Assembly: GCA_037178675.1 (NCBI GenBank)
Contig: JAYMGJ010000161.1
Location: forward strand, 1-64,000
Direction: 5' to 3'
Source: Scleroderma bovista
Lineage: Eukaryota > Basidiomycota > Agaricomycetes > Boletales > Sclerodermataceae
DNA length: 64,000 bases
The notes below the pieces were generated by a model, which was not told the DNA's origin, did no database searches, and saw only the letters and a program-made list of their open reading frames with translations. Below are positions 1 to 64,000 of the stretch, piece after piece. The position numbers and the translations under genes are program-made. Positions within the stretch are counted from its first letter, which is position 1; every line of letters begins with the position of its first letter.

Positions 1-1774
1 GATATGAATTCACTTGATTTAGGTGATAGTTGTGAGTTTTTCTGCTCTTGCCTTTGTCCTTGTCCTAAAACTGGGCAGCTGCAACAGCAAGAGCCGCTTC
101 TAATGCCCAAAAGATCAAAAAGATTCTTGGCGAAGATGCCCCAGAACATTTTACCAATACCAAGCCATGGTACCTTCAGCCTGATTATACCAAAGAAGAG
201 ATGGTCATCGACGTCGATGGAAGTGTTAGGGGCGGAACGGTCCCCGCGCTGGTTGAGCGCCTCACTTCACACGAGACGGGAGGTGAGGTGAGACATCATA
301 GAGGCTGCCTTGTCCTAACGACCACTCTCAGACCCAAATTTCATCAAAACCTTCCTCATGACGTATAAGTCTTTTACCACTTTGGATGACCTGTTTAATC
401 TGCTAGTGAAGCGCTTTAATATTTCGCCTCCTGACAACTTAACACCTAAAGAGTTGGAAGAGTGGAAGAAGCTTAAACAATATGTCATTCAAATGCGGTG
501 TGTAGTCATTCAGTACGTGTACTTGAAACATTGACAAATGGCCTCGTAGCGTTTTAAATACTATGAAAACGATGGTCACAGATGAAGATTTTCTGGAGAA
601 AGAAGATCGGTATATCCTCGATCGCATGAAAGAGTTCCTTTTGCAAGAGGGTCCTGGTAAGACGGCAATATCGAAGCAACTCCTTACACTGGTAGAACGT
701 GCTGTAAGTGATCACTATTCTACACCATTTCCTGTAAATAACTATTATCAGCGAGCGGGGGAGACGAAGAAGACGTTTACTCCAAATCTCGTTTCTCCGC
801 CAACATCAATCATGCCGAAGACAGCCAAGCGATTGAAGCTGCCTGATATTGATGCTCTAGAGCTTGCGCGGCAATTAACGATTTTGGAGAGTCACCTCTA
901 CCAGAAAATCCGTCCGATGGAATGTCTTCAAAGGGCCAGGGAACAGAAGACTGATCATAATGATAACATTGCACAGGTCATTCAAACCAGTAATAGGGTG
1001 CGCACCAGGAATTCATCAAATTGATAGAACTATCGCTAATTCTTACATCCTCAGATTGCCAACTGGGTTGCAGATACCGTTCTTAGCCATGAGGATTCGA
1101 GGAAGCGGGCCAATGTGCTAAAGCAGTTTATCCTTGTTGCGGATGTAAGTAGACACAGTTGTATCTCTACCTCCACTGATTTGTCTGTGGCGTATAGCGA
1201 TGTCGAAATCTGCATAATTATTCAAGCATGGTTGCCATCGTTTCTGGCCTCAATTCACCGCCTATCCGTCGCCTGAAGCGGTCGTGGGAGCAGGTCCATT
1301 CCCGACACTTAACACAGCTCAGCAATTGCGAAATGACAATCGACTCGGGAAAAAATTTCAATAATTATAGGTCAACTCTGGCGAAAGTCACTCCGCCATG
1401 TGTGCCTTTCATTGGTAATTGTGGTATTCGAGGTCATCCCTAGACAATGCTGATGAATGATATTAGGTGTCTTCCTCACCACTTTGACCTTCATCCAAGA
1501 TGGGAGCAAGGATAGCCTTCCAGGAAATTTGGTCAACTTCCGCAAGCGCCAAAAGGCTTCAGAAGTCATACAAGATATCCAGCGATGGCAAACGATACCC
1601 CACCACTTCCATCCCTTGACTTCGGTACAAGGATACTTGGAAGAGTCACTTGGTAAATTTAACGACCAAGTTGACGTTGGCGACATGTTTTGGAACCGTA
1701 GTCTTGAATTAGAACCCCGCGAGAGGGAGGATGAGAAAATGGCACGCTTACTGCAGGAAAGCGGGTTTTTGTAA
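1..1774 (+). CDS. Ras guanine-nucleotide exchange factor (Cdc25/Ste6-like), 3' part
   Basis: Catalyses GDP-GTP exchange on Ras-type GTPases at the plasma membrane (family knowledge). The gene is cut by the window edge, so its N-terminal part is absent. The first exons read through ILGEDAPEHF and a RasGEF N-terminal (REM) segment with DPNFIKTFLMTYKSF at about 330-370. The catalytic RasGEF domain follows: LARQLTILESHLYQKIRP at about 855-920, then IANWVADTVL, the helical-hairpin region MVAIVSGLNSPPIRRLKRSW from 1228, and the conserved VFLTTLTFIQDG at about 1467. It ends LLQESGFL-stop at 1774. At least six exons are joined by GT-AG introns; for example, the intron beginning GTAATTG at about 1420 joins PFIG to VFLTTL in frame. 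No frame break is seen in the visible part. It could equally be called CDC25 or STE6. Confidence 0.88.
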
Positions 1775-2898
1775 GAACCCAAGGGGCCCACACCTGTATT
1801 TTATTTCGTTTGTTTTATGTTTATGTTGTATGTACAGTTACAAACCATGGAGGATTTTTCTGTTACTAACAATATGCATGATTCTGTGGCTTGATTTTAT
1901 ACGAGGGTATCAAACTTTGTTCGAGATAAAGCAGGCTCTCAGGAGGTGAATGAACTTTGAAGACTTGAAAACCGACCTGGGTCTATTGCGCCACTGCCAT
2001 GATCGTATCAAGTTGGGTGTGCAAAGCCTGGATTACCAGGCTTTCACGCATCGTCGGCCCAGATCGGGTGCTCCGATAGGAGAATGCATAAGTCTAGCGA
2101 CGCGCGAGTCTGTCGAGTTTTCTGTTGTCCCCGGGAGGTGGACATTGGGAAAGTGAGTGATGAAGCTTCCTGAGTGTTGTATTTGGCCACTGGCCGGCCC
2201 AAAGGCCCTTATTAGCAGTGTGACCAGGCAGTGAGGATGTGTTCGAGATTCTGAGGTGCAGTAACAACTGAAGCAATGCTAGTATGTAGTATAGTGTGCG
2301 TTCTAAATTTAGTGGAACGACTATCTTCCTCTCTGAATGTCCAGTGGCTTTGGGTGTCAGAATATATGGCCGCTACGTGGCAAACTCACAAGACTATGAT
2401 TTATAGTTATTAGTTTTGATATATTAACTGCTCTACCTACAAGATAAATAGCTCGTAGTTGTACCCTGTATACTCATTGCGTTTGGACCTGGTTTGCACC
2501 CATCCACCCATCGTGGTCACCCTGATCGCCCCAGCCCGCGAATTCTAACATTGGGAGACCAAGTTATTGTGCCAAACATGTTTGGAAGTGAAGCACGTTG
2601 CACCGTCCATAGACACTCGGTAGGCGCCCCTCCTCATTGACCTTGCAGCCAACGGCCACATCTACCACAGTAATTGATGGACTAAAGGGAGGGGAAGGGA
2701 AAGGATACCAGTGACAGTATTCAGGATTTACCGATCATGGTCAGGCTAAGCGCCAGAATGGCTGGCCATTCCAACAGGCTTAGCTTTCCGATTTGATTTG
2801 ATGTAGCAAGTTGGCCTCTCAATGTAAGCGCTCCACCCACATCTTCGCTTCCGGTTTATATCATCCCTTAGTGCGCTCGATTCCTCTGCGAAGCTGAC
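1775..2898. other. Intergenic region between RasGEF and the split membrane-protein gene
   Basis: About 1.1 kb with no convincing gene. A 68-codon ORF at 1950-2156 has no recognisable motif. A 117-bp piece (2434-2550) recurs near 49.4 kb and is listed separately. The last 100 bp are probably the promoter and 5' UTR of the gene starting at 2899. Confidence 0.5.
2434..2550 (+). repeat. Probable LTR 3'-end relic, copy 1 (117 bp)
   Basis: The stretch from TACCTACAAGATAAATA to GCGAATTCTAACA recurs with about ten substitutions and the same length at 49321-49437. Both copies stop at TCTAACA, a terminus often seen in Copia-type LTRs, and the flanking sequence then diverges completely. No matching TGTTAGA start or coding region was found nearby, so this looks like the 3' end of a decayed solo LTR. 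Confidence 0.5.
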
Positions 2899-3500
2899 AT
2901 GGCCTCGAGCTCCTATACTCCAGACACCAACTTGTGGCTGGAGCGGTCACGCCTCAGTGGCATGATCTTGGGAGCTGTCTCATATGGTTGGTTCCATTGC
3001 CTGTAATCTTGGGTTACGGGGAGCCCACTCATCTTTCGACACGTTAGGTATGTTCTTACTTCTGACAGTCCAAGCTGGGACAGCTATCCTCCACCGTAGA
3101 AGAGGTGCACATGGCGTCCAACACCCATACCTTCTGGGCTATATTTGCATCACCTTCGTCTTGGCCATGATAGGATTTGCGGCAAACGTGAAGTACACAG
3201 AGATAATATGGATCGATTTGCGGAACGCACCGGGAGGGCCAGCTGCTTTGATCCGAGATGAATTGAGCTACTGGATCAATGTCATGACCATGGCCTGGTA
3301 TGTCTAAGACCGATGCGATCATTTACAATATTTACAAACAAGTCCAGCTACTACATCATGGAATGGTTCATGCAAGCCCTCTTGGTATGCATGTTCCGGA
3401 TTGCCTGTGTGGTGAAAGTTGACGTTCGGAATTAGTTTCACCGATGTTTCGTAATCTTTGGCGGAGCGACATATATTGCAATACCCATGGGTATCCTTTT

Positions 3501-3505
3501 ACTTG
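3501..3505. repeat. Target-site duplication ACTTG, left copy
   Basis: ACTTG directly precedes the LTR start TGTCAG at 3506 and is repeated exactly at 11593-11597. Five bases is the usual target duplication for Ty3/gypsy integrases. Confidence 0.93.
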
Positions 3506-4195
3506 TGTCAGAACCGTTTCCTCCGACGAACTCCGACGCAAGCGGAGTTAAGTGCGAAGGGTTGTCGACGACAGGTGGAGGAGATGCGGAAGGGTTTGAG
3601 GACTTGGCTTCAGCGTATGTGCTGCGCCCTTGCGATACCTGCGTCCTCGTATTTCGGAGGACTAAGGGACAGAGAGACGGAGGTCCGACGAAGGTCGGAG
3701 TTGCCAGAAGGCAGAGGAGACAGAGGAGGGCAGAGGAGAGTTCGCGGGAGGTATTCAAGCTGATATTCGAACTGAGGGACAATCCCCTCAGCGTGCGGAG
3801 TACTTATACTTTACATCGGGAATGTACAGTAACCGAGAAGCGGAGAGAAACACAGCGGAGACGTAGGTAAGAGTCTGCGGATGACAAACGGATGAGTAAC
3901 ATACACGGAACGGAGATCAGTGATAAGCGTAACGGATCAAAAGGTTAACGGATCACAGCTATGAGTAATCATATCTAATCTAAAACGGGAACAAAGGAAA
4001 CAGGAACAGAGACGGAACGGAAGCATACGATAACCGGAGGCATAGGCGCGGAACTATATACCAAAAGGAGACGGAGCGTCAATAGTCGGAGCGGAGATGG
4101 ATACATAGCGTCGGAGGTGTGCGATTACGATCGGACTTGAGTTTACAACAGACTAGAGGCCTTGCGGAGTCACGAGGCGTCACGCGGTCGTGACA
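3506..4195 (-). repeat. Long terminal repeat (3' LTR in element orientation)
   Basis: 690 bp, starting TGTCAGAACCG and ending GGTCGTGACA, with short terminal inverted repeats TGTCA/TGACA. It matches 10903-11592 with no difference that I could find. It interrupts the fourth coding exon of the host membrane-protein gene. Confidence 0.95.
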
Positions 4196-4198
4196 GTA

Positions 4199-4208
4199 TC
4201 CCCCCTTC
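4199..4208 (-). other. Polypurine tract of the retrotransposon
   Basis: On the element strand this reads GAAGGGGGGA and lies three bases before the 3' LTR start. Its purine content and position are what is expected for the RNase H-resistant primer of plus-strand DNA synthesis. Confidence 0.8.
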
Positions 4209-4313
4209 AGGGCCTGAACCCTTGAGGGCCTTTGTGCGTGTGGACTTCGCGATTTTGGCATTGTTCTGCTGAGATAAGCTTTTGATCGGAGTTCGGAATT
4301 TACCGTGGGCGCG

Positions 4314-4320
4314 TATAAGA
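4314..4320 (+). promoter_or_regulatory. TATA box of the antisense gene
   Basis: TATAAGA lies 59 bp upstream of ATG 4373, inside the element's internal region and outside the LTR. The spacing allows a transcription start near 4345 and a short 5' UTR. It suggests that the antisense gene has its own promoter. Confidence 0.5.
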
Positions 4321-4372
4321 GTGCGACGCATGTTGTCCGCATTGTTCAAACACCTTGTCCTTCTACCACAAC

Positions 4373-5664
4373 ATGGCTTCCCAACACACCACACCCATCC
4401 CCGCCGAGAACCAGCAACGCGACTGGAAGGAAGCGGAAGACCACGAGCTGGTCACCGACTCTGAAGACGACGAGGCCGACGCAACGGCGAAGTTCGTGGA
4501 GCGCGAGCGGAGAGAAGTAGCGAGGAAGGCGGCGGAAGCAGAGCAGCGACGAAAGGTAGAGGAGGCGCGAGCGGAAGTGCAGAGGAGGAAGGAGGTGCGT
4601 GGCGAACGCACTGTTCGCAAGGTAGTACTGACGCGAAGGCGACATGGCAGGCACGCAGGGCCGAAGAGGCTCGCAAAGCGGAGGAGGCGAGAGCAGAGGC
4701 GGAGCGCAAGGCGGAAGAAGAGGCGAAGGCGGAAGCAGCGCGTAAAGCGGAGGAGGAACGGAAAGCAGAGGAAGCGCGAGAGCGCGAGAAGCGGATCGAG
4801 GCGCTGCAAGAGGCGCATATAGAGCGACAGAGGCAGGAGTTCGAGGCGCGGAAGGCGCTGGGGCAGCAGCGGCGGTTACAGGCGCGAGCGGAGTCTATCG
4901 CGGCTACACAAGGTAGCGGAGAGGGGACGATGGCGGCGCCAACAGTGACGACAGCGGTGAGGCGTTCTGCCTGCGTGAGGTGCCGGGAACACCTCAACAA
5001 CCCGATTGGGTGTGTGGCTCAGGCGAGCTCGAAGGCGACGGCCTGTGCACGCTGCCAGGCTGCACGCAAATCGTGCTCGTGGAGCACGGCAGGGAAGGCT
5101 GCGGAGGCGTCGACACCAGCGGGGAGCGCGACGGAGGGAAGTGGGAAGCCGGTGGAGAAGCGCGCGACGAAGAGGAGGTCGAGGACCGCGACGAACACGT
5201 CGCCAAGGGGCGGAGAGAAGCGCAAGAAGACCCGTACGACGACGGAGGAGGGGGAAGACGAAGAGGAGATGTTTGGGGTCCCGAAGGCGATGGCGGAGGA
5301 GCAGCGCGACGCGCTGGGTATGCTTACCCAGTCGCTAGCGCAGCTGTCGGAGCGCTTGGCAGCCTCCGAGGCGCGGGAGATCGAGAGGCTCGAGATCGAG
5401 CGAGAGCGCTTGGCGCTCGAAAGGAGGCGGTCGGCGAGGGAGGACGAGAGGGTGGAGATGGAGAGGGCTCGATTGGAGATCGAGCAACAGCGGGCGGAGG
5501 ACATGTGGCGCCTTGGCACGTTGGTGCGGGCGCCCTTTGTCCAAGGGTCGTCGACAGGGTCGACGCGGAGGGAGTTGGAGGCGGCGAAGGCGACCGAGGT
5601 CGAGAAAGGAGCGGAGGCGGACGATGAAGATGGTATGGCCGACGCGGAGGGAGAGGATGACTGA
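4373..5664 (+). CDS. Antisense accessory gene of the retrotransposon: coiled-coil, cysteine-motif protein (411 aa)
   Basis: No known family recognised. The gene runs opposite to gag-pol. Exon 1 (4373-4594, 74 codons) and exon 2 (4651-5664) are separated by a 56-base intron with a GTGCGT donor, TACTGAC branch site and GGCAG acceptor. Splicing changes the frame and joins one charged coiled coil into another. The N terminus is acidic (residues 1-50). Alanine-, glutamate- and arginine-rich heptad-like sequence covers about 50-160. Six cysteines follow at about 182, 185, 195, 206, 209 and 216 (C-x2-C-x9-C-x10-C-x2-C-x6-C), suggesting a metal-binding motif. Then come basic clusters such as KRATKRRSR (possible nuclear signals), an acidic patch, a second coiled coil (about 285-360) and an acidic tail. 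The frame is open throughout while the opposite strand carries no known domain. It converges tail-to-tail with pol, 113 bp apart. A nucleic-acid-binding or regulatory role is inference only. Confidence 0.72.
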
Positions 5665-5777
5665 CGGACTAACTGCATATATTTTTTTTACTTTTGTACT
5701 ACCGTTTTTGTTATTTGAATGGAGTATTTTTGCGGATTTGTAAGATATCGGAGTGAGTTCGGATGTGGCAGGATGAT
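5665..5777. terminator. Convergent 3' end region between antisense gene and pol
   Basis: A short AT-rich spacer with a long T run (about 5680-5715) separates the two convergent stop codons. It probably holds the antisense gene's 3' UTR and polyadenylation signals. No precise signal was identified. Confidence 0.3.
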
Positions 5778-8700
5778 TTAGGCGGACTTGTGCGGACCAG
5801 GTTTGCCTGGGTACTTGTGATGGAAATCTTCGACGAGCTCCGACGCATGGTCGAGCTCAGTGGCAAGGAGCCACGATGTTTCTTCATCTGTACCGGCGTA
5901 GCCAGCCCAGCGGACTAAGTAGAGGAGTTGGCAGTGGCGTCTTCTGCGGTCGATCTTGGAGTCTAAGATTTCTTCGACTTCGTATTCGACTTCTCCGTCG
6001 ACTTCGATCGGAGGTGGCGGAGATTGGACGCGATTGGGAATACTGCTTTGGTGGGAGGTCTCGAGTTGAGACACGTGGAATACTGGGTGCACGGACTTCA
6101 TGGTGTCGGGAAGTCGGAGCGTGAAGGAGAGCGATCCAGGTTTGGCTATTATTTCGAAGGGTCCGAAATTCTTGTCGGAGAGCTTCTTGGAGGGGCGCGT
6201 AGACCTGAAATACTTTGCTTTCACATAGACTTGATCACCTATCTTGAAATCCGGCGGAGTTGATCTTTTCGCATCTGCGGGGCCTTGGTAGCGCTGTTGC
6301 GCAAGGGCCATCTCAGAGCGGAGGAACTCATGGAGTTCTTTGAGGTCGGAGGTATATTCTTGAGCGCGGGAAGAACTGAGGCCCAAGTCGGAGTTGACTG
6401 CGATGTCGGGGTGGTAGCCTTTATTAGCGAAGAAGGGTGAGACACCAGTGGTTGCGCTAGGGGAGTTATTAAACGCGAACTCCGCAAGTGGGAGGAGTTC
6501 GGCCCAGTTGTCTTGTTGATAATTGCAGTAGATTCGGAGGTACTGCTCGAGTGTTTGGTTCGTCCGCTCGGTTTGACCATCTCCTTCTGGGTGATAGCCA
6601 GAGGTGAAATGTAAGGTCATTCCGAGTGCTTTTCCGAGTGATCGGAAGAAGTGAGAGACGAACTCCGAACCTCTGTCGGAGGTGACATGGGTGGGTACTC
6701 CGTGTTTGGAAAACACATGCGCGACGAAGAGCTTGGCAAGCTCAGGGGAAGTGATGGTGTCGTAGGTCGGAATGAATATTCCTTGCTTCGAGAGGCGGTC
6801 CACGACGACTAGGATGGAGGTGAATCCATCGGAAGAAGGTAGTTGCTCGATGAAGTCCATGGATATGGAATGCCATGGGCGAGCGGGGATCGGGAGTTGT
6901 TTTAGTAGGCCGTAGGGTCTGTGCCTAGGGACCTTAGCACGTCCGCAGGATGTGCAGGAACTTACGTAGTCTTTTACGAAGGTGCGGACACCTGGCCAGG
7001 TATATTCCCGGCGGACTAGTTCCAAAGTGCGGTTCTGGCCGAAGTGGCCGGAGAGCGGATGGTCGTGCTTGTAGCGGAGGACTCTGAGGCGGAGGTCGTT
7101 GGTGTCCGGCACGTAGATCCTATCATCAAGGCGGAGCAAGCCAGCGGAGTCCGTTGACCACCGAGAATCGGATGAGTCGGACTTGTGACTGAGCGCGACG
7201 GGATCAGAGGGGAGGGCTGCGAGGATGTCTTTGTGGAGTTGTTCCACGTCGACGAGGATGGCAGCGCGGATTGCCGGAGTGAGGAGAATGGTTGCCCTAA
7301 GGGAGGACGCGAGTTGTTCTTGGGTGAACATGGGTCGGAGGTTGTGTGGGTTGACCCGAGCGTAGTCCCTATCCCCCTCTTTTGGGTAGACGTCCCAGCG
7401 TCGAGTGAGGGCATCGGGTTTAGCTCCGAGGCGTCCAGGGCGGAAGCGGATGGCGAGGTTGAACTGGGAGAGATACTCCGACCAGCGGGCTTGACGCCGA
7501 GTCAAGACCTTGGAGCTGGAGAAATACTCCAAATTCTTGTGGTCAGTGACCACGTCGACCGGAGTGGCGGAGCCCTCAAGGTAGTGTCGCCAGTGCTTGA
7601 AGGCCTCGAAGATGGCCAAAAGCTCCTTGTCATGGGTGTCGTAGTTGAGCTCAGGGGCGGACAGAGTCCGCGAATAGTATGCGACAGGGCGGAGGACCTC
7701 GTCGGAGCCAGTGATGGAAAGGATTCCAGCAATGGCGTAGTCCGAAGCATCGGTCTCCACAGTCAGCGGAGCGTCAGGGACCCAGTGGGTAAGGATAGGA
7801 GCGGAGGTGAAGGCCTTCTTCAGGAGGTTAAAGGCGGAGCGACAGTCCTCACCAAAATTCCAAGGAATGTTTTTGCGGGTAAGCCGCGTGAGAGGTACGA
7901 CGATGTCGGAGTAGTTGAAGATGAAACGACGGTAGAAATTCGCAAAACCGAGGAAGGACTGGATGTCCTTTACCTTGCGGGGTTCTGGCCAGTCGGAGAT
8001 GGCTTTGACTTTGTCGGCGGACATGGAAAGGCCATCGGGGGAGAGGCAGAAGCCCAGGTATTCGGTGGAGGTGGTATGGAATTCGCACTTCTCTGGCTTA
8101 GCAAAGAGATTATGCTTGCGGAGGCGTCGGAGGACTTCGCGGACATGCTGTTGATGCGATTCGATGTCTTCGGAGTAGATAAGGATGTCGTCTAGGTAGA
8201 CGACAACACAGACATCAAGCATGTCGGAGAGAATGCTGTTAACAAATCGCTGGAAAGCCGCGGGAGCATTGGTCAAGCCGAAAGGCATGACATTCCACTC
8301 GAAGGAACCATACCGCGTGCGAAACGCGGTCTTCCATTCATCCCCTTCAGCGATGCGGACCAAGTGATACGCGTGGCGGAGATCGATCTTTGAGTAGATC
8401 TTTGCCTTGCTGGGGGAATCGAGGAGGTCGGAGATGAGAGGGAGTGGGTAGCGGTCTTTCTTTGATATTTTGTTCAGTCCTCTGTAGTCGACGCAGAGGC
8501 GGAGTGATCCATCCTTTTTGCGTACGAACAGGACAGGAGCTCCATGAGCGGAGGTCGACTGTCGAATAAAGCCGTAGGAGAGGTGCTCGTCGATGAATGT
8601 GCGGAGCGCCCCTAATTCAGTCTGTGAAAGGGAGTACACAGTGCCCAGTGGAGGACTAGCGCCTTCCTCCAAATCGATTCGGAGATCATACTCGCGATGC

Positions 8701-8924
8701 GGAGCGAGCGTGGTAGCTTTTGCCTTGCTGAAGACGTCAGCGAAGTCATGGTAGACTTCTGGCACAGCGGAGAGATTGGGAGAATCGACAGGAGTGGCAG
8801 CGGAGGCTGAGCGGAGCTTCGCTTCTTCTGGGCGGATGTACAGCGTGAAGTTGGTAGATCCCGTGAGTTTGCAAGCGCGCGCGAATGCAGCAGCGCCTAT
8901 CAGCGAAACGTAGGGAGCGGTCAA
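5778..8924 (-). CDS. pol: Pol: reverse transcriptase-RNase H-integrase-chromodomain polyprotein part
   Basis: Copies the element RNA into DNA and integrates it. From the first residue shown (a TTG codon at 8924, not a true start), the reverse transcriptase covers about 130-300, with catalytic YLDD at 243-246. RNase H follows with D392, E434 and D461. The integrase zinc motif is H622/H627/C657/C660. The integrase core has D690, D750 and E786, with exactly 35 residues between the last two. A C-terminal chromodomain at about 985-1045 begins EVEEILD and contains YLVRWAGY. All key residues are present. The frame is open upstream of 8924 to about 9045 and differs by one base from the protease frame. 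Expression therefore needs a frame change between protease and RT, or this copy carries an indel. Confidence 0.95.
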   Translation of the reverse strand: MTAPYVSLIGAAAFARACKLTGSTNFTLYIRPEEAKLRSASAATPVDSPNLSAVPEVYHDFADVFSKAKATTLAPHREYDLRIDLEEGASPPLGTVYSLSQTELGALRTFIDEHLSYGFIRQSTSAHGAPVLFVRKKDGSLRLCVDYRGLNKISKKDRYPLPLISDLLDSPSKAKIYSKIDLRHAYHLVRIAEGDEWKTAFRTRYGSFEWNVMPFGLTNAPAAFQRFVNSILSDMLDVCVVVYLDDILIYSEDIESHQQHVREVLRRLRKHNLFAKPEKCEFHTTSTEYLGFCLSPDGLSMSADKVKAISDWPEPRKVKDIQSFLGFANFYRRFIFNYSDIVVPLTRLTRKNIPWNFGEDCRSAFNLLKKAFTSAPILTHWVPDAPLTVETDASDYAIAGILSITGSDEVLRPVAYYSRTLSAPELNYDTHDKELLAIFEAFKHWRHYLEGSATPVDVVTDHKNLEYFSSSKVLTRRQARWSEYLSQFNLAIRFRPGRLGAKPDALTRRWDVYPKEGDRDYARVNPHNLRPMFTQEQLASSLRATILLTPAIRAAILVDVEQLHKDILAALPSDPVALSHKSDSSDSRWSTDSAGLLRLDDRIYVPDTNDLRLRVLRYKHDHPLSGHFGQNRTLELVRREYTWPGVRTFVKDYVSSCTSCGRAKVPRHRPYGLLKQLPIPARPWHSISMDFIEQLPSSDGFTSILVVVDRLSKQGIFIPTYDTITSPELAKLFVAHVFSKHGVPTHVTSDRGSEFVSHFFRSLGKALGMTLHFTSGYHPEGDGQTERTNQTLEQYLRIYCNYQQDNWAELLPLAEFAFNNSPSATTGVSPFFANKGYHPDIAVNSDLGLSSSRAQEYTSDLKELHEFLRSEMALAQQRYQGPADAKRSTPPDFKIGDQVYVKAKYFRSTRPSKKLSDKNFGPFEIIAKPGSLSFTLRLPDTMKSVHPVFHVSQLETSHQSSIPNRVQSPPPPIEVDGEVEYEVEEILDSKIDRRRRHCQLLYLVRWAGYAGTDEETSWLLATELDHASELVEDFHHKYPGKPGPHKSA

Positions 8925-9499
8925 CTGAGGCGAGTCGGAGTCAGAGGGCGGAGATGAGTCCTCAGGTGGCGGAGCCGTGGGGCAGTCGCAGAGGCGGACT
9001 CGACAGAAGGAGGTACCGGGGATGCGGGCATTCGCAGTGTGCCTTTACGGAATTCGATGTGGCCCAAAACCCAGTCAATCAACGGATTGTAGTGGGTGAG
9101 CCAGCTATGTCCGAGGACCAGCACGCAGGAGGAATCCAGCGGAGTTACGTAGAATGTTTCGGAGTTGACTTCGCCTGTGGAGAACTGAATGTCGAGTTTG
9201 ATGGCTTTAGTAATGAAGGTGTTCGTAGAACCGTCTAGGAGGCGGAGTTCAAGCGGAGCGATTGCGTAGGTTTCGAGAGAGTGTTTATTAACAAATTTGC
9301 TATCTATGAAACAGTGGCTAGAGCCAGAGTCAACGAGAGTGGAAACAGGAGGAGTAGCGACAGGGGACGTAATCGTGACGGAGGGCATAAGGGAGTTGGG
9401 ATCGGAGAGAGCGGACGCGTTGAGGCGTAACTCCGTAGGTGCACAGTCGGAGTCAACGCAACCCCCAGCTTGTGCGGAGTTCTGGGAGCTGCTGTCTAA
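8921..9499 (-). CDS. Protease ORF of the retrotransposon
   Basis: Retropepsin-type aspartic protease that matures Gag-Pol. The active-site triad is in LVDSGSSHCFID (DSG), followed by LLDGS and a hydrophobic VLGHSWL near the end of the domain. The ORF is open from the gag stop region and lies in the -1 frame relative to gag, so translation probably enters by ribosomal frameshifting at 9499-9505 and not from the internal ATG at 9388. It ends at a TGA at 8921-8923 after a proline/serine-rich linker. Meanwhile the RT frame is already open one base over, giving a roughly 120-bp overlap. Confidence 0.8.
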   Translation of the reverse strand, partial: LDSSSQNSAQAGGCVDSDCAPTELRLNASALSDPNSLMPSVTITSPVATPPVSTLVDSGSSHCFIDSKFVNKHSLETYAIAPLELRLLDGSTNTFITKAIKLDIQFSTGEVNSETFYVTPLDSSCVLVLGHSWLTHYNPLIDWVLGHIEFRKGTLRMPASPVPPSVESASATAPRLRHLRTHLRPLTPTRLS

Positions 9500-10857
9500 T
9501 TTTTTGACTCCGCAGCAGCGGGAGTCACGGCCTTGGCAGCGCGGGCCTTGGCCTTAGAGCTCTTGGAGGTGGACTTTGGACAGTCCCTGGCCATGTGGCC
9601 TGGCTGTCCGCAGAACATGCAGAGCTTGTCCTTGATGCGCCGCTGGCGCTCTTCCTCGGTCAACTTGCCATCCTTTCCAAGATGGGCAGGGGTTTCGGAG
9701 GAGGCGGGTTTGGCGCCGGAGGAGCTCTTCGACTTGTCGGAGCTCTTGTTCTTGTTGTCCTTCTCCTTGGTTTTACCCTTGGAGTCGGACGAGGCGGAGG
9801 AGGTGCCTTTGGAGGCGGAGTTGGACGACGAGGAGGTGGAGGTCTTGCTTTGGCGCGCAACTTCAGATTTGCGCTCCCAGTACCTGGCGTCGATGGTCTG
9901 CGCGAGAGTGCGATAACCATCAAGGGTGCGGGGCTTGCCAACGCGAGAGATTTCGTCCTTGATGCGGTCGGGGAGACCGCTGTAGAAAATGTGGCGGAGG
10001 GCGCCATCGCCGTAGCCGCGGACTTGGCCAGCGAGGCGGTTGAACTCAACCACGTACTTGTTGATCTTTTGTCCTTCTTTCATGGACAGGTTGTCCAACT
10101 GATGTTCGGCGTCTCCGACGGGATCGTGCGGGCCGAAGTTGGACTTCAGTTCGGAGACGAACTGGGCGTAGTTGTCCATCCATAGCGGACGGGCACGGGG
10201 ATTGGCGGAGTTGAGTAGGTCCGGTTCGAACCATTCGAGGGCCATGCCCTTTAGGTACGACTGCGCGAAGGTGACCCTAGCGCGGTCGGAGGCGAAAGCC
10301 TTGGGGCGATCCTGAAAGTTCAGTTCGCACTGAACAAGGAAAGCGCGGAGTTTGCGCGGATCGGTCCCGTCGAACGTATCAGGTTCGCGGACTTTGGTGC
10401 GACCAGAAGAGGAGTCGCGGTCGGCAGATGCCGTAGCGACTTTGGTCAGCGCCTGGACCGCTTGTGCGAATAGGAGCAGCGGGTCCGGAGTCGGAGTTGA
10501 GGCGGAAGGGATAGGGGAGTCTGGTAGCGGGACATCTGGCGGGTTGGGAGAAGGCGGGTTGCTATCTCCGCCGCCACCACCATCGCCACCAGGGTAGCTG
10601 TCACCGTAGATATCCAAGGCGTTGTCGAAACGATGCGTGGAGTAAACTCCAGACTCGTTGGGGCGGCGCGGAGCGGGGGTTGGAGTAGTGGGATCGGGGG
10701 CGGGAGCCCCAGGCGGAGTATTGCGATTGGAGAAGGAGAGGAACTCTCCTTCTTCGGCCAAGTCATTTCGGGAAGTGGAGGGCGCATTGAGCGCCTCCTG
10801 GCGCTCTTCGAGCGCACGAGACTGAGCACGGGTAGTTATGATTGAGCGACTAGTCAT
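9496..10857 (-). CDS. gag: Gag structural protein
   Basis: Forms the virus-like particle and binds element RNA. It starts at ATG 10857 (MTSRSIITTRAQSR) and is 453 residues long. A disordered proline/serine-rich N-terminal third precedes a retrotransposon gag domain (about 160-300, with LKGMALEWFEP and NKYVVEFNRLAGQV). A serine/lysine-rich linker follows, then one CCHC zinc knuckle near the C terminus (CMFCGQPGHMARDC, C-x2-C-x4-H-x4-C). It stops at TAG 9496-9498, immediately after a slippery heptamer. The 5' leader from the LTR end to the ATG is only about 45 bases. Confidence 0.93.
   Translation of the reverse strand: MTSRSIITTRAQSRALEERQEALNAPSTSRNDLAEEGEFLSFSNRNTPPGAPAPDPTTPTPAPRRPNESGVYSTHRFDNALDIYGDSYPGGDGGGGGDSNPPSPNPPDVPLPDSPIPSASTPTPDPLLLFAQAVQALTKVATASADRDSSSGRTKVREPDTFDGTDPRKLRAFLVQCELNFQDRPKAFASDRARVTFAQSYLKGMALEWFEPDLLNSANPRARPLWMDNYAQFVSELKSNFGPHDPVGDAEHQLDNLSMKEGQKINKYVVEFNRLAGQVRGYGDGALRHIFYSGLPDRIKDEISRVGKPRTLDGYRTLAQTIDARYWERKSEVARQSKTSTSSSSNSASKGTSSASSDSKGKTKEKDNKNKSSDKSKSSSGAKPASSETPAHLGKDGKLTEEERQRRIKDKLCMFCGQPGHMARDCPKSTSKSSKAKARAAKAVTPAAAESKN
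9499..9505 (-). promoter_or_regulatory. Putative -1 ribosomal frameshift site A-AAA-AAT
   Basis: In the gag frame the sequence reads TCA AAA AAT TAG. The heptamer A AAA AAT fits the X-XXY-YYZ rule. A one-base backward slip gives AAA AAA TTA GAC and enters the protease frame, bypassing the gag stop. I did not identify a downstream stimulatory structure by eye. Confidence 0.6.
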
Positions 10858-10889
10858 GGTTGAGAGTAATTAGCAGGTGTGCAAGAGTG

Positions 10890-10900
10890 AGTTCGAATAT
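10890..10900 (-). other. Self-priming primer-binding site
   Basis: Two bases after the 5' LTR end, the element strand reads ATATTCGAACT. It does not begin with TGG, as a tRNA 3'-end site would. It is perfectly complementary over 11 nt to the LTR segment at 11160-11170, matching the layout known for Tf1-type self-priming. Confidence 0.65.
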
Positions 10901-11159
10901 ACTGTCAGAACCGTTTCCTCCGACGAACTCCGACGCAAGCGGAGTTAAGTGCGAAGGGTTGTCGACGACAGGTGGAGGAGATGCGGAAGGGTTTGAGGAC
11001 TTGGCTTCAGCGTATGTGCTGCGCCCTTGCGATACCTGCGTCCTCGTATTTCGGAGGACTAAGGGACAGAGAGACGGAGGTCCGACGAAGGTCGGAGTTG
11101 CCAGAAGGCAGAGGAGACAGAGGAGGGCAGAGGAGAGTTCGCGGGAGGTATTCAAGCTG

Positions 11160-11170
11160 ATATTCGAACT
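11160..11170 (-). promoter_or_regulatory. Predicted RNA 5' end and self-primer sequence in the LTR
   Basis: The element strand reads AGTTCGAATAT, the exact complement of the primer-binding site at 10890-10900. A TATAAGTA box lies 35 bp upstream, so these are plausibly the first 11 nt of the element RNA, as in Tf1. The start site is inferred. Confidence 0.55.
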
Positions 11171-11197
11171 GAGGGACAATCCCCTCAGCGTGCGGAG

Positions 11198-11205
11198 TAC
11201 TTATA
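11198..11205 (-). promoter_or_regulatory. LTR TATA box
   Basis: TATAAGTA on the element strand, about 30-35 bp upstream of the predicted RNA start at 11170. The same sequence exists in the other LTR. Confidence 0.55.
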
Positions 11206-11592
11206 CTTTACATCGGGAATGTACAGTAACCGAGAAGCGGAGAGAAACACAGCGGAGACGTAGGTAAGAGTCTGCGGATGACAAACGGATGAGTAACATA
11301 CACGGAACGGAGATCAGTGATAAGCGTAACGGATCAAAAGGTTAACGGATCACAGCTATGAGTAATCATATCTAATCTAAAACGGGAACAAAGGAAACAG
11401 GAACAGAGACGGAACGGAAGCATACGATAACCGGAGGCATAGGCGCGGAACTATATACCAAAAGGAGACGGAGCGTCAATAGTCGGAGCGGAGATGGATA
11501 CATAGCGTCGGAGGTGTGCGATTACGATCGGACTTGAGTTTACAACAGACTAGAGGCCTTGCGGAGTCACGAGGCGTCACGCGGTCGTGACA

Positions 11593-11597
11593 ACTTG
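11593..11597. repeat. Target-site duplication ACTTG, right copy
   Basis: Directly follows the LTR end TGACA and matches 3501-3505 exactly. Confidence 0.93.
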
Positions 11598-12177
11598 CGC
11601 ACATATGATGAGGTCATGACGATGGTCGTCGAATCTGCTGCTCTGTATTCCATCGTGGGCATCATTTTCATCATCTCCTTTGCTCTCCACTTGTATGTAT
11701 CTAATCTTGTATTTTTGGCTATCAGTCACATTCAGGTAAGTTTTAAATTACTTCCGGAAGGGCGATGTTCAGATGCCTGTTTCTTATTCAGGCCATTGCG
11801 CAACTTTTCATCATCATCCGTGTTGCTCAGGGACGTGCCTTAGGCTGCGAGACATTTTCCAGTGGGACTCGCCTAGAAACCATGGCTTTTGCTGCGGGAA
11901 AACCGGAAGACGGTGTATTTCAAAGATCACACGAGACTGAAACCACCGCCGTTGGATCATCCACGTCGTGGGGACGAAGTAAAAGCGGAGGGGAAGTTTG
12001 AATCGGATTTAAATTGTGCCTGTTGACCTTTACTTTACTCCGCCTTGCACATCATGTCTGGATTGTGATACCTTTGTCGGTGGCAGGCCTTTCAATTCCC
12101 GTTCTTACTGTAGTAAGTATGTGGGTGGCTGTTGAAAGCTAGTACTTGCCTAGTGCGGACAGGACAAGAAGGGCAGA

Positions 12178-12219
12178 TACTATCGCTCACCAAATACCTG
12201 GCCTCCCCAGATACTTGGC
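12178..12219 (-). repeat. Inverted repeat copy A
   Basis: 42 bp containing ACTATCGCTCACC and CCTGGCCTCCCCAG. It matches the reverse complement of 12960-13001 with about two mismatches. With copy B it brackets a 740-bp interval containing a decayed ORF. Confidence 0.7.
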
Positions 12220-12372
12220 CAATTTCTGAAAACCAAACTATTCCCCTCATAATACTTTTTCTGTACAGTCACAATTCAAGATAAATGTATTCTTAAACTC
12301 TACAAACTTGAATGACGAAGTATTCGTTGAAATAGAAAAAACAGTGTGACGACAAGTAAAGATCACGCTGTG

Positions 12373-12892
12373 ATGGTCATGCCGAGTACAGCCGAAGCAG
12401 AGCATGAATTTCTAACACACGAGACCAAGGACACAATCACGACTCTCTTGAAGAACATCAAGGCACGAATGGCTGAAAATCCTGCTCTCGCTCAGAATCC
12501 TCGATTTTCTGCACTATTTGGAGAAGCCCGCCGTGGACAGTGCAGCAAACGCGCCACTGCTGCTCCACCCGGCCATGAAGATCAATGCAGCACGACGCTG
12601 AGTCAAACCCAGCAAGCTGGTCCGAGTCACGCAGGGCCGTCGACTGTTTATGCTTCAATCCTTCACACCATCAGTTCCGAATGGTAGCGAGCAGCCACCC
12701 CAGTTATTTTCACAGGTGCCGCACATCGCTCACCCTCTTCCACATCACGAGCAGTTCTACCCTCCCATAGAGTCCCACTTATCACTACCCCACGAGCATC
12801 CAACCCACATACCACAGCCTCCTTATATCTTTGCATCAAGTACATACTCATATACGCAACCTAATAGCCACTCGTTCGATACTGCACATTGA
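12373..12892 (+). pseudogene. Possible ORF remnant between inverted repeats
   Basis: Not recognised. One frame from ATG 12373 encodes a helical segment (KDTITTLLKNIKARMAENPAL) and stops at 12687. A second frame overlapping from 12650 continues with proline/histidine/glutamine-rich sequence to a stop at 12892. The composition resembles a fungal regulatory-protein tail. No good intron joins the frames, so a frameshifted remnant is likely. The pair of inverted repeats around it suggests a non-autonomous mobile element, but no transposase motif is seen. Confidence 0.3.
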
Positions 12893-12959
12893 TAGCTAGC
12901 ATCACATTACTTCTTACTGCAACACAATAATACTAAATCTACTTACGTCTACTACATAT

Positions 12960-13069
12960 GCCAAATACCTGGGGAGGCCAGGTATTTGGTGAGCGATAGT
13001 AGAGTCAGGCAGCCACATTTGTCCAATTGAACAAGGACCGTCACTCAATATCATTCTAGAACAAAACTC
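12960..13069 (+). repeat. 110-bp repeat copy B with perfect hairpin
   Basis: Identical, as far as I can see, to 13549-13658. It begins with a near-perfect hairpin of 12-base arms, CCAAATACCTGG and CCAGGTATTTGG, around GGAGG. It ends at AACAAAACTC, after which the two copies diverge abruptly. Confidence 0.85.
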
Positions 13070-13548
13070 GAAATGCCGCCTGCGTCGGCAGAACCCTTGC
13101 TTGGCAGATGCAAGGCATAAGTTCATTACAGCTATTCTGAGACAACTATATAGTACTACTACTATTGACCTCTTCAAGTGGTATTTCCCACACTATCTGC
13201 CTTATAACATCTGCTGCATCTGTAGCCGAGGTGAACATTGGTAAGCACAGTCAAATTGCTCCATGCAATTATTAGAGCTATACATAGTTAGAGGTAATGA
13301 GATTGTGAGTTATGTAGGTCACTTGCCTCGGGCTGGAGGGAATTGCCTTTCAGCATTGCTAGTTTGTGTTCTCAGATGTAGCCAGCAATGGCAAAAGCAC
13401 AAGCTCAAAGTATTTGAATGAAGGTGATAATTACTACTACATACTTGCACGAAGACAGACATAGATATTACAAACAGCACACACAGAATGCCAGAACTAT
13501 CATGGACATTGCGCACTCTGAGGAAACTTTCTGTGACATTTTGTGACG

Positions 13549-13658
13549 GCCAAATACCTGGGGAGGCCAGGTATTTGGTGAGCGATAGTAGAGTCAGGCA
13601 GCCACATTTGTCCAATTGAACAAGGACCGTCACTCAATATCATTCTAGAACAAAACTC
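13549..13658 (+). repeat. 110-bp repeat copy C with perfect hairpin
   Basis: Direct copy of 12960-13069, 589 bp downstream. Sharp divergence on both sides marks the unit ends. No coding potential. Confidence 0.85.
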
Positions 13659-13957
13659 CTTTCGGTGCGGTCTACATTCTTGCTACTATCCTGCGGACGG
13701 TGAGGGTTATCAGTATTATTACCAGTTCTATGTCCAGATGAACGTTCTGTCTTTAAAATACTGTAGCTTCAAATTTAACTCTTGCGTTTGTGAGGGGAAT
13801 CTCCACTACCATCCAGTCGCTCTTCCGAGTCTGTCGCTCAAGTTCACGCTCATTTGCAGAGTCCGAGACTATAGTAAATCCACACTGTGGTTGAACTTTG
13901 AGCCAGGTTGGTACCCCTGGACATCTGTGCGCACCCAACTTATGTTTTCCTTACTAG

Positions 13958-14289
13958 ATGTCTCAAGGAGAGCCTTCATTCTTTGACCGCGAACGCGATC
14001 GCCTTGCCAGTGAGATCACAGCGGTAAATATCCGATCTACTTCTGGAAAAATACCCAATATAAGTAAATGACCCAGGGCTTTGAAGAGCTGTTATCCTCG
14101 AGCAATGTCTTGAACCGCAAGCTCGAAGAGGCGCTGGGTATGACGGGCGAATACGAGACGATCGCTACTCTTTGGCAGAACTTTCACGAACTTATGCGGG
14201 GTCAGAACAGCCCCCCTGATGACGCTCGAACCGTGCCAGGCACTGGCGCTCATGTTGTATCTACCAATAGCGCACGAAAACAGCTATAA
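13958..14289 (+). CDS. DAD1: DASH complex subunit Dad1
   Basis: Kinetochore component of the Dam1/DASH ring that couples chromosomes to spindle microtubules. Two exons (13958-14023 and 14077-14289) with a 53-base intron give 92 residues, a normal size for Dad1. The start MSQGEPSFFDRERDRLASEIT leads into the family signature GFEELLSSSNVLNRKLEEALGMTGEYETIATLWQNF-type helix, here at about residues 23-65; FHELM follows. The tail is short and hydrophilic. It converges with PKC1, whose stop is only 146 bp away on the other strand. A small gene of this size is easily missed, but the match to the family signature is clear. Confidence 0.9.
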
Positions 14290-14434
14290 CATGTATTAGA
14301 AACAAGATGGCGAGGTACTGCATCGTCACGGCATTTGCGCATGTACTATCCAAGCACAGGTAGTAAAACAGGGCGTGTGTTATGTATTTATTGTAATTGA
14401 ACAAGGCAGAGACGATGCCGGTAGAGAAGTCCGT

Positions 14435-18293
<3,859 letters not shown>

Positions 18294-18458
18294 CTCAGTC
18301 TATTAGTGCTATCCAGCTCCCCTCGGGATGGGGATCTACGTTGTTCGTCGTGTCGATTGACAACGGCGTGACTAGATCGAAGTGGGCAAGATGAGGCTGT
18401 GGAGCAATAAATAAATCAATATTTTGCAATTTGCATCTTAGCTAAGTCTATTTCTTTC

Positions 18459-20491
18459 ATGCCGTCCTTCTCCTGCTCGTCGGCCATCCGAGCTGCGTCT
18501 GAGAACCACATACTTAGTCTCAAAGTCACCCACAATCTCGTTCACGGATCCCCAACAAAACACGTCTACAAGTTTCGCGGCCGCCTTTCCAAGGAGCTGG
18601 ACATCCTCTGGCTCTCTGACATCATCATTGTGTTTACCGGTTTTCTTGACGAGCGAGAAGCCAGCGCGTCCAAAATATTGCAGTCAGGTCTTCTGTCACA
18701 AATACAGAAGCACCTCAGAGTGGTATGTATATAAAGTGATGCACGCAAATTGGTCACACCTGTCTAGAATGCGAGCCAGCTTGGGCTGAACAACATTTCA
18801 AGCCCATACATCGATGAAGAAGATGGTCGGACGAAGTGTATGTCATTCAATTCTGAATAATGGATCATTTTATTTTCGCTTTGCAGTGATATTGACGCCG
18901 TCACGATCGCTACCACGCACACTACGTCCCCATGTTGTGTTAACCTCATTAGAGATGTCTTTTCTTTGGAAGACCACTAACTGTTGCAAACGCCCCGATA
19001 GCCCGTGCGATGTATTGACTGTCGACGGTGGACCACTGTCTCCCAAGGTGTATCTACCTACAGAGACACTCCTCGGTCGTGTCATGGAACAATTTTTAAC
19101 ACATCACCTCATAGGGTATGTTATGTTGAATATATCAGCATGTATGCGCATATACTCGAACAGCCGCTATCCACTTATATTTGGTCCATGGTCCATGGTG
19201 CGCATACAGCATTGATTCATTTCTGACGTGGCAACTTAAGAGTTCATTTGTAGGGACTGGACCTTGAAACGAAATACTTTGCTCCCATCAGCCGATCCAT
19301 CATCGATATTCTCTCTCGGTCAAAAAACCCTCACTTCCGCTCGAAATACAGTCGCCTCTTGAAGGTAAAGCATGACATCACGCATCAAACAGGGTCTGAT
19401 CCCTTCAGATTGCTCGCCACCGCCTTGACTCGGTTTTTCAAACGTCTTCAGCGGCTCTAGCATCGCACTTCGAAGAAAATGCGTCGGAGGAGGCTCCAGC
19501 TGGGGATGATGACAAGGCATCCACTGCACGGCTTTCGGACGAAGACATTCTATGCCAGGTACTGGAGCAGCTCTACAGGATCGGTGTTCCTCAGCGTCGC
19601 CCAAAGGTCGGTTGATCCCTATCCGGATTCGCATGCCAATTCCAAGCACACACATTGCCAATGTTGATACCCGTGTAGCTAGCCGCGCATTGGACGAATC
19701 TACTCTCGGAGGAAGATGACGACGATTTAATAGACCTGCCGAATAAGGATTTCAACGATGTGGCATTGTCATCTGTCGCTGACGTGTCGGTCGCAATGGT
19801 CCATGCCTCCTATATTTGTGACCAGCACTCCCCCAAACTTTCTGGCGTCAATTGTTATGATGTTACGGCAAAATACCTTCCAGAACACGGTGATAATACT
19901 CCCTCATCGATATATCCGGAGCATACGTACGAAAACACGAGTCTAGCACGTGGTTCCACCCTTGATATCGATTTCGCAACTCCACCAAGCAGCTCCCCCT
20001 TGGGTCGGGTCTTCGATGTATCATCTAGGCAAGATTATCTCCATTCCGTCGCCACGTCTTGTCTACAAACACCCCCATCCTCTACCGATCACGAATATCG
20101 GCATGCATGCTCAGACCTTGTGACAAGTCTTCAAACTGGGGTTTCACATGGATCTGGACGTGCCTTGCGGGATAATTGCCTGTTCGAGGTACCCCTAGAC
20201 CCTTGGTCAGCTAACAGCGCAGACGATGATCCACTACACAACTTTGCACCCCTGATCTTGGATGATGGCCCCAGCCTCCACCGGGGCCCGTCAGAAGACT
20301 CTGAGATTTGGAGCACTTCTCATTTGGATGTCCCTGAAAAGATAGTAGAAGAGGACATGGATTTGGTTCTGTTTGACTCAGATGATGGTTCTGCAGAGAG
20401 CTCGGAGGTCGATCTCTTCGTCGACTCCACGGTGTCCTCGTTCAGTTCTCCCCCACATGACCTGTACATGGAGGATATCATGTTTTGCTAA
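18459..20491 (+). CDS. Unrecognised multi-exon acidic protein
   Basis: I do not recognise the family. The N-terminal exon from ATG 18459 encodes a mixed helix/strand region with GRLSKELDILWLSDIIIVFT and DEREASASKILQ. Further exons read through LGLNNISSPYIDEEDGRTK, then SPKVYLPTETLLGRVMEQFL and, from about 19255, GLDLETKYFAPISRSIIDIL. Acidic sequence follows (FEENASEEAPAGDDDKAS). The last large exon begins near 19679 (LAAHWTNLLSEEDDDDLIDL) and runs to 20491 through a long, low-complexity, serine/aspartate-rich and probably disordered tail. One splice junction near 19120-19255 could not be resolved and may include a tiny extra exon. It is divergent from PKC1 across 165 bp. Confidence 0.65.
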
Positions 20492-20683
20492 TTTCTAATA
20501 ATGAATTTGATCATTCCGAGTTCCGAAACACGAGCTGATCTTGAGATCTTGGCTCCGCCCTTCATGCTTTTTCCAACACCCCGAGTAGTACTTAGCACTA
20601 ACTTGGTGAAATGAAGTCGACAACTTGGCTCCCCTCAAGGCCCAGCCCTCTTCCCTTGCATCCTCTACGCTATCCTCATCGCC

Positions 20684-21191
20684 ATGCTGCCAGCCAAGCG
20701 CAACAAGATCGACATTAGTGTGAGGCCGTTCCTCTCCACGAGCGTTTGCATCATCTATAATACATCGATAGAAACTCACAGATGAGGAGCAGAAGCTCTT
20801 TCGCCTCTATGGCAAGTTACCCACCCACAAGAACGTATTGGCGAAAACGCAAAAGGTTATGTCTCTGCAGATCAATGTTCTCCCCGACTGAATATGATCC
20901 GATACTGTAGGACCGCAAGTACTTCGATTCAGGCGACTATGCGTTGTCGAAAGCTGGTAGAGCTCCTCAAACTGCTGTTGGTACAGCCATTCCCAGCCCG
21001 GAAAAGTGCATGCCCTGTCCTATGTCTTGCACAGTGGTGCTGACTACCCCTTTCGCGCATGTAGCATTCCACATGCATCATCGCCTCCTAAAGGGTGCTT
21101 GTCGATATCCCCGACAAATAGCATGAGCTCAGTACGAGAGAGCTCCCTGGCACAATCCGAATTTGATACCAAGGAAGATGAGAATGTCTAG
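20684..21191 (+). CDS. IGO1: Endosulfine/ARPP-19 family protein (Igo1-like)
   Basis: Small phosphoprotein. After phosphorylation by the Rim15/Greatwall kinase it inhibits PP2A-B55, controlling quiescence and mitotic entry (family knowledge). Four exons: 20684-20717, 20782-20856, 20911-21005 and 21065-21191. The protein is about 110 residues. EEQKLFRLYGKLP is followed by the diagnostic phosphosite segment RKYFDSGDYALSKAG, encoded from 20914. The third intron, at 21006, joins IPSPEN to IPHASSPP, restoring the conserved SPENIPH motif. Without splicing this intron the frame runs to 21126 with unrelated sequence, so the spliced form is clearly preferred. The tail is serine-rich and acidic (FDTKEDENV). 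Confidence 0.92.
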
Positions 21192-21438
21192 CGAAGCAGT
21201 TTAGCCTTGGACTTCATTTGGGCTTCGACTGTCCAAAACCGTGCCCCCTTCTGCTGCAATATTGTACATATGCATGTATCAGTACTAGGTCGCTTGTAGG
21301 TCGACATTTATGTAAATTGCAATCAACTTGCCATCATCACGGGAACGGTGTGACATGAGTGTGACAAGGCGTGTACTATGTACTAGATCTACGCGTCTGC
21401 AATACCAACCATTACAGCCAAGAGACCAGGAATTCAGG

Positions 21439-23608
21439 ATGTCCACAGAGAAGCTTCGCGATGATGTAGCAGAGCATTTCGGGGAAATGGCGGCTGCAGA
21501 CGATGCGCTTCTCAAAGAGTGTGAGTCCATCATGTTGTAGCATTAGAACGCGACTGACTTGACTCCCAGGCATGAGCATGTGCAGAACATTCAATGTATC
21601 TGCAGAGGATTTGTTATATAAATGGCACGCTATCTGCTACAACAACAAGCAGTCCATGCACATCTTCACGCATCAGTCCGTCTCTGAGCTCAGGGCAAAA
21701 CTGCAATCCGAGCAGACCAAGGCAAATGCAATTAGACAAGGAGGCGTGTCTCGCAACTTCGGTAGAGGAAGAGGAAAACCTAGCAAGATATTTGACCCCG
21801 TGATCGCAAAGAGTTTCGATGAAGGACTCAGCGTCGGACCGCTGAAATCTCACGTTGTGAAAGCCAATCTCAGTGATGTAGCTGGTCCCAGCAGGGTACG
21901 TTTCCAGGGTCCAACATCGGACAGGATTGCAAGCAGAACTTGTAAGTTGGCAGCTTTGAATTGGCTGGGCATATCACGAAAGGGATCAATAGATCGATAC
22001 ATGTATGAAAAAATTCTGGAGAGAAGCGAAGGTAACCATTTCACTTGATCAATTTCTGTCCCAACTTAATACGTCTGCTACAGTCCTAGACGATCGAATC
22101 GACGGTTTTGCAGAACTCATTCGGATACACTATCACGTTGATGAACTTGGCGACCCAGCCAGCACCACAAAGGTCCGCCTTTTCCTGCAGACACTCACAA
22201 GCCACTTACTCTCGAGCAGGATGCAATCACGATTGTCGGGCAAATAGTTCTTGATGCAGATGCAGTCAGTTTAGGTGTCAAGCTCAGTGAATCGTCACTG
22301 GTTCTGGAATCGTCGCGGATGATGGGATCTGGCGTGCGCATCCCAGTCCGGCTAACGCCTGAGACAAAGCTGCGTGGAGGCATAAAGGGATTAGGTGGTG
22401 TAAGTTTTTTCCCAGGTGCGATTGTCGCTCTGCGTGGACGCAATGGAGGGGGAGGATTTTTCCTTGTCGACGAGGTTTTGGCCGTATGTGTTGATTTGCC
22501 AACGCTGGACGGCTCGCTGATTGGCTTGAAGCCTCCTTCAATTCAAGCTCCATCACCGCCTCCGAGTGATCCCAATACTAGTTTCTCGATGTACATTGCC
22601 TGTGGACCGTTTACTGCGGACACAGATCTAGACTACAATCCCTGGTCACAACTACTGAAGATCCTGAAATCAGCGAAACCTGCGGTCCTTCTACTTGTAC
22701 GTGTAGCCATATCTGATGTATACTCATTAGCTGATCACGATTCTGCAGATAGGACCGTTTGTTGACGCAGACCACACCAAAATCGTAGAAGGAGATACAG
22801 ATGAAACTCCGGAGGAAATATTTAAACGCCATTTTAGCAGACCACTCCAAGATTTTCTTTTACATTCGCCTGGGAGCAAAGTTCTCCTCGTTCCAAGTGT
22901 ACGTGATCTCATCAGTGACCATGCCGTGTACCCGCAACATGCAATCAATGCAGTGCGTTGTGACCTTGACCCCGTAAGCTACCTGGTCCCTTGTCAACCG
23001 ATCAAATAACAGTGATTCCCGGCTGTAGCAAATCCGCTGTCTGCCAAATCCATGTCGATTCTCTGTGAACGGAGTGTCGTTCGGAGTCACCAGTGTCGAT
23101 GTGCTTTTCCATCTCCGGAGGGAAGAATTCTTTAGGCGATTACAGGAAACCGATCCAATAGTTCCGGATCTTGCTCCTGCTACGGATCCGATGGCGAATC
23201 TTGTACGGAACTTAATGCAACAGCGAAGGTAAGGCGTGTTATTTGGTGTATGTGATGATTTATCCTTCGTAGCTTTTATCCGATCTTTCCAGTTCCGCTT
23301 GATGTATCACATGAAGTCAACCTTGATGTCACCCATTCCGAGGGACTAAAGTTGATTGAGGCGGAAGACGAATATATGCCCGATGTCCTTGTTCTCCCCA
23401 GTCGATTGAAGCAATTCTCAAAAGTGAGCTTCAATAGTTTATCTCTTCGTAACGAGTCCGTTCATGCCGACTACAGGTAGTGGATACCAGCGTAGCCGTT
23501 AATGCTTCGTTCTTGAATAAAGGGTTGTACGCTGTTCTTTCTTATGCTGGCCAAGCGTCTGGTCTGTCTCGAGACCGAATCCATACCGAGATACCCAAAA
23601 TCGTCTGA
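21439..23608 (+). CDS. POL12: DNA polymerase alpha-primase subunit B
   Basis: Regulatory B subunit of the polymerase alpha-primase complex that starts DNA synthesis. It starts at ATG 21439 (MSTEKLRDDVAEHFGE). The N-terminal helical domain (FNVSAEDLLYKW) is followed by a basic linker, then the OB-fold (GGVSFFPGAIVALRGRNGGGG near 22395) and the calcineurin-like phosphoesterase-type domain. That domain has FSMYIACGPFTADTDLDY, LLIGPFVDADH, KVLLVPSVRD and FGVTSVDVLFHL, and the gene ends with the strand region LVLPSRLKQFSKVVDTSVAV. Stop at 23606-23608. About eleven exons are joined cleanly. Catalytic metal ligands of true phosphatases are absent, as is usual for this subunit. Confidence 0.93.
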
Positions 23609-23761
23609 TACCTGTTTGGCGTAACTACTGCATAATCGCTGTACACGATGTATTCTGCTTTAGATGTACTGTAGACAACAGTGTATACAGGGGCATTCCC
23701 GTTATGGTATTCCTTGTGTAGTGCGGCTCTGCACCAGCTACATAGTGGTAACTATTGGAGC

Positions 23762-26573
23762 ATGGGCGACGATACCGACAAGCATTCTTCAAAGCACAAG
23801 CGAAGCCGCGATAAAGACCGCCGAGATGGGAAGAAGAAACACAAGTCGGACCATGAATCGAGCAAGAAACGCAGGCGAAGGGAACATGATGTTCTTCACA
23901 TTACAGATGACGACCCAAGCGATGATATGTGGATTGAAAAGAACATTGACCTCGATGGTGAACGGGTGCGTACAATGTAATACTGGTACTCTCATTTCAA
24001 TATATTAACTCAGTGCAAATAGCTTCTTGCCACGGATATCCCCACAGCAGAGAGTCTGAAACTGACCTCCCGCGCAGAGGTGGTAGAGTCAGACCCTCCC
24101 CTTCTGCCGACATTGCACCAACAGAGTAAGATACAACGCGATGATTGGATGCTTGAACCCACTTTGGGGCATTCCGAGCCTTCTCGACCACTTTCCCAAC
24201 AATTTCCAGCGACGGACGAGTCAATGACTGACAGATACGGAGATCCCCCGGAAGGCGGACGGACGCTCAGCGGTGGTGTCGACTTTTTCTCCTCTTTGGG
24301 CACAGAGAAGAAGCGCAACAGACCAGAAAAGCGCAGCATAGATGAGGTTTGTATTTTAGTTGTGTGTTGACTTTTCTGCTCACGCATTCATTCAGCCAAA
24401 AGTTAGCTCACGAGAACTGAACCCTGAGTTTCGGGGTACCCATCAACCAGACCAGGATGCTGCACCACCACCGCCAGCCCCCAAATCTATCACCCCAGGT
24501 GGACCTGGTTCCAGCTGGCGTATGATGCGCCTGCGCCGAGTGTATGAATCTGCGGAGGAGGAAAATCGCACTGTTGAGGAAATTGCAATCGAACGCTTCG
24601 GTACACTACATGCATTTGAAGAGGCAAAAGAAGAACGACGTATCCTCGATGACCGTGAGGGGCGCCGTGGTGCACAGAAAAGTGCGGGGCAAAAGGGCAA
24701 GGGAAAAGTAAGGGACGCAGGTGGCGAGAAGCACCTTATCTTTAGTGATATCGGCACAAGTGGTGCCTCGAGTCGAAGTTCAACGTTCCGGAGACCTGGC
24801 ACTGCGAATGACAGTGCACCTGGTACTCCGTCACCTCCATCCCAGAATCCCCCTGCTAATCGACGTTTCGACACCCTCCGTTTGCCCTCTCAGGCCGCTT
24901 CACCATTGCAACAGTCCCATACCCCTATTCCAACAGTGATGGCACCTTCTGTTGCTGTGGCATCTACGGACCGCCCGATGTCACCTTCTTCACTAAACAA
25001 ACTCCAAGCCAAAGTTCTTCGTGCAAAGCTCATGAACGCTCCGAATACTGAACAACTTGAACAAAAATATGAGGAGGCACTGCGTAGAGCCAACGGCGAA
25101 CCAGGACAACCCATAGCTAGGACCAAAGTTGAAGTGCTCCCAACCCTTGATGCACGCGGTCGACTGTACGACGTAGGACATGGCAAGAGCGATGAACTAC
25201 TTCCTGGGAACCGGAAGAAAAAGGATAAGGTAATGTATTCCCTACTTTGGTTTTCAGTACGTGACGGTTGTAATACAGTTTGAAACTCGCGACCCTAAAA
25301 CAGGTGAAATCATTCGATACAATGCAGATGATGACACAATCACTCTTCGTGAAATGCTACGGCAAGAACGCTTTGAAGCTGGTATTTCGGATCAAAAGGA
25401 TTTGGATGCTCAGTTTGCCCAAGCTATCATGGGTGATGGCAAATTTGAGGTGAGCAGGGTATATAGGCACCTCTCTGTCTAGATCTGATGAGCGAATGCT
25501 ACAAGAACGACCTCGAATACATGGATGACAATGCAGAACGTCTTGGACGACAGAAAATGCGTTCTGACGCAATGAAGCGACAATTTGCGATCCACGGTGA
25601 GGTTGCATTCAGTGTTTATCATTTTATTGGATGTTCACGCTACTTCAGATTACAAGCGCACACAGAAAGTTTTGTCGACGTGTCCATTCTGCTATGGGGA
25701 AGACGACTCGCCTCCGAAGGCCTCGGTGATCTCAATGGCCACCCGGACGTATCTCTCGTGCACGCTTAATGAAGATCTCCTGGAAGGTCACTGTCTCATC
25801 GTTCCCATCCAGCATCATTTATCCATGCTAGAAGCGGATGATGACGTCTGGGATGAAGTTCGGGTATGTTGATATTCTCTCTTGCAGATTGTATACATGG
25901 TTAATGCACTGGTTTAGAACTTTATGAAAAGTATCATGAAAATGTTTGCAGAGCAAGATAAAGGTGTCGTTTTCTATGAGACAGTTATCAACCTCAAGTG
26001 GCAGAAGCACACGTTCATCGAGTGCGTGCCTCTGCCATGGGAACAGTATGACGATATTCCTCAATATTTCAAGGTCGGTCCATTTTATACCCTTGTACTT
26101 CAAGTCCTAAGTTCCCTGGAAGGAATCGATTCTGGCCTCTGAAACCGAGTGGTCACAACATAGGAAGCTGATCGACTTCTCGAAGCGTCCTGGAGGCTTC
26201 AGGCGCGCCATGGTTCCGAATCTTCCCTACTTTATGGTTCAGTTTGACCATAAAGGCGAACGCGGATATGGCCACGTTATTGAAGGCACTAGCGAGTCTG
26301 CTGCTGCGGACGCGGAGGATGATATGGTGGACGAAGGCGACAAAGGTGGAGGGGAATTCCCGAGGTAAGTTACATGTCGGCTGTCGGCGAATGCTCTGAA
26401 GCTAACACGTGGTCAGGTATTTTGCAGCAGAGATCATAGGTAACCTGATGGATACGGAGCCGAGGCGATGGAGGAGACCAAGGAAAGTGGATTTCCGGCA
26501 TAACAAAGACCGGATAGCACAATTCAGGAAGAAATACGACAAGTTTGATTGGACGGGGATGATTGGCAAGTAA
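23762..26573 (+). CDS. CWF19: CWF19-like splicing/lariat-debranching-associated protein
   Basis: Spliceosome-associated protein, homologous to fission yeast Cwf19 and human CWF19L2. It starts at ATG 23762 with a basic N terminus rich in Lys/Arg/Asp/His (KHKRSRDKDRRDGKKKHKSD). A long disordered middle follows, then the two CwfJ C-terminal domains. The first has DDNAERLGRQKMRSDAMKRQ and a histidine-containing HIT-like core (GHCLIVPIQHHLSMLEADDD, encoded near 25786). The second has LKWQKHTFIECVPLPWE and PRYFAAEIIGNLMDTEPRRW-type sequence, ending WTGMIGK at 26573. Multiple small introns. The gene is complete and intact by eye. Confidence 0.92.
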
Positions 26574-26916
26574 AGCATTGACATGGACTGTATACGTAGT
26601 GTCATGAACAACGCTGCAATGCATGACCGTTGAAGTGTTTCCCGACGGCTAATTTTACATATGCGCTGATAGCACTGCGCCGCTGGCGACTACCGTCTAC
26701 CGCGTCATGCCAATCTGTGCAACCGTCTGCTGGCAGGCGCAGTGGACCCCATTCAACTCGCGCCGTATCTTATGGCTCGCTTTCTTCTGTCATACATATC
26801 GTCCATCGGTATCCATTTCACACGACCGTAGTACATAAGAGCGCCTTTCCGAAACAGCCTTTTACACCGTGCAAGATTTGCTTCCTTGCGGATTACAATC
26901 CAATATTCAGTACCCT

Positions 26917-28445
26917 ATGACTTCTCTTCCATGTAGAATTGCAGGTTGTTCGACAAGACTGACTCGACTAGGTGCTTTGCAACAGCGGTCAACAGTGTGC
27001 ACAACCGATTTGTTCGCCCCTACCTGGCACAGTCGTCCACTAAGCACACGTTCGACACAGGCTCCCCTACGACGCTCGTACCTTTATGGTTTGTAAATAC
27101 TCCACGTCGTTGCGTTCATCGCTAATGTACGGCGACAGTCCCTGCCTCATCTGATCGTATGCTTTCAAAGTCATTATCCTTACAGGCACCCCCCGATGTC
27201 TTCATATATGACCTGGAGGACAGCGTCCCTCCCTCCCCGCACGATAAAATCAATGCAAGGCGACGATTGTGCCATTTCCTCGGAGTTGGTTTTGTCGTTC
27301 CTTCATCCCAAGACTTACTGAGTTTCGGAAATGGTAGCATCTCCCTCGAAATGTCCTGCACCCTGAACGGGTAGCAGTCAGAGTGAACGATGTAAATACA
27401 CCATTCTTTGAGAGCGACGTATCAGAAGTTGTAAGTTCCTCCGCCAGCCACCCACATAGTGTCAACTAACATATATCTAGCTTGAGTCTCCCTCTGTGGG
27501 CGTACTAGTCCTCCCAAAAATCAATTCTGTGCAGGATCTGCATTACGTTTCTCGCGTGATACATAGAAGTTCAACATCGTCATCCCCGCTTCGTATAGTA
27601 GCGAGCGTCGAAAGCGCACGCTCTATATGGAATTTGAGGGAAATTGCAGAGTGGAAGTCCCAATTTGGCGCAGAGCAGGGTGGAGAGCTAGCAGCACTTC
27701 TGGTATGCATCCTTTTCATCGATGTACGCAACCTAATATTCTCAGTTCGCGGCTGAGGATTGTACGAGCCAATTGTTTGACCTTTCTGGTTGACGTTAAC
27801 TATGAGTTAAACAGATTGTGCAGACACGTCTGTGATGAGGTCGCCTTCTCGACTGGAGCTTTTATACGTGCGCTCACAGATCGTAATTGCGGCCAAGGCT
27901 TCTGGGCTTGACGCAATAGATATGGTGTGTGCCTCTCCATGAGTTAAGAGTGAGCCTGATACCTTTCGAGGTGTGTGTCAACTACAAGGACCCAGGGTGT
28001 CTGCATGAAGAATGCGAAGACGGTCGACGACTAGGGTTCAATGGAAAGGTTCTAATCGATCCAATCGACGTTCTGTGACTGTTCTGATATTCCTCCGTAC
28101 AGCAAGTCATTCACCCTACGCAGGTTGAGACTGTGAACGCCACATTTGTTCCGACAGCCCAAGGTCCGAACTCTTGCCGTCTTCCTACGCTAACTGATGA
28201 CCTCAAACAGAGATTCTGCGTGCTGCCAAGATCCTTCGCCAGATGAATAAAGCACACGCTTCAGAGAAAGGCGCATTCGGTCTCGAAATGGATGGTGGAG
28301 GTAGAGAAATGATAGATGCACCCATGTTGAAGCAGGTATGTCTTTACTTCGCCTTCAACCCCGCTGAGCACTGAGGCGGAATGAGGCGGAGAACACGATA
28401 CGACTCGCGCGCGCTGCAGGTATGGAAGTTCCAGAAATCTCATGA
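26917..28445 (+). CDS. Mitochondrial citrate lyase beta-like protein (HpcH/HpaI aldolase family)
   Basis: Member of the CitE/CLYBL group, whose animal homologue cleaves citramalyl-CoA in mitochondria. It starts at ATG 26917 (MTSLPCRIAGCSTRLTRLG), with an arginine-rich, acid-poor leader typical of a mitochondrial presequence. Motifs: RRSYLYVPASSDRMLSKS, FIYDLEDSVPPSPHDKINAR with the metal- and CoA-site acidic residues, AVRVND, VGVLVLPKINSVQDL, VASVESARSIWNL, FAAEDYCAD, VNYKDP, and GFNGKQVIHPTQVETVN with a late helix ENTIRLARAAGMEV. Nine or so exons. The stop is at 28443-28445, 198 bp upstream of the Argonaute start. The exact substrate in fungi is not known to me. Confidence 0.88.
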
Positions 28446-28643
28446 TTTGGACAATGCTGTGAATACAGCAAGCATCATTCCGGTGACTTCGAGGCTTACC
28501 CAAACATAGCTTATCGGGATAATATTACTGTAATGAATCTTTGTTGACTCAGTTTGACTGGGTCTAGGCTATATAAGCAGAATGACAGGGTTACGCTACA
28601 TACTTTTGTCTTTTTACCACCCCATTCAATCCGTTTTACATTC

Positions 28644-31600
28644 ATGAGCAACAAAGGAAGCTCCCGTGGGGGTCGCGGTGGCGGCGGCTCTCGAGGCGGC
28701 CCACCAAGTGGAGGCTTCAACAGGGGTGCACCTCCCAGCGGAGGTTTCAACAGAGGCGGCCCACGAGGAGGTGACGGTAACCGAGGTGGTTTCCGAAGCG
28801 GTGGTCCAACAGGCGCAGTGGCTTCAGGAGATAGTAAAATTTTCGGGAGCCCTGCACCTGTTGACCAGCGTCTTCAGACCTCGGACGAACTAGTGAAGGT
28901 GCTCAAGAAACTCCCATACAAACCAGAACGTCCCCATCGTCCAGGTTTCGGGACACTTGGAACTCCAATCACATTACGAGCCAACTTCTTTCCCGTCAAG
29001 TTTTCAAAGCAAATACTCTACGACTATACTGTCGAAATCACTCCGCAGAAGTTTGTCAACCGCAGGCGACACAGGTTGTTTACTTTGCTCGAGGAGAGCA
29101 ACCACCCGCAATGGCAAGACTTTGCACGATTCGTCGTCCATGACAAGAGCGCTAGACTAGTTTCTGCCAAGAAACTTCCTGGGTCGCTTGAAGTTCCGGT
29201 CATATTTGTCGAAGAAGACGAGACTCAGCCCCAAGCGCATAGGGATGCATATACGTTCACCTTCGAGCTAAAACATGAATTGAACACCGGTGACCTGGTC
29301 AAGTGGGTCATTCGTCCAGTCTGTTTGCTGTGCATGACGTTTATGACCTCAGATTCCTCAATGGTGAAGCGTCACACCGGGAGTACGACTTCTCACTGGT
29401 GCTCGGTGCATACAATTTAGTTTTGCAGGCCCACGCCGCGCACCGCGGGGTTCGTGTTGGTAACGGTGGAGAGAGTCGTGGCGGAGGCCGCTACTTCTTC
29501 CCTCCCGAAGCACGAGAGAATTTCTTCCTTTCTCCCGGTGTGGTAGCCTGGAAAGGCTTTTTCATGTCAGCTCGCCCCGTCTACAAGCAGCTGATGGTCA
29601 ATGTTGGTGTCTGTATGACGCCTTTCTACGAACGTGGCAATCTCGCAGACGTCATCATGAAGTTTCGTACGCTCTCCAACGGCGCCGTACCGCAAAGGTT
29701 CGCACAGAAGTTGAAGGTCACAACGAAGTACCTTGGCTACAAGAGTACCAGGCAGTTGCGTAAGATTACGGACAGATCTGCCCGGCAGACCTTTTTCCCA
29801 TGTGACGAATACAAGAACTCTAATATGTCCGTTGAGGACTACTTCAAAAAGAGTGAGCATAGAAACCGAGTTATATCTGCTGTGATCGCTGATGCGGAGT
29901 TAGAGTACAAGATCACGCTGAAGCATCCCAATGATCTTCCAGTCGTTGACTTCGCCGGACCGAACGCGAAGCATCCCGTCTACGTTCCTGCAGAACTCTG
30001 CGAAATAGAGTCTGGCGTGCCTTTCAGAGGCAAACTTGGCGAGAACGAGGCCCAGCAGATGATCCGTTATGCGTGCAATCCCCCCGTGGTCAATGCACAA
30101 GCCATTGTCGGCCGGGGACTTCCTATTCTTGGCCTGACACAGACCAATAATCTGATCCTTCACAATTTCGGCGTCGAGATCGAGCCACACATGGCTGTGG
30201 TTCCTGGTCGAGAATTACCATGGCCCAAAGTCAGTTACGCTGCTGGTCGCCCCCATGTCAAAGACGGTAGCTGGAACATATTAGATGTTAAGTTCCATAC
30301 CGGTGCCATCATCAAGACTTGGTGTGTTCTCGTCGTCGTGGACGGTCGACCTGTGTTCGGCGGCGGTCCCCAAGATCCAGCCTTAATCGGAATATGGCGA
30401 GGTTTTCAGGGGAAGTGTCGGAGGAGTGGGATGACGGTGGAAACAGATCCGCAAGTCTTGATTACTCCCCCCCTCGCCCTGCCTGCGAAAGATCCCCTCC
30501 GCCGAAATGCTCTCGGCCTCATCCGCAAGACTATCACTGATCGCATCAAGCCGAACGCCAACCCGTCATTTATTCTAGTAATTCTGTCTGGTCGCGACAA
30601 CTTCATATATCCTGGCATCAAACGAATGTGCGATGTAGAACTTGGCATCCACACTTTACACATGTTGTCCACAAAGGTGCTGAAGGACGAACGCAAGCAA
30701 GATCAGTACTTCTCGAACGTCGCTCTAAAACTCAACATCAAGTTGGGCGGTGTAAATCACCTACTGGACCCCGACAGCATGAGGTGGTTGAAGCAGAAAA
30801 AGACAATGGTTGTTGGTGTGGACGTGACCCACCCTGGCCCAGGTAGTCTTGCGGGAACGCCATCTATCGCGGCAGTGGTCGGAAGTGTCGACGAGAAGTT
30901 TGTTCAATTCCCTGTAAGCCTCCGTTGTCAGAAATCGAAGCAGGAAGTAAGTACTACTGCTACCTACTGTCAATCGAGTCGAGCTAAGCAGACGGTAGAT
31001 GGTCGATGGCTTATCCGCGATGATCACGGAGCGCCTACAAAGGTATAAAGAAGTCAGTAAGGCCCTTCCAGATCGGGTATTCGTCTACCGTGATGGCGTG
31101 TCAGAGGTGTGTGTTCCTCCCGCTGTCTTTTTGTTTACTACAGCTGTCCTTTTACAGACCCAATATGACACAGTCTTAGAGAAGGAGCTTCCTCGGATCC
31201 TGGATGCCTTCAAGCGTGTCTCTCCCGCGGCGACCCAGGGAAAGCCATATCGTCCAACACTGACCATCATCGTTTGCGGGAAACGCCACCACGCCAAACT
31301 CTTCCCCGATAGGTCCGAGTTCGCTGACAGAAACGGGAACACCCGCCCGGGCACTGTGGTCGACAAAGGCATAACCTCTGTGTATGTTCTTTCATCACTG
31401 TATGCGCTTTTTGTCTGAATTACGTTCCAGTTTTGATTTCGATTTTTACCTCCAAGCACACGCCGGTCTCCAGGGTCACGTCAAGGGTACCCACTATGCT
31501 GTGATATATGACGAGAACCGACTCGAAGCAGATGTGGTCCAACAAGGCATACACACCTCAAGTTACTTATATGCTCGTGCAACCAAGGCCGTGAGCCTTG

Positions 31601-31815
31601 TTCCCGCCGCCTACTATGCCGATCTGGCATGCGAACGGGGTCGTTACTATCTCAATGATTTTCTCTGTGCAGATGACAAGTCGAGCACCATAGTATCCAA
31701 GAAGGGTTCGAGGGCGTCGAAGGAGGAAGCGGAGAGGAAAGTATACGATGATGCGCTGGAGTGGTGGGGCCAAGGCGTGCACCAGCAATTGAAGCATTCC
31801 ATGTTTTACATCTGA
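28644..31815 (+). CDS. AGO: Argonaute (RNA-silencing effector)
   Basis: Small-RNA-guided endonuclease of the RNAi pathway. It starts at ATG 28644 with an RGG/GGF-rich N terminus (about residues 1-55). The N domain follows (TLGTPITLRANFFPV), then a linker, PAZ (YFKKSEHRNRVI to ELCEIESGVPF), MID (WNILDVKFHTGA; FILVILSGRD) and PIWI. PIWI carries the catalytic aspartates in VVGVDVTHPGP and FVYRDGVSE and a histidine in GTHYAVIYDE, so slicer activity is plausible. It ends with the typical aromatic-hydrophobic tail HSMFYI at 31815. Introns are at 29303-29352, near 30952-31008 (acceptor restoring KQE-MVDGLSAMITE), near 31110 and near 31383. Roughly 920 residues, normal for fungi. No disabling lesion seen. 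Confidence 0.95.
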
Positions 31816-32031
31816 TTCTGTTACTTCTTTTCGTGGTTTGTCGGTGTACTATACAATCCTACAAAGCTCGTTCATCCATGCGATCAATGCCGTGCTCAAT
31901 GTGCACCTGTTAATAATTGCTCCGTACCATACAATGTAATGCATTCAACTCAAGGTCCACTGCAATAAGTTAACATACCGACGACGTGGGCCAGAAAAAA
32001 GGGAGGAAGAACTGAAGCAAATAACATAAAG

Positions 32032-33228
32032 TCAATAACAACTCCCGACCTCCCGTCTCCATGCGCCGATCCACGCCATCAATAGGTATAAGAGGCCTGC
32101 GGGGAGCATACACACTCTGGCTACGATCCCCCAATTCCACCTACGTCCACTGAGCATCCTCACCTTTTCGCCCGCGTTCTTCTTAGTCTTCGGCCACAGG
32201 CGGTCTGCAACGACCCCCGGTATAATGCCAAATCCTGGCAATGGCAGTAAATTGCTCGTTACCCATATCTGAACACTCCGTGAAATGCAGGTCGTAGTGC
32301 CTATGATGGCCCAACAAACATCAGGTCGGACCGTGGTCCAACGAAGGAGCGTCACCTCGAGTGTACTTAAACTACTGTTGTCTAAGATGTAGTTGGCTCC
32401 GAAATTTCCAACGATATTGAGGGTGAAATGAGTGGCTGGCCAGCAGATAGCCTGAAGAGCAAGGAGGCGAATCAGTGTGGACAATGGCTGATAGTATGCT
32501 TTCCAGCGGTGCAAGAGGCCTGTTGTCAGCTTAAGACACTGATGTGCTGTAAGAAGTGCCTAAATCCGATGAGAAGTGTATTAGAGCGCTTGACGAGAAA
32601 TGATTCCGACGACTTACCCACAAGACAGCAATAGAATAGTCACCCCTATCTGGAAGAGTTCTTCGACCCCATGCTTCTGTGCAGGGAGCCACGTTGCGGT
32701 ATTTGTCGTGGACAACGGACGTATGTCCCGGTGGACTCCAAAAACACCATGCATTGACGAGCGCGCCTACGAGCGCGGGAACTACCGACAAAAGTCGGGA
32801 CGCTTCAAAGAGGAGCGTTATGAGCATGCTTGGTGGCATGAGAGGCTCAGATGCAGGCCGAATCCTGGTGGTCGGAAGGTGTTTTGGCTGGAAAAAATGT
32901 TCAGACCGTGGCACCGTGAAGGAGGAACTTCGACGCTACTCACCGGTTCGTCAGCTTCAGTTTCAGTCTCACCAGCGCCGAGATGACCAGGAGTTGTCGT
33001 GATCTGAGCGCTCTTTGGTTTGCGCAAGCCCAATCCCTGGCCGAGGAGGACACGCAAACTGGGAGTGCGGGGCGTGCCTGGAGCTCGTTGAATAGATCTT
33101 AGGTCATGAGAGCTTTTGGTGCGCCGTGCAGTATAGATCCTGTCGTCACCTTCGTAGCTTGCATCGCTGTCGCGACTTGTTGCTGTCGTGACTTTGAGAT
33201 GTTGGGTTTCGGGATAATACCTGGGCAT
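32032..33228 (-). CDS. Small fungal multi-pass membrane protein, unknown function
   Basis: Starts at ATG 33228 (MPRYYPETQHLKVTTATS). A basic, serine-rich cytosolic N terminus of about 90 residues is followed by hydrophobic segments. These include LITLLFEASRLLSVVPALVG near 32800, LIRLLALQAICWPATHF near 32460, RPDVCWAIIG near 32320, and a final VCMLPAGLLYLLMAWIGAW near 32080. It ends REVGSCY at 32032. Three or more exons. It resembles uncharacterised basidiomycete integral membrane proteins; no enzymatic motif is visible. It converges with Argonaute, about 217 bp apart, and its 5' end lies 238 bp from the PRP2 stop. Confidence 0.65.
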
Positions 33229-33465
33229 GGTCAAGTAAAACTGGCAGGGGCGAACGTGTCCTTATGTGGCCCACACGAAGCCGTCACATATGCGGCGCAC
33301 TTGTTATCAGCTCCAGAGTTTGAAATTTATATGTTGCGGAACTTCACTGAAGTGAAATTGACTCATCCAAAATCCAATCTTCAGCGCTTCAATCCAAAGG
33401 CGGAAAAATAAGAAATGGTACACTATAATTACAATATTGTAGCTAGGTTCAATGTAGACTGCCTA

Positions 33466-37311
<3,846 letters not shown>

Positions 37312-40104
37312 CCGAGTCGACGTTTGCACCAATAAGACTGGCTCCGTGTGACAACATGTAGATGCCGTCACACTGAGTTTGTCACAGCCAACAAAATATC
37401 TTCTTCCCTCAGACCAGCGAATGCCCAAGAAAGAACGTTTCTTACACAACAGTCAGTGCTATCCAACTTTAACAATGAATAGTTCAAGATCTACAGAAAT
37501 CTGATATTGATGGGCGCATCTTACCAGCTGAATTTGGATTCAAGGTTCACGAGGGGCCATTGCAAGTACCTATTATAAGGTGCGTTTAATGGTGCGGCTA
37601 CTATGCAACACGTGTCTCGTCTCCTTCCTTAGGGTGCAAAGCCAGAGTGCTATATTGTAGAAGGAATGTCCTTTTTCTTCGTGTCATACCTTTTATTGCC
37701 GAACTGGTCTAAGATAATAACAACAGCCAGTTATATTAGGGTCTAATCTTATCGATGTTGACTGCAGTTGAATTATGTATCATATGGTACGTGTGATCTT
37801 TGGACGAGAAACTGGTAGGTTCTACGCCCATCTGCACCTATAGGTCAAACGGCCTACGGTACAAGGAGATAAACGCGATCTACACCACCCAGGACAAGGG
37901 AGTGCATACTTTTTTCTTATCCCCGGCCATTTATCCCCTTCATGATGTCTATCACATGCACAGGTGAAGAATCTGGGCTGTTTCCATAACAATAGGGAGA
38001 AGCACTATTCTCCTTTAACACTTAACAGATTTCTCAGCATGTATCACTTTCAGAAAAAAAGTTCAATGGTCTCAGAGGGCATAGTGGGTTGTACTAGGTT
38101 CGTACTTGGCATTCACAAGCACCTAACACACGTTATTCAAGGGACAGTTTACCACACCCGAGAGTATCAAGATTATTTGTACCTGAACCTTGTGTTCAGA
38201 GCACTCTCAACAGGATATGATAGATACGGTCCCTGTTCCACCACCGTCACGAAAAGTGAATGACTGAAGGTTGTTTTGACACACTCCATTCCAGTCCACA
38301 AATGCCCTGATATTGCTGGGTTGTGCATGAATAATCTAGAGCCTGGCGTGTATACAATTTGACGTTGCGGCGACAACTGTGGGTCAAGCAAAGACACAGG
38401 ATCACGGGAACACCAGACCGGCGAGGGGTGGCTCCTCCGTGTGCGGAGTTTCACGGAGACCTATCAGAGTCTGCCATTGGGAGCTGGCCGTGCAAACAGT
38501 CCGATTCACTATCCATGCCCGACGGAAAACGTTTCCCGGACGGCCTGGCGTGGACCTCCGGTATGCGATACGCTCTTCCTCCGCAAACGCTTCCATTCCC
38601 ATTAAATGCATCACCCAGGTGCATATGTAGTTCTTCGACACCTACCCTGAATAACAAACGCCTGACTCGCTTCTGCGTGTGCACTGTCCTTGGGGGGGTT
38701 GAGGGGCTCAGGACGACACGGCATCATTAACGGGAACTCCCCTACAGGAGCAGTAAATTACCTCCCTGCAATGGGCATCGATGGCCCTCCCAAGTTATTT
38801 AATGAAGGCCCACTTTCGACGATGATACGATGGCATCGTGCCCCTCACGTCACACACTGGTCGCTGTTGGGAGCAATCCACTTGAAACTCAAGGGGAGCT
38901 ACATATCACGTTGAGTAGCCAGCAGTGTCCTCTCCAGCTCCTCGGCATCACTTCCCCGCACTAAAATCATCGAGGGAGGGCGCATGCTATATCAAGTCGC
39001 TTGAGGGGTCCTCGAGAGCCTGGACGAGATCCACTGCGGGGGCGAAGTGGACCACGCACTGTGTCGGTGTTCAAACGTTCTCTGGATGGATTCGGGCTCG
39101 TTTCCACGTCGATGACGACGACCCCCTGAGCAGCCGAGACATGCTCGACAGACTGCAGCTGCCAAGGGTCTCGCTACCGTTCCTTGTCTGCCACAGGATA
39201 CATATTTGTGCACGCTGTCTGGGTGTGTAATGCGCATTGCAACCGTACATCTTCCTCGGTCCCTCTTTGCAGTGCAGGGGTCCTGTCCACTTCATCACTG
39301 TGATCATATATACGTACGTACACATCATCTATGATGCGCAATAACCTCAGTTTTGGTCGGATGATGACATGAGCAAGCGCAGAACGTTCATCAAGTTGTC
39401 ATTCATCATTAAAACCCGCTACACAATGGTCATAGGGTATCCCAGGCGCCGTACTCGTATGAAAGAAAATGAACTAAAAAAAGAGTTCGTGTCCATATGC
39501 GTACTTCCCAGCAGGTAGCTGTCTGTCCAGCGTTGTCCGTGGGGAGAGTTGCTAAGTGACTAGTTCGTTGCGTAGATGGGTAACCGGGGAGAGTATTAGA
39601 TAGGTACCCACACAGGAGAGCGTCATATGTTGCACCAATAGCGCATGAAAAGTATAAAGGCACGTGTCATGTCCTGGAGATGGGGGCAAGGAATGACAAT
39701 GCGTGTCTGGGTGGGAATGAATGTAGTTGCGTGGATGAGTAAACGAGTTACTTGAGAGGGGTTTCAAGTAAACTAGAGCGGAAGCGTGCTTTCCTACACG
39801 GAAAGTACACCGCTTGTCACGAATTACCGATAGCGGGGTAAAAGTAAAAAGAAGCTCTGCAACAGTCGAAGGATAAGCCGGCGTCGACAGTGGGAAAAGC
39901 GGCAACTGGGGTAAAACGGGGCGGAGAGAAAGTCAGAATCTGAGAAGCACAGATGCAGTACCACTACACGGCAAAGGATGCAACAACAGGGGGGAAGGCA
40001 GGGACTGCAAACGCAGACAAGGTATCCGAACAAATATTTCGACCGACCATGAGAACCAATCTTCAAATAAAATAAAAAAGTAAACGCGTACAGGAAACCT
40101 GGGG
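37312..40104. other. Large intergenic region, no gene seen
   Basis: About 2.8 kb, unusually long for this gene-dense window. ORFs up to 123 codons occur (for example 38359-38730), but overlapping reading frames on both strands, lack of recognisable motifs and absence of convincing introns argue against genes. The right-hand 600 bp may be the 3' UTR of the minus-strand gene ending at 40105. A non-coding RNA cannot be excluded. Confidence 0.5.
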
Positions 40105-41573
40105 TTAGTGATTTTGCGCCTGATCACCAGTATCACTCAAGGTTTCCACTCTAACGCCCCGCGAGGAGCCGACGCTGCGAATGTCCCTGCCCTCTTCTGC
40201 CAGTTCACGATTTATGACATCGTCCTTTCTATCTTCGTTTTCTTCCACGGGTGATCCTGCAAAATCAGGTTTTCGCAAAGCCTTCCGGAAGGCATCGGCC
40301 ATAATCGCTGCGTCGGCGCCTGAAAAGAACGGCACGGAATCGCCAGCTGAATGTGCTCGCGATACTTCCGACACACCGTCCGGGGAGACGACTGACGGGG
40401 GCCGGTGATCCGAGGAAGGCCGTCCCGTTGTACCACCAGGCCCAGCGCCTACTAGGAGAGGGAGTTTGGGCGAGTGCTGGTGATGAGCATCTGCCATCAT
40501 GGGAGAAGCGGAGCCCATGGACCCACGGTTCGATTGTCTTTCCCGTCTTCGTAGACGCCGGAGAATAAGCCATGCCAATACACCACCTGCAACGATCGCG
40601 AGGAACCCGAGCACGACGATGACCGCGATTGCCCAGTGAGGAAAAACGGAGTTGTTCTGGGGTTGTTGAATGCTGCCAGGGGTGGAAATTGTGTTTGGGG
40701 ATACCGAAGCGACAGAAGCAGTTGATAACGTTGAATGGACAGAAAGAGTCGACTGGACGGAAACAGACGATACAGAAGACGACGAATGAAGCATGGTCGA
40801 CACCACCGAGTCAGCATATGTCGTTTCTGGGCGCATGTTAATCAAGCGAGAACCAGAAATCAAAGCTTTGACGTACGGACTGCGTAGAATGTCGGATTGG
40901 TTGTCTGTGAACCATCGAGGCCATTCTGGTTGGTGACAATCCAAAAGAAGGGATAAGACATATTCTGGCCAGGTTGCCAAGATCCCCCACTTGTTCCGAA
41001 CCAACTATCGTTGACAGGTAGATTGTATTGTCCAGCTGTGCCTGTCGGATTTGTAACGTTGATGATGGAAAACAGAGGCTCCTGAGTATCAGCGTTGTAG
41101 AGGTAAAGATTGACGAGGTTAAACTGGGTGAGTTGTGGTCGCCTGCTGTTCCCTGTAGGGGATTGTATATGAAATGGAATGAGTGCGCATGAAGCGAGTA
41201 ACGTACAAACGACTGCTGCCCACTGGTGCTGATACACCTTTTCGCCAGCTGGAGGGAAACACGTCACGTTGTTGTTATTAGCAAACACTTGGCAGTCGTA
41301 TTTTGCCGCCTCTGTGGAAGGGAGGTGAGGTGAGTACCACGGTTGAGGATCGTCGTTAGGTGGGAATACGGAGGTGAAGAGTGAATGAGATAACGCACCA
41401 ACTGCAGAAGCATCTGAAATAGTGGTTCCGTCTTGGCGCCTTCGGAGGGAAGAAGGTAAGTCGGGTGGGGCATCGGGTTCCGCCATTCTCTTTGATCTCT
41501 GCGCTGGTGGTGGGGGGGTCCGTCTTGGCCAGGGTGCAGCGGGACTGGGATCACTGTGCGACATGACTGGCAA
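40105..41573 (-). CDS. Single-pass membrane protein with serine/threonine-rich stalk
   Basis: Not assigned to a named family. The N-terminal ectodomain contains RRRQDGTTISDASAVG, a cysteine pair in YDCQVFANNNNVTCFPP, N-glycosylation sequons (NNVT, INVT, VNDS, QNMS) and strands such as NLVNLYLYNADTQEPLFS. A Ser/Thr/Val-rich stalk near 40700-40800 leads to one TM helix (AIAVIVVLGFLAIVAGGVLAWLIL), a basic stop-transfer RRLRRRERQ and a long disordered cytosolic tail ending GDQAQNH. Introns near 41200 and 40805-40855 are well supported (FYAV joined to QTTYADS). The start is uncertain: the first ATG in frame (41573 or 41561) gives no signal peptide, so an upstream exon may exist. The architecture recalls fungal cell-surface sensors, but homology is not shown. 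Confidence 0.65.
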
Positions 41574-42114
41574 TCCGAAGGTGGGCTATATCGACGAATT
41601 TTCGCAGGTGCTACGAGGGTATTGCAGCGAAGTATGTATATGGAACGGGGAGCAGGGAGAGGGGTGGACGATATTAGCGTTGTGTGCAGAATCACGAGGT
41701 GGGATCGTCCACGGAAAAGGGGAGATGCACCACGGCAGCGCCAAACACGACGGCGACGGCGACACGCTCTGCAAAGTCGGGAATGGCGGCGACGACAAGT
41801 GCAGAGGACGGGCAGAGACGGTGGACGGGCGAGCAACGAGTCGCAAGGTCAGTTGCAGTTTCTCAAAGACACCTGCCACCATAATTATGTAATACTCGAA
41901 ATGCGGAGATAATTCTCCGTTTACCGAAAGACAGACGCCAGTGGCTCATGTCGGACCACCCCGCGAGGGGTTGCATAGCTTTATTTATATAATTAGCCTC
42001 AAATAATTACCACCTCCGCGGAGTCGATTTCCGCAAATATCTTATCCCAGGTAACCGTGGGAATCCAAGTCAGGTTATTCCGAATAATTTGCAGGTGGCG
42101 GTGTCACCACCTCC

Positions 42115-44496
42115 ATGTCAGAACGAGGGTATTCAGTGCTGCTGAGTTCGCTTCACCGGGCATCGGATTCTGCTCTACCAATACCAGCTCTTCAAGGCCT
42201 CATTGTCCACTACCTGGCCCAACTATCACCATCCCCAACTCCCCTAGCAGCGACCATCGTCGCAAGTCCGCTCTTCAGACCATTCTCGCTCACCAAGCTC
42301 GATGCACTTAAGACCGCCTTTCGACATGCAGTGCACGCAAAACTCCAGTTATTAAAGGGGGCTCCTGGCGGATTATTCGTGCCCAGCCTCAAGGTACAAT
42401 TGAACGCTTGGCTGTCGGCGATACTCAGGGGTTTGGAAGGTGGTCATGCAATAACACGCTTAGCTTGTTGCAGTGGTTTGCTTCTGGGAATCGAAGACGT
42501 TCTGCACAACCTGCCATCAAACCAACGCGACGTAGAGAGTTCTGTACATAACGAAATTGTTCTTGCTTTTGCGGACGTCGTCGACCTATTTACCTCCTCG
42601 GATTCATGGGGAAAAGAATTCCGACCTCAGACAGAGGATGGAGGTACGGGAAACAAAATGATCCTTCGCTTGCAGTTCTGAGCCTACTCTAGAGGATGCA
42701 CTTACCCTTTCACTGATAGCGTCTGCCCAACCACTTTTACTCGTTCCACCAAACAAGTTCATTGCTCTGCCGCTACCGGTCAGGGATGTGTCCATCTGCA
42801 CTGATCACATCGCTGACAGTCTACCAGCAAACGTTGGCCTTACTTGTTCACACCATAAACAAGGCGTTTATGTCTGGAACGTTCCTTGCGTCCTTTGCGT
42901 CCTCCCTGGTGTACCATTCTGAATACAAGATTCATGTTGAGGTACGTTACAGAAGCTATGACATTATAGTTATGAACTTACTCGATCTCATCAGCACGAC
43001 TCTCCTATTTTCCAAGACATGGATGCGCTGTCGGCATCGCATGCCATGGCTAACATGGGCTCTCTATCCAGGTTGTGCTCCAGGAGCATATCATTATTTG
43101 TCGAGCATCATCCGAAGCTTGCACTTCCACATGTTCAAGAGACGTTCCTTTGCTTGGAATCTATAGCACGCAATGTAGAACTAGGCTGGCTGTCGAGCAA
43201 CTTGGCCGAAGCAACGGACGAGTCCGTTGGTACATAATTCAACCTCTATTCAAATGCAACCCTCACGACCCTAATAGCTCCCGAAATGCGCCCACTTACT
43301 CAATCCATATGGACCATCCTGAAGACGCTGCTCTTCACGACCATCATGGTTACTGAAGCTGGTCTCTCAGGTCTGGTATATGTCCCGCCAACCCTCGGTC
43401 ACATGGCCCCGTCACTCGCTCTTGCCGTGTTGCGCAGCCTTTCACACCTTGCCTTTGTAATTCAGAAATTCGGCGGTGCAGGACATGGTGCATTCATGGA
43501 GCTCAAGCGCGCGTTCTACCTTACCCTTGACATCCTAGCAGTACATACGGCTGAGAGCCAGCACTTCGTGCAACAATTATGCGAAGGATGGTGGTCGAAC
43601 GCACATGATCTGTCACATCCCGTTCAACAAGCCAAAAAAGCCTTTGCGCTGTCTGCAATTGAGCAGCTTGTCTCGGGACTTAGCATATCAACCATCGAAA
43701 CGTTTGTTTTACCTTTCTGCTCACCGTAAGATTCTATTTATCCTTGTAATGTCTGTGATTGACCCCCTCTATCAGCCATTTGGGTGATACAAGTCATCGA
43801 GAAATATACGAGGCCGCACACAGCGTCATCCTCGCCATCTTTTCTCGCTGCGGTCAGAAACCTGTTGAGATTTCCCCATCCACACCACCATCTGATACCC
43901 AACATGAGCGGGAAGGATCATTTATTGCGAGTATGGTCCCTTTCTATGCACAGTGTCTCATCGAAGTGGGTCTCATCTACATCTTGTCGTGCTTTCCTAA
44001 TCCCTGCCCCCCTTAGAACTCTGCAGAAGGCAAACTCAACGTCGTACAGCTACGCCTTGCCTTCGCTGCCCTAGTCAAGAGTGCGTGTTCATGCGGCGAC
44101 CACGCACTTGCGTGGTTCTGCATCGATTCTCTACTTTCCGCATGCGAGACATCATCGTTCGCAACAGACGGAGAGCGAATACACCGTTTGCGCCTAGCTC
44201 TCGTGGCTTCTGTATCATCCGTGCCTCTCGTGCTACTCCCGCAGGTACTATTGGCGGTGAATGACATCATGGGGGATACAGATATGGACGATATGAAGCG
44301 CAGCGAGCTTCTAGAAGCGTTATTCCAGGAGCTTATGAACAATATTGGGGACACCGAGAAAGCGTTTGCGGTGCGCTGGTGGAATGAACAGCGCGTTAAA
44401 TGGCCGCATCCACGGGTGGCTGATGTAGGTCCAGGGACAAGGACTACCGAGGTAAGGGGTGTAGATCAGCGATCGGGAGAGTTATCGAAACTCTGA
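42115..44496 (+). CDS. PEX8: PEX8-like peroxisome biogenesis protein
   Basis: Almost entirely alpha-helical protein of about 700 residues, starting MSERGYSVLLSSLHRASDS. The C-terminal third resembles fungal Pex8 peroxins: EIYEAAHSVILAIFSRC, then an intralumenal-type helix PFYAQCLIE, QLRLAFAALVKSA, and a terminal LFQELMNNIGDTEKAFAVRWWNEQR. In yeast Pex8 links the docking and RING complexes of the matrix import machinery from inside the peroxisome. Introns near 42650-42690, 42800-42830, 42945-43000, 43225-43275, 43728-43775 and 43965-44017 join frames cleanly. The C terminus (GELSKL) ends in SKL, a canonical PTS1 signal. Pex8 proteins typically carry a PTS1, which strengthens the assignment. 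Confidence 0.75.
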
Positions 44497-44748
44497 CGCA
44501 AGTGCTACATTCCTGTTCCTGATTGGCCTGCCTTTGCTGCCATCCGTACAACACAGCCATGATACAGCAAATGTTTGGTAGTTTGATGACTCGTACAATA
44601 GTTGGATCGTAATGAGATATCCAACCGTCACATTCTACCCGCCAGTATGCTGAACCCAGTGCCTTCCGACGAGTCCAAGTTTCTCATTTTCATTGAACCA
44701 GGCTGTATACAGTATGCATCACTCCAATAAGGTCCAGACACAACCATT

Positions 44749-45597
44749 TCATGTATGGGACATCCAGGGAGGAACTGCGACACGAAGAGGCAACGCCACA
44801 TCCTCGACAGGATTATCAAGGGAATGTCGGCGCCCTGTGTTGTCACTTGCTTCGCGCACTGAGACCAGCTTGTAAAGAGGATAATACCTCCGCTGTGCGC
44901 TGCTGTCTGCCCCAGCTTTAAAATCACCCGTCTGATTGCTCCGTACCCACTTTGGAGCTGTCTGTGCAGATGGACTTCCCGAGCTCGACGAATTCAAGCC
45001 GATCACAATGTCTTTTGTATGCGAGGAAGCGAGGTATCGCGCGTAAGAGGTGCAACGGTGCACCTCTGAAACGACGACGTGATCACGGAGGGTTTTGACT
45101 TCTAGTAGCCGTCTGAGGCTGCTGGCAGGGTTGATCATCGTTACCGAATCGTTGACCATGAGAAGGACCGCTCCTCCCCCAGGTGAAAACTGAAAACCTG
45201 CTTTTACTGAGCACTCCGCTAATTCAGGGGTCTGGCTGTCAACAAACCGTTAGAACCCATCATCTCGACAAACGCAAAATGACAAGACGCACTTCTCCAT
45301 GCTCACGGAGATATCCATGTCTTGTGCATTCAGCGACGTGGACCACGTCAAGCCACTGGGCACCTCCTCCCCGAGAACTGTAGGCTGGGGAATTCCACAC
45401 TCCTCCGCGATGTTGTCCCTGTAGATGTTTCCCTCTTTCACAAAAACACTCCTTTTGGCCCGCCAAAATGCCCACCAGGGACGTCCCGTGGTGATTTTAC
45501 CCCAGTCGCCGATTTCCACTGGTTTCTCCGGGTCCCAACTGGCAAACTTTTTTGACGCACGAAAGAGGAGGTCGACATACTGCCGCTCGCTAGACAT
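44749..45597 (-). CDS. Conserved basidiomycete protein of unknown function
   Basis: Starts at ATG 45597 (MSSERQYVDLLFRASKKFAS). Two exons at least: the intron beginning GTGCGTC near 45295 restores SMENQTPELAECSVKAGFQF. The protein has about 260 residues: an N-terminal WDPEKPVEIGDWGKIT block with tryptophan-rich PWWAFWR, a strand-rich middle (FSPGGGAVLLMVNDSVTMI), a VVVSEVHRCTSYARYLAS segment and a C-terminal YYPLYKLVSVRE. I recall similar uncharacterised proteins in other Agaricomycetes, but no function. No signal peptide or clear TM helix. The last 30 residues after LVSVREA may be poorly conserved. Confidence 0.7.
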
Positions 45598-45845
45598 CGG
45601 TGAAACTTTGAAAGGCTCTGAAGGAGAAGCAAGGTGGGTTGGTGGCGATGGGGCTAAGCTTCCACTGAAGTCCTCGAGCGGCCTATTATATATCTACCAG
45701 CATTTCTTGGGTGGCACCACGGCATGAGGCGCTGCCTCGCTCAAACCAGCTGGTGTGTTCCAGCTCTGAGACTGCCAGCGCAGATTTTCATTCCCGTTGG
45801 CGTTACCGTCCAGTCCAGTGCCGTTGACAAGGTGTCCACCTTGCG

Positions 45846-46154
45846 CTAAATATGGGTTTCCCATTCATTGCAGCCGCGCACCTGCGTTTGGTGTGGGTGG
45901 TTATGTAGTTCGACATGCGGGCCCAGAGAGACGAGGACTGTAAGCTTCTTGTAAGAAAGATATGCATGAATAGTTTCAGGAAACAAGCATGCGACATCGA
46001 CGAGGCTGCGAGTGAATGGACCTGCACCCACTCCAGGGATGGGTCGGTGGATGGACATCGTCACCAGTAACTTGCATAGTACATACCTGCTGGCTTTTGG
46101 CAATTCCCGTGTGTAGCTGGTGACGTCGCCCAACACAATTGGCACGTGGCGCAT
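45846..46154 (-). CDS. Possible small gene, unknown
   Basis: An open frame from ATG 46154 (MRHVPIVLGDVTSYTRELP) to 45846 encodes about 100 residues, ending CNEWETHI. A possible intron (GTATGTACT to GGGTGCAG) lies inside but gives an early stop if used. No family recognised. Could be a remnant of a gene or spurious. Confidence 0.25.
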   Translation of the reverse strand: MRHVPIVLGDVTSYTRELPKASRYVLCKLLVTMSIHRPIPGVGAGPFTRSLVDVACLFPETIHAYLSYKKLTVLVSLGPHVELHNHPHQTQVRGCNEWETHI

Positions 46155-46415
46155 CGATCCTTGCACAACCACACTCTTAGGAAGGAGAATGAATCGTTTC
46201 CTCTAATTCAGTCGGGTGCAGCGCTTCAATTGAAGCCCAGTGAGGGATATCTTTGGACTCAAGGACCCTGTGTCATGTGAACTTGGACTGGAGAGCCGCG
46301 CGCCGTGCCAGTACCTTGATGCATTATTGCATAAACGATACAGCGGACGAAGTTGGGCCGCATCTACATACTGGCAATTTTCTAGCGCTGCCTCTTCTTC
46401 TGCTATCACCACACA

Positions 46416-49083
46416 ATGGCCGAGTTCGACTTGCTTTCAGAAATCTTTCCTCCGATCCCAGATGATTTGACACTTGCACAGTTCATTCTAGATTCCCAAC
46501 ACCCCTTGAGGCCAGCTCAAGTACATGGCGCGCCATGGATAATCGAGGACGAAACCGGAGTGACACGAGGATTGGATGAAGTGAGTCCATTCATCTCGTG
46601 CGCGCCATTCACAGGGGAAATTTGGGATTGAATTCTGTCTGCGTGCCGCTGTCGGTGGCTTGGTGTCGAAAAAACTAACTGCGAGGGTTGGTTATGTAGT
46701 TACGGGAAAGGACGTCCGGCCTTGCGAACGGGTTACGCGTCAGGTTTAATATCAGTACGTATGATGCAGATCATTTATTACGGTTTGTTCTGACCACTTG
46801 CAGAGGAGGATGACGTCGGTGAGATGTTCTGCTGGAATGCTTCATTTGCGTACTGAACTCGTGTTAGCCCTTGTATTCAGTCCGAATCATCTTGGTGCGC
46901 TGTAACCTCCAAACACTAAACACACGAGATATACTTATTGTGTAATGTACAGATTATCTTGTCGTCGTCTGGGCTATCCATAGATTGGGTGGCATCATGT
47001 CGTGAGTTCCTGCATCACACTTGAAATAGGTCCGACCGCACACGGCCTCATTATTGCGCAGTGGCGCAAATCCCGCCTTCACTCCAGCTGAGCTGGTATA
47101 TCAAATACAAGTGACAAAGGCCTCTTTCCTCGTCACTCATCCAGATGGTTTACCAGTTGCACTATCTGCTGCCCGAACTGCCAAGCTGCCGACAGATCGC
47201 ATCATCTTGTTTGATGACAAAGGCTTAAAGCCGATGCAGAGGACACACCCGACGGTACAGGATTTAATTAATCAGGGATCGGCTCTCCCTCCCTTCCGTG
47301 ACAGAAAGTTGAGTCCAGGGGAAGGAAAAACGAAGATAGCATTTTTCAAAATTTCCAGCGGAACTACTGGGCGACCAAAGGCAAGTCACACGTGGCGCGA
47401 GCTAGGTCTTAGATGATCTGATTCCGGAACCATAGGCAGTCGCTATTCCTCATTATGCCCCTATAGCCAACATTATTCAGCACGCTGTTCATCAGAAAGT
47501 GAATGATGACTATACTGGATGGGAAGACCAAAGATTCCGACCGGGTGATATCTGCGGCGCGGGTGAGAACTCATATATAGAGCTCGTTGAGTCTAATTGA
47601 TTGACCCTTTGAAATAGCTTTACCCTTATATCGTGAGTGTCGACCGCTAGCCCTGCTATAAAGCTTTGATCAACGCCAGCCAGATATATATGGCATGGTG
47701 ACTACTGTAAATTCCACCATTGACTGTCTCGAAATAATATCATTCATTCGCTTTCGATAGACCCATTTTATGTTCTTTTGTGGAGTTCGTGGAGTTTCCC
47801 TTCTATTGCATGGAGTTAATACATACCTCAGATGGCTACGGTTCTAACCACCACCCGGTTCAACTTCCTGGATTTTATGCGGAGTATCATGAAACACCGC
47901 ATCACACACCTCTTGTCAGTAAACATTTCTTCCGTGACATTTAATGCGCAACTATAGTTCTTCGAACAGCCTCGTGCCTCCACAGGTGGTCATGTTCTGC
48001 AAGGTGGCTGGTCTCACTTCATTCAAATGTTTCGTTAACTCTTTCATTTAGCACCCTGCAGTCTCGCAGTACGACTTCAGTCATGTCCGATACGTGGGTT
48101 CGGGCGCAGCACCTCTCTCCAGGGAATTGATGAACCGACTTGTTGAGGTCTTCCCCAATGCAAGCATAGGACAGAGTTATGGTTCGTATATTCCCGTGAC
48201 CCTGTTTCCCTTAAGTCACTCTGCGAGTTTAGGATCTACAGAGGGCGCTTTGATCTCGTCTTGGCCGGTTGACAAGAAACGCGAGCTGAGTGGAAGTGCC
48301 GGTCGAATTTTACCTGGTATTGCTGCCAGAGTTGAGAAGCATGATGGGACACTTGCTCGATTCGATGAACCGGGTGAGTTGGTGGTCAAAACACCATCAT
48401 CAGCGTTGGGATACTTTGGAAACCCCGAAGCGTATGTCGTACTTCAAATGTTTGTTTTCAACTGATGATTCGCCATCCAGCACACGGGAGACATTTGTAA
48501 ATGGGTAAGTACGGTGTTTTCATATCCCGCTTCCGGATGACTGTTTCGTAGCTGGCTTCGCACAGGCGATGAGGTTAAGATGAACAAACACGGAGAGATA
48601 TTTGTCCTCGATCGCCTCAAGGTTAGCATACTCAATTCGATGTGACTGGGTGCTAACGTCAATACAAGGAAATATTAAAAGTGAAAGGTTTTCAAGTTGC
48701 TCCAGCAGAACTCGAAGGCTGCATCCTTGATCACCCTGATGTCGAGGACGCATGCGTCGTCGGGGTTCCAGACGAGTATAGCGGGGAACTTCCCTTAGCC
48801 TTTGTCGTTCTCCGCCAGGAGGCAGTCAAGCGGACGAAAGAAAGTCCCGGTGCCGGGGATGAAATAAAACGGTCTATTACCAAAGTGCGTTTGGCATTGC
48901 TAGCTAAAGCGTTTTTGGTCACTAACCGTGCTCGATAACTAGTATGTAGTTGACAATAAAGCTCCATACAAGCAACTGGCGGGAGGCGTGGAATTTGTTG
49001 ATTCTATTCCGAAGAACCCGAGCGGAAAGCTTCTCAGGCGTGTGCTTAGAGATAAAGCTCGACGCCTACAATCGAAGCTGTAG
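46416..49083 (+). CDS. AMP-forming acyl/aryl-CoA ligase (4-coumarate-CoA ligase-like), tandem copy 1
   Basis: Adenylates a carboxylic acid and transfers it to CoA. It starts at ATG 46416 ([20 protein letters not shown]). Motifs in order: NAPFT-like [12 protein letters not shown], the P-loop-like [10 protein letters not shown] (A3, near 47354), [21 protein letters not shown], the A5 motif [12 protein letters not shown] split by an intron near 48181, [26 protein letters not shown] (A7-A8, with the TGD and hinge D/R), [11 protein letters not shown], and the C-terminal lysine in [11 protein letters not shown]. About 15 exons with several tiny ones. It ends at 49083 (RLQSKL), without a clear PTS1 although the terminus is SKL-like by sequence. 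Peroxisomal targeting is therefore plausible. The substrate is not predictable. Confidence 0.9.
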
Positions 49084-49320
49084 ATAACGTTGATGGAATT
49101 CGATGGTGTAATCTCGATCCTATCGTGCCTTCTACATCACATGGCAAATGCATTCCCTCTCATTGCCAAAGGTCTGTATTTCCTCTCAATGCCCTCGTAG
49201 TGCCCCGGCAGGCTGCATGGACGTGCCTCCACCGGGCCCCCAGGAGTGGTCATGCGTACCAATACGGTCACTAGTGGTCACCAACCTTAAAAGTTAACCA
49301 GCGGTAGTCTCCCCTAGGCA

Positions 49321-49437
49321 TACCTACAAGATAAATACTTCGTAGTCGTATCCTGTATAACCATCGCGTTTGGACCTGGTTCACACCCATCCACCCATCG
49401 TGGTCACCCCGATCGCCCCAGCTTGCGAATTCTAACA
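49321..49437 (+). repeat. Probable LTR 3'-end relic, copy 2 (117 bp)
   Basis: Same length and about 90% identical to 2434-2550, ending at TCTAACA. It lies between the two tandem ligase genes. No partner LTR or coding part nearby. Confidence 0.5.
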
Positions 49438-49756
49438 CAGACCTCAAAGATATGTCAATCATAGACTATAGTGTACACAGTGACATACCTGCTCGTTTAA
49501 ATTGTTGGTAAGACACATGGTGGGTTTCCCTGCACAATCGCTCAAGACTTGAAGTTTCTGAAGGCCTGGGCGAAGAGTGCTTTGAAGTTTCAATTTGAAT
49601 TTACTTGGTGGGGCAGCGCTTCGACTAAACCCTAACTACATAGGCCATCTCGGATATTTGTGTTAGACCCTATGTCATGTGAACCGTTTCAACGTAAATC
49701 CGGCAGTTTTCTAGCGCCGTTCCTTCGTCTGCTATCAACCTAGTGTCAACGGCGAA

Positions 49757-52413
49757 ATGGCTGAGCTCGAGTCGCCTTCAGGAACCCTTCCTCCGATCCC
49801 AGATGACTTGACCCTCGCACAGTTCATTCTAGATTCCTGGCACCCCTCGAGGCCCGCTCAAGCACATGGTGTGCCGTGGATAATCGAGGATCATACTGGA
49901 GTGAGTCGGGGATTGGACGAGGTGAGTTTGTTCGACCCCATTAACAGGGGTGTTGGCGCTACGCGCCTTGGTCGGTGTCTTGGGTAGGAAAAACTAACTA
50001 GGGAGGTTGGTTGTGCAGTTACGCGAAAGAACCTCATGCCTTGCGAACGGGTTGAGTTTCAGGTTTAATATCAGTACGTGTCAAACCGTAGATCATCTAT
50101 TATGGTTAGCTCTGATCATTCGTAGAGGAAGATGACATCGGTAACTCAAGACATTCCTTCGGGCTGTTTCATTTCCGTACTGAGCCATACCATAGTCCTC
50201 GTATTCAGTCCAAATCATCTTGGTTTGTTTTGAATGTACCCTCTGGAGAGATGCGAAATACTCATTGTATGCACAGATTATCTAGTCGTTACCTGGGCCA
50301 CCCACAGGCTGGGTTCCATCATGTCGTGAGTTACTTGATCATATTTGACATATGGAAGTCTCATGATTGCACAGTGGTGCAAACCCGTCCTTCACACCAG
50401 CTGAGCTAGCATACCAGATACAAGCGACTAAAGCCTCTTTGCTTGTCACTCACCCAGATACTTTATCTGTCGCACTGTCTGCTCTCCGAACTGCCAAGCT
50501 ACCTACAGACCGCGTCGTCGTTTTTGATGGTGAAAGTCCATCGCCGACGAAGAAGACATACCCGACGGTCCAGGATTTAATTAACCAGGGGCTATCGACA
50601 CCTGCCTTCCGTGACAGAAAGTTAAGTCCGGGGGAAGGTAAAACGAAGATAGCCTTCCTCAACTTTTCCAGTGGAACCACTGGGCGACCGAAGGTAAGCC
50701 AGATGCGTAACGCGTTTGATATTAGATGATTTGATTCTGGAACGATAGGCGGTTGCTATTCCTCATTATGCCCCCATAGCCAACATTATTCAACTTGCTG
50801 TTCATCACAAGGTGAATGAGGACTACACTCGATGGGAAGACCAAAGATTTCGACCTAGTGATATCTGTAGCGCTGGTGAGTACCCCATCTTTAGAACCTG
50901 TTGGTGGATGATCAGGAAATATTGGGCCAGTGTTACCCCTATATCGTGAGTGTTAACTGTTAACCCTGCGCCGAAGCTTTGAATGACGCAAGTCAGATAT
51001 CTATGGCATGGTGTTTAATGTAAATTCCACGATTGACTCTCGAATTAATACCACATGGTTCATTCCCTTTTCATAGACCCACTATATTTTCTTTTGCGGA
51101 GTCCGTGATTTCCCTGCTGTTTTACAAAGTTAACATGTGCTTCAGATGACCGCGGTTCTAACCACCACCCGTTTCAACTTCCTGGATCTCCTGCATAGCA
51201 TCGTGAAATACCGTATCACACACCTCATGTGAGTAAAAAAATTATCCTCTGTTTACCTTTATATGTAAACATGGTGCTTCAAACAGGCTTGTGCCTCCAC
51301 AGGTGGTCATGTTCTGCAAGGTACATAACTCTGACGTCACTTCATTCAACGGTTTCGTTAATTTGTGGGATGTTTAGCACCCTGCTGTCTCACAGTACGA
51401 CTTTAGTCATGTCCGATACGTGACTTCTGGCGCGGCACCTCTTTCCTGGGAATTGATGAACCGACTTGTTGAGATTTTCCCTAACGCCAACATAGGGCAG
51501 AGCTATGGTTCGTACATTCTCGTGTCCAATATTGCCTAGGTCATCTTGTTGATTATAGGAACTACGGAGTCGTGCACTGTGATCACGACTTGCTCGATTG
51601 ATAAACAACGCGACCTGAGTGGAAGTACTGGTCAGATTCTACCCGGTATTACTGCCAGAATCGAGAAAAGTGATGGGACGCTTGCTCGCTTCGATGAACC
51701 GGGTGAGTTGGTGGTCAAAACACCATCACTAGCGTTGGAATACGCAGGAAACCCCAAAGCGTATGTCATTTTTAATATCTGGTTTTCAGTTGATGTATTC
51801 GTCGTCCAGCACACGGGAGACATTTGTGAATGGGTAAGTACAGCATCCTCATTTCCCGAATATGACTGACAATTTCTTAGCTGGCTTCGTACAGGGGACG
51901 AGGTTAAAATGAACAAACACGGAGAGATATTTGTGCTCGATCGTCTAAAGGTTAGTAAACCCAATTCGATGCGACCGAATGCTAATGCCAATACAAGGAA
52001 ATGTTAAAAGTGAAAGGTTTTCAAGTTGCTCCAGCAGAACTCGAAGGCTGCATCCTTGGTCACCCCGATGTCGAGGATGCATGCGTCGTGGGCGTTCCAG
52101 ACGAGTATAGTGGGGAGCTTCCCTTAGCCTTTGTCGTTCTCCGCCAGGAAACAGCCATGCGGACGAAAGGAAGCTCGAATACCGGGGATGAAATAAAACG
52201 GTCTATTGCCAAGGTGTGTTTGGTATCCCTAGCCAAACCGTTTTTGGATCTCAACCACCACTCAAAAACTAGCATGTAGCTGATAATAAAGCTTCATACA
52301 AGCAATTGGCAGGAGGCGTGGAATTTGTTGATTCTATTCCGAAGAATCCGAGCGGAAAGCTGCTCAGGCGTGTGCTTAGAGACAATGCTCGACGCCTACG
52401 ATCGAAGCTGTAG
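49757..52413 (+). CDS. AMP-forming acyl/aryl-CoA ligase, tandem copy 2
   Basis: Paralogue of the gene at 46416-49083 in the same orientation, with the same exon layout and near-identical motifs. It starts [21 protein letters not shown]3 is SSGTTGRPK near 50666, A5 reads SYG-TTES instead of STEG, and A8 [14 protein letters not shown] and [11 protein letters not shown] are present. It ends RLRSKL at 52413, again SKL-terminal, so a peroxisomal location is likely if the signal is used. The substrate-pocket region differs (for example VITTCSIDKQRDLSG against [15 protein letters not shown]), suggesting diverged specificity. All splice sites checked by eye keep the frame open. Confidence 0.88.
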
Positions 52414-52566
52414 ATGACGTGGACGTAGTCAACCGTGTAATCTAGATTGATCTTGTAGTGTGGGATCTACCTCTACATAGCATCGCAAGGCGCATACGCG
52501 TCCCAGTCATAGCCAAACAGTTTGCCTCTCACCTGAACGTTCCCGTATTCGTCTTGGGGTTGCTGA

Positions 52567-54938
52567 ATGTCCACTCGAGTGCAGCTTTACGTCTACGATC
52601 TCAGCAATGGCTTAGCTGGACAATTGTCCATGCAAATGACTGGGCGACAGATCGATGGTATTTGGTTAGTGGGGCTTTATGTGTTCGGTTCGCTGTTATA
52701 ACTGTGAATTTACTTTGAAGGCATACGTCCGTCGTTGTCTTTGGGAAAGAGATCTTCTATGGCCAGGGTATTAGCATTACACCTCCTGGCCAATCCCATG
52801 TACGTGAGCGAAGCTCTCTCATTCTAGCAAAAATGTCGACCTGTCGTTAGCTCGGACAGCCGCTTAGAGTCATTGAAATAGGAGAAACTGCCATAGACGA
52901 AGAGACTTTTGAACAATACCTCATGGAGATCCGTGAACAATACACGTCAGAGAAGGTCAGTGATCGATTTGCGGCTCTCTACTATGGCGTGCTAACTTTC
53001 CATCCCCACCTGCAGTATCACTTGCTAGGTGAGAAACATATTCATTGAAGCTATCGAGCGTTTTCTGGACAGCCATCAGACTTCAATTGCAACACCTTTA
53101 GCAACGACTGCGTTGACTTCTTGACGGGGCAAAGCATACCCGAATATATTAAATGTGATTCCCCGAATACTAGCTATGATCCATGGAATTCGGTATGACT
53201 AACGAATCACTTTAGCCCTTCCAGCGGACTTCCTTTCGACGCCTTTCGGAGCAGCACTTAGGCCAAGCATAGATGCCATGTTTCGCCGCGGGGCAGTTTC
53301 AGAGATCCCTACCCCACCCCCAGAAGCGACTCGTGCTGCTGCTGCTGTCTCACCGAATCCAGCTCTCGCAACTAGCCTCCTTCAGAGTGTGGCAGCGCAC
53401 GCTTCCACTCACGGTTTATCGAGACCATCTGGTTCATACCCTACCCCTGCACCGACCTCTCCACCTACTCCCTCTAATGTAATGCAAGTTAGGAATTGCA
53501 GCGATCCTACATCCTTTCAGTCCCTCCTCAGAAATAACCGTGCTGTCATCGCCTTCTTTACCAGCGCCAATTGTGGTCCTTGTCGCATGATCGAGCCGGT
53601 ATTTGAGGATCTTGCAAAGAACAAAAGCAAGCCTGGTGCGGTTGCATTTGTCAAGGTAGACTTAGCAGTTGGGATGAGTGCTGCTGTCGCTGCCCCATAT
53701 GGAGTTCGCGCTACCCCCAGTTTCATTTTCTTTTTGGATGGAGGAAAGGTGAGGGAGTAGAAAATGGGGTGCTCCACAGTCAGTTGATTGGATCTTTTTA
53801 CAGACGCATGAGTTCAGAGGAGCAAACGTACTAGAATTACGAACCCAAGTGGATTTGCTTATTTATGCAGCATTTCCCCGTGAGTATACTTTGATTCCCG
53901 ATGATACAGGCTCACCACGTTCGCGATTCAGCCCACCACCACACAACACTGTCTCTTCCAGCGGTAGAGTCCATATCACTCAATCCCATACTCTTCACGC
54001 AAGTTCCCAAACTTGACACCTTGCTAGCCAAACTCAACGAGTTCATTGATTCGGCGCCCTCTTGGACCAGTCCAGTTACTCAGGCGCAGGTCAAGCAGGT
54101 TCTAGCGAAGACTATCATTCCTTTCCTGAAAGCATCTTTTACTACTCCACCGCCACCGCAGCCACCAACGGCACCGTTTGATTCTTGGTCAGCCCTTGCA
54201 GCAAGTTTGGTGTCAAACCTGCCAATTAGTAATCTGTTCCCATTGGTCGACATTTGGCGTGTCGCGCTGCTCAACCCCAAATTCTCTGAGTGGAACAGCA
54301 ACAGGAATGCATCCAAAAATACAATTGGCGTGCTTTTGTCGAGGACCCTTGAATCAAAGGGTGTTCCTCGGAATTACCAGCTTACTGTCCTCAGAATGCT
54401 CTCGAATGTGTTCTCTAACACGAATTTAGCACGGCAGTGCGTTGTATCCATGCGGAGTGACCTCACTTCACTTCTCGTATCAGCATTGCTGCATGAGGAC
54501 GCGGGAGTCAGGACGGCTGCTGCAAGTCTGGCCTTCAATGTCGCTAGTTACCTCCAGAAGCTGAGGCTCGAGAAGATGAAGTCATCATGCAACAGCAGTA
54601 TCGACCCTGACGAAGACGCAGAGTGGGAAGTTGAGATAGTCAGTGCGATTCTCGAAGCAATTGGGCAAGAGAACACGAGTGGGGACTCGGGTAAGTTGAG
54701 TCTATCTCTGATGGCCCCTCAGTGTGATCTTTCTGTGACAGTCCATCGTCTCGTGGCCTCGCTGGCCTTGCTTCTGCGCTTCTCGCCGTTTATGGAGCAC
54801 CTGACTGCTTTGATGGATGTGTTACAGTCTCGCAGCATCTTAACTGCGAAATTGTCGGATGGGGATGGCACTGGCCATCCCAAGCCAGAGGTTCGCAAGC
54901 TGATTTCGGAGGTTGCAGAGAAGCTTTGTCCTCCATAG
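52567..54938 (+). CDS. PPPDE peptidase-thioredoxin-PUL fusion protein
   Basis: Three domains in one protein. The N-terminal PPPDE/DeSI-type cysteine peptidase has its histidine in IWHTSVVVFGKEIFYGQGI and cysteine in DFNCNTFSNDCVDFLTG, the two catalytic residues expected for removing SUMO/ubiquitin-like tags. The middle thioredoxin domain contains the redox motif CGPC (FFTSANCGPCRMIEPVFEDL, encoded near 53560) and the cis-proline loop ATPSFIFF. The C-terminal helical PUL domain (from about 54010) has RNYQLTVLRMLSNVF and ALLHEDAGVRTAAASLAFN, which in other proteins binds Cdc48/p97. It starts at ATG 52567 (MSTRVQLYVYDLSNGLAG) and ends at 54938. The layout is known in other fungi; together it suggests a Cdc48-linked deconjugation factor (inference). 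Confidence 0.9.
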
Positions 54939-55229
54939 ATGTAACTATCTCTGTACTTGCTCGGTCATACATAGAATCTGTGTCACGGCCCGCTATATCC
55001 GGCACCGTGTTTGTCTGCGAAATCACAGGCTAGGACTCATGCAGTTACCGGTCATCGACAATCACGGTGGGCCCTTTGAGCCTTACAGCCTCCCACCATC
55101 AACACCTTTCGCTGCAGGTGTCGATTTCATATCCTCTCTAACTCCATTTCATAAATACGCTGATCTCGGGGTCGTGGAAGTGCAGTGGCTCACCCATTGC
55201 ACAATAACACTCGAGTATCAGTCTACCGC

Positions 55230-57730
55230 ATGCTTAGATTGCCCAGCAGGAATCTGGCCCATCGCTCGTCGCGTGCGCCGGTACGTAAATCAAACCCTAC
55301 TATGCACTATTCACAATCTAGTTCCCGACTCACGCGTTCTCCAGCCCACACATCATATGGCATCTCGTTCTGTGAAGTCATCTGCGCCACGCAGATCCCA
55401 ACAACAGACCCCAGAAAGCTATGTTTCGGACCCATCTGCTGGGAATATGTTACGTTTCCAAGCTTCGTTACCCCGGCTTCCAGTACCCCCCCTTTCCACT
55501 ACAGTTAGCAAATATCTCGATACCGTGAAACCCCATCTCACCGAAATAGAATATACCGCTACGCAAGCTAGTGCACAAGATTTCCTCAGCTCACCCCAAG
55601 CTGCTGAGCTTCAAGCGCGTCTCGAAGCACGCGCAGCAGACCCTTCCATCAAGAATTGGCTAGCCGACTGGTGGAATGAAGTGGCTTACATGGGGTATCG
55701 CGATCCTGTGGTCGTCTACGTCAGCTACTTCTATGTTCATATCGACGATCAAAGGAGGCGCGACCCTGCAAAGAGGGCAGCTGGTCTTATCAAGGCCATG
55801 CTTCCTTTTAGACACCTGGTCGAGTCGTGAGTGTGCCACCTACCAAGGGTCTTGGCCTGTTCTTATTAATGATCCAACCGTAGAAAGGAGCTTGAACCCG
55901 ACAAAGCCAAGGGAGCACCACTCTGCATGGAGTCATACAAATGGCTGTAAGTAACGAGTCCATTTCCGGTGAAGGACCCTTGTTCAATCCACTTGTGCAG
56001 GTTCCACTCGAGTCGATACCCGGTTAACCCGTCTGACAAGGCCAAGAAATTCGATCCTACAGCTCATAATCATGTCGTCTTTGTGAGGAGGAACAAGTTT
56101 TTCGAGGTGCCCTTGGTGACCGAGGAAGGCAGGGAACTTAGTGCCGCTGAACTTGAAGTGTGGGTAGTTTACACGTTGAACTTAACATCCGTGGAGTTAA
56201 CCTTGCTACTCGTACAGTCAGGTCGAACGTGTCATCCGACTGGCCGGAAATGATACCAGCGTACCTGTGGGGGCTCTAACAAGCGAGAACCGTGACACCT
56301 GGGCTGATGTAAGTCTTCAGATCCATTGAGACCTGTGATTGACGTGGTTCCTACCACCACCACACGAATTAGGCACGTGAAGTGCTGCTGGCTGCCTCGC
56401 CCCTTAATGCCGAATCGCTCGAACGAATCGAGTCTGCAGCCATAGTAGTATGTCTGGATGATACCAAACCTGTGACTCGAGAAGATATCTCGTGGGCATG
56501 TTGGGTGGGAGACGGACGCAACCGCTTTTATGACAAACATCAACGTAGGAGAATATATTACCTTTCATCTTCCAATGAAGCTGACGACTTCACAGTGATT
56601 GTGTTTGATAATGGACGTTCCGGTTTCCTTGGAGAGCACTCGTGTATGGATGGGACTCCAACTCTCCGCTTTAATGAATTCATGCTTGCCAGCTTGGCCG
56701 CGGATAAGGTGGACCTTGGGCCACCACGCACCACGTCCACAGGCGCGGGCCTTCCACAGCCCACGGAGTTGAAGTTCGAGTTAGATGCAAGATGCATGAC
56801 CTACGTCGGTGAGGCATGCAAACATTTTGATGAGCTTGTGGGAAAGCACGACATGGAAGTAAGTATAGCTCTTCGATTGACATATGAAGTTCGCGAGGCT
56901 TATCCATACTCCATTTCTTAGGTGTTGCATTATGAAGGTTATGGGAAAGAAATGATAAAGAAGTTTAGGGTGTTGCCTGATACATGGGTACAGTTAGTGA
57001 AGCAGCTCGCATTCCACAAGATGTTTAATCGCCCGGGGGTAACGTATGAGAGTTGCCAAACGCGGAAGTATCAATTGGGTAGGACAGAGGTCATTCGAAG
57101 TGCAAGTTCTGAGAGTAAAGCGTGGGCGGAGGCTATGCTGGACCCTGACGAAACTGTGAGTGCTGCCTCACCCTTGATAGACCTCCCACGTGAATATTCA
57201 TATGACTGACTTGGAAATGGTGTTCACTAAATGATCTGACATCTCCATACCCAGGATCAGAATCGGAGTGTGCTGTTCCGGCAAGCTGCTGCGCGCCATC
57301 TTCAGTATGTGACATGGGCGATCGAGGGAGAAGGTGTTGATAGACACCTCTTCGGACTGAAGAAGATGCTACGGGAAGGCGAGCCGATACCCGAATTTTT
57401 CTCTGATCCGGCCTATGGGAGGACTAACCACTGGGAGCTGTCGACATCCCAGCTCTCTTCCAAGCTAATAGATGGATGGGGTTACGGGGAGGGTGAGTGA
57501 TTAATTCTGTGCATGCACTCGTCGACTGACAGTTGTTAGTTGTACCGGATGGTTATGGCCTTTCTTACTCGATTGGCGATCACTACATTCGCTGGACCAT
57601 AACCTCGCTCAAGAGGGGAACCAGGGAGTTGAAGCATTACCTAGCAGAAGCTGCTACGGAGACACGGTTCATGCTTGATCGGGCCGCAGCGGCTAGGGAG
57701 AAGGCGGACGGCGGTAAGACAAAGCTTTAA
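55230..57730 (+). CDS. CAT2: Carnitine O-acetyltransferase
   Basis: Transfers acetyl groups between CoA and carnitine for shuttling between peroxisome, cytosol and mitochondrion. Exon 1 (55230-55280) encodes MLRLPSRNLAHRSSRAP, an arginine-rich presequence. A 64-base intron joins it in frame to THHMASRSVKSSAP, where an internal ATG at 55357 offers a leaderless start. The fold includes LPRLPVPPLSTTVSKYL, WWNEVAYMGYRDPVVVYVSYFY, the catalytic histidine in GEHSCMDGTPT (near 56630), HYEGYGKEMIKK, QLAFHKMFNRPGVTYES and GYGLSYSIGD. It ends GKTKL at 57730; TKL is a weak PTS1-like tripeptide. The two starts and the tail fit dual targeting as in yeast Cat2. About ten exons, no lesion seen. Confidence 0.93.
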
Positions 57731-58693
57731 TGATGTCCGCCCAATGTCTGTCGTGTTGGTAATCCAAGAGTTACATGTTTCATTTGCGAAGGAGCTTTTC
57801 ACTCGCCTCGGATACGAGCACATAAGCATCGCCACCGCAGTCTGATTGAAGTTATATGCGTGTACCCTGCCAGGGATGCCAGGGAACCCTGAGCCAAACC
57901 TGCAGCCAATGGGAACGTTAACTTCCATCCACGTTACAGCACTTTTGGTGACGTTGACTGATCGAGATAGTCGGCCGCCCTCTCTCTTGATGCGCAGGAT
58001 GCTCATGATGCAACATTCTCTCGAGACGACGTCCCTAGTCAGTAGAATTTCCTTTCGAAAAAGAGGGGAAAGACAAGATGAGCACCCGCGGTGCAGTGGC
58101 CGCCCACGGGAATGCTCCATTGTTCTTCCCAAGGCAAGTCACACCTGGCTCCGCATGGAACTTGACTGTGCATGAAAGGTTTGCAACGAACGGCCTATTC
58201 CCGATGTGGCTTGCACCAGTGCATAGTTGTAAATCCTGGTTCGGCAGTTGGGTGTAGAGGACTTGGTCACGATCACTTGGACTGGCTATGAATGGATCCA
58301 GGCTGGTCATGCACCTTCCTCCTTGAAATCGCCTGGTGGGAATGGCGAACGGTTTTGCTTGATCAGTGTGGGTGTGACGTATGCGTGTCCTATCCGCTCG
58401 GACGATAAGGGACATGCAGGAAAATGGGGGGACGATGGCCACGACTCGTCTGGTGAAGATTCAGCTGGTCCATTTCCGTCGTGTGGCAGCATCTATGACC
58501 AGCAGAGTTGAGTTTACTTTCCAGTGGGCCTTGGATCGCGATTTGGCGTCTCAAAGGTCTGCCGTGGGCGTCTGTGGTTAATATAATTCCTTTGGCCTGA
58601 GCCCCCCTTGTCCGTTCAATTCGGGCCTCTTCTTGCACCTCCGTCCTTATCATACACAGACTTCACCCAACCTCCCCCGTCTCACTATTAGAA
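57731..58693. other. Intergenic region
   Basis: About 960 bp with short overlapping ORFs on both strands and no recognisable motif. The right-hand part, up to 58693, probably contains the promoter of the Zn2Cys6 regulator (pyrimidine-rich CCTCCCCCGTCTCAC just before its ATG). Confidence 0.5.
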
Positions 58694-61600
58694 ATGTACC
58701 CAAATGCATCCCCTGCATCGTCACTCCGTGCCCCCAAACGCGCCAGGAATGCTCCAGAGTTTGCCTTGGACAATCACGACGCACACCCGACCCCTGATGA
58801 TCCCCTCCCATCCACCAGAAAGACTCATCACAAAAAACAGCCATTATCATGTGCAGAATGTCGCAGGTATGTGTGTCATCCCCGTGTTGCATCCCGCTGA
58901 ACCAGTCCTTTCATAGGCTCAAGCTCAAGGTGCGCGCCCTTTTACACTATCTATACTTACTGTAGCGACCAAATGTTGCTATAGTGTGACCGTGTATTTC
59001 CATGTCAATCGTGCTCCAAGCGTGGATGCGCCGAAATATGTCCCGATGGTAATGCCGCCATGTTCATCAATCTGAAATACTCCCGTTGATCATCCTCTAG
59101 GTGCTCTCACATCAGGCAAAGGGAGCAGGTCCGTCTTCCAAATCATCCTTCAGAGACGTCTCGGATGACATAGTATAACAGGTTCATACTCGCCAACACG
59201 GAGCAACTTCACGCAAAAATCATACAAATGAGCGATCGAATCAGACAACTCGAAGACGCACTTGGAAAGTGTGCTTCAGACCCCCATCCCCTTCTACAGA
59301 AAGGCTTGCTGCAAATAAAAAACTCCCTTGAACTTTATAGCCCACTACATACCACATCACGATCTCCCCACTTTGATACCGTCCCCCCCCAACCTACAGG
59401 GAGCATTCACCAACATTCCCGGCGGTCCGAGGTACCCTCTCCCGAATATCCCTTCTTTTATCCGCTGATGTGTCCCCTTGCTCCAGGAAGACACCAGCTC
59501 AACAGAGAATATGATATTAGATGAACCAGGCCGGCTTTCTCCCGAAATCGAGAAGCTCAGCCAAACATTCCCATATCCCTGGTTACTCAACAATCCCATG
59601 CGTGACCGCATTTACGAAATGCTGCCACCTCGCGAGGATGCAGAATACCTATGCACACAGGCTCGCCTCAATGTCCTTTGGCAGTACGTTCCTCTCATCC
59701 CTGTCCTTCGTAATCCTTTGTCACACGTACCAGGTACAACTTAGATCCGAGCGAAACTTGGCTCCCAAATCTGGTTCATCACGTATACACTACACCTGTC
59801 AAGGACATTTCTTTCCGCAGGCTTTCCTTACTATTTATAATGATGGCAATAGGGACCCTCGTCGACCTCAATCAACCAAATGACTCCCCTAGAGCGGAAG
59901 TATATCATCGACTTGCGCGTGCATCTCTCTGTGAAATGAATTTGATGGATGAGCCCAGTTTCGACCTTCTCCAGACATTGGTGCGTCTGTCGCTCTCCGT
60001 TCACTCTATACTGCTTCATATGACCCAGTTTTACATGATTTGGTATCTCTTGATCTTCTCAGACAAAAGCCAAGGAGTCGCATATGCATGGAGTATTATG
60101 GGACTTGCCGTGAAGTTGGCACAGAGTGTGAGTTTTCTGCATCTTGTTCCTTACATCCATCAACATAACTTGGCTGTTAGTTAGGCCTACGTGCGTGAGG
60201 CAAGTCTTTGGCATCCTACCGCTTGACAGCTACGTTTTGCAGACCGTGAGGGTAACAGGAAAGTCATACCAGAAGAGTCTGAACGTCGAAGAATGCTCTT
60301 CTGGGAACTTCTTAGTTTGGACGCGCGTCTGGTGCGTAAGGCAGCTGCGCTTTCTTTCGATCTTCCTGAATGATTACAAAGGCCCTCTCCCTTGGACGTC
60401 CGCCCTCGATTTGTTTAGACCATGTAGACTGCAAACGCCCCTCTTATACTGTCCTCGATGTGCACTCTGCTGGTGGACGCAGGTCTTGTATGTGATGCGT
60501 CATCCTCCGACGTTGATGTTAAAGGACATGACCATGTAGATCATGAATGGAAGCATGGCTTCTTCCTTCACTGCTTGACACCTGTATTGAATACAGCAAT
60601 ATCTGCACAACCGCAACCATACCCAAAAGTCCTCGATGTCGATCGAGCCGTTCGAAGCTATTCCATTCCTCCAATCCTTGACATATTCAGCCATGAAGCG
60701 GTTGCCAATAGTCGGCAGCTAGGTATGCAGCAGGTCCTGGCATCCTCTGGTCGCGAAATAGGTGCTCATTCGGCTGTATGAACCTTCCGAGAGCCATAAC
60801 TCACACCTGTTGACAGTCCTGCTCCAACTGCACAGAAATTTCTTCACCGAGGCTCTTAACAATTATGATGCCTTCTCCTATCAACACAAACTTGCACCAT
60901 CTGTCGTAGCGACCTACTTCAGTGCTACGCGTCTCATCGCTACCTTGAAAACCATGGAGGAGCGAGAACCGCTATTGAGCAAACGCTTCATGTGTTTCTG
61001 GTTCAACGCATTCTCGGGGGCTGTAAGTATATATATGGTGCCCTTGATACGAGCGACTGACTTTGGTTGTTAGGTTGTTTTGTCACTGATAGTGTCTAGG
61101 ACCCCCTTCCTCAGCTTAGCACCCTGGGCCCTCCAAGAACTTAGTGTTGTGCACCACTTATTTGCAAAAGTTGCCGAGAAGTGTTCCCAGGTTGCCCAAG
61201 CACTGGTTACGTCTTTTTCAACAATCCTAGTTCTTGCTCACTTATCTCCTTAAATTCCAGCCCTTACTGACCAAGATTGTCGAGAAGTCTTGGAGATCCT
61301 ATGTTCAATGGCGGAACGCAACAGAGGATCGCTCGGCAATGGTAGTTGATGGGCTCGACAAACCCGCAAGAAACAAGCGGGTGTTAACGAGCCAGGGAAC
61401 GCCGTCATTTGATGCCGCCCACCCTGACTTGCTTCGATGTCTTCAAGACATTGAAAAACAACCTTGTCCGCCAGTACATGAATTGCCACCGTTTGTATCA
61501 AAAACGAGGCCGGATCCGTCAAACGCATGGTGCGACTCGGACGTGCGTCCAGAACAGTCTGCTGCCCATGACTTGTCAGCAGATATGTTGGCCCTTGCAC

Positions 61601-61761
61601 TCGGGCGGAACGCTGAGTTGAAATCTGTGAAACATGTGTCTGACTCCACAACATCAGGTGCAGGGTCACAGAGGGTAGGGAATCACACATTCAATTTCGA
61701 CTTTGGCGCACTGGCATCCAACGTGGAAAACCAGAGCAACACGTACATGACCTGGTTCTAG
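58694..61761 (+). CDS. Zn2Cys6 fungal-specific transcription factor
   Basis: Starts at ATG 58694 (MYPNASPASSLRAPKRARN). Short exons build the binuclear zinc cluster CAECRRLKLKCDRVFPCQSC plus the sixth cysteine in SKRGCAEICPDG, followed by a linker and dimerisation coiled coil (LHAKIIQMSDRIRQLEDALG). The middle-homology Fungal_trans domain lies at about 59.8-60.5 kb: AWSIMGLAVKLAQSLGLHRD and RRMLFWELLSLDARL-ALSLGRPPSI. Later exons continue through RNFFTEALNNYDAFSY and PWALQELSVVHHLF and end at 61761 with YMTWF. About 13 exons. The intron near 60487-60538 must use the acceptor at ATGTAG to keep the frame (GGRRSYHEWKHG). Target genes unknown; the neighbouring acyl-CoA and carnitine genes are suggestive but not evidence. 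Confidence 0.9.
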
Positions 61762-61896
61762 ATTAGTAGCGAGGACTTGTATGTATTTATGAGACGCTTA
61801 CATAATATGTGTTTCTTTGACGCTTTGGGTGGCGGGCACTCGGCAGACCACGACCACCGCCGCTAGCGAACAAACTTTACAGTAGGGGCTCCCAGC

Positions 61897-63196
61897 ATGT
61901 CTCGAATACGAGAAGTATGGGCACCCAATCTCGAAGCAGAAATGCGGACAATCCGAAACATGATAGATCGATATTCATATGTCGCAATGGTGTGCTTCTA
62001 CCACAGGAATATCCATCCAATGCCATTGATCCATACCTGCTATGCAGGATACTGAGTTCCCAGGAGTTGTTGCGAGGCCTATCGGTACTTTCAAGACCTC
62101 CTCGGATTACCACTACCAGACCATGCGATGTAATGTCGACCTCCTGAAACTCATTCAGATCGGGATCACACTTGCAGACGAGGAGGGAAACTTTCCTCAA
62201 GACGTCACGACGTGGCAATTCAACTTCAAGTTCAGCATCGGGTGCGGATATTATTTTCTTGCTGGAGCTGCGCAAGTTCTGACGGCTTGCCTATAGCGAG
62301 GACATGTATGCACCGGAATCGATCGAACTCCTTCAGAAGTCGGGTTTCGACTTCCAACGACATGAAGAGATGGGAATAACACCAAATGACTTTGCCGAGC
62401 TTTTGATCACTTCGGGGCTGGTGTTGAATTCGGATGCCAAATGGATATCATTCCACAGGTGAGGCGTGTTCCGCTGAGGTGACATCCGTTTGTACATTTC
62501 AATGACACGAATGCATTCCGCGGTTATTTGTGTCATGCTTTACAGTGGATATGACTTTGGTTATCTGGTCAAGCTGTTGACTGGCGCCTCGCTACCGATG
62601 TCAGAAGACGTCTTCTTCGAGTATCTTCAAACTTGGTTCCCATGTTGTTACGACATCAAGTTCATGATGCGCGCTTGCAAGTCGCTCAAAGGAGGATTGC
62701 AAGAGGTTGCAGATGACCTTGGTGTATGTTCCTCTCCTTTCCTTCAAGATTGCCATTGACCGTGTCGTAGGTCTTGCGGATAGGGACCTCACACCAGGCT
62801 GGCTCGGATTCCCTTTTAACAGCTTCCACGCTTTTTAAGATGAAGGAATTGTATTTCAATGACGCCCTCGACGATGCGGAGTATAACGGCAAGCTGTATG
62901 GTCTTGGTCAGACGTTTTCGGCGTCGAATGGCATCACTGATCCTACGCGAGGGGGTGCAACAATAGCGGAGCGCGAGGATAGGAGTGTTCCTAGGGAGTC
63001 ACAGAATCAAACGCCTGGACTAAACGCGACGAACGGCATACAAAGCCAAAACACAATCCTAGGTGTTGGTGTACCTATTCCAACGCCAGTGCTGAGTAGT
63101 ACGTTACCCACTCCACTCTCATCCGGTACATCCTATGGTCCCATGGGGACTAACGGTCCGTATATACGTACAACTATCGGTGTTGGAGGGCGATAA
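61897..63196 (+). CDS. POP2: CCR4-NOT deadenylase subunit CAF1/POP2
   Basis: DEDD-family 3'-5' exonuclease that shortens mRNA poly(A) tails. It starts at ATG 61897 ([20 protein letters not shown]). All four catalytic acids are visible: D and E in AMDTEFPGV, D in HSGYDFGYL and D in AGSDSLLT, with the nearby histidine of HQAGSDS. Supporting motifs are [35 protein letters not shown] and [14 protein letters not shown]. Five exons; the intron at 62255-62300 joins FKFSIG to [10 protein letters not shown]-terminal extension after [18 protein letters not shown] is rich in Thr/Ser/Gly/Pro and probably disordered. It ends at 63196. Confidence 0.95.
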
Positions 63197-64000
63197 CCTG
63201 CAGTGTTACTATTTTATCTGTCGCATTGGACAATCACTGTGTTTTGTGTAATTATTCAATTGTATCGACACTGTTCTTTTCATGTTCACCAGTGGAACCC
63301 GGCCAGTGACTCGACGCAGCGCCGTGTGTGGTGCTCCATTGTTGTTAGTGAGCGGCTCCGTTGACATTGTTTTGTCTTGTGATTTCTGCCTCACCCACTT
63401 TCATTCCACAGGGGTTTCGCGTATTACCGGTTAGATCCTTCCATAAGAGATCTAAGACAGAACGCCAATACAACGGGGATTCTACTGGCGAAGAGGTCAC
63501 GTATTTTAGCACACTGGTGCACGGATACTAATCTGAAAGGTGGACGAATTACGCTATGCGCTTGCTGCAGTTTTCGAATTCTTTGAGTGCTTGGCAAGCA
63601 CCGTTACTCAACTCGGCATGCAAGCGTTGAAACACAACACTTGCGTTTTGTAGATGGGCCGGCCCTATGACCAATTAATGGCTGACATTTGAGCGATAGG
63701 AAGGAGGCACTTTAGAAGCAGGGATTTCGGGGCGCACATCAGCTAATTCCAGAGGATCGACGTCGCAGTCATCCATCGCAAGAGTACTGGAGCTAACTTG
63801 TCCGACAGAACCAAGGTTCGCGGGCAGTACTCGATGCGTGGGCCTGCGTCGACGATGCAGAGGACCCTTTGTGTTGGCCTGGAAAATCCAATGCTCCAAT
63901 GTGTTTTGGACACAAGGCAACCTTGGTCTGACTGTCAGGATGTTCTGCACACCGTGCTTTTATAGCGAGGATAGTCCTCTCTGCGGTTCGCTTCGCCCGT
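63197..64000. other. Window end: mostly non-coding, possible end of a minus-strand gene
   Basis: No clear gene. On the minus strand, two overlapping frames between about 63990 and 63675 look partly coding: one reads ILAIKARCAEHPDSQTKVALC and stops near 63797, another stops at 63675. They could be the last exon of a gene lying beyond the window, but no splice or domain evidence settles it. The rest holds nothing I can name. Confidence 0.3.

Follow-up and report, generated by a model that had tools for sequence, protein, structure and literature searches.

The window analyzed, a stretch of 64,000 nucleotides of the Scleroderma bovista genome, contains a Ty3/Gypsy chromodomain element at positions 3506-11592 (8,087 bp) with gag-pol on the minus strand. 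In the gag-pol sense, the 5′ LTR is located at 10903-11592 and the 3′ LTR at 3506-4195, both on the minus strand. The 3′ LTR is 690 nt long with the ends TG...CA and contains 16 CGGAG/CTCCG words; the 5′ LTR is identical to it at 690 of 690 positions. The element is enclosed by copies of a 5 bp target-site duplication, ACTTG, at 3501-3505 and 11593-11597. On the minus strand, gag (9496-10857) carries a CCHC-type motif spotted by eye, an ORF between gag and pol (8921-9388) was assigned to the protease region from its position only, and pol (5778-8924) encodes RT, RNase H, integrase and a chromodomain at about 5817-5984.

By eye, positions 2899-3505 and 11593-12003 seem to belong to one host gene that is split by the element, with ACTTG duplicated; for the piece 2984-3304 in the left flank no Pfam match was obtained. 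Short repeats, both inverted and direct, occur to the right of the element at 12178-12220, 12960-13069 and 13549-13658 and perhaps represent another small mobile element.

Structure of the antisense gene

Between pol and the 3′ LTR, a spliced gene of 411 codons plus stop is located on the plus strand, antisense to gag-pol. Exon 1 (4373-4594, 74 codons) begins with the ATG at 4373 and carries a DW...LVTDSEDDE motif, and exon 2 (4651-5664) contributes 337 codons and the stop codon. They are separated by a phase 0 intron of 56 nt (4595-4650) with a GTGCGT donor, a branch-like TACTGAC at 4626-4632 and a GGCAG acceptor. Unspliced, the frame from the ATG at 4373 ends with the stop of the ORF closing at 4822. 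Both the gene and the canonical intron fusing two frames had been described in an earlier note made from the sequence of this region, and the coordinates as well as all three splice signals were recovered when re-derived. The splice was given there as 4594-4651, which is right for the junction, but these numbers denote the flanking exon bases.

The own TATA box that had been proposed at 4314 was found as TATAAG on the plus strand (4314-4319). It is internal to the element, outside the LTR, and is regarded as the candidate promoter of the gene. In 27 of 34 sequences scanned, a TATA is located 54-70 nt upstream of the ATG; two of the others have a start but no TATA by the pattern used, and in five no start was found.

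Copies in the genome, intron retention and selection

A DNA search of the genome with the antisense gene resulted in at least 48 matches with 70-100% identity, and 28 copies were compared. The intron is readable in 26 of these and is always 56 nt long, of the form GTG...CAG and with CTGA[CT]; the donor variants are GTGCGT, GTGAGT, GTGTGT and GTGCAT. The exceptions are C97, which is deleted across the intron, and C237, which is only partly mappable. The spliced frame is open through its stop in 13 copies, open to the limit of the slice in two (C155 and C803) and broken by stops, frameshifts or both in 12, with C97 standing outside this count. The presence of the intron in many near-identical copies would be expected if it is not recognized in the genomic RNA.

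In the introns of three diverged copies (L026 on C742, L027 on C278 and L028 on C567), CpG appears depleted, with changes from CG to TG or CA that look like the aftermath of cytosine methylation. Two further copies, L029 (C155) and L031 (C354), are about 94-95% identical to the window from the LTR end to the ATG and about 73-78% identical in exon 2. They are mosaic copies and perhaps recombinants.

Codon and dN/dS tables were compiled for 17 of the 28 copies and 14 chosen pairs, all DNA-level tests being made within one genome. Between the window and C689, which are 12.5% apart and whose 411 codons are free of stops in both copies, codon positions 1, 2 and 3 of exon 2 differ at 5.0, 7.4 and 21.4%, and the intron differs at 28.6%. 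The intron interior diverges about as fast as third codon positions, while the splice signals and the length are kept. The dN/dS of this pair is 0.14 (bootstrap 0.10-0.20). Computing dN/dS across copies had been suggested in the earlier note; across the 14 pairs it amounts to 0.14-0.53 in the spliced plus frame, below the value of each of the other five frames in 14 of 14, as for a conserved coding frame. On the DNA side, this answers the refuting condition named in that note. The top value of 0.53 belongs to the pair C155-C546, of which C546 is broken. The aliased minus frame has values of 0.20-0.72 with stops in every pair, and the remaining four frames have 0.73-2.39. Judged by these substitution patterns, the spliced frame is under purifying selection and has the codon-position signature of a coding gene. 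These genomic comparisons strongly support the view that the element possesses a real, spliced antisense gene.

The possibility that the antisense RNA alone matters, forming dsRNA with the genomic RNA while the frame is incidental, is strongly disfavored by the same data and is considered very improbable. Antisense transcripts are described as able to act as RNA (PMC7264820), but a dN/dS of 0.14-0.53, conserved splice signals and invariant cysteines (see below) argue against it.

Homologues in related families

A protein search of the same genome revealed 81 matches, of which 28 are distant (31-41% identical). From these relatives a family II (L036, L038, L039, L040, L043) and a family III (L037, L041) were distinguished from family I, to which the window element belongs. 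Because L041 and L052 come from the same element (C178), family III is represented by two elements. L051 covers the pol side of C554, an element whose antisense gene is known from the search match alone.

In 32 of 36 sequences, pol is found on the strand opposite to the antisense gene, the two lying tail to tail; in the remaining four, the stretch examined contains no pol match. In families II and III it stands tail to tail with the chromodomain end of pol, and thus homologues do sit antisense in other chromodomain elements of the same genome, a point that the earlier note had marked for checking. Their start exon carries the DW motif, and an upstream TATA is present in five of seven sequences, being absent by the pattern used in L038 and L040. 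The intron lies directly before the cysteine domain, unlike in family I, with splice sites read by eye. In families II and III, the pol C-terminus shares about 69-78% identity with that of the window, whereas the antisense proteins reach about 25-34% identity between families in the alignment; the antisense protein therefore evolves much faster.

In family II, dN/dS is 0.13-0.23 for six pairs, L040 not being among them. L040 and L036 differ in frame at 14, 11 and 59 of 204 codon positions 1, 2 and 3, respectively. In family III, dN/dS is 0.19 for the single pair L037-L041. By sequence homology, this genome harbors the gene in three or more related families of chromodomain Ty3/Gypsy elements. 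A possible further family is indicated by L042 (C36:71000-73200) and matches on C8 and C480. L042 is 41% identical to family I without clear family membership, and GCGGAG is 6.6x enriched in the 2.2 kb examined.

This distribution also bears on a captured host transcription-factor gene, taken up once and since carried as a passenger that does nothing for the element. Fungal hosts do have a family of Zn2Cys6 factors, and retroelements are known to capture genes (PMC7264820), but the homologues occupy the same place in three diverged families, with selection in each. Such a capture is disfavored and has very little probability.

Successive searches of public protein collections resulted in 59, 311 and 495 matches. 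All named proteins among the matches listed (the best 120 of 311 and the best 120 of 495) are hypothetical proteins of Scleroderma citrinum, with six in the 59-match search, three more among the best 120 of 311 and none among the best 120 of 495. The unnamed proteins among the matches listed originate from JGI or ENA metagenomes.

Domain structure of the antisense protein

A long N-terminal helix is predicted for exon 2 at 4654-4911 (AlphaFold model residues 2-87). The six-cysteine motif C-x2-C-x9-C-x10-C-x2-C-x6-C that had been noticed before was located at residues 182-216 (4972-5076, plus strand). It is followed by a basic tract, SPRGGEKRKK (5200-5229), which may serve as a nuclear localization signal, and by a C-terminal long helix that is probably a coiled coil (5284-5538, model residues 212-296), all on the plus strand. 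The six cysteines are invariant in 13 of 13 proteins of alignment A1, and the aligned full-length proteins share the cysteines, the SPRGGEKRKK tract and the coiled coil. In alignment A2 only two cysteines are invariant because five metagenome proteins (P0104, P0106, P0110, P0127 and P0131) start inside the cysteine domain and miss the first cysteines or more.

The Zn2Cys6 signature is C-x2-C-x6-C-x5-12-C-x2-C-x6-8-C. The spacing of L041 in family III (x2, x6, x11, x2, x6) fits it. Families I and II do not match the signature at the gap between cysteines 2 and 3, which comprises 9 and 8 residues, respectively, instead of 6. Foldseek searches with the family III model returned Zn2Cys6 domains in 13 of 13 PDB matches and likewise in 15 of 15 VIA rows. 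For the family I model, five of six matches were Zn2Cys6 domains, and the row with the top Z was a spliceosome helix. Over the six-cysteine region, the AlphaFold models match Zn2Cys6 domains exclusively, but the E-values of 0.09-3.5 are weak, and the pLDDT of the cysteine domain is about 60-79.

Among Pfam domains, Zn_clus was matched most often, by 9 of 30 members with E ≤ 1 (best E 6.3e-4) against 2 of 30 for the next domain, but no recorded score reached its cut-off of 21 bits, the best being 19.7 (P0143). The window protein itself had no Zn_clus match; its sub-threshold matches to DUF2244 and ASFV_J13L were regarded as noise from coiled-coil or low-complexity sequence. When PDB sequences were searched with a profile (A3), four other proteins with E 0.19-5.7 and no Zn2Cys6 chain were returned. 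The sequence-level link to Zn2Cys6 is weak, and the case rests on the cysteine spacing, the models and the words described below. Together these point to a Zn2Cys6-like DNA-binding protein encoded by the antisense gene.

CGG-core word arrays

Each family has its own CGG-core word, which is distinguished by the bases flanking CGG: [GT]CGGAG in family I, TCGG in family II and CCGGA in family III. In the family I element (3506-11592), 127 CGGAG/CTCCG words were counted where 34 are expected, and 111 of the 127 read CGGAG on the strand of the antisense gene. TCGG occurs 137 times in family II (63 expected) and CCGGA 76 times in family III (14 expected), both without strand bias. In the family I LTR, 16 CGGAG compare with 2.6 in dinucleotide shuffles, and CGGAG is the most enriched 5-mer there. 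The words of family I are spread through gag and pol, beyond the LTR. For three host stretches of the window, the counts of CGGAG were 4, 37 and 65 against 4.6, 29.4 and 54.6 expected.

Pol contained more words than its synonymous-codon shuffles in family I (47 vs 21.3), family II (63 vs 32.7; 25 vs 11.0) and family III (24 vs 7.9; 8 vs 3.1; 16 vs 5.5), with p 0.003-0.007, where 0.003 is the least possible. Because the excess survives synonymous shuffling within each gene, codon usage is not its source. No excess of CGGAG, CCGA or CCGGA was obtained in four host ORFs treated in the same way. Gag is less enriched (17 vs 8.7 in family I, 10 vs 5.9 in family III). In the antisense gene of family I, the excess is weak in exon 2 (16 vs 11.4, p 0.047), and exon 1 has 1 vs 2.5. 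Exon 2 has 18 words vs 11.8 in family II and 3 vs 2.0 (p 0.30) in family III.

In length-matched stretches, the top 4-mer z is 8.6, 8.7 and 10.5 in the three families and does not exceed 5.1 in the controls, which are 12 stretches, six of Copia and six of host DNA. The corresponding values for 5-mers are 11.3, 7.4 and 13.4, with controls at most 5.8. The own word is enriched in 4/4 stretches of family I, 6/6 of family II and 3/3 of family III, the latter from two elements. The word-table controls comprised 11 stretches, namely one other chromodomain Gypsy element (L050), six Copia and four host. None of the family words was enriched in them (CGGAG 0.1-1.6x, TCGG 0.7-1.3x, CCGGA 0.2-0.8x); the longer word GCGGAG reached up to 2.6x (z 2.8) in host. 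L050, the single gene-less Gypsy control, belongs to another family and has a chromodomain, but the 6.7 kb examined neither matched one of the three antisense proteins nor contained a CGG word in strong excess. The flanks of CGG are near flat in L050 and host; the Copia element L045 has a mild preference for A at +1 and little C before CGG.

CGGAG is in excess in family III as well (3.2-4.1x), so that families I and III differ mainly in the base preceding CGG and share CGGA. Between diverged copies, CGGA sites are retained in small excess over other CG 4-mers (0.665/0.594, 0.593/0.496 and 0.377/0.330). The low CCGGA counts are not interpreted as 'avoidance' of the words of other families, CCGGA being low throughout the genome generally. 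TCGG stands at 0.4x in family III, a deficit that the controls do not have and that is partly zero-sum with CCGG. At a spacing of 20-21 bp, the family word is repeated directly somewhat more often than expected in families I (window) and III (L037), although the numbers are small.

Comparison with known systems

The VANDAL elements of Arabidopsis are DNA transposons, unlike the LTR retrotransposon described here. They encode VANC, a protein that removes silencing and binds to a short word found in high excess in its own VANDAL family; related families use different words, and the arrays are dense and of one orientation (PMC5735166, PMC10398659). Here, too, a protein encoded by a transposable element is accompanied by a family-specific word enriched in that element, and one orientation is shared by family I, not by families II and III. 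The VANC words lie mainly in noncoding tandem repeats, whereas those described here also run through gag and pol. The DUF1985/DUF287 domains named for VANC (PMC5735166) were absent from the Pfam matches of the antisense proteins; no common Pfam domain was found, and the proteins are regarded as unrelated.

A class of antisense ORFs located between pol and the 3′ LTR, of unknown function, is well established as aORF-3R and is described from plants and from Boty of Botrytis (PMC7264820). The statement in the earlier note that LTR elements seldom carry extra genes was thus too strong. The class includes Grande gene23, RIRE2, the Retand TRP28 ORFs and Botrytis Boty brtn. The Scleroderma gene shares the location next to pol on the side of the 3′ LTR and the orientation opposite to gag-pol, and it is present in many copies with conservation at the protein level. 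It is a variant within this known class, and the paired word array is the surprising part. For Grande, an own promoter and a nuclear product of the antisense gene are reported, and transcription of gene23 was shown (PMC7264820); the TRP28 domain of Retand is predicted to bind DNA (PMC11963269). The gene described here differs in that it encodes a Zn2Cys6-like protein, not TRP28 or Smc, belongs to fungal chromodomain elements, and has a conserved intron and matching word arrays across the element. The word 'intron' has 0 occurrences in the main texts of PMC7264820 and PMC11963269, and the former urges that antisense and spliced transcripts be examined. Boty brtn is likened here by position and orientation from descriptions, not by sequence.

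For fungal chromodomain Gypsy elements, an 'add. ORF' without known function has been reported (PMC2864245); it is alike by its description and may or may not be the same gene. No published account of a zinc-cluster antisense gene in fungal LTR elements was recognized among titles and the openings of abstracts, which included few subscription papers.

HBZ of HTLV-1 is likewise an antisense gene at the 3′ end of a provirus, with spliced forms and a DNA-interacting coiled-coil bZIP product (PMC6950816). It differs by having a bZIP in place of a zinc cluster, a bZIP domain being absent from the Pfam matches of the antisense proteins. Its promoter is in the 3′ LTR and TATA-less, whereas the TATA here is inside the element, and no word array is described for it in the available text of PMC6950816.

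Zn2Cys6 proteins typically read CGG triplets, the usual half-site; the zinc module provides specificity, the downstream coiled coil dimerizes, and Lys18 of Gal4 contacts guanines (PMC5559640). With Gal4, Ppr1, Pho7, Leu3 and Put3 the antisense protein shares the six-cysteine module, basic linker, coiled coil and CGG core. It differs in the longer spacing from cysteine 2 to cysteine 3 in families I and II, in the position of the domain in the middle of the protein, in being encoded by a retrotransposon, and in having no recorded score above the Pfam cut-off.

Proposed function and alternative explanations

It is considered probable that the spliced antisense gene of at least three families encodes a Gal4-like protein that binds the word arrays of its own family and activates or de-silences that family. 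In this mechanism, the gene would be transcribed from its own internal TATA. The six cysteines would fold into a Gal4-type, Zn2Cys6-like DNA-binding domain, followed by the basic linker and a dimerizing coiled coil. The protein would enter the nucleus and bind the CGG-core word ([GT]CGGAG, TCGG or CCGGA) across the LTRs and the body of its own family, and dense binding would activate or de-silence the copies of this family. The antisense placement would allow the intron to survive retrotransposition and make expression independent of the LTR promoter. With VANC/VANDAL as the nearest working precedent, we infer activation or anti-silencing as the direction of the effect; anti-silencing has been shown for VANC itself. 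Of the regulator roles listed in the earlier note, transcription and silencing are thus favored over nuclear entry and integration by the Zn2Cys6-like domain and the family words.

Three diverged proteins with three CGG-core words, and a gene-less element (L050) without one, suggest self-recognition. A more specific reading, quite possible though short of probable, is that each family's Zn2Cys6 protein reads its own accumulated word and activates or de-silences its own kin, not others, with protein and word co-diverging. As only three families were examined, this co-divergence consists of three points.

The same gene, domain and word evidence would fit a repressor that limits the transcription or copy number of its own family through the CGG words, and HBZ suppresses HTLV-1 sense transcription (PMC6950816). 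Against it, the words extend beyond the LTR into gag and pol, a distribution closer to that of a coating or an array for anti-silencing, and the element profits more directly from activation. Neither point is decisive, but a repressor is thought unlikely. About as improbable is a real gene whose protein acts elsewhere or at the LTR only, while the CGG words serve other ends such as RNA packaging, stability, translation, a host factor, or a mutation or conversion bias. In its favor, an RNA-level motif could produce the strong one-strand bias of family I (111/127), and the domain scores lie below the Pfam cut-off. Against this explanation, families II and III lack the bias, the excess survives synonymous shuffling, CGG as the typical Zn2Cys6 triplet is common to all three words, and the one gene-less chromodomain element examined has no enriched word. 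Binding of the family words by the antisense protein, with activation or de-silencing, is the preferred explanation.

Implications

Since the type of DNA-binding domain is recognizable and the candidate target can be read from the element, the function is reducible to a simple binding test. As far as its sequence indicates, the antisense gene would be a clear natural example of how its placement on the antisense strand lets an intron persist through retrotransposition. If the self-recognition reading is true, the system would be a convergent fungal retrotransposon counterpart of VANC/VANDAL in plants. If confirmed, LTR retrotransposons would possess a sequence-specific self-targeting system, and the three diverged protein-word pairs would provide material on how a parasite keeps its regulator private.
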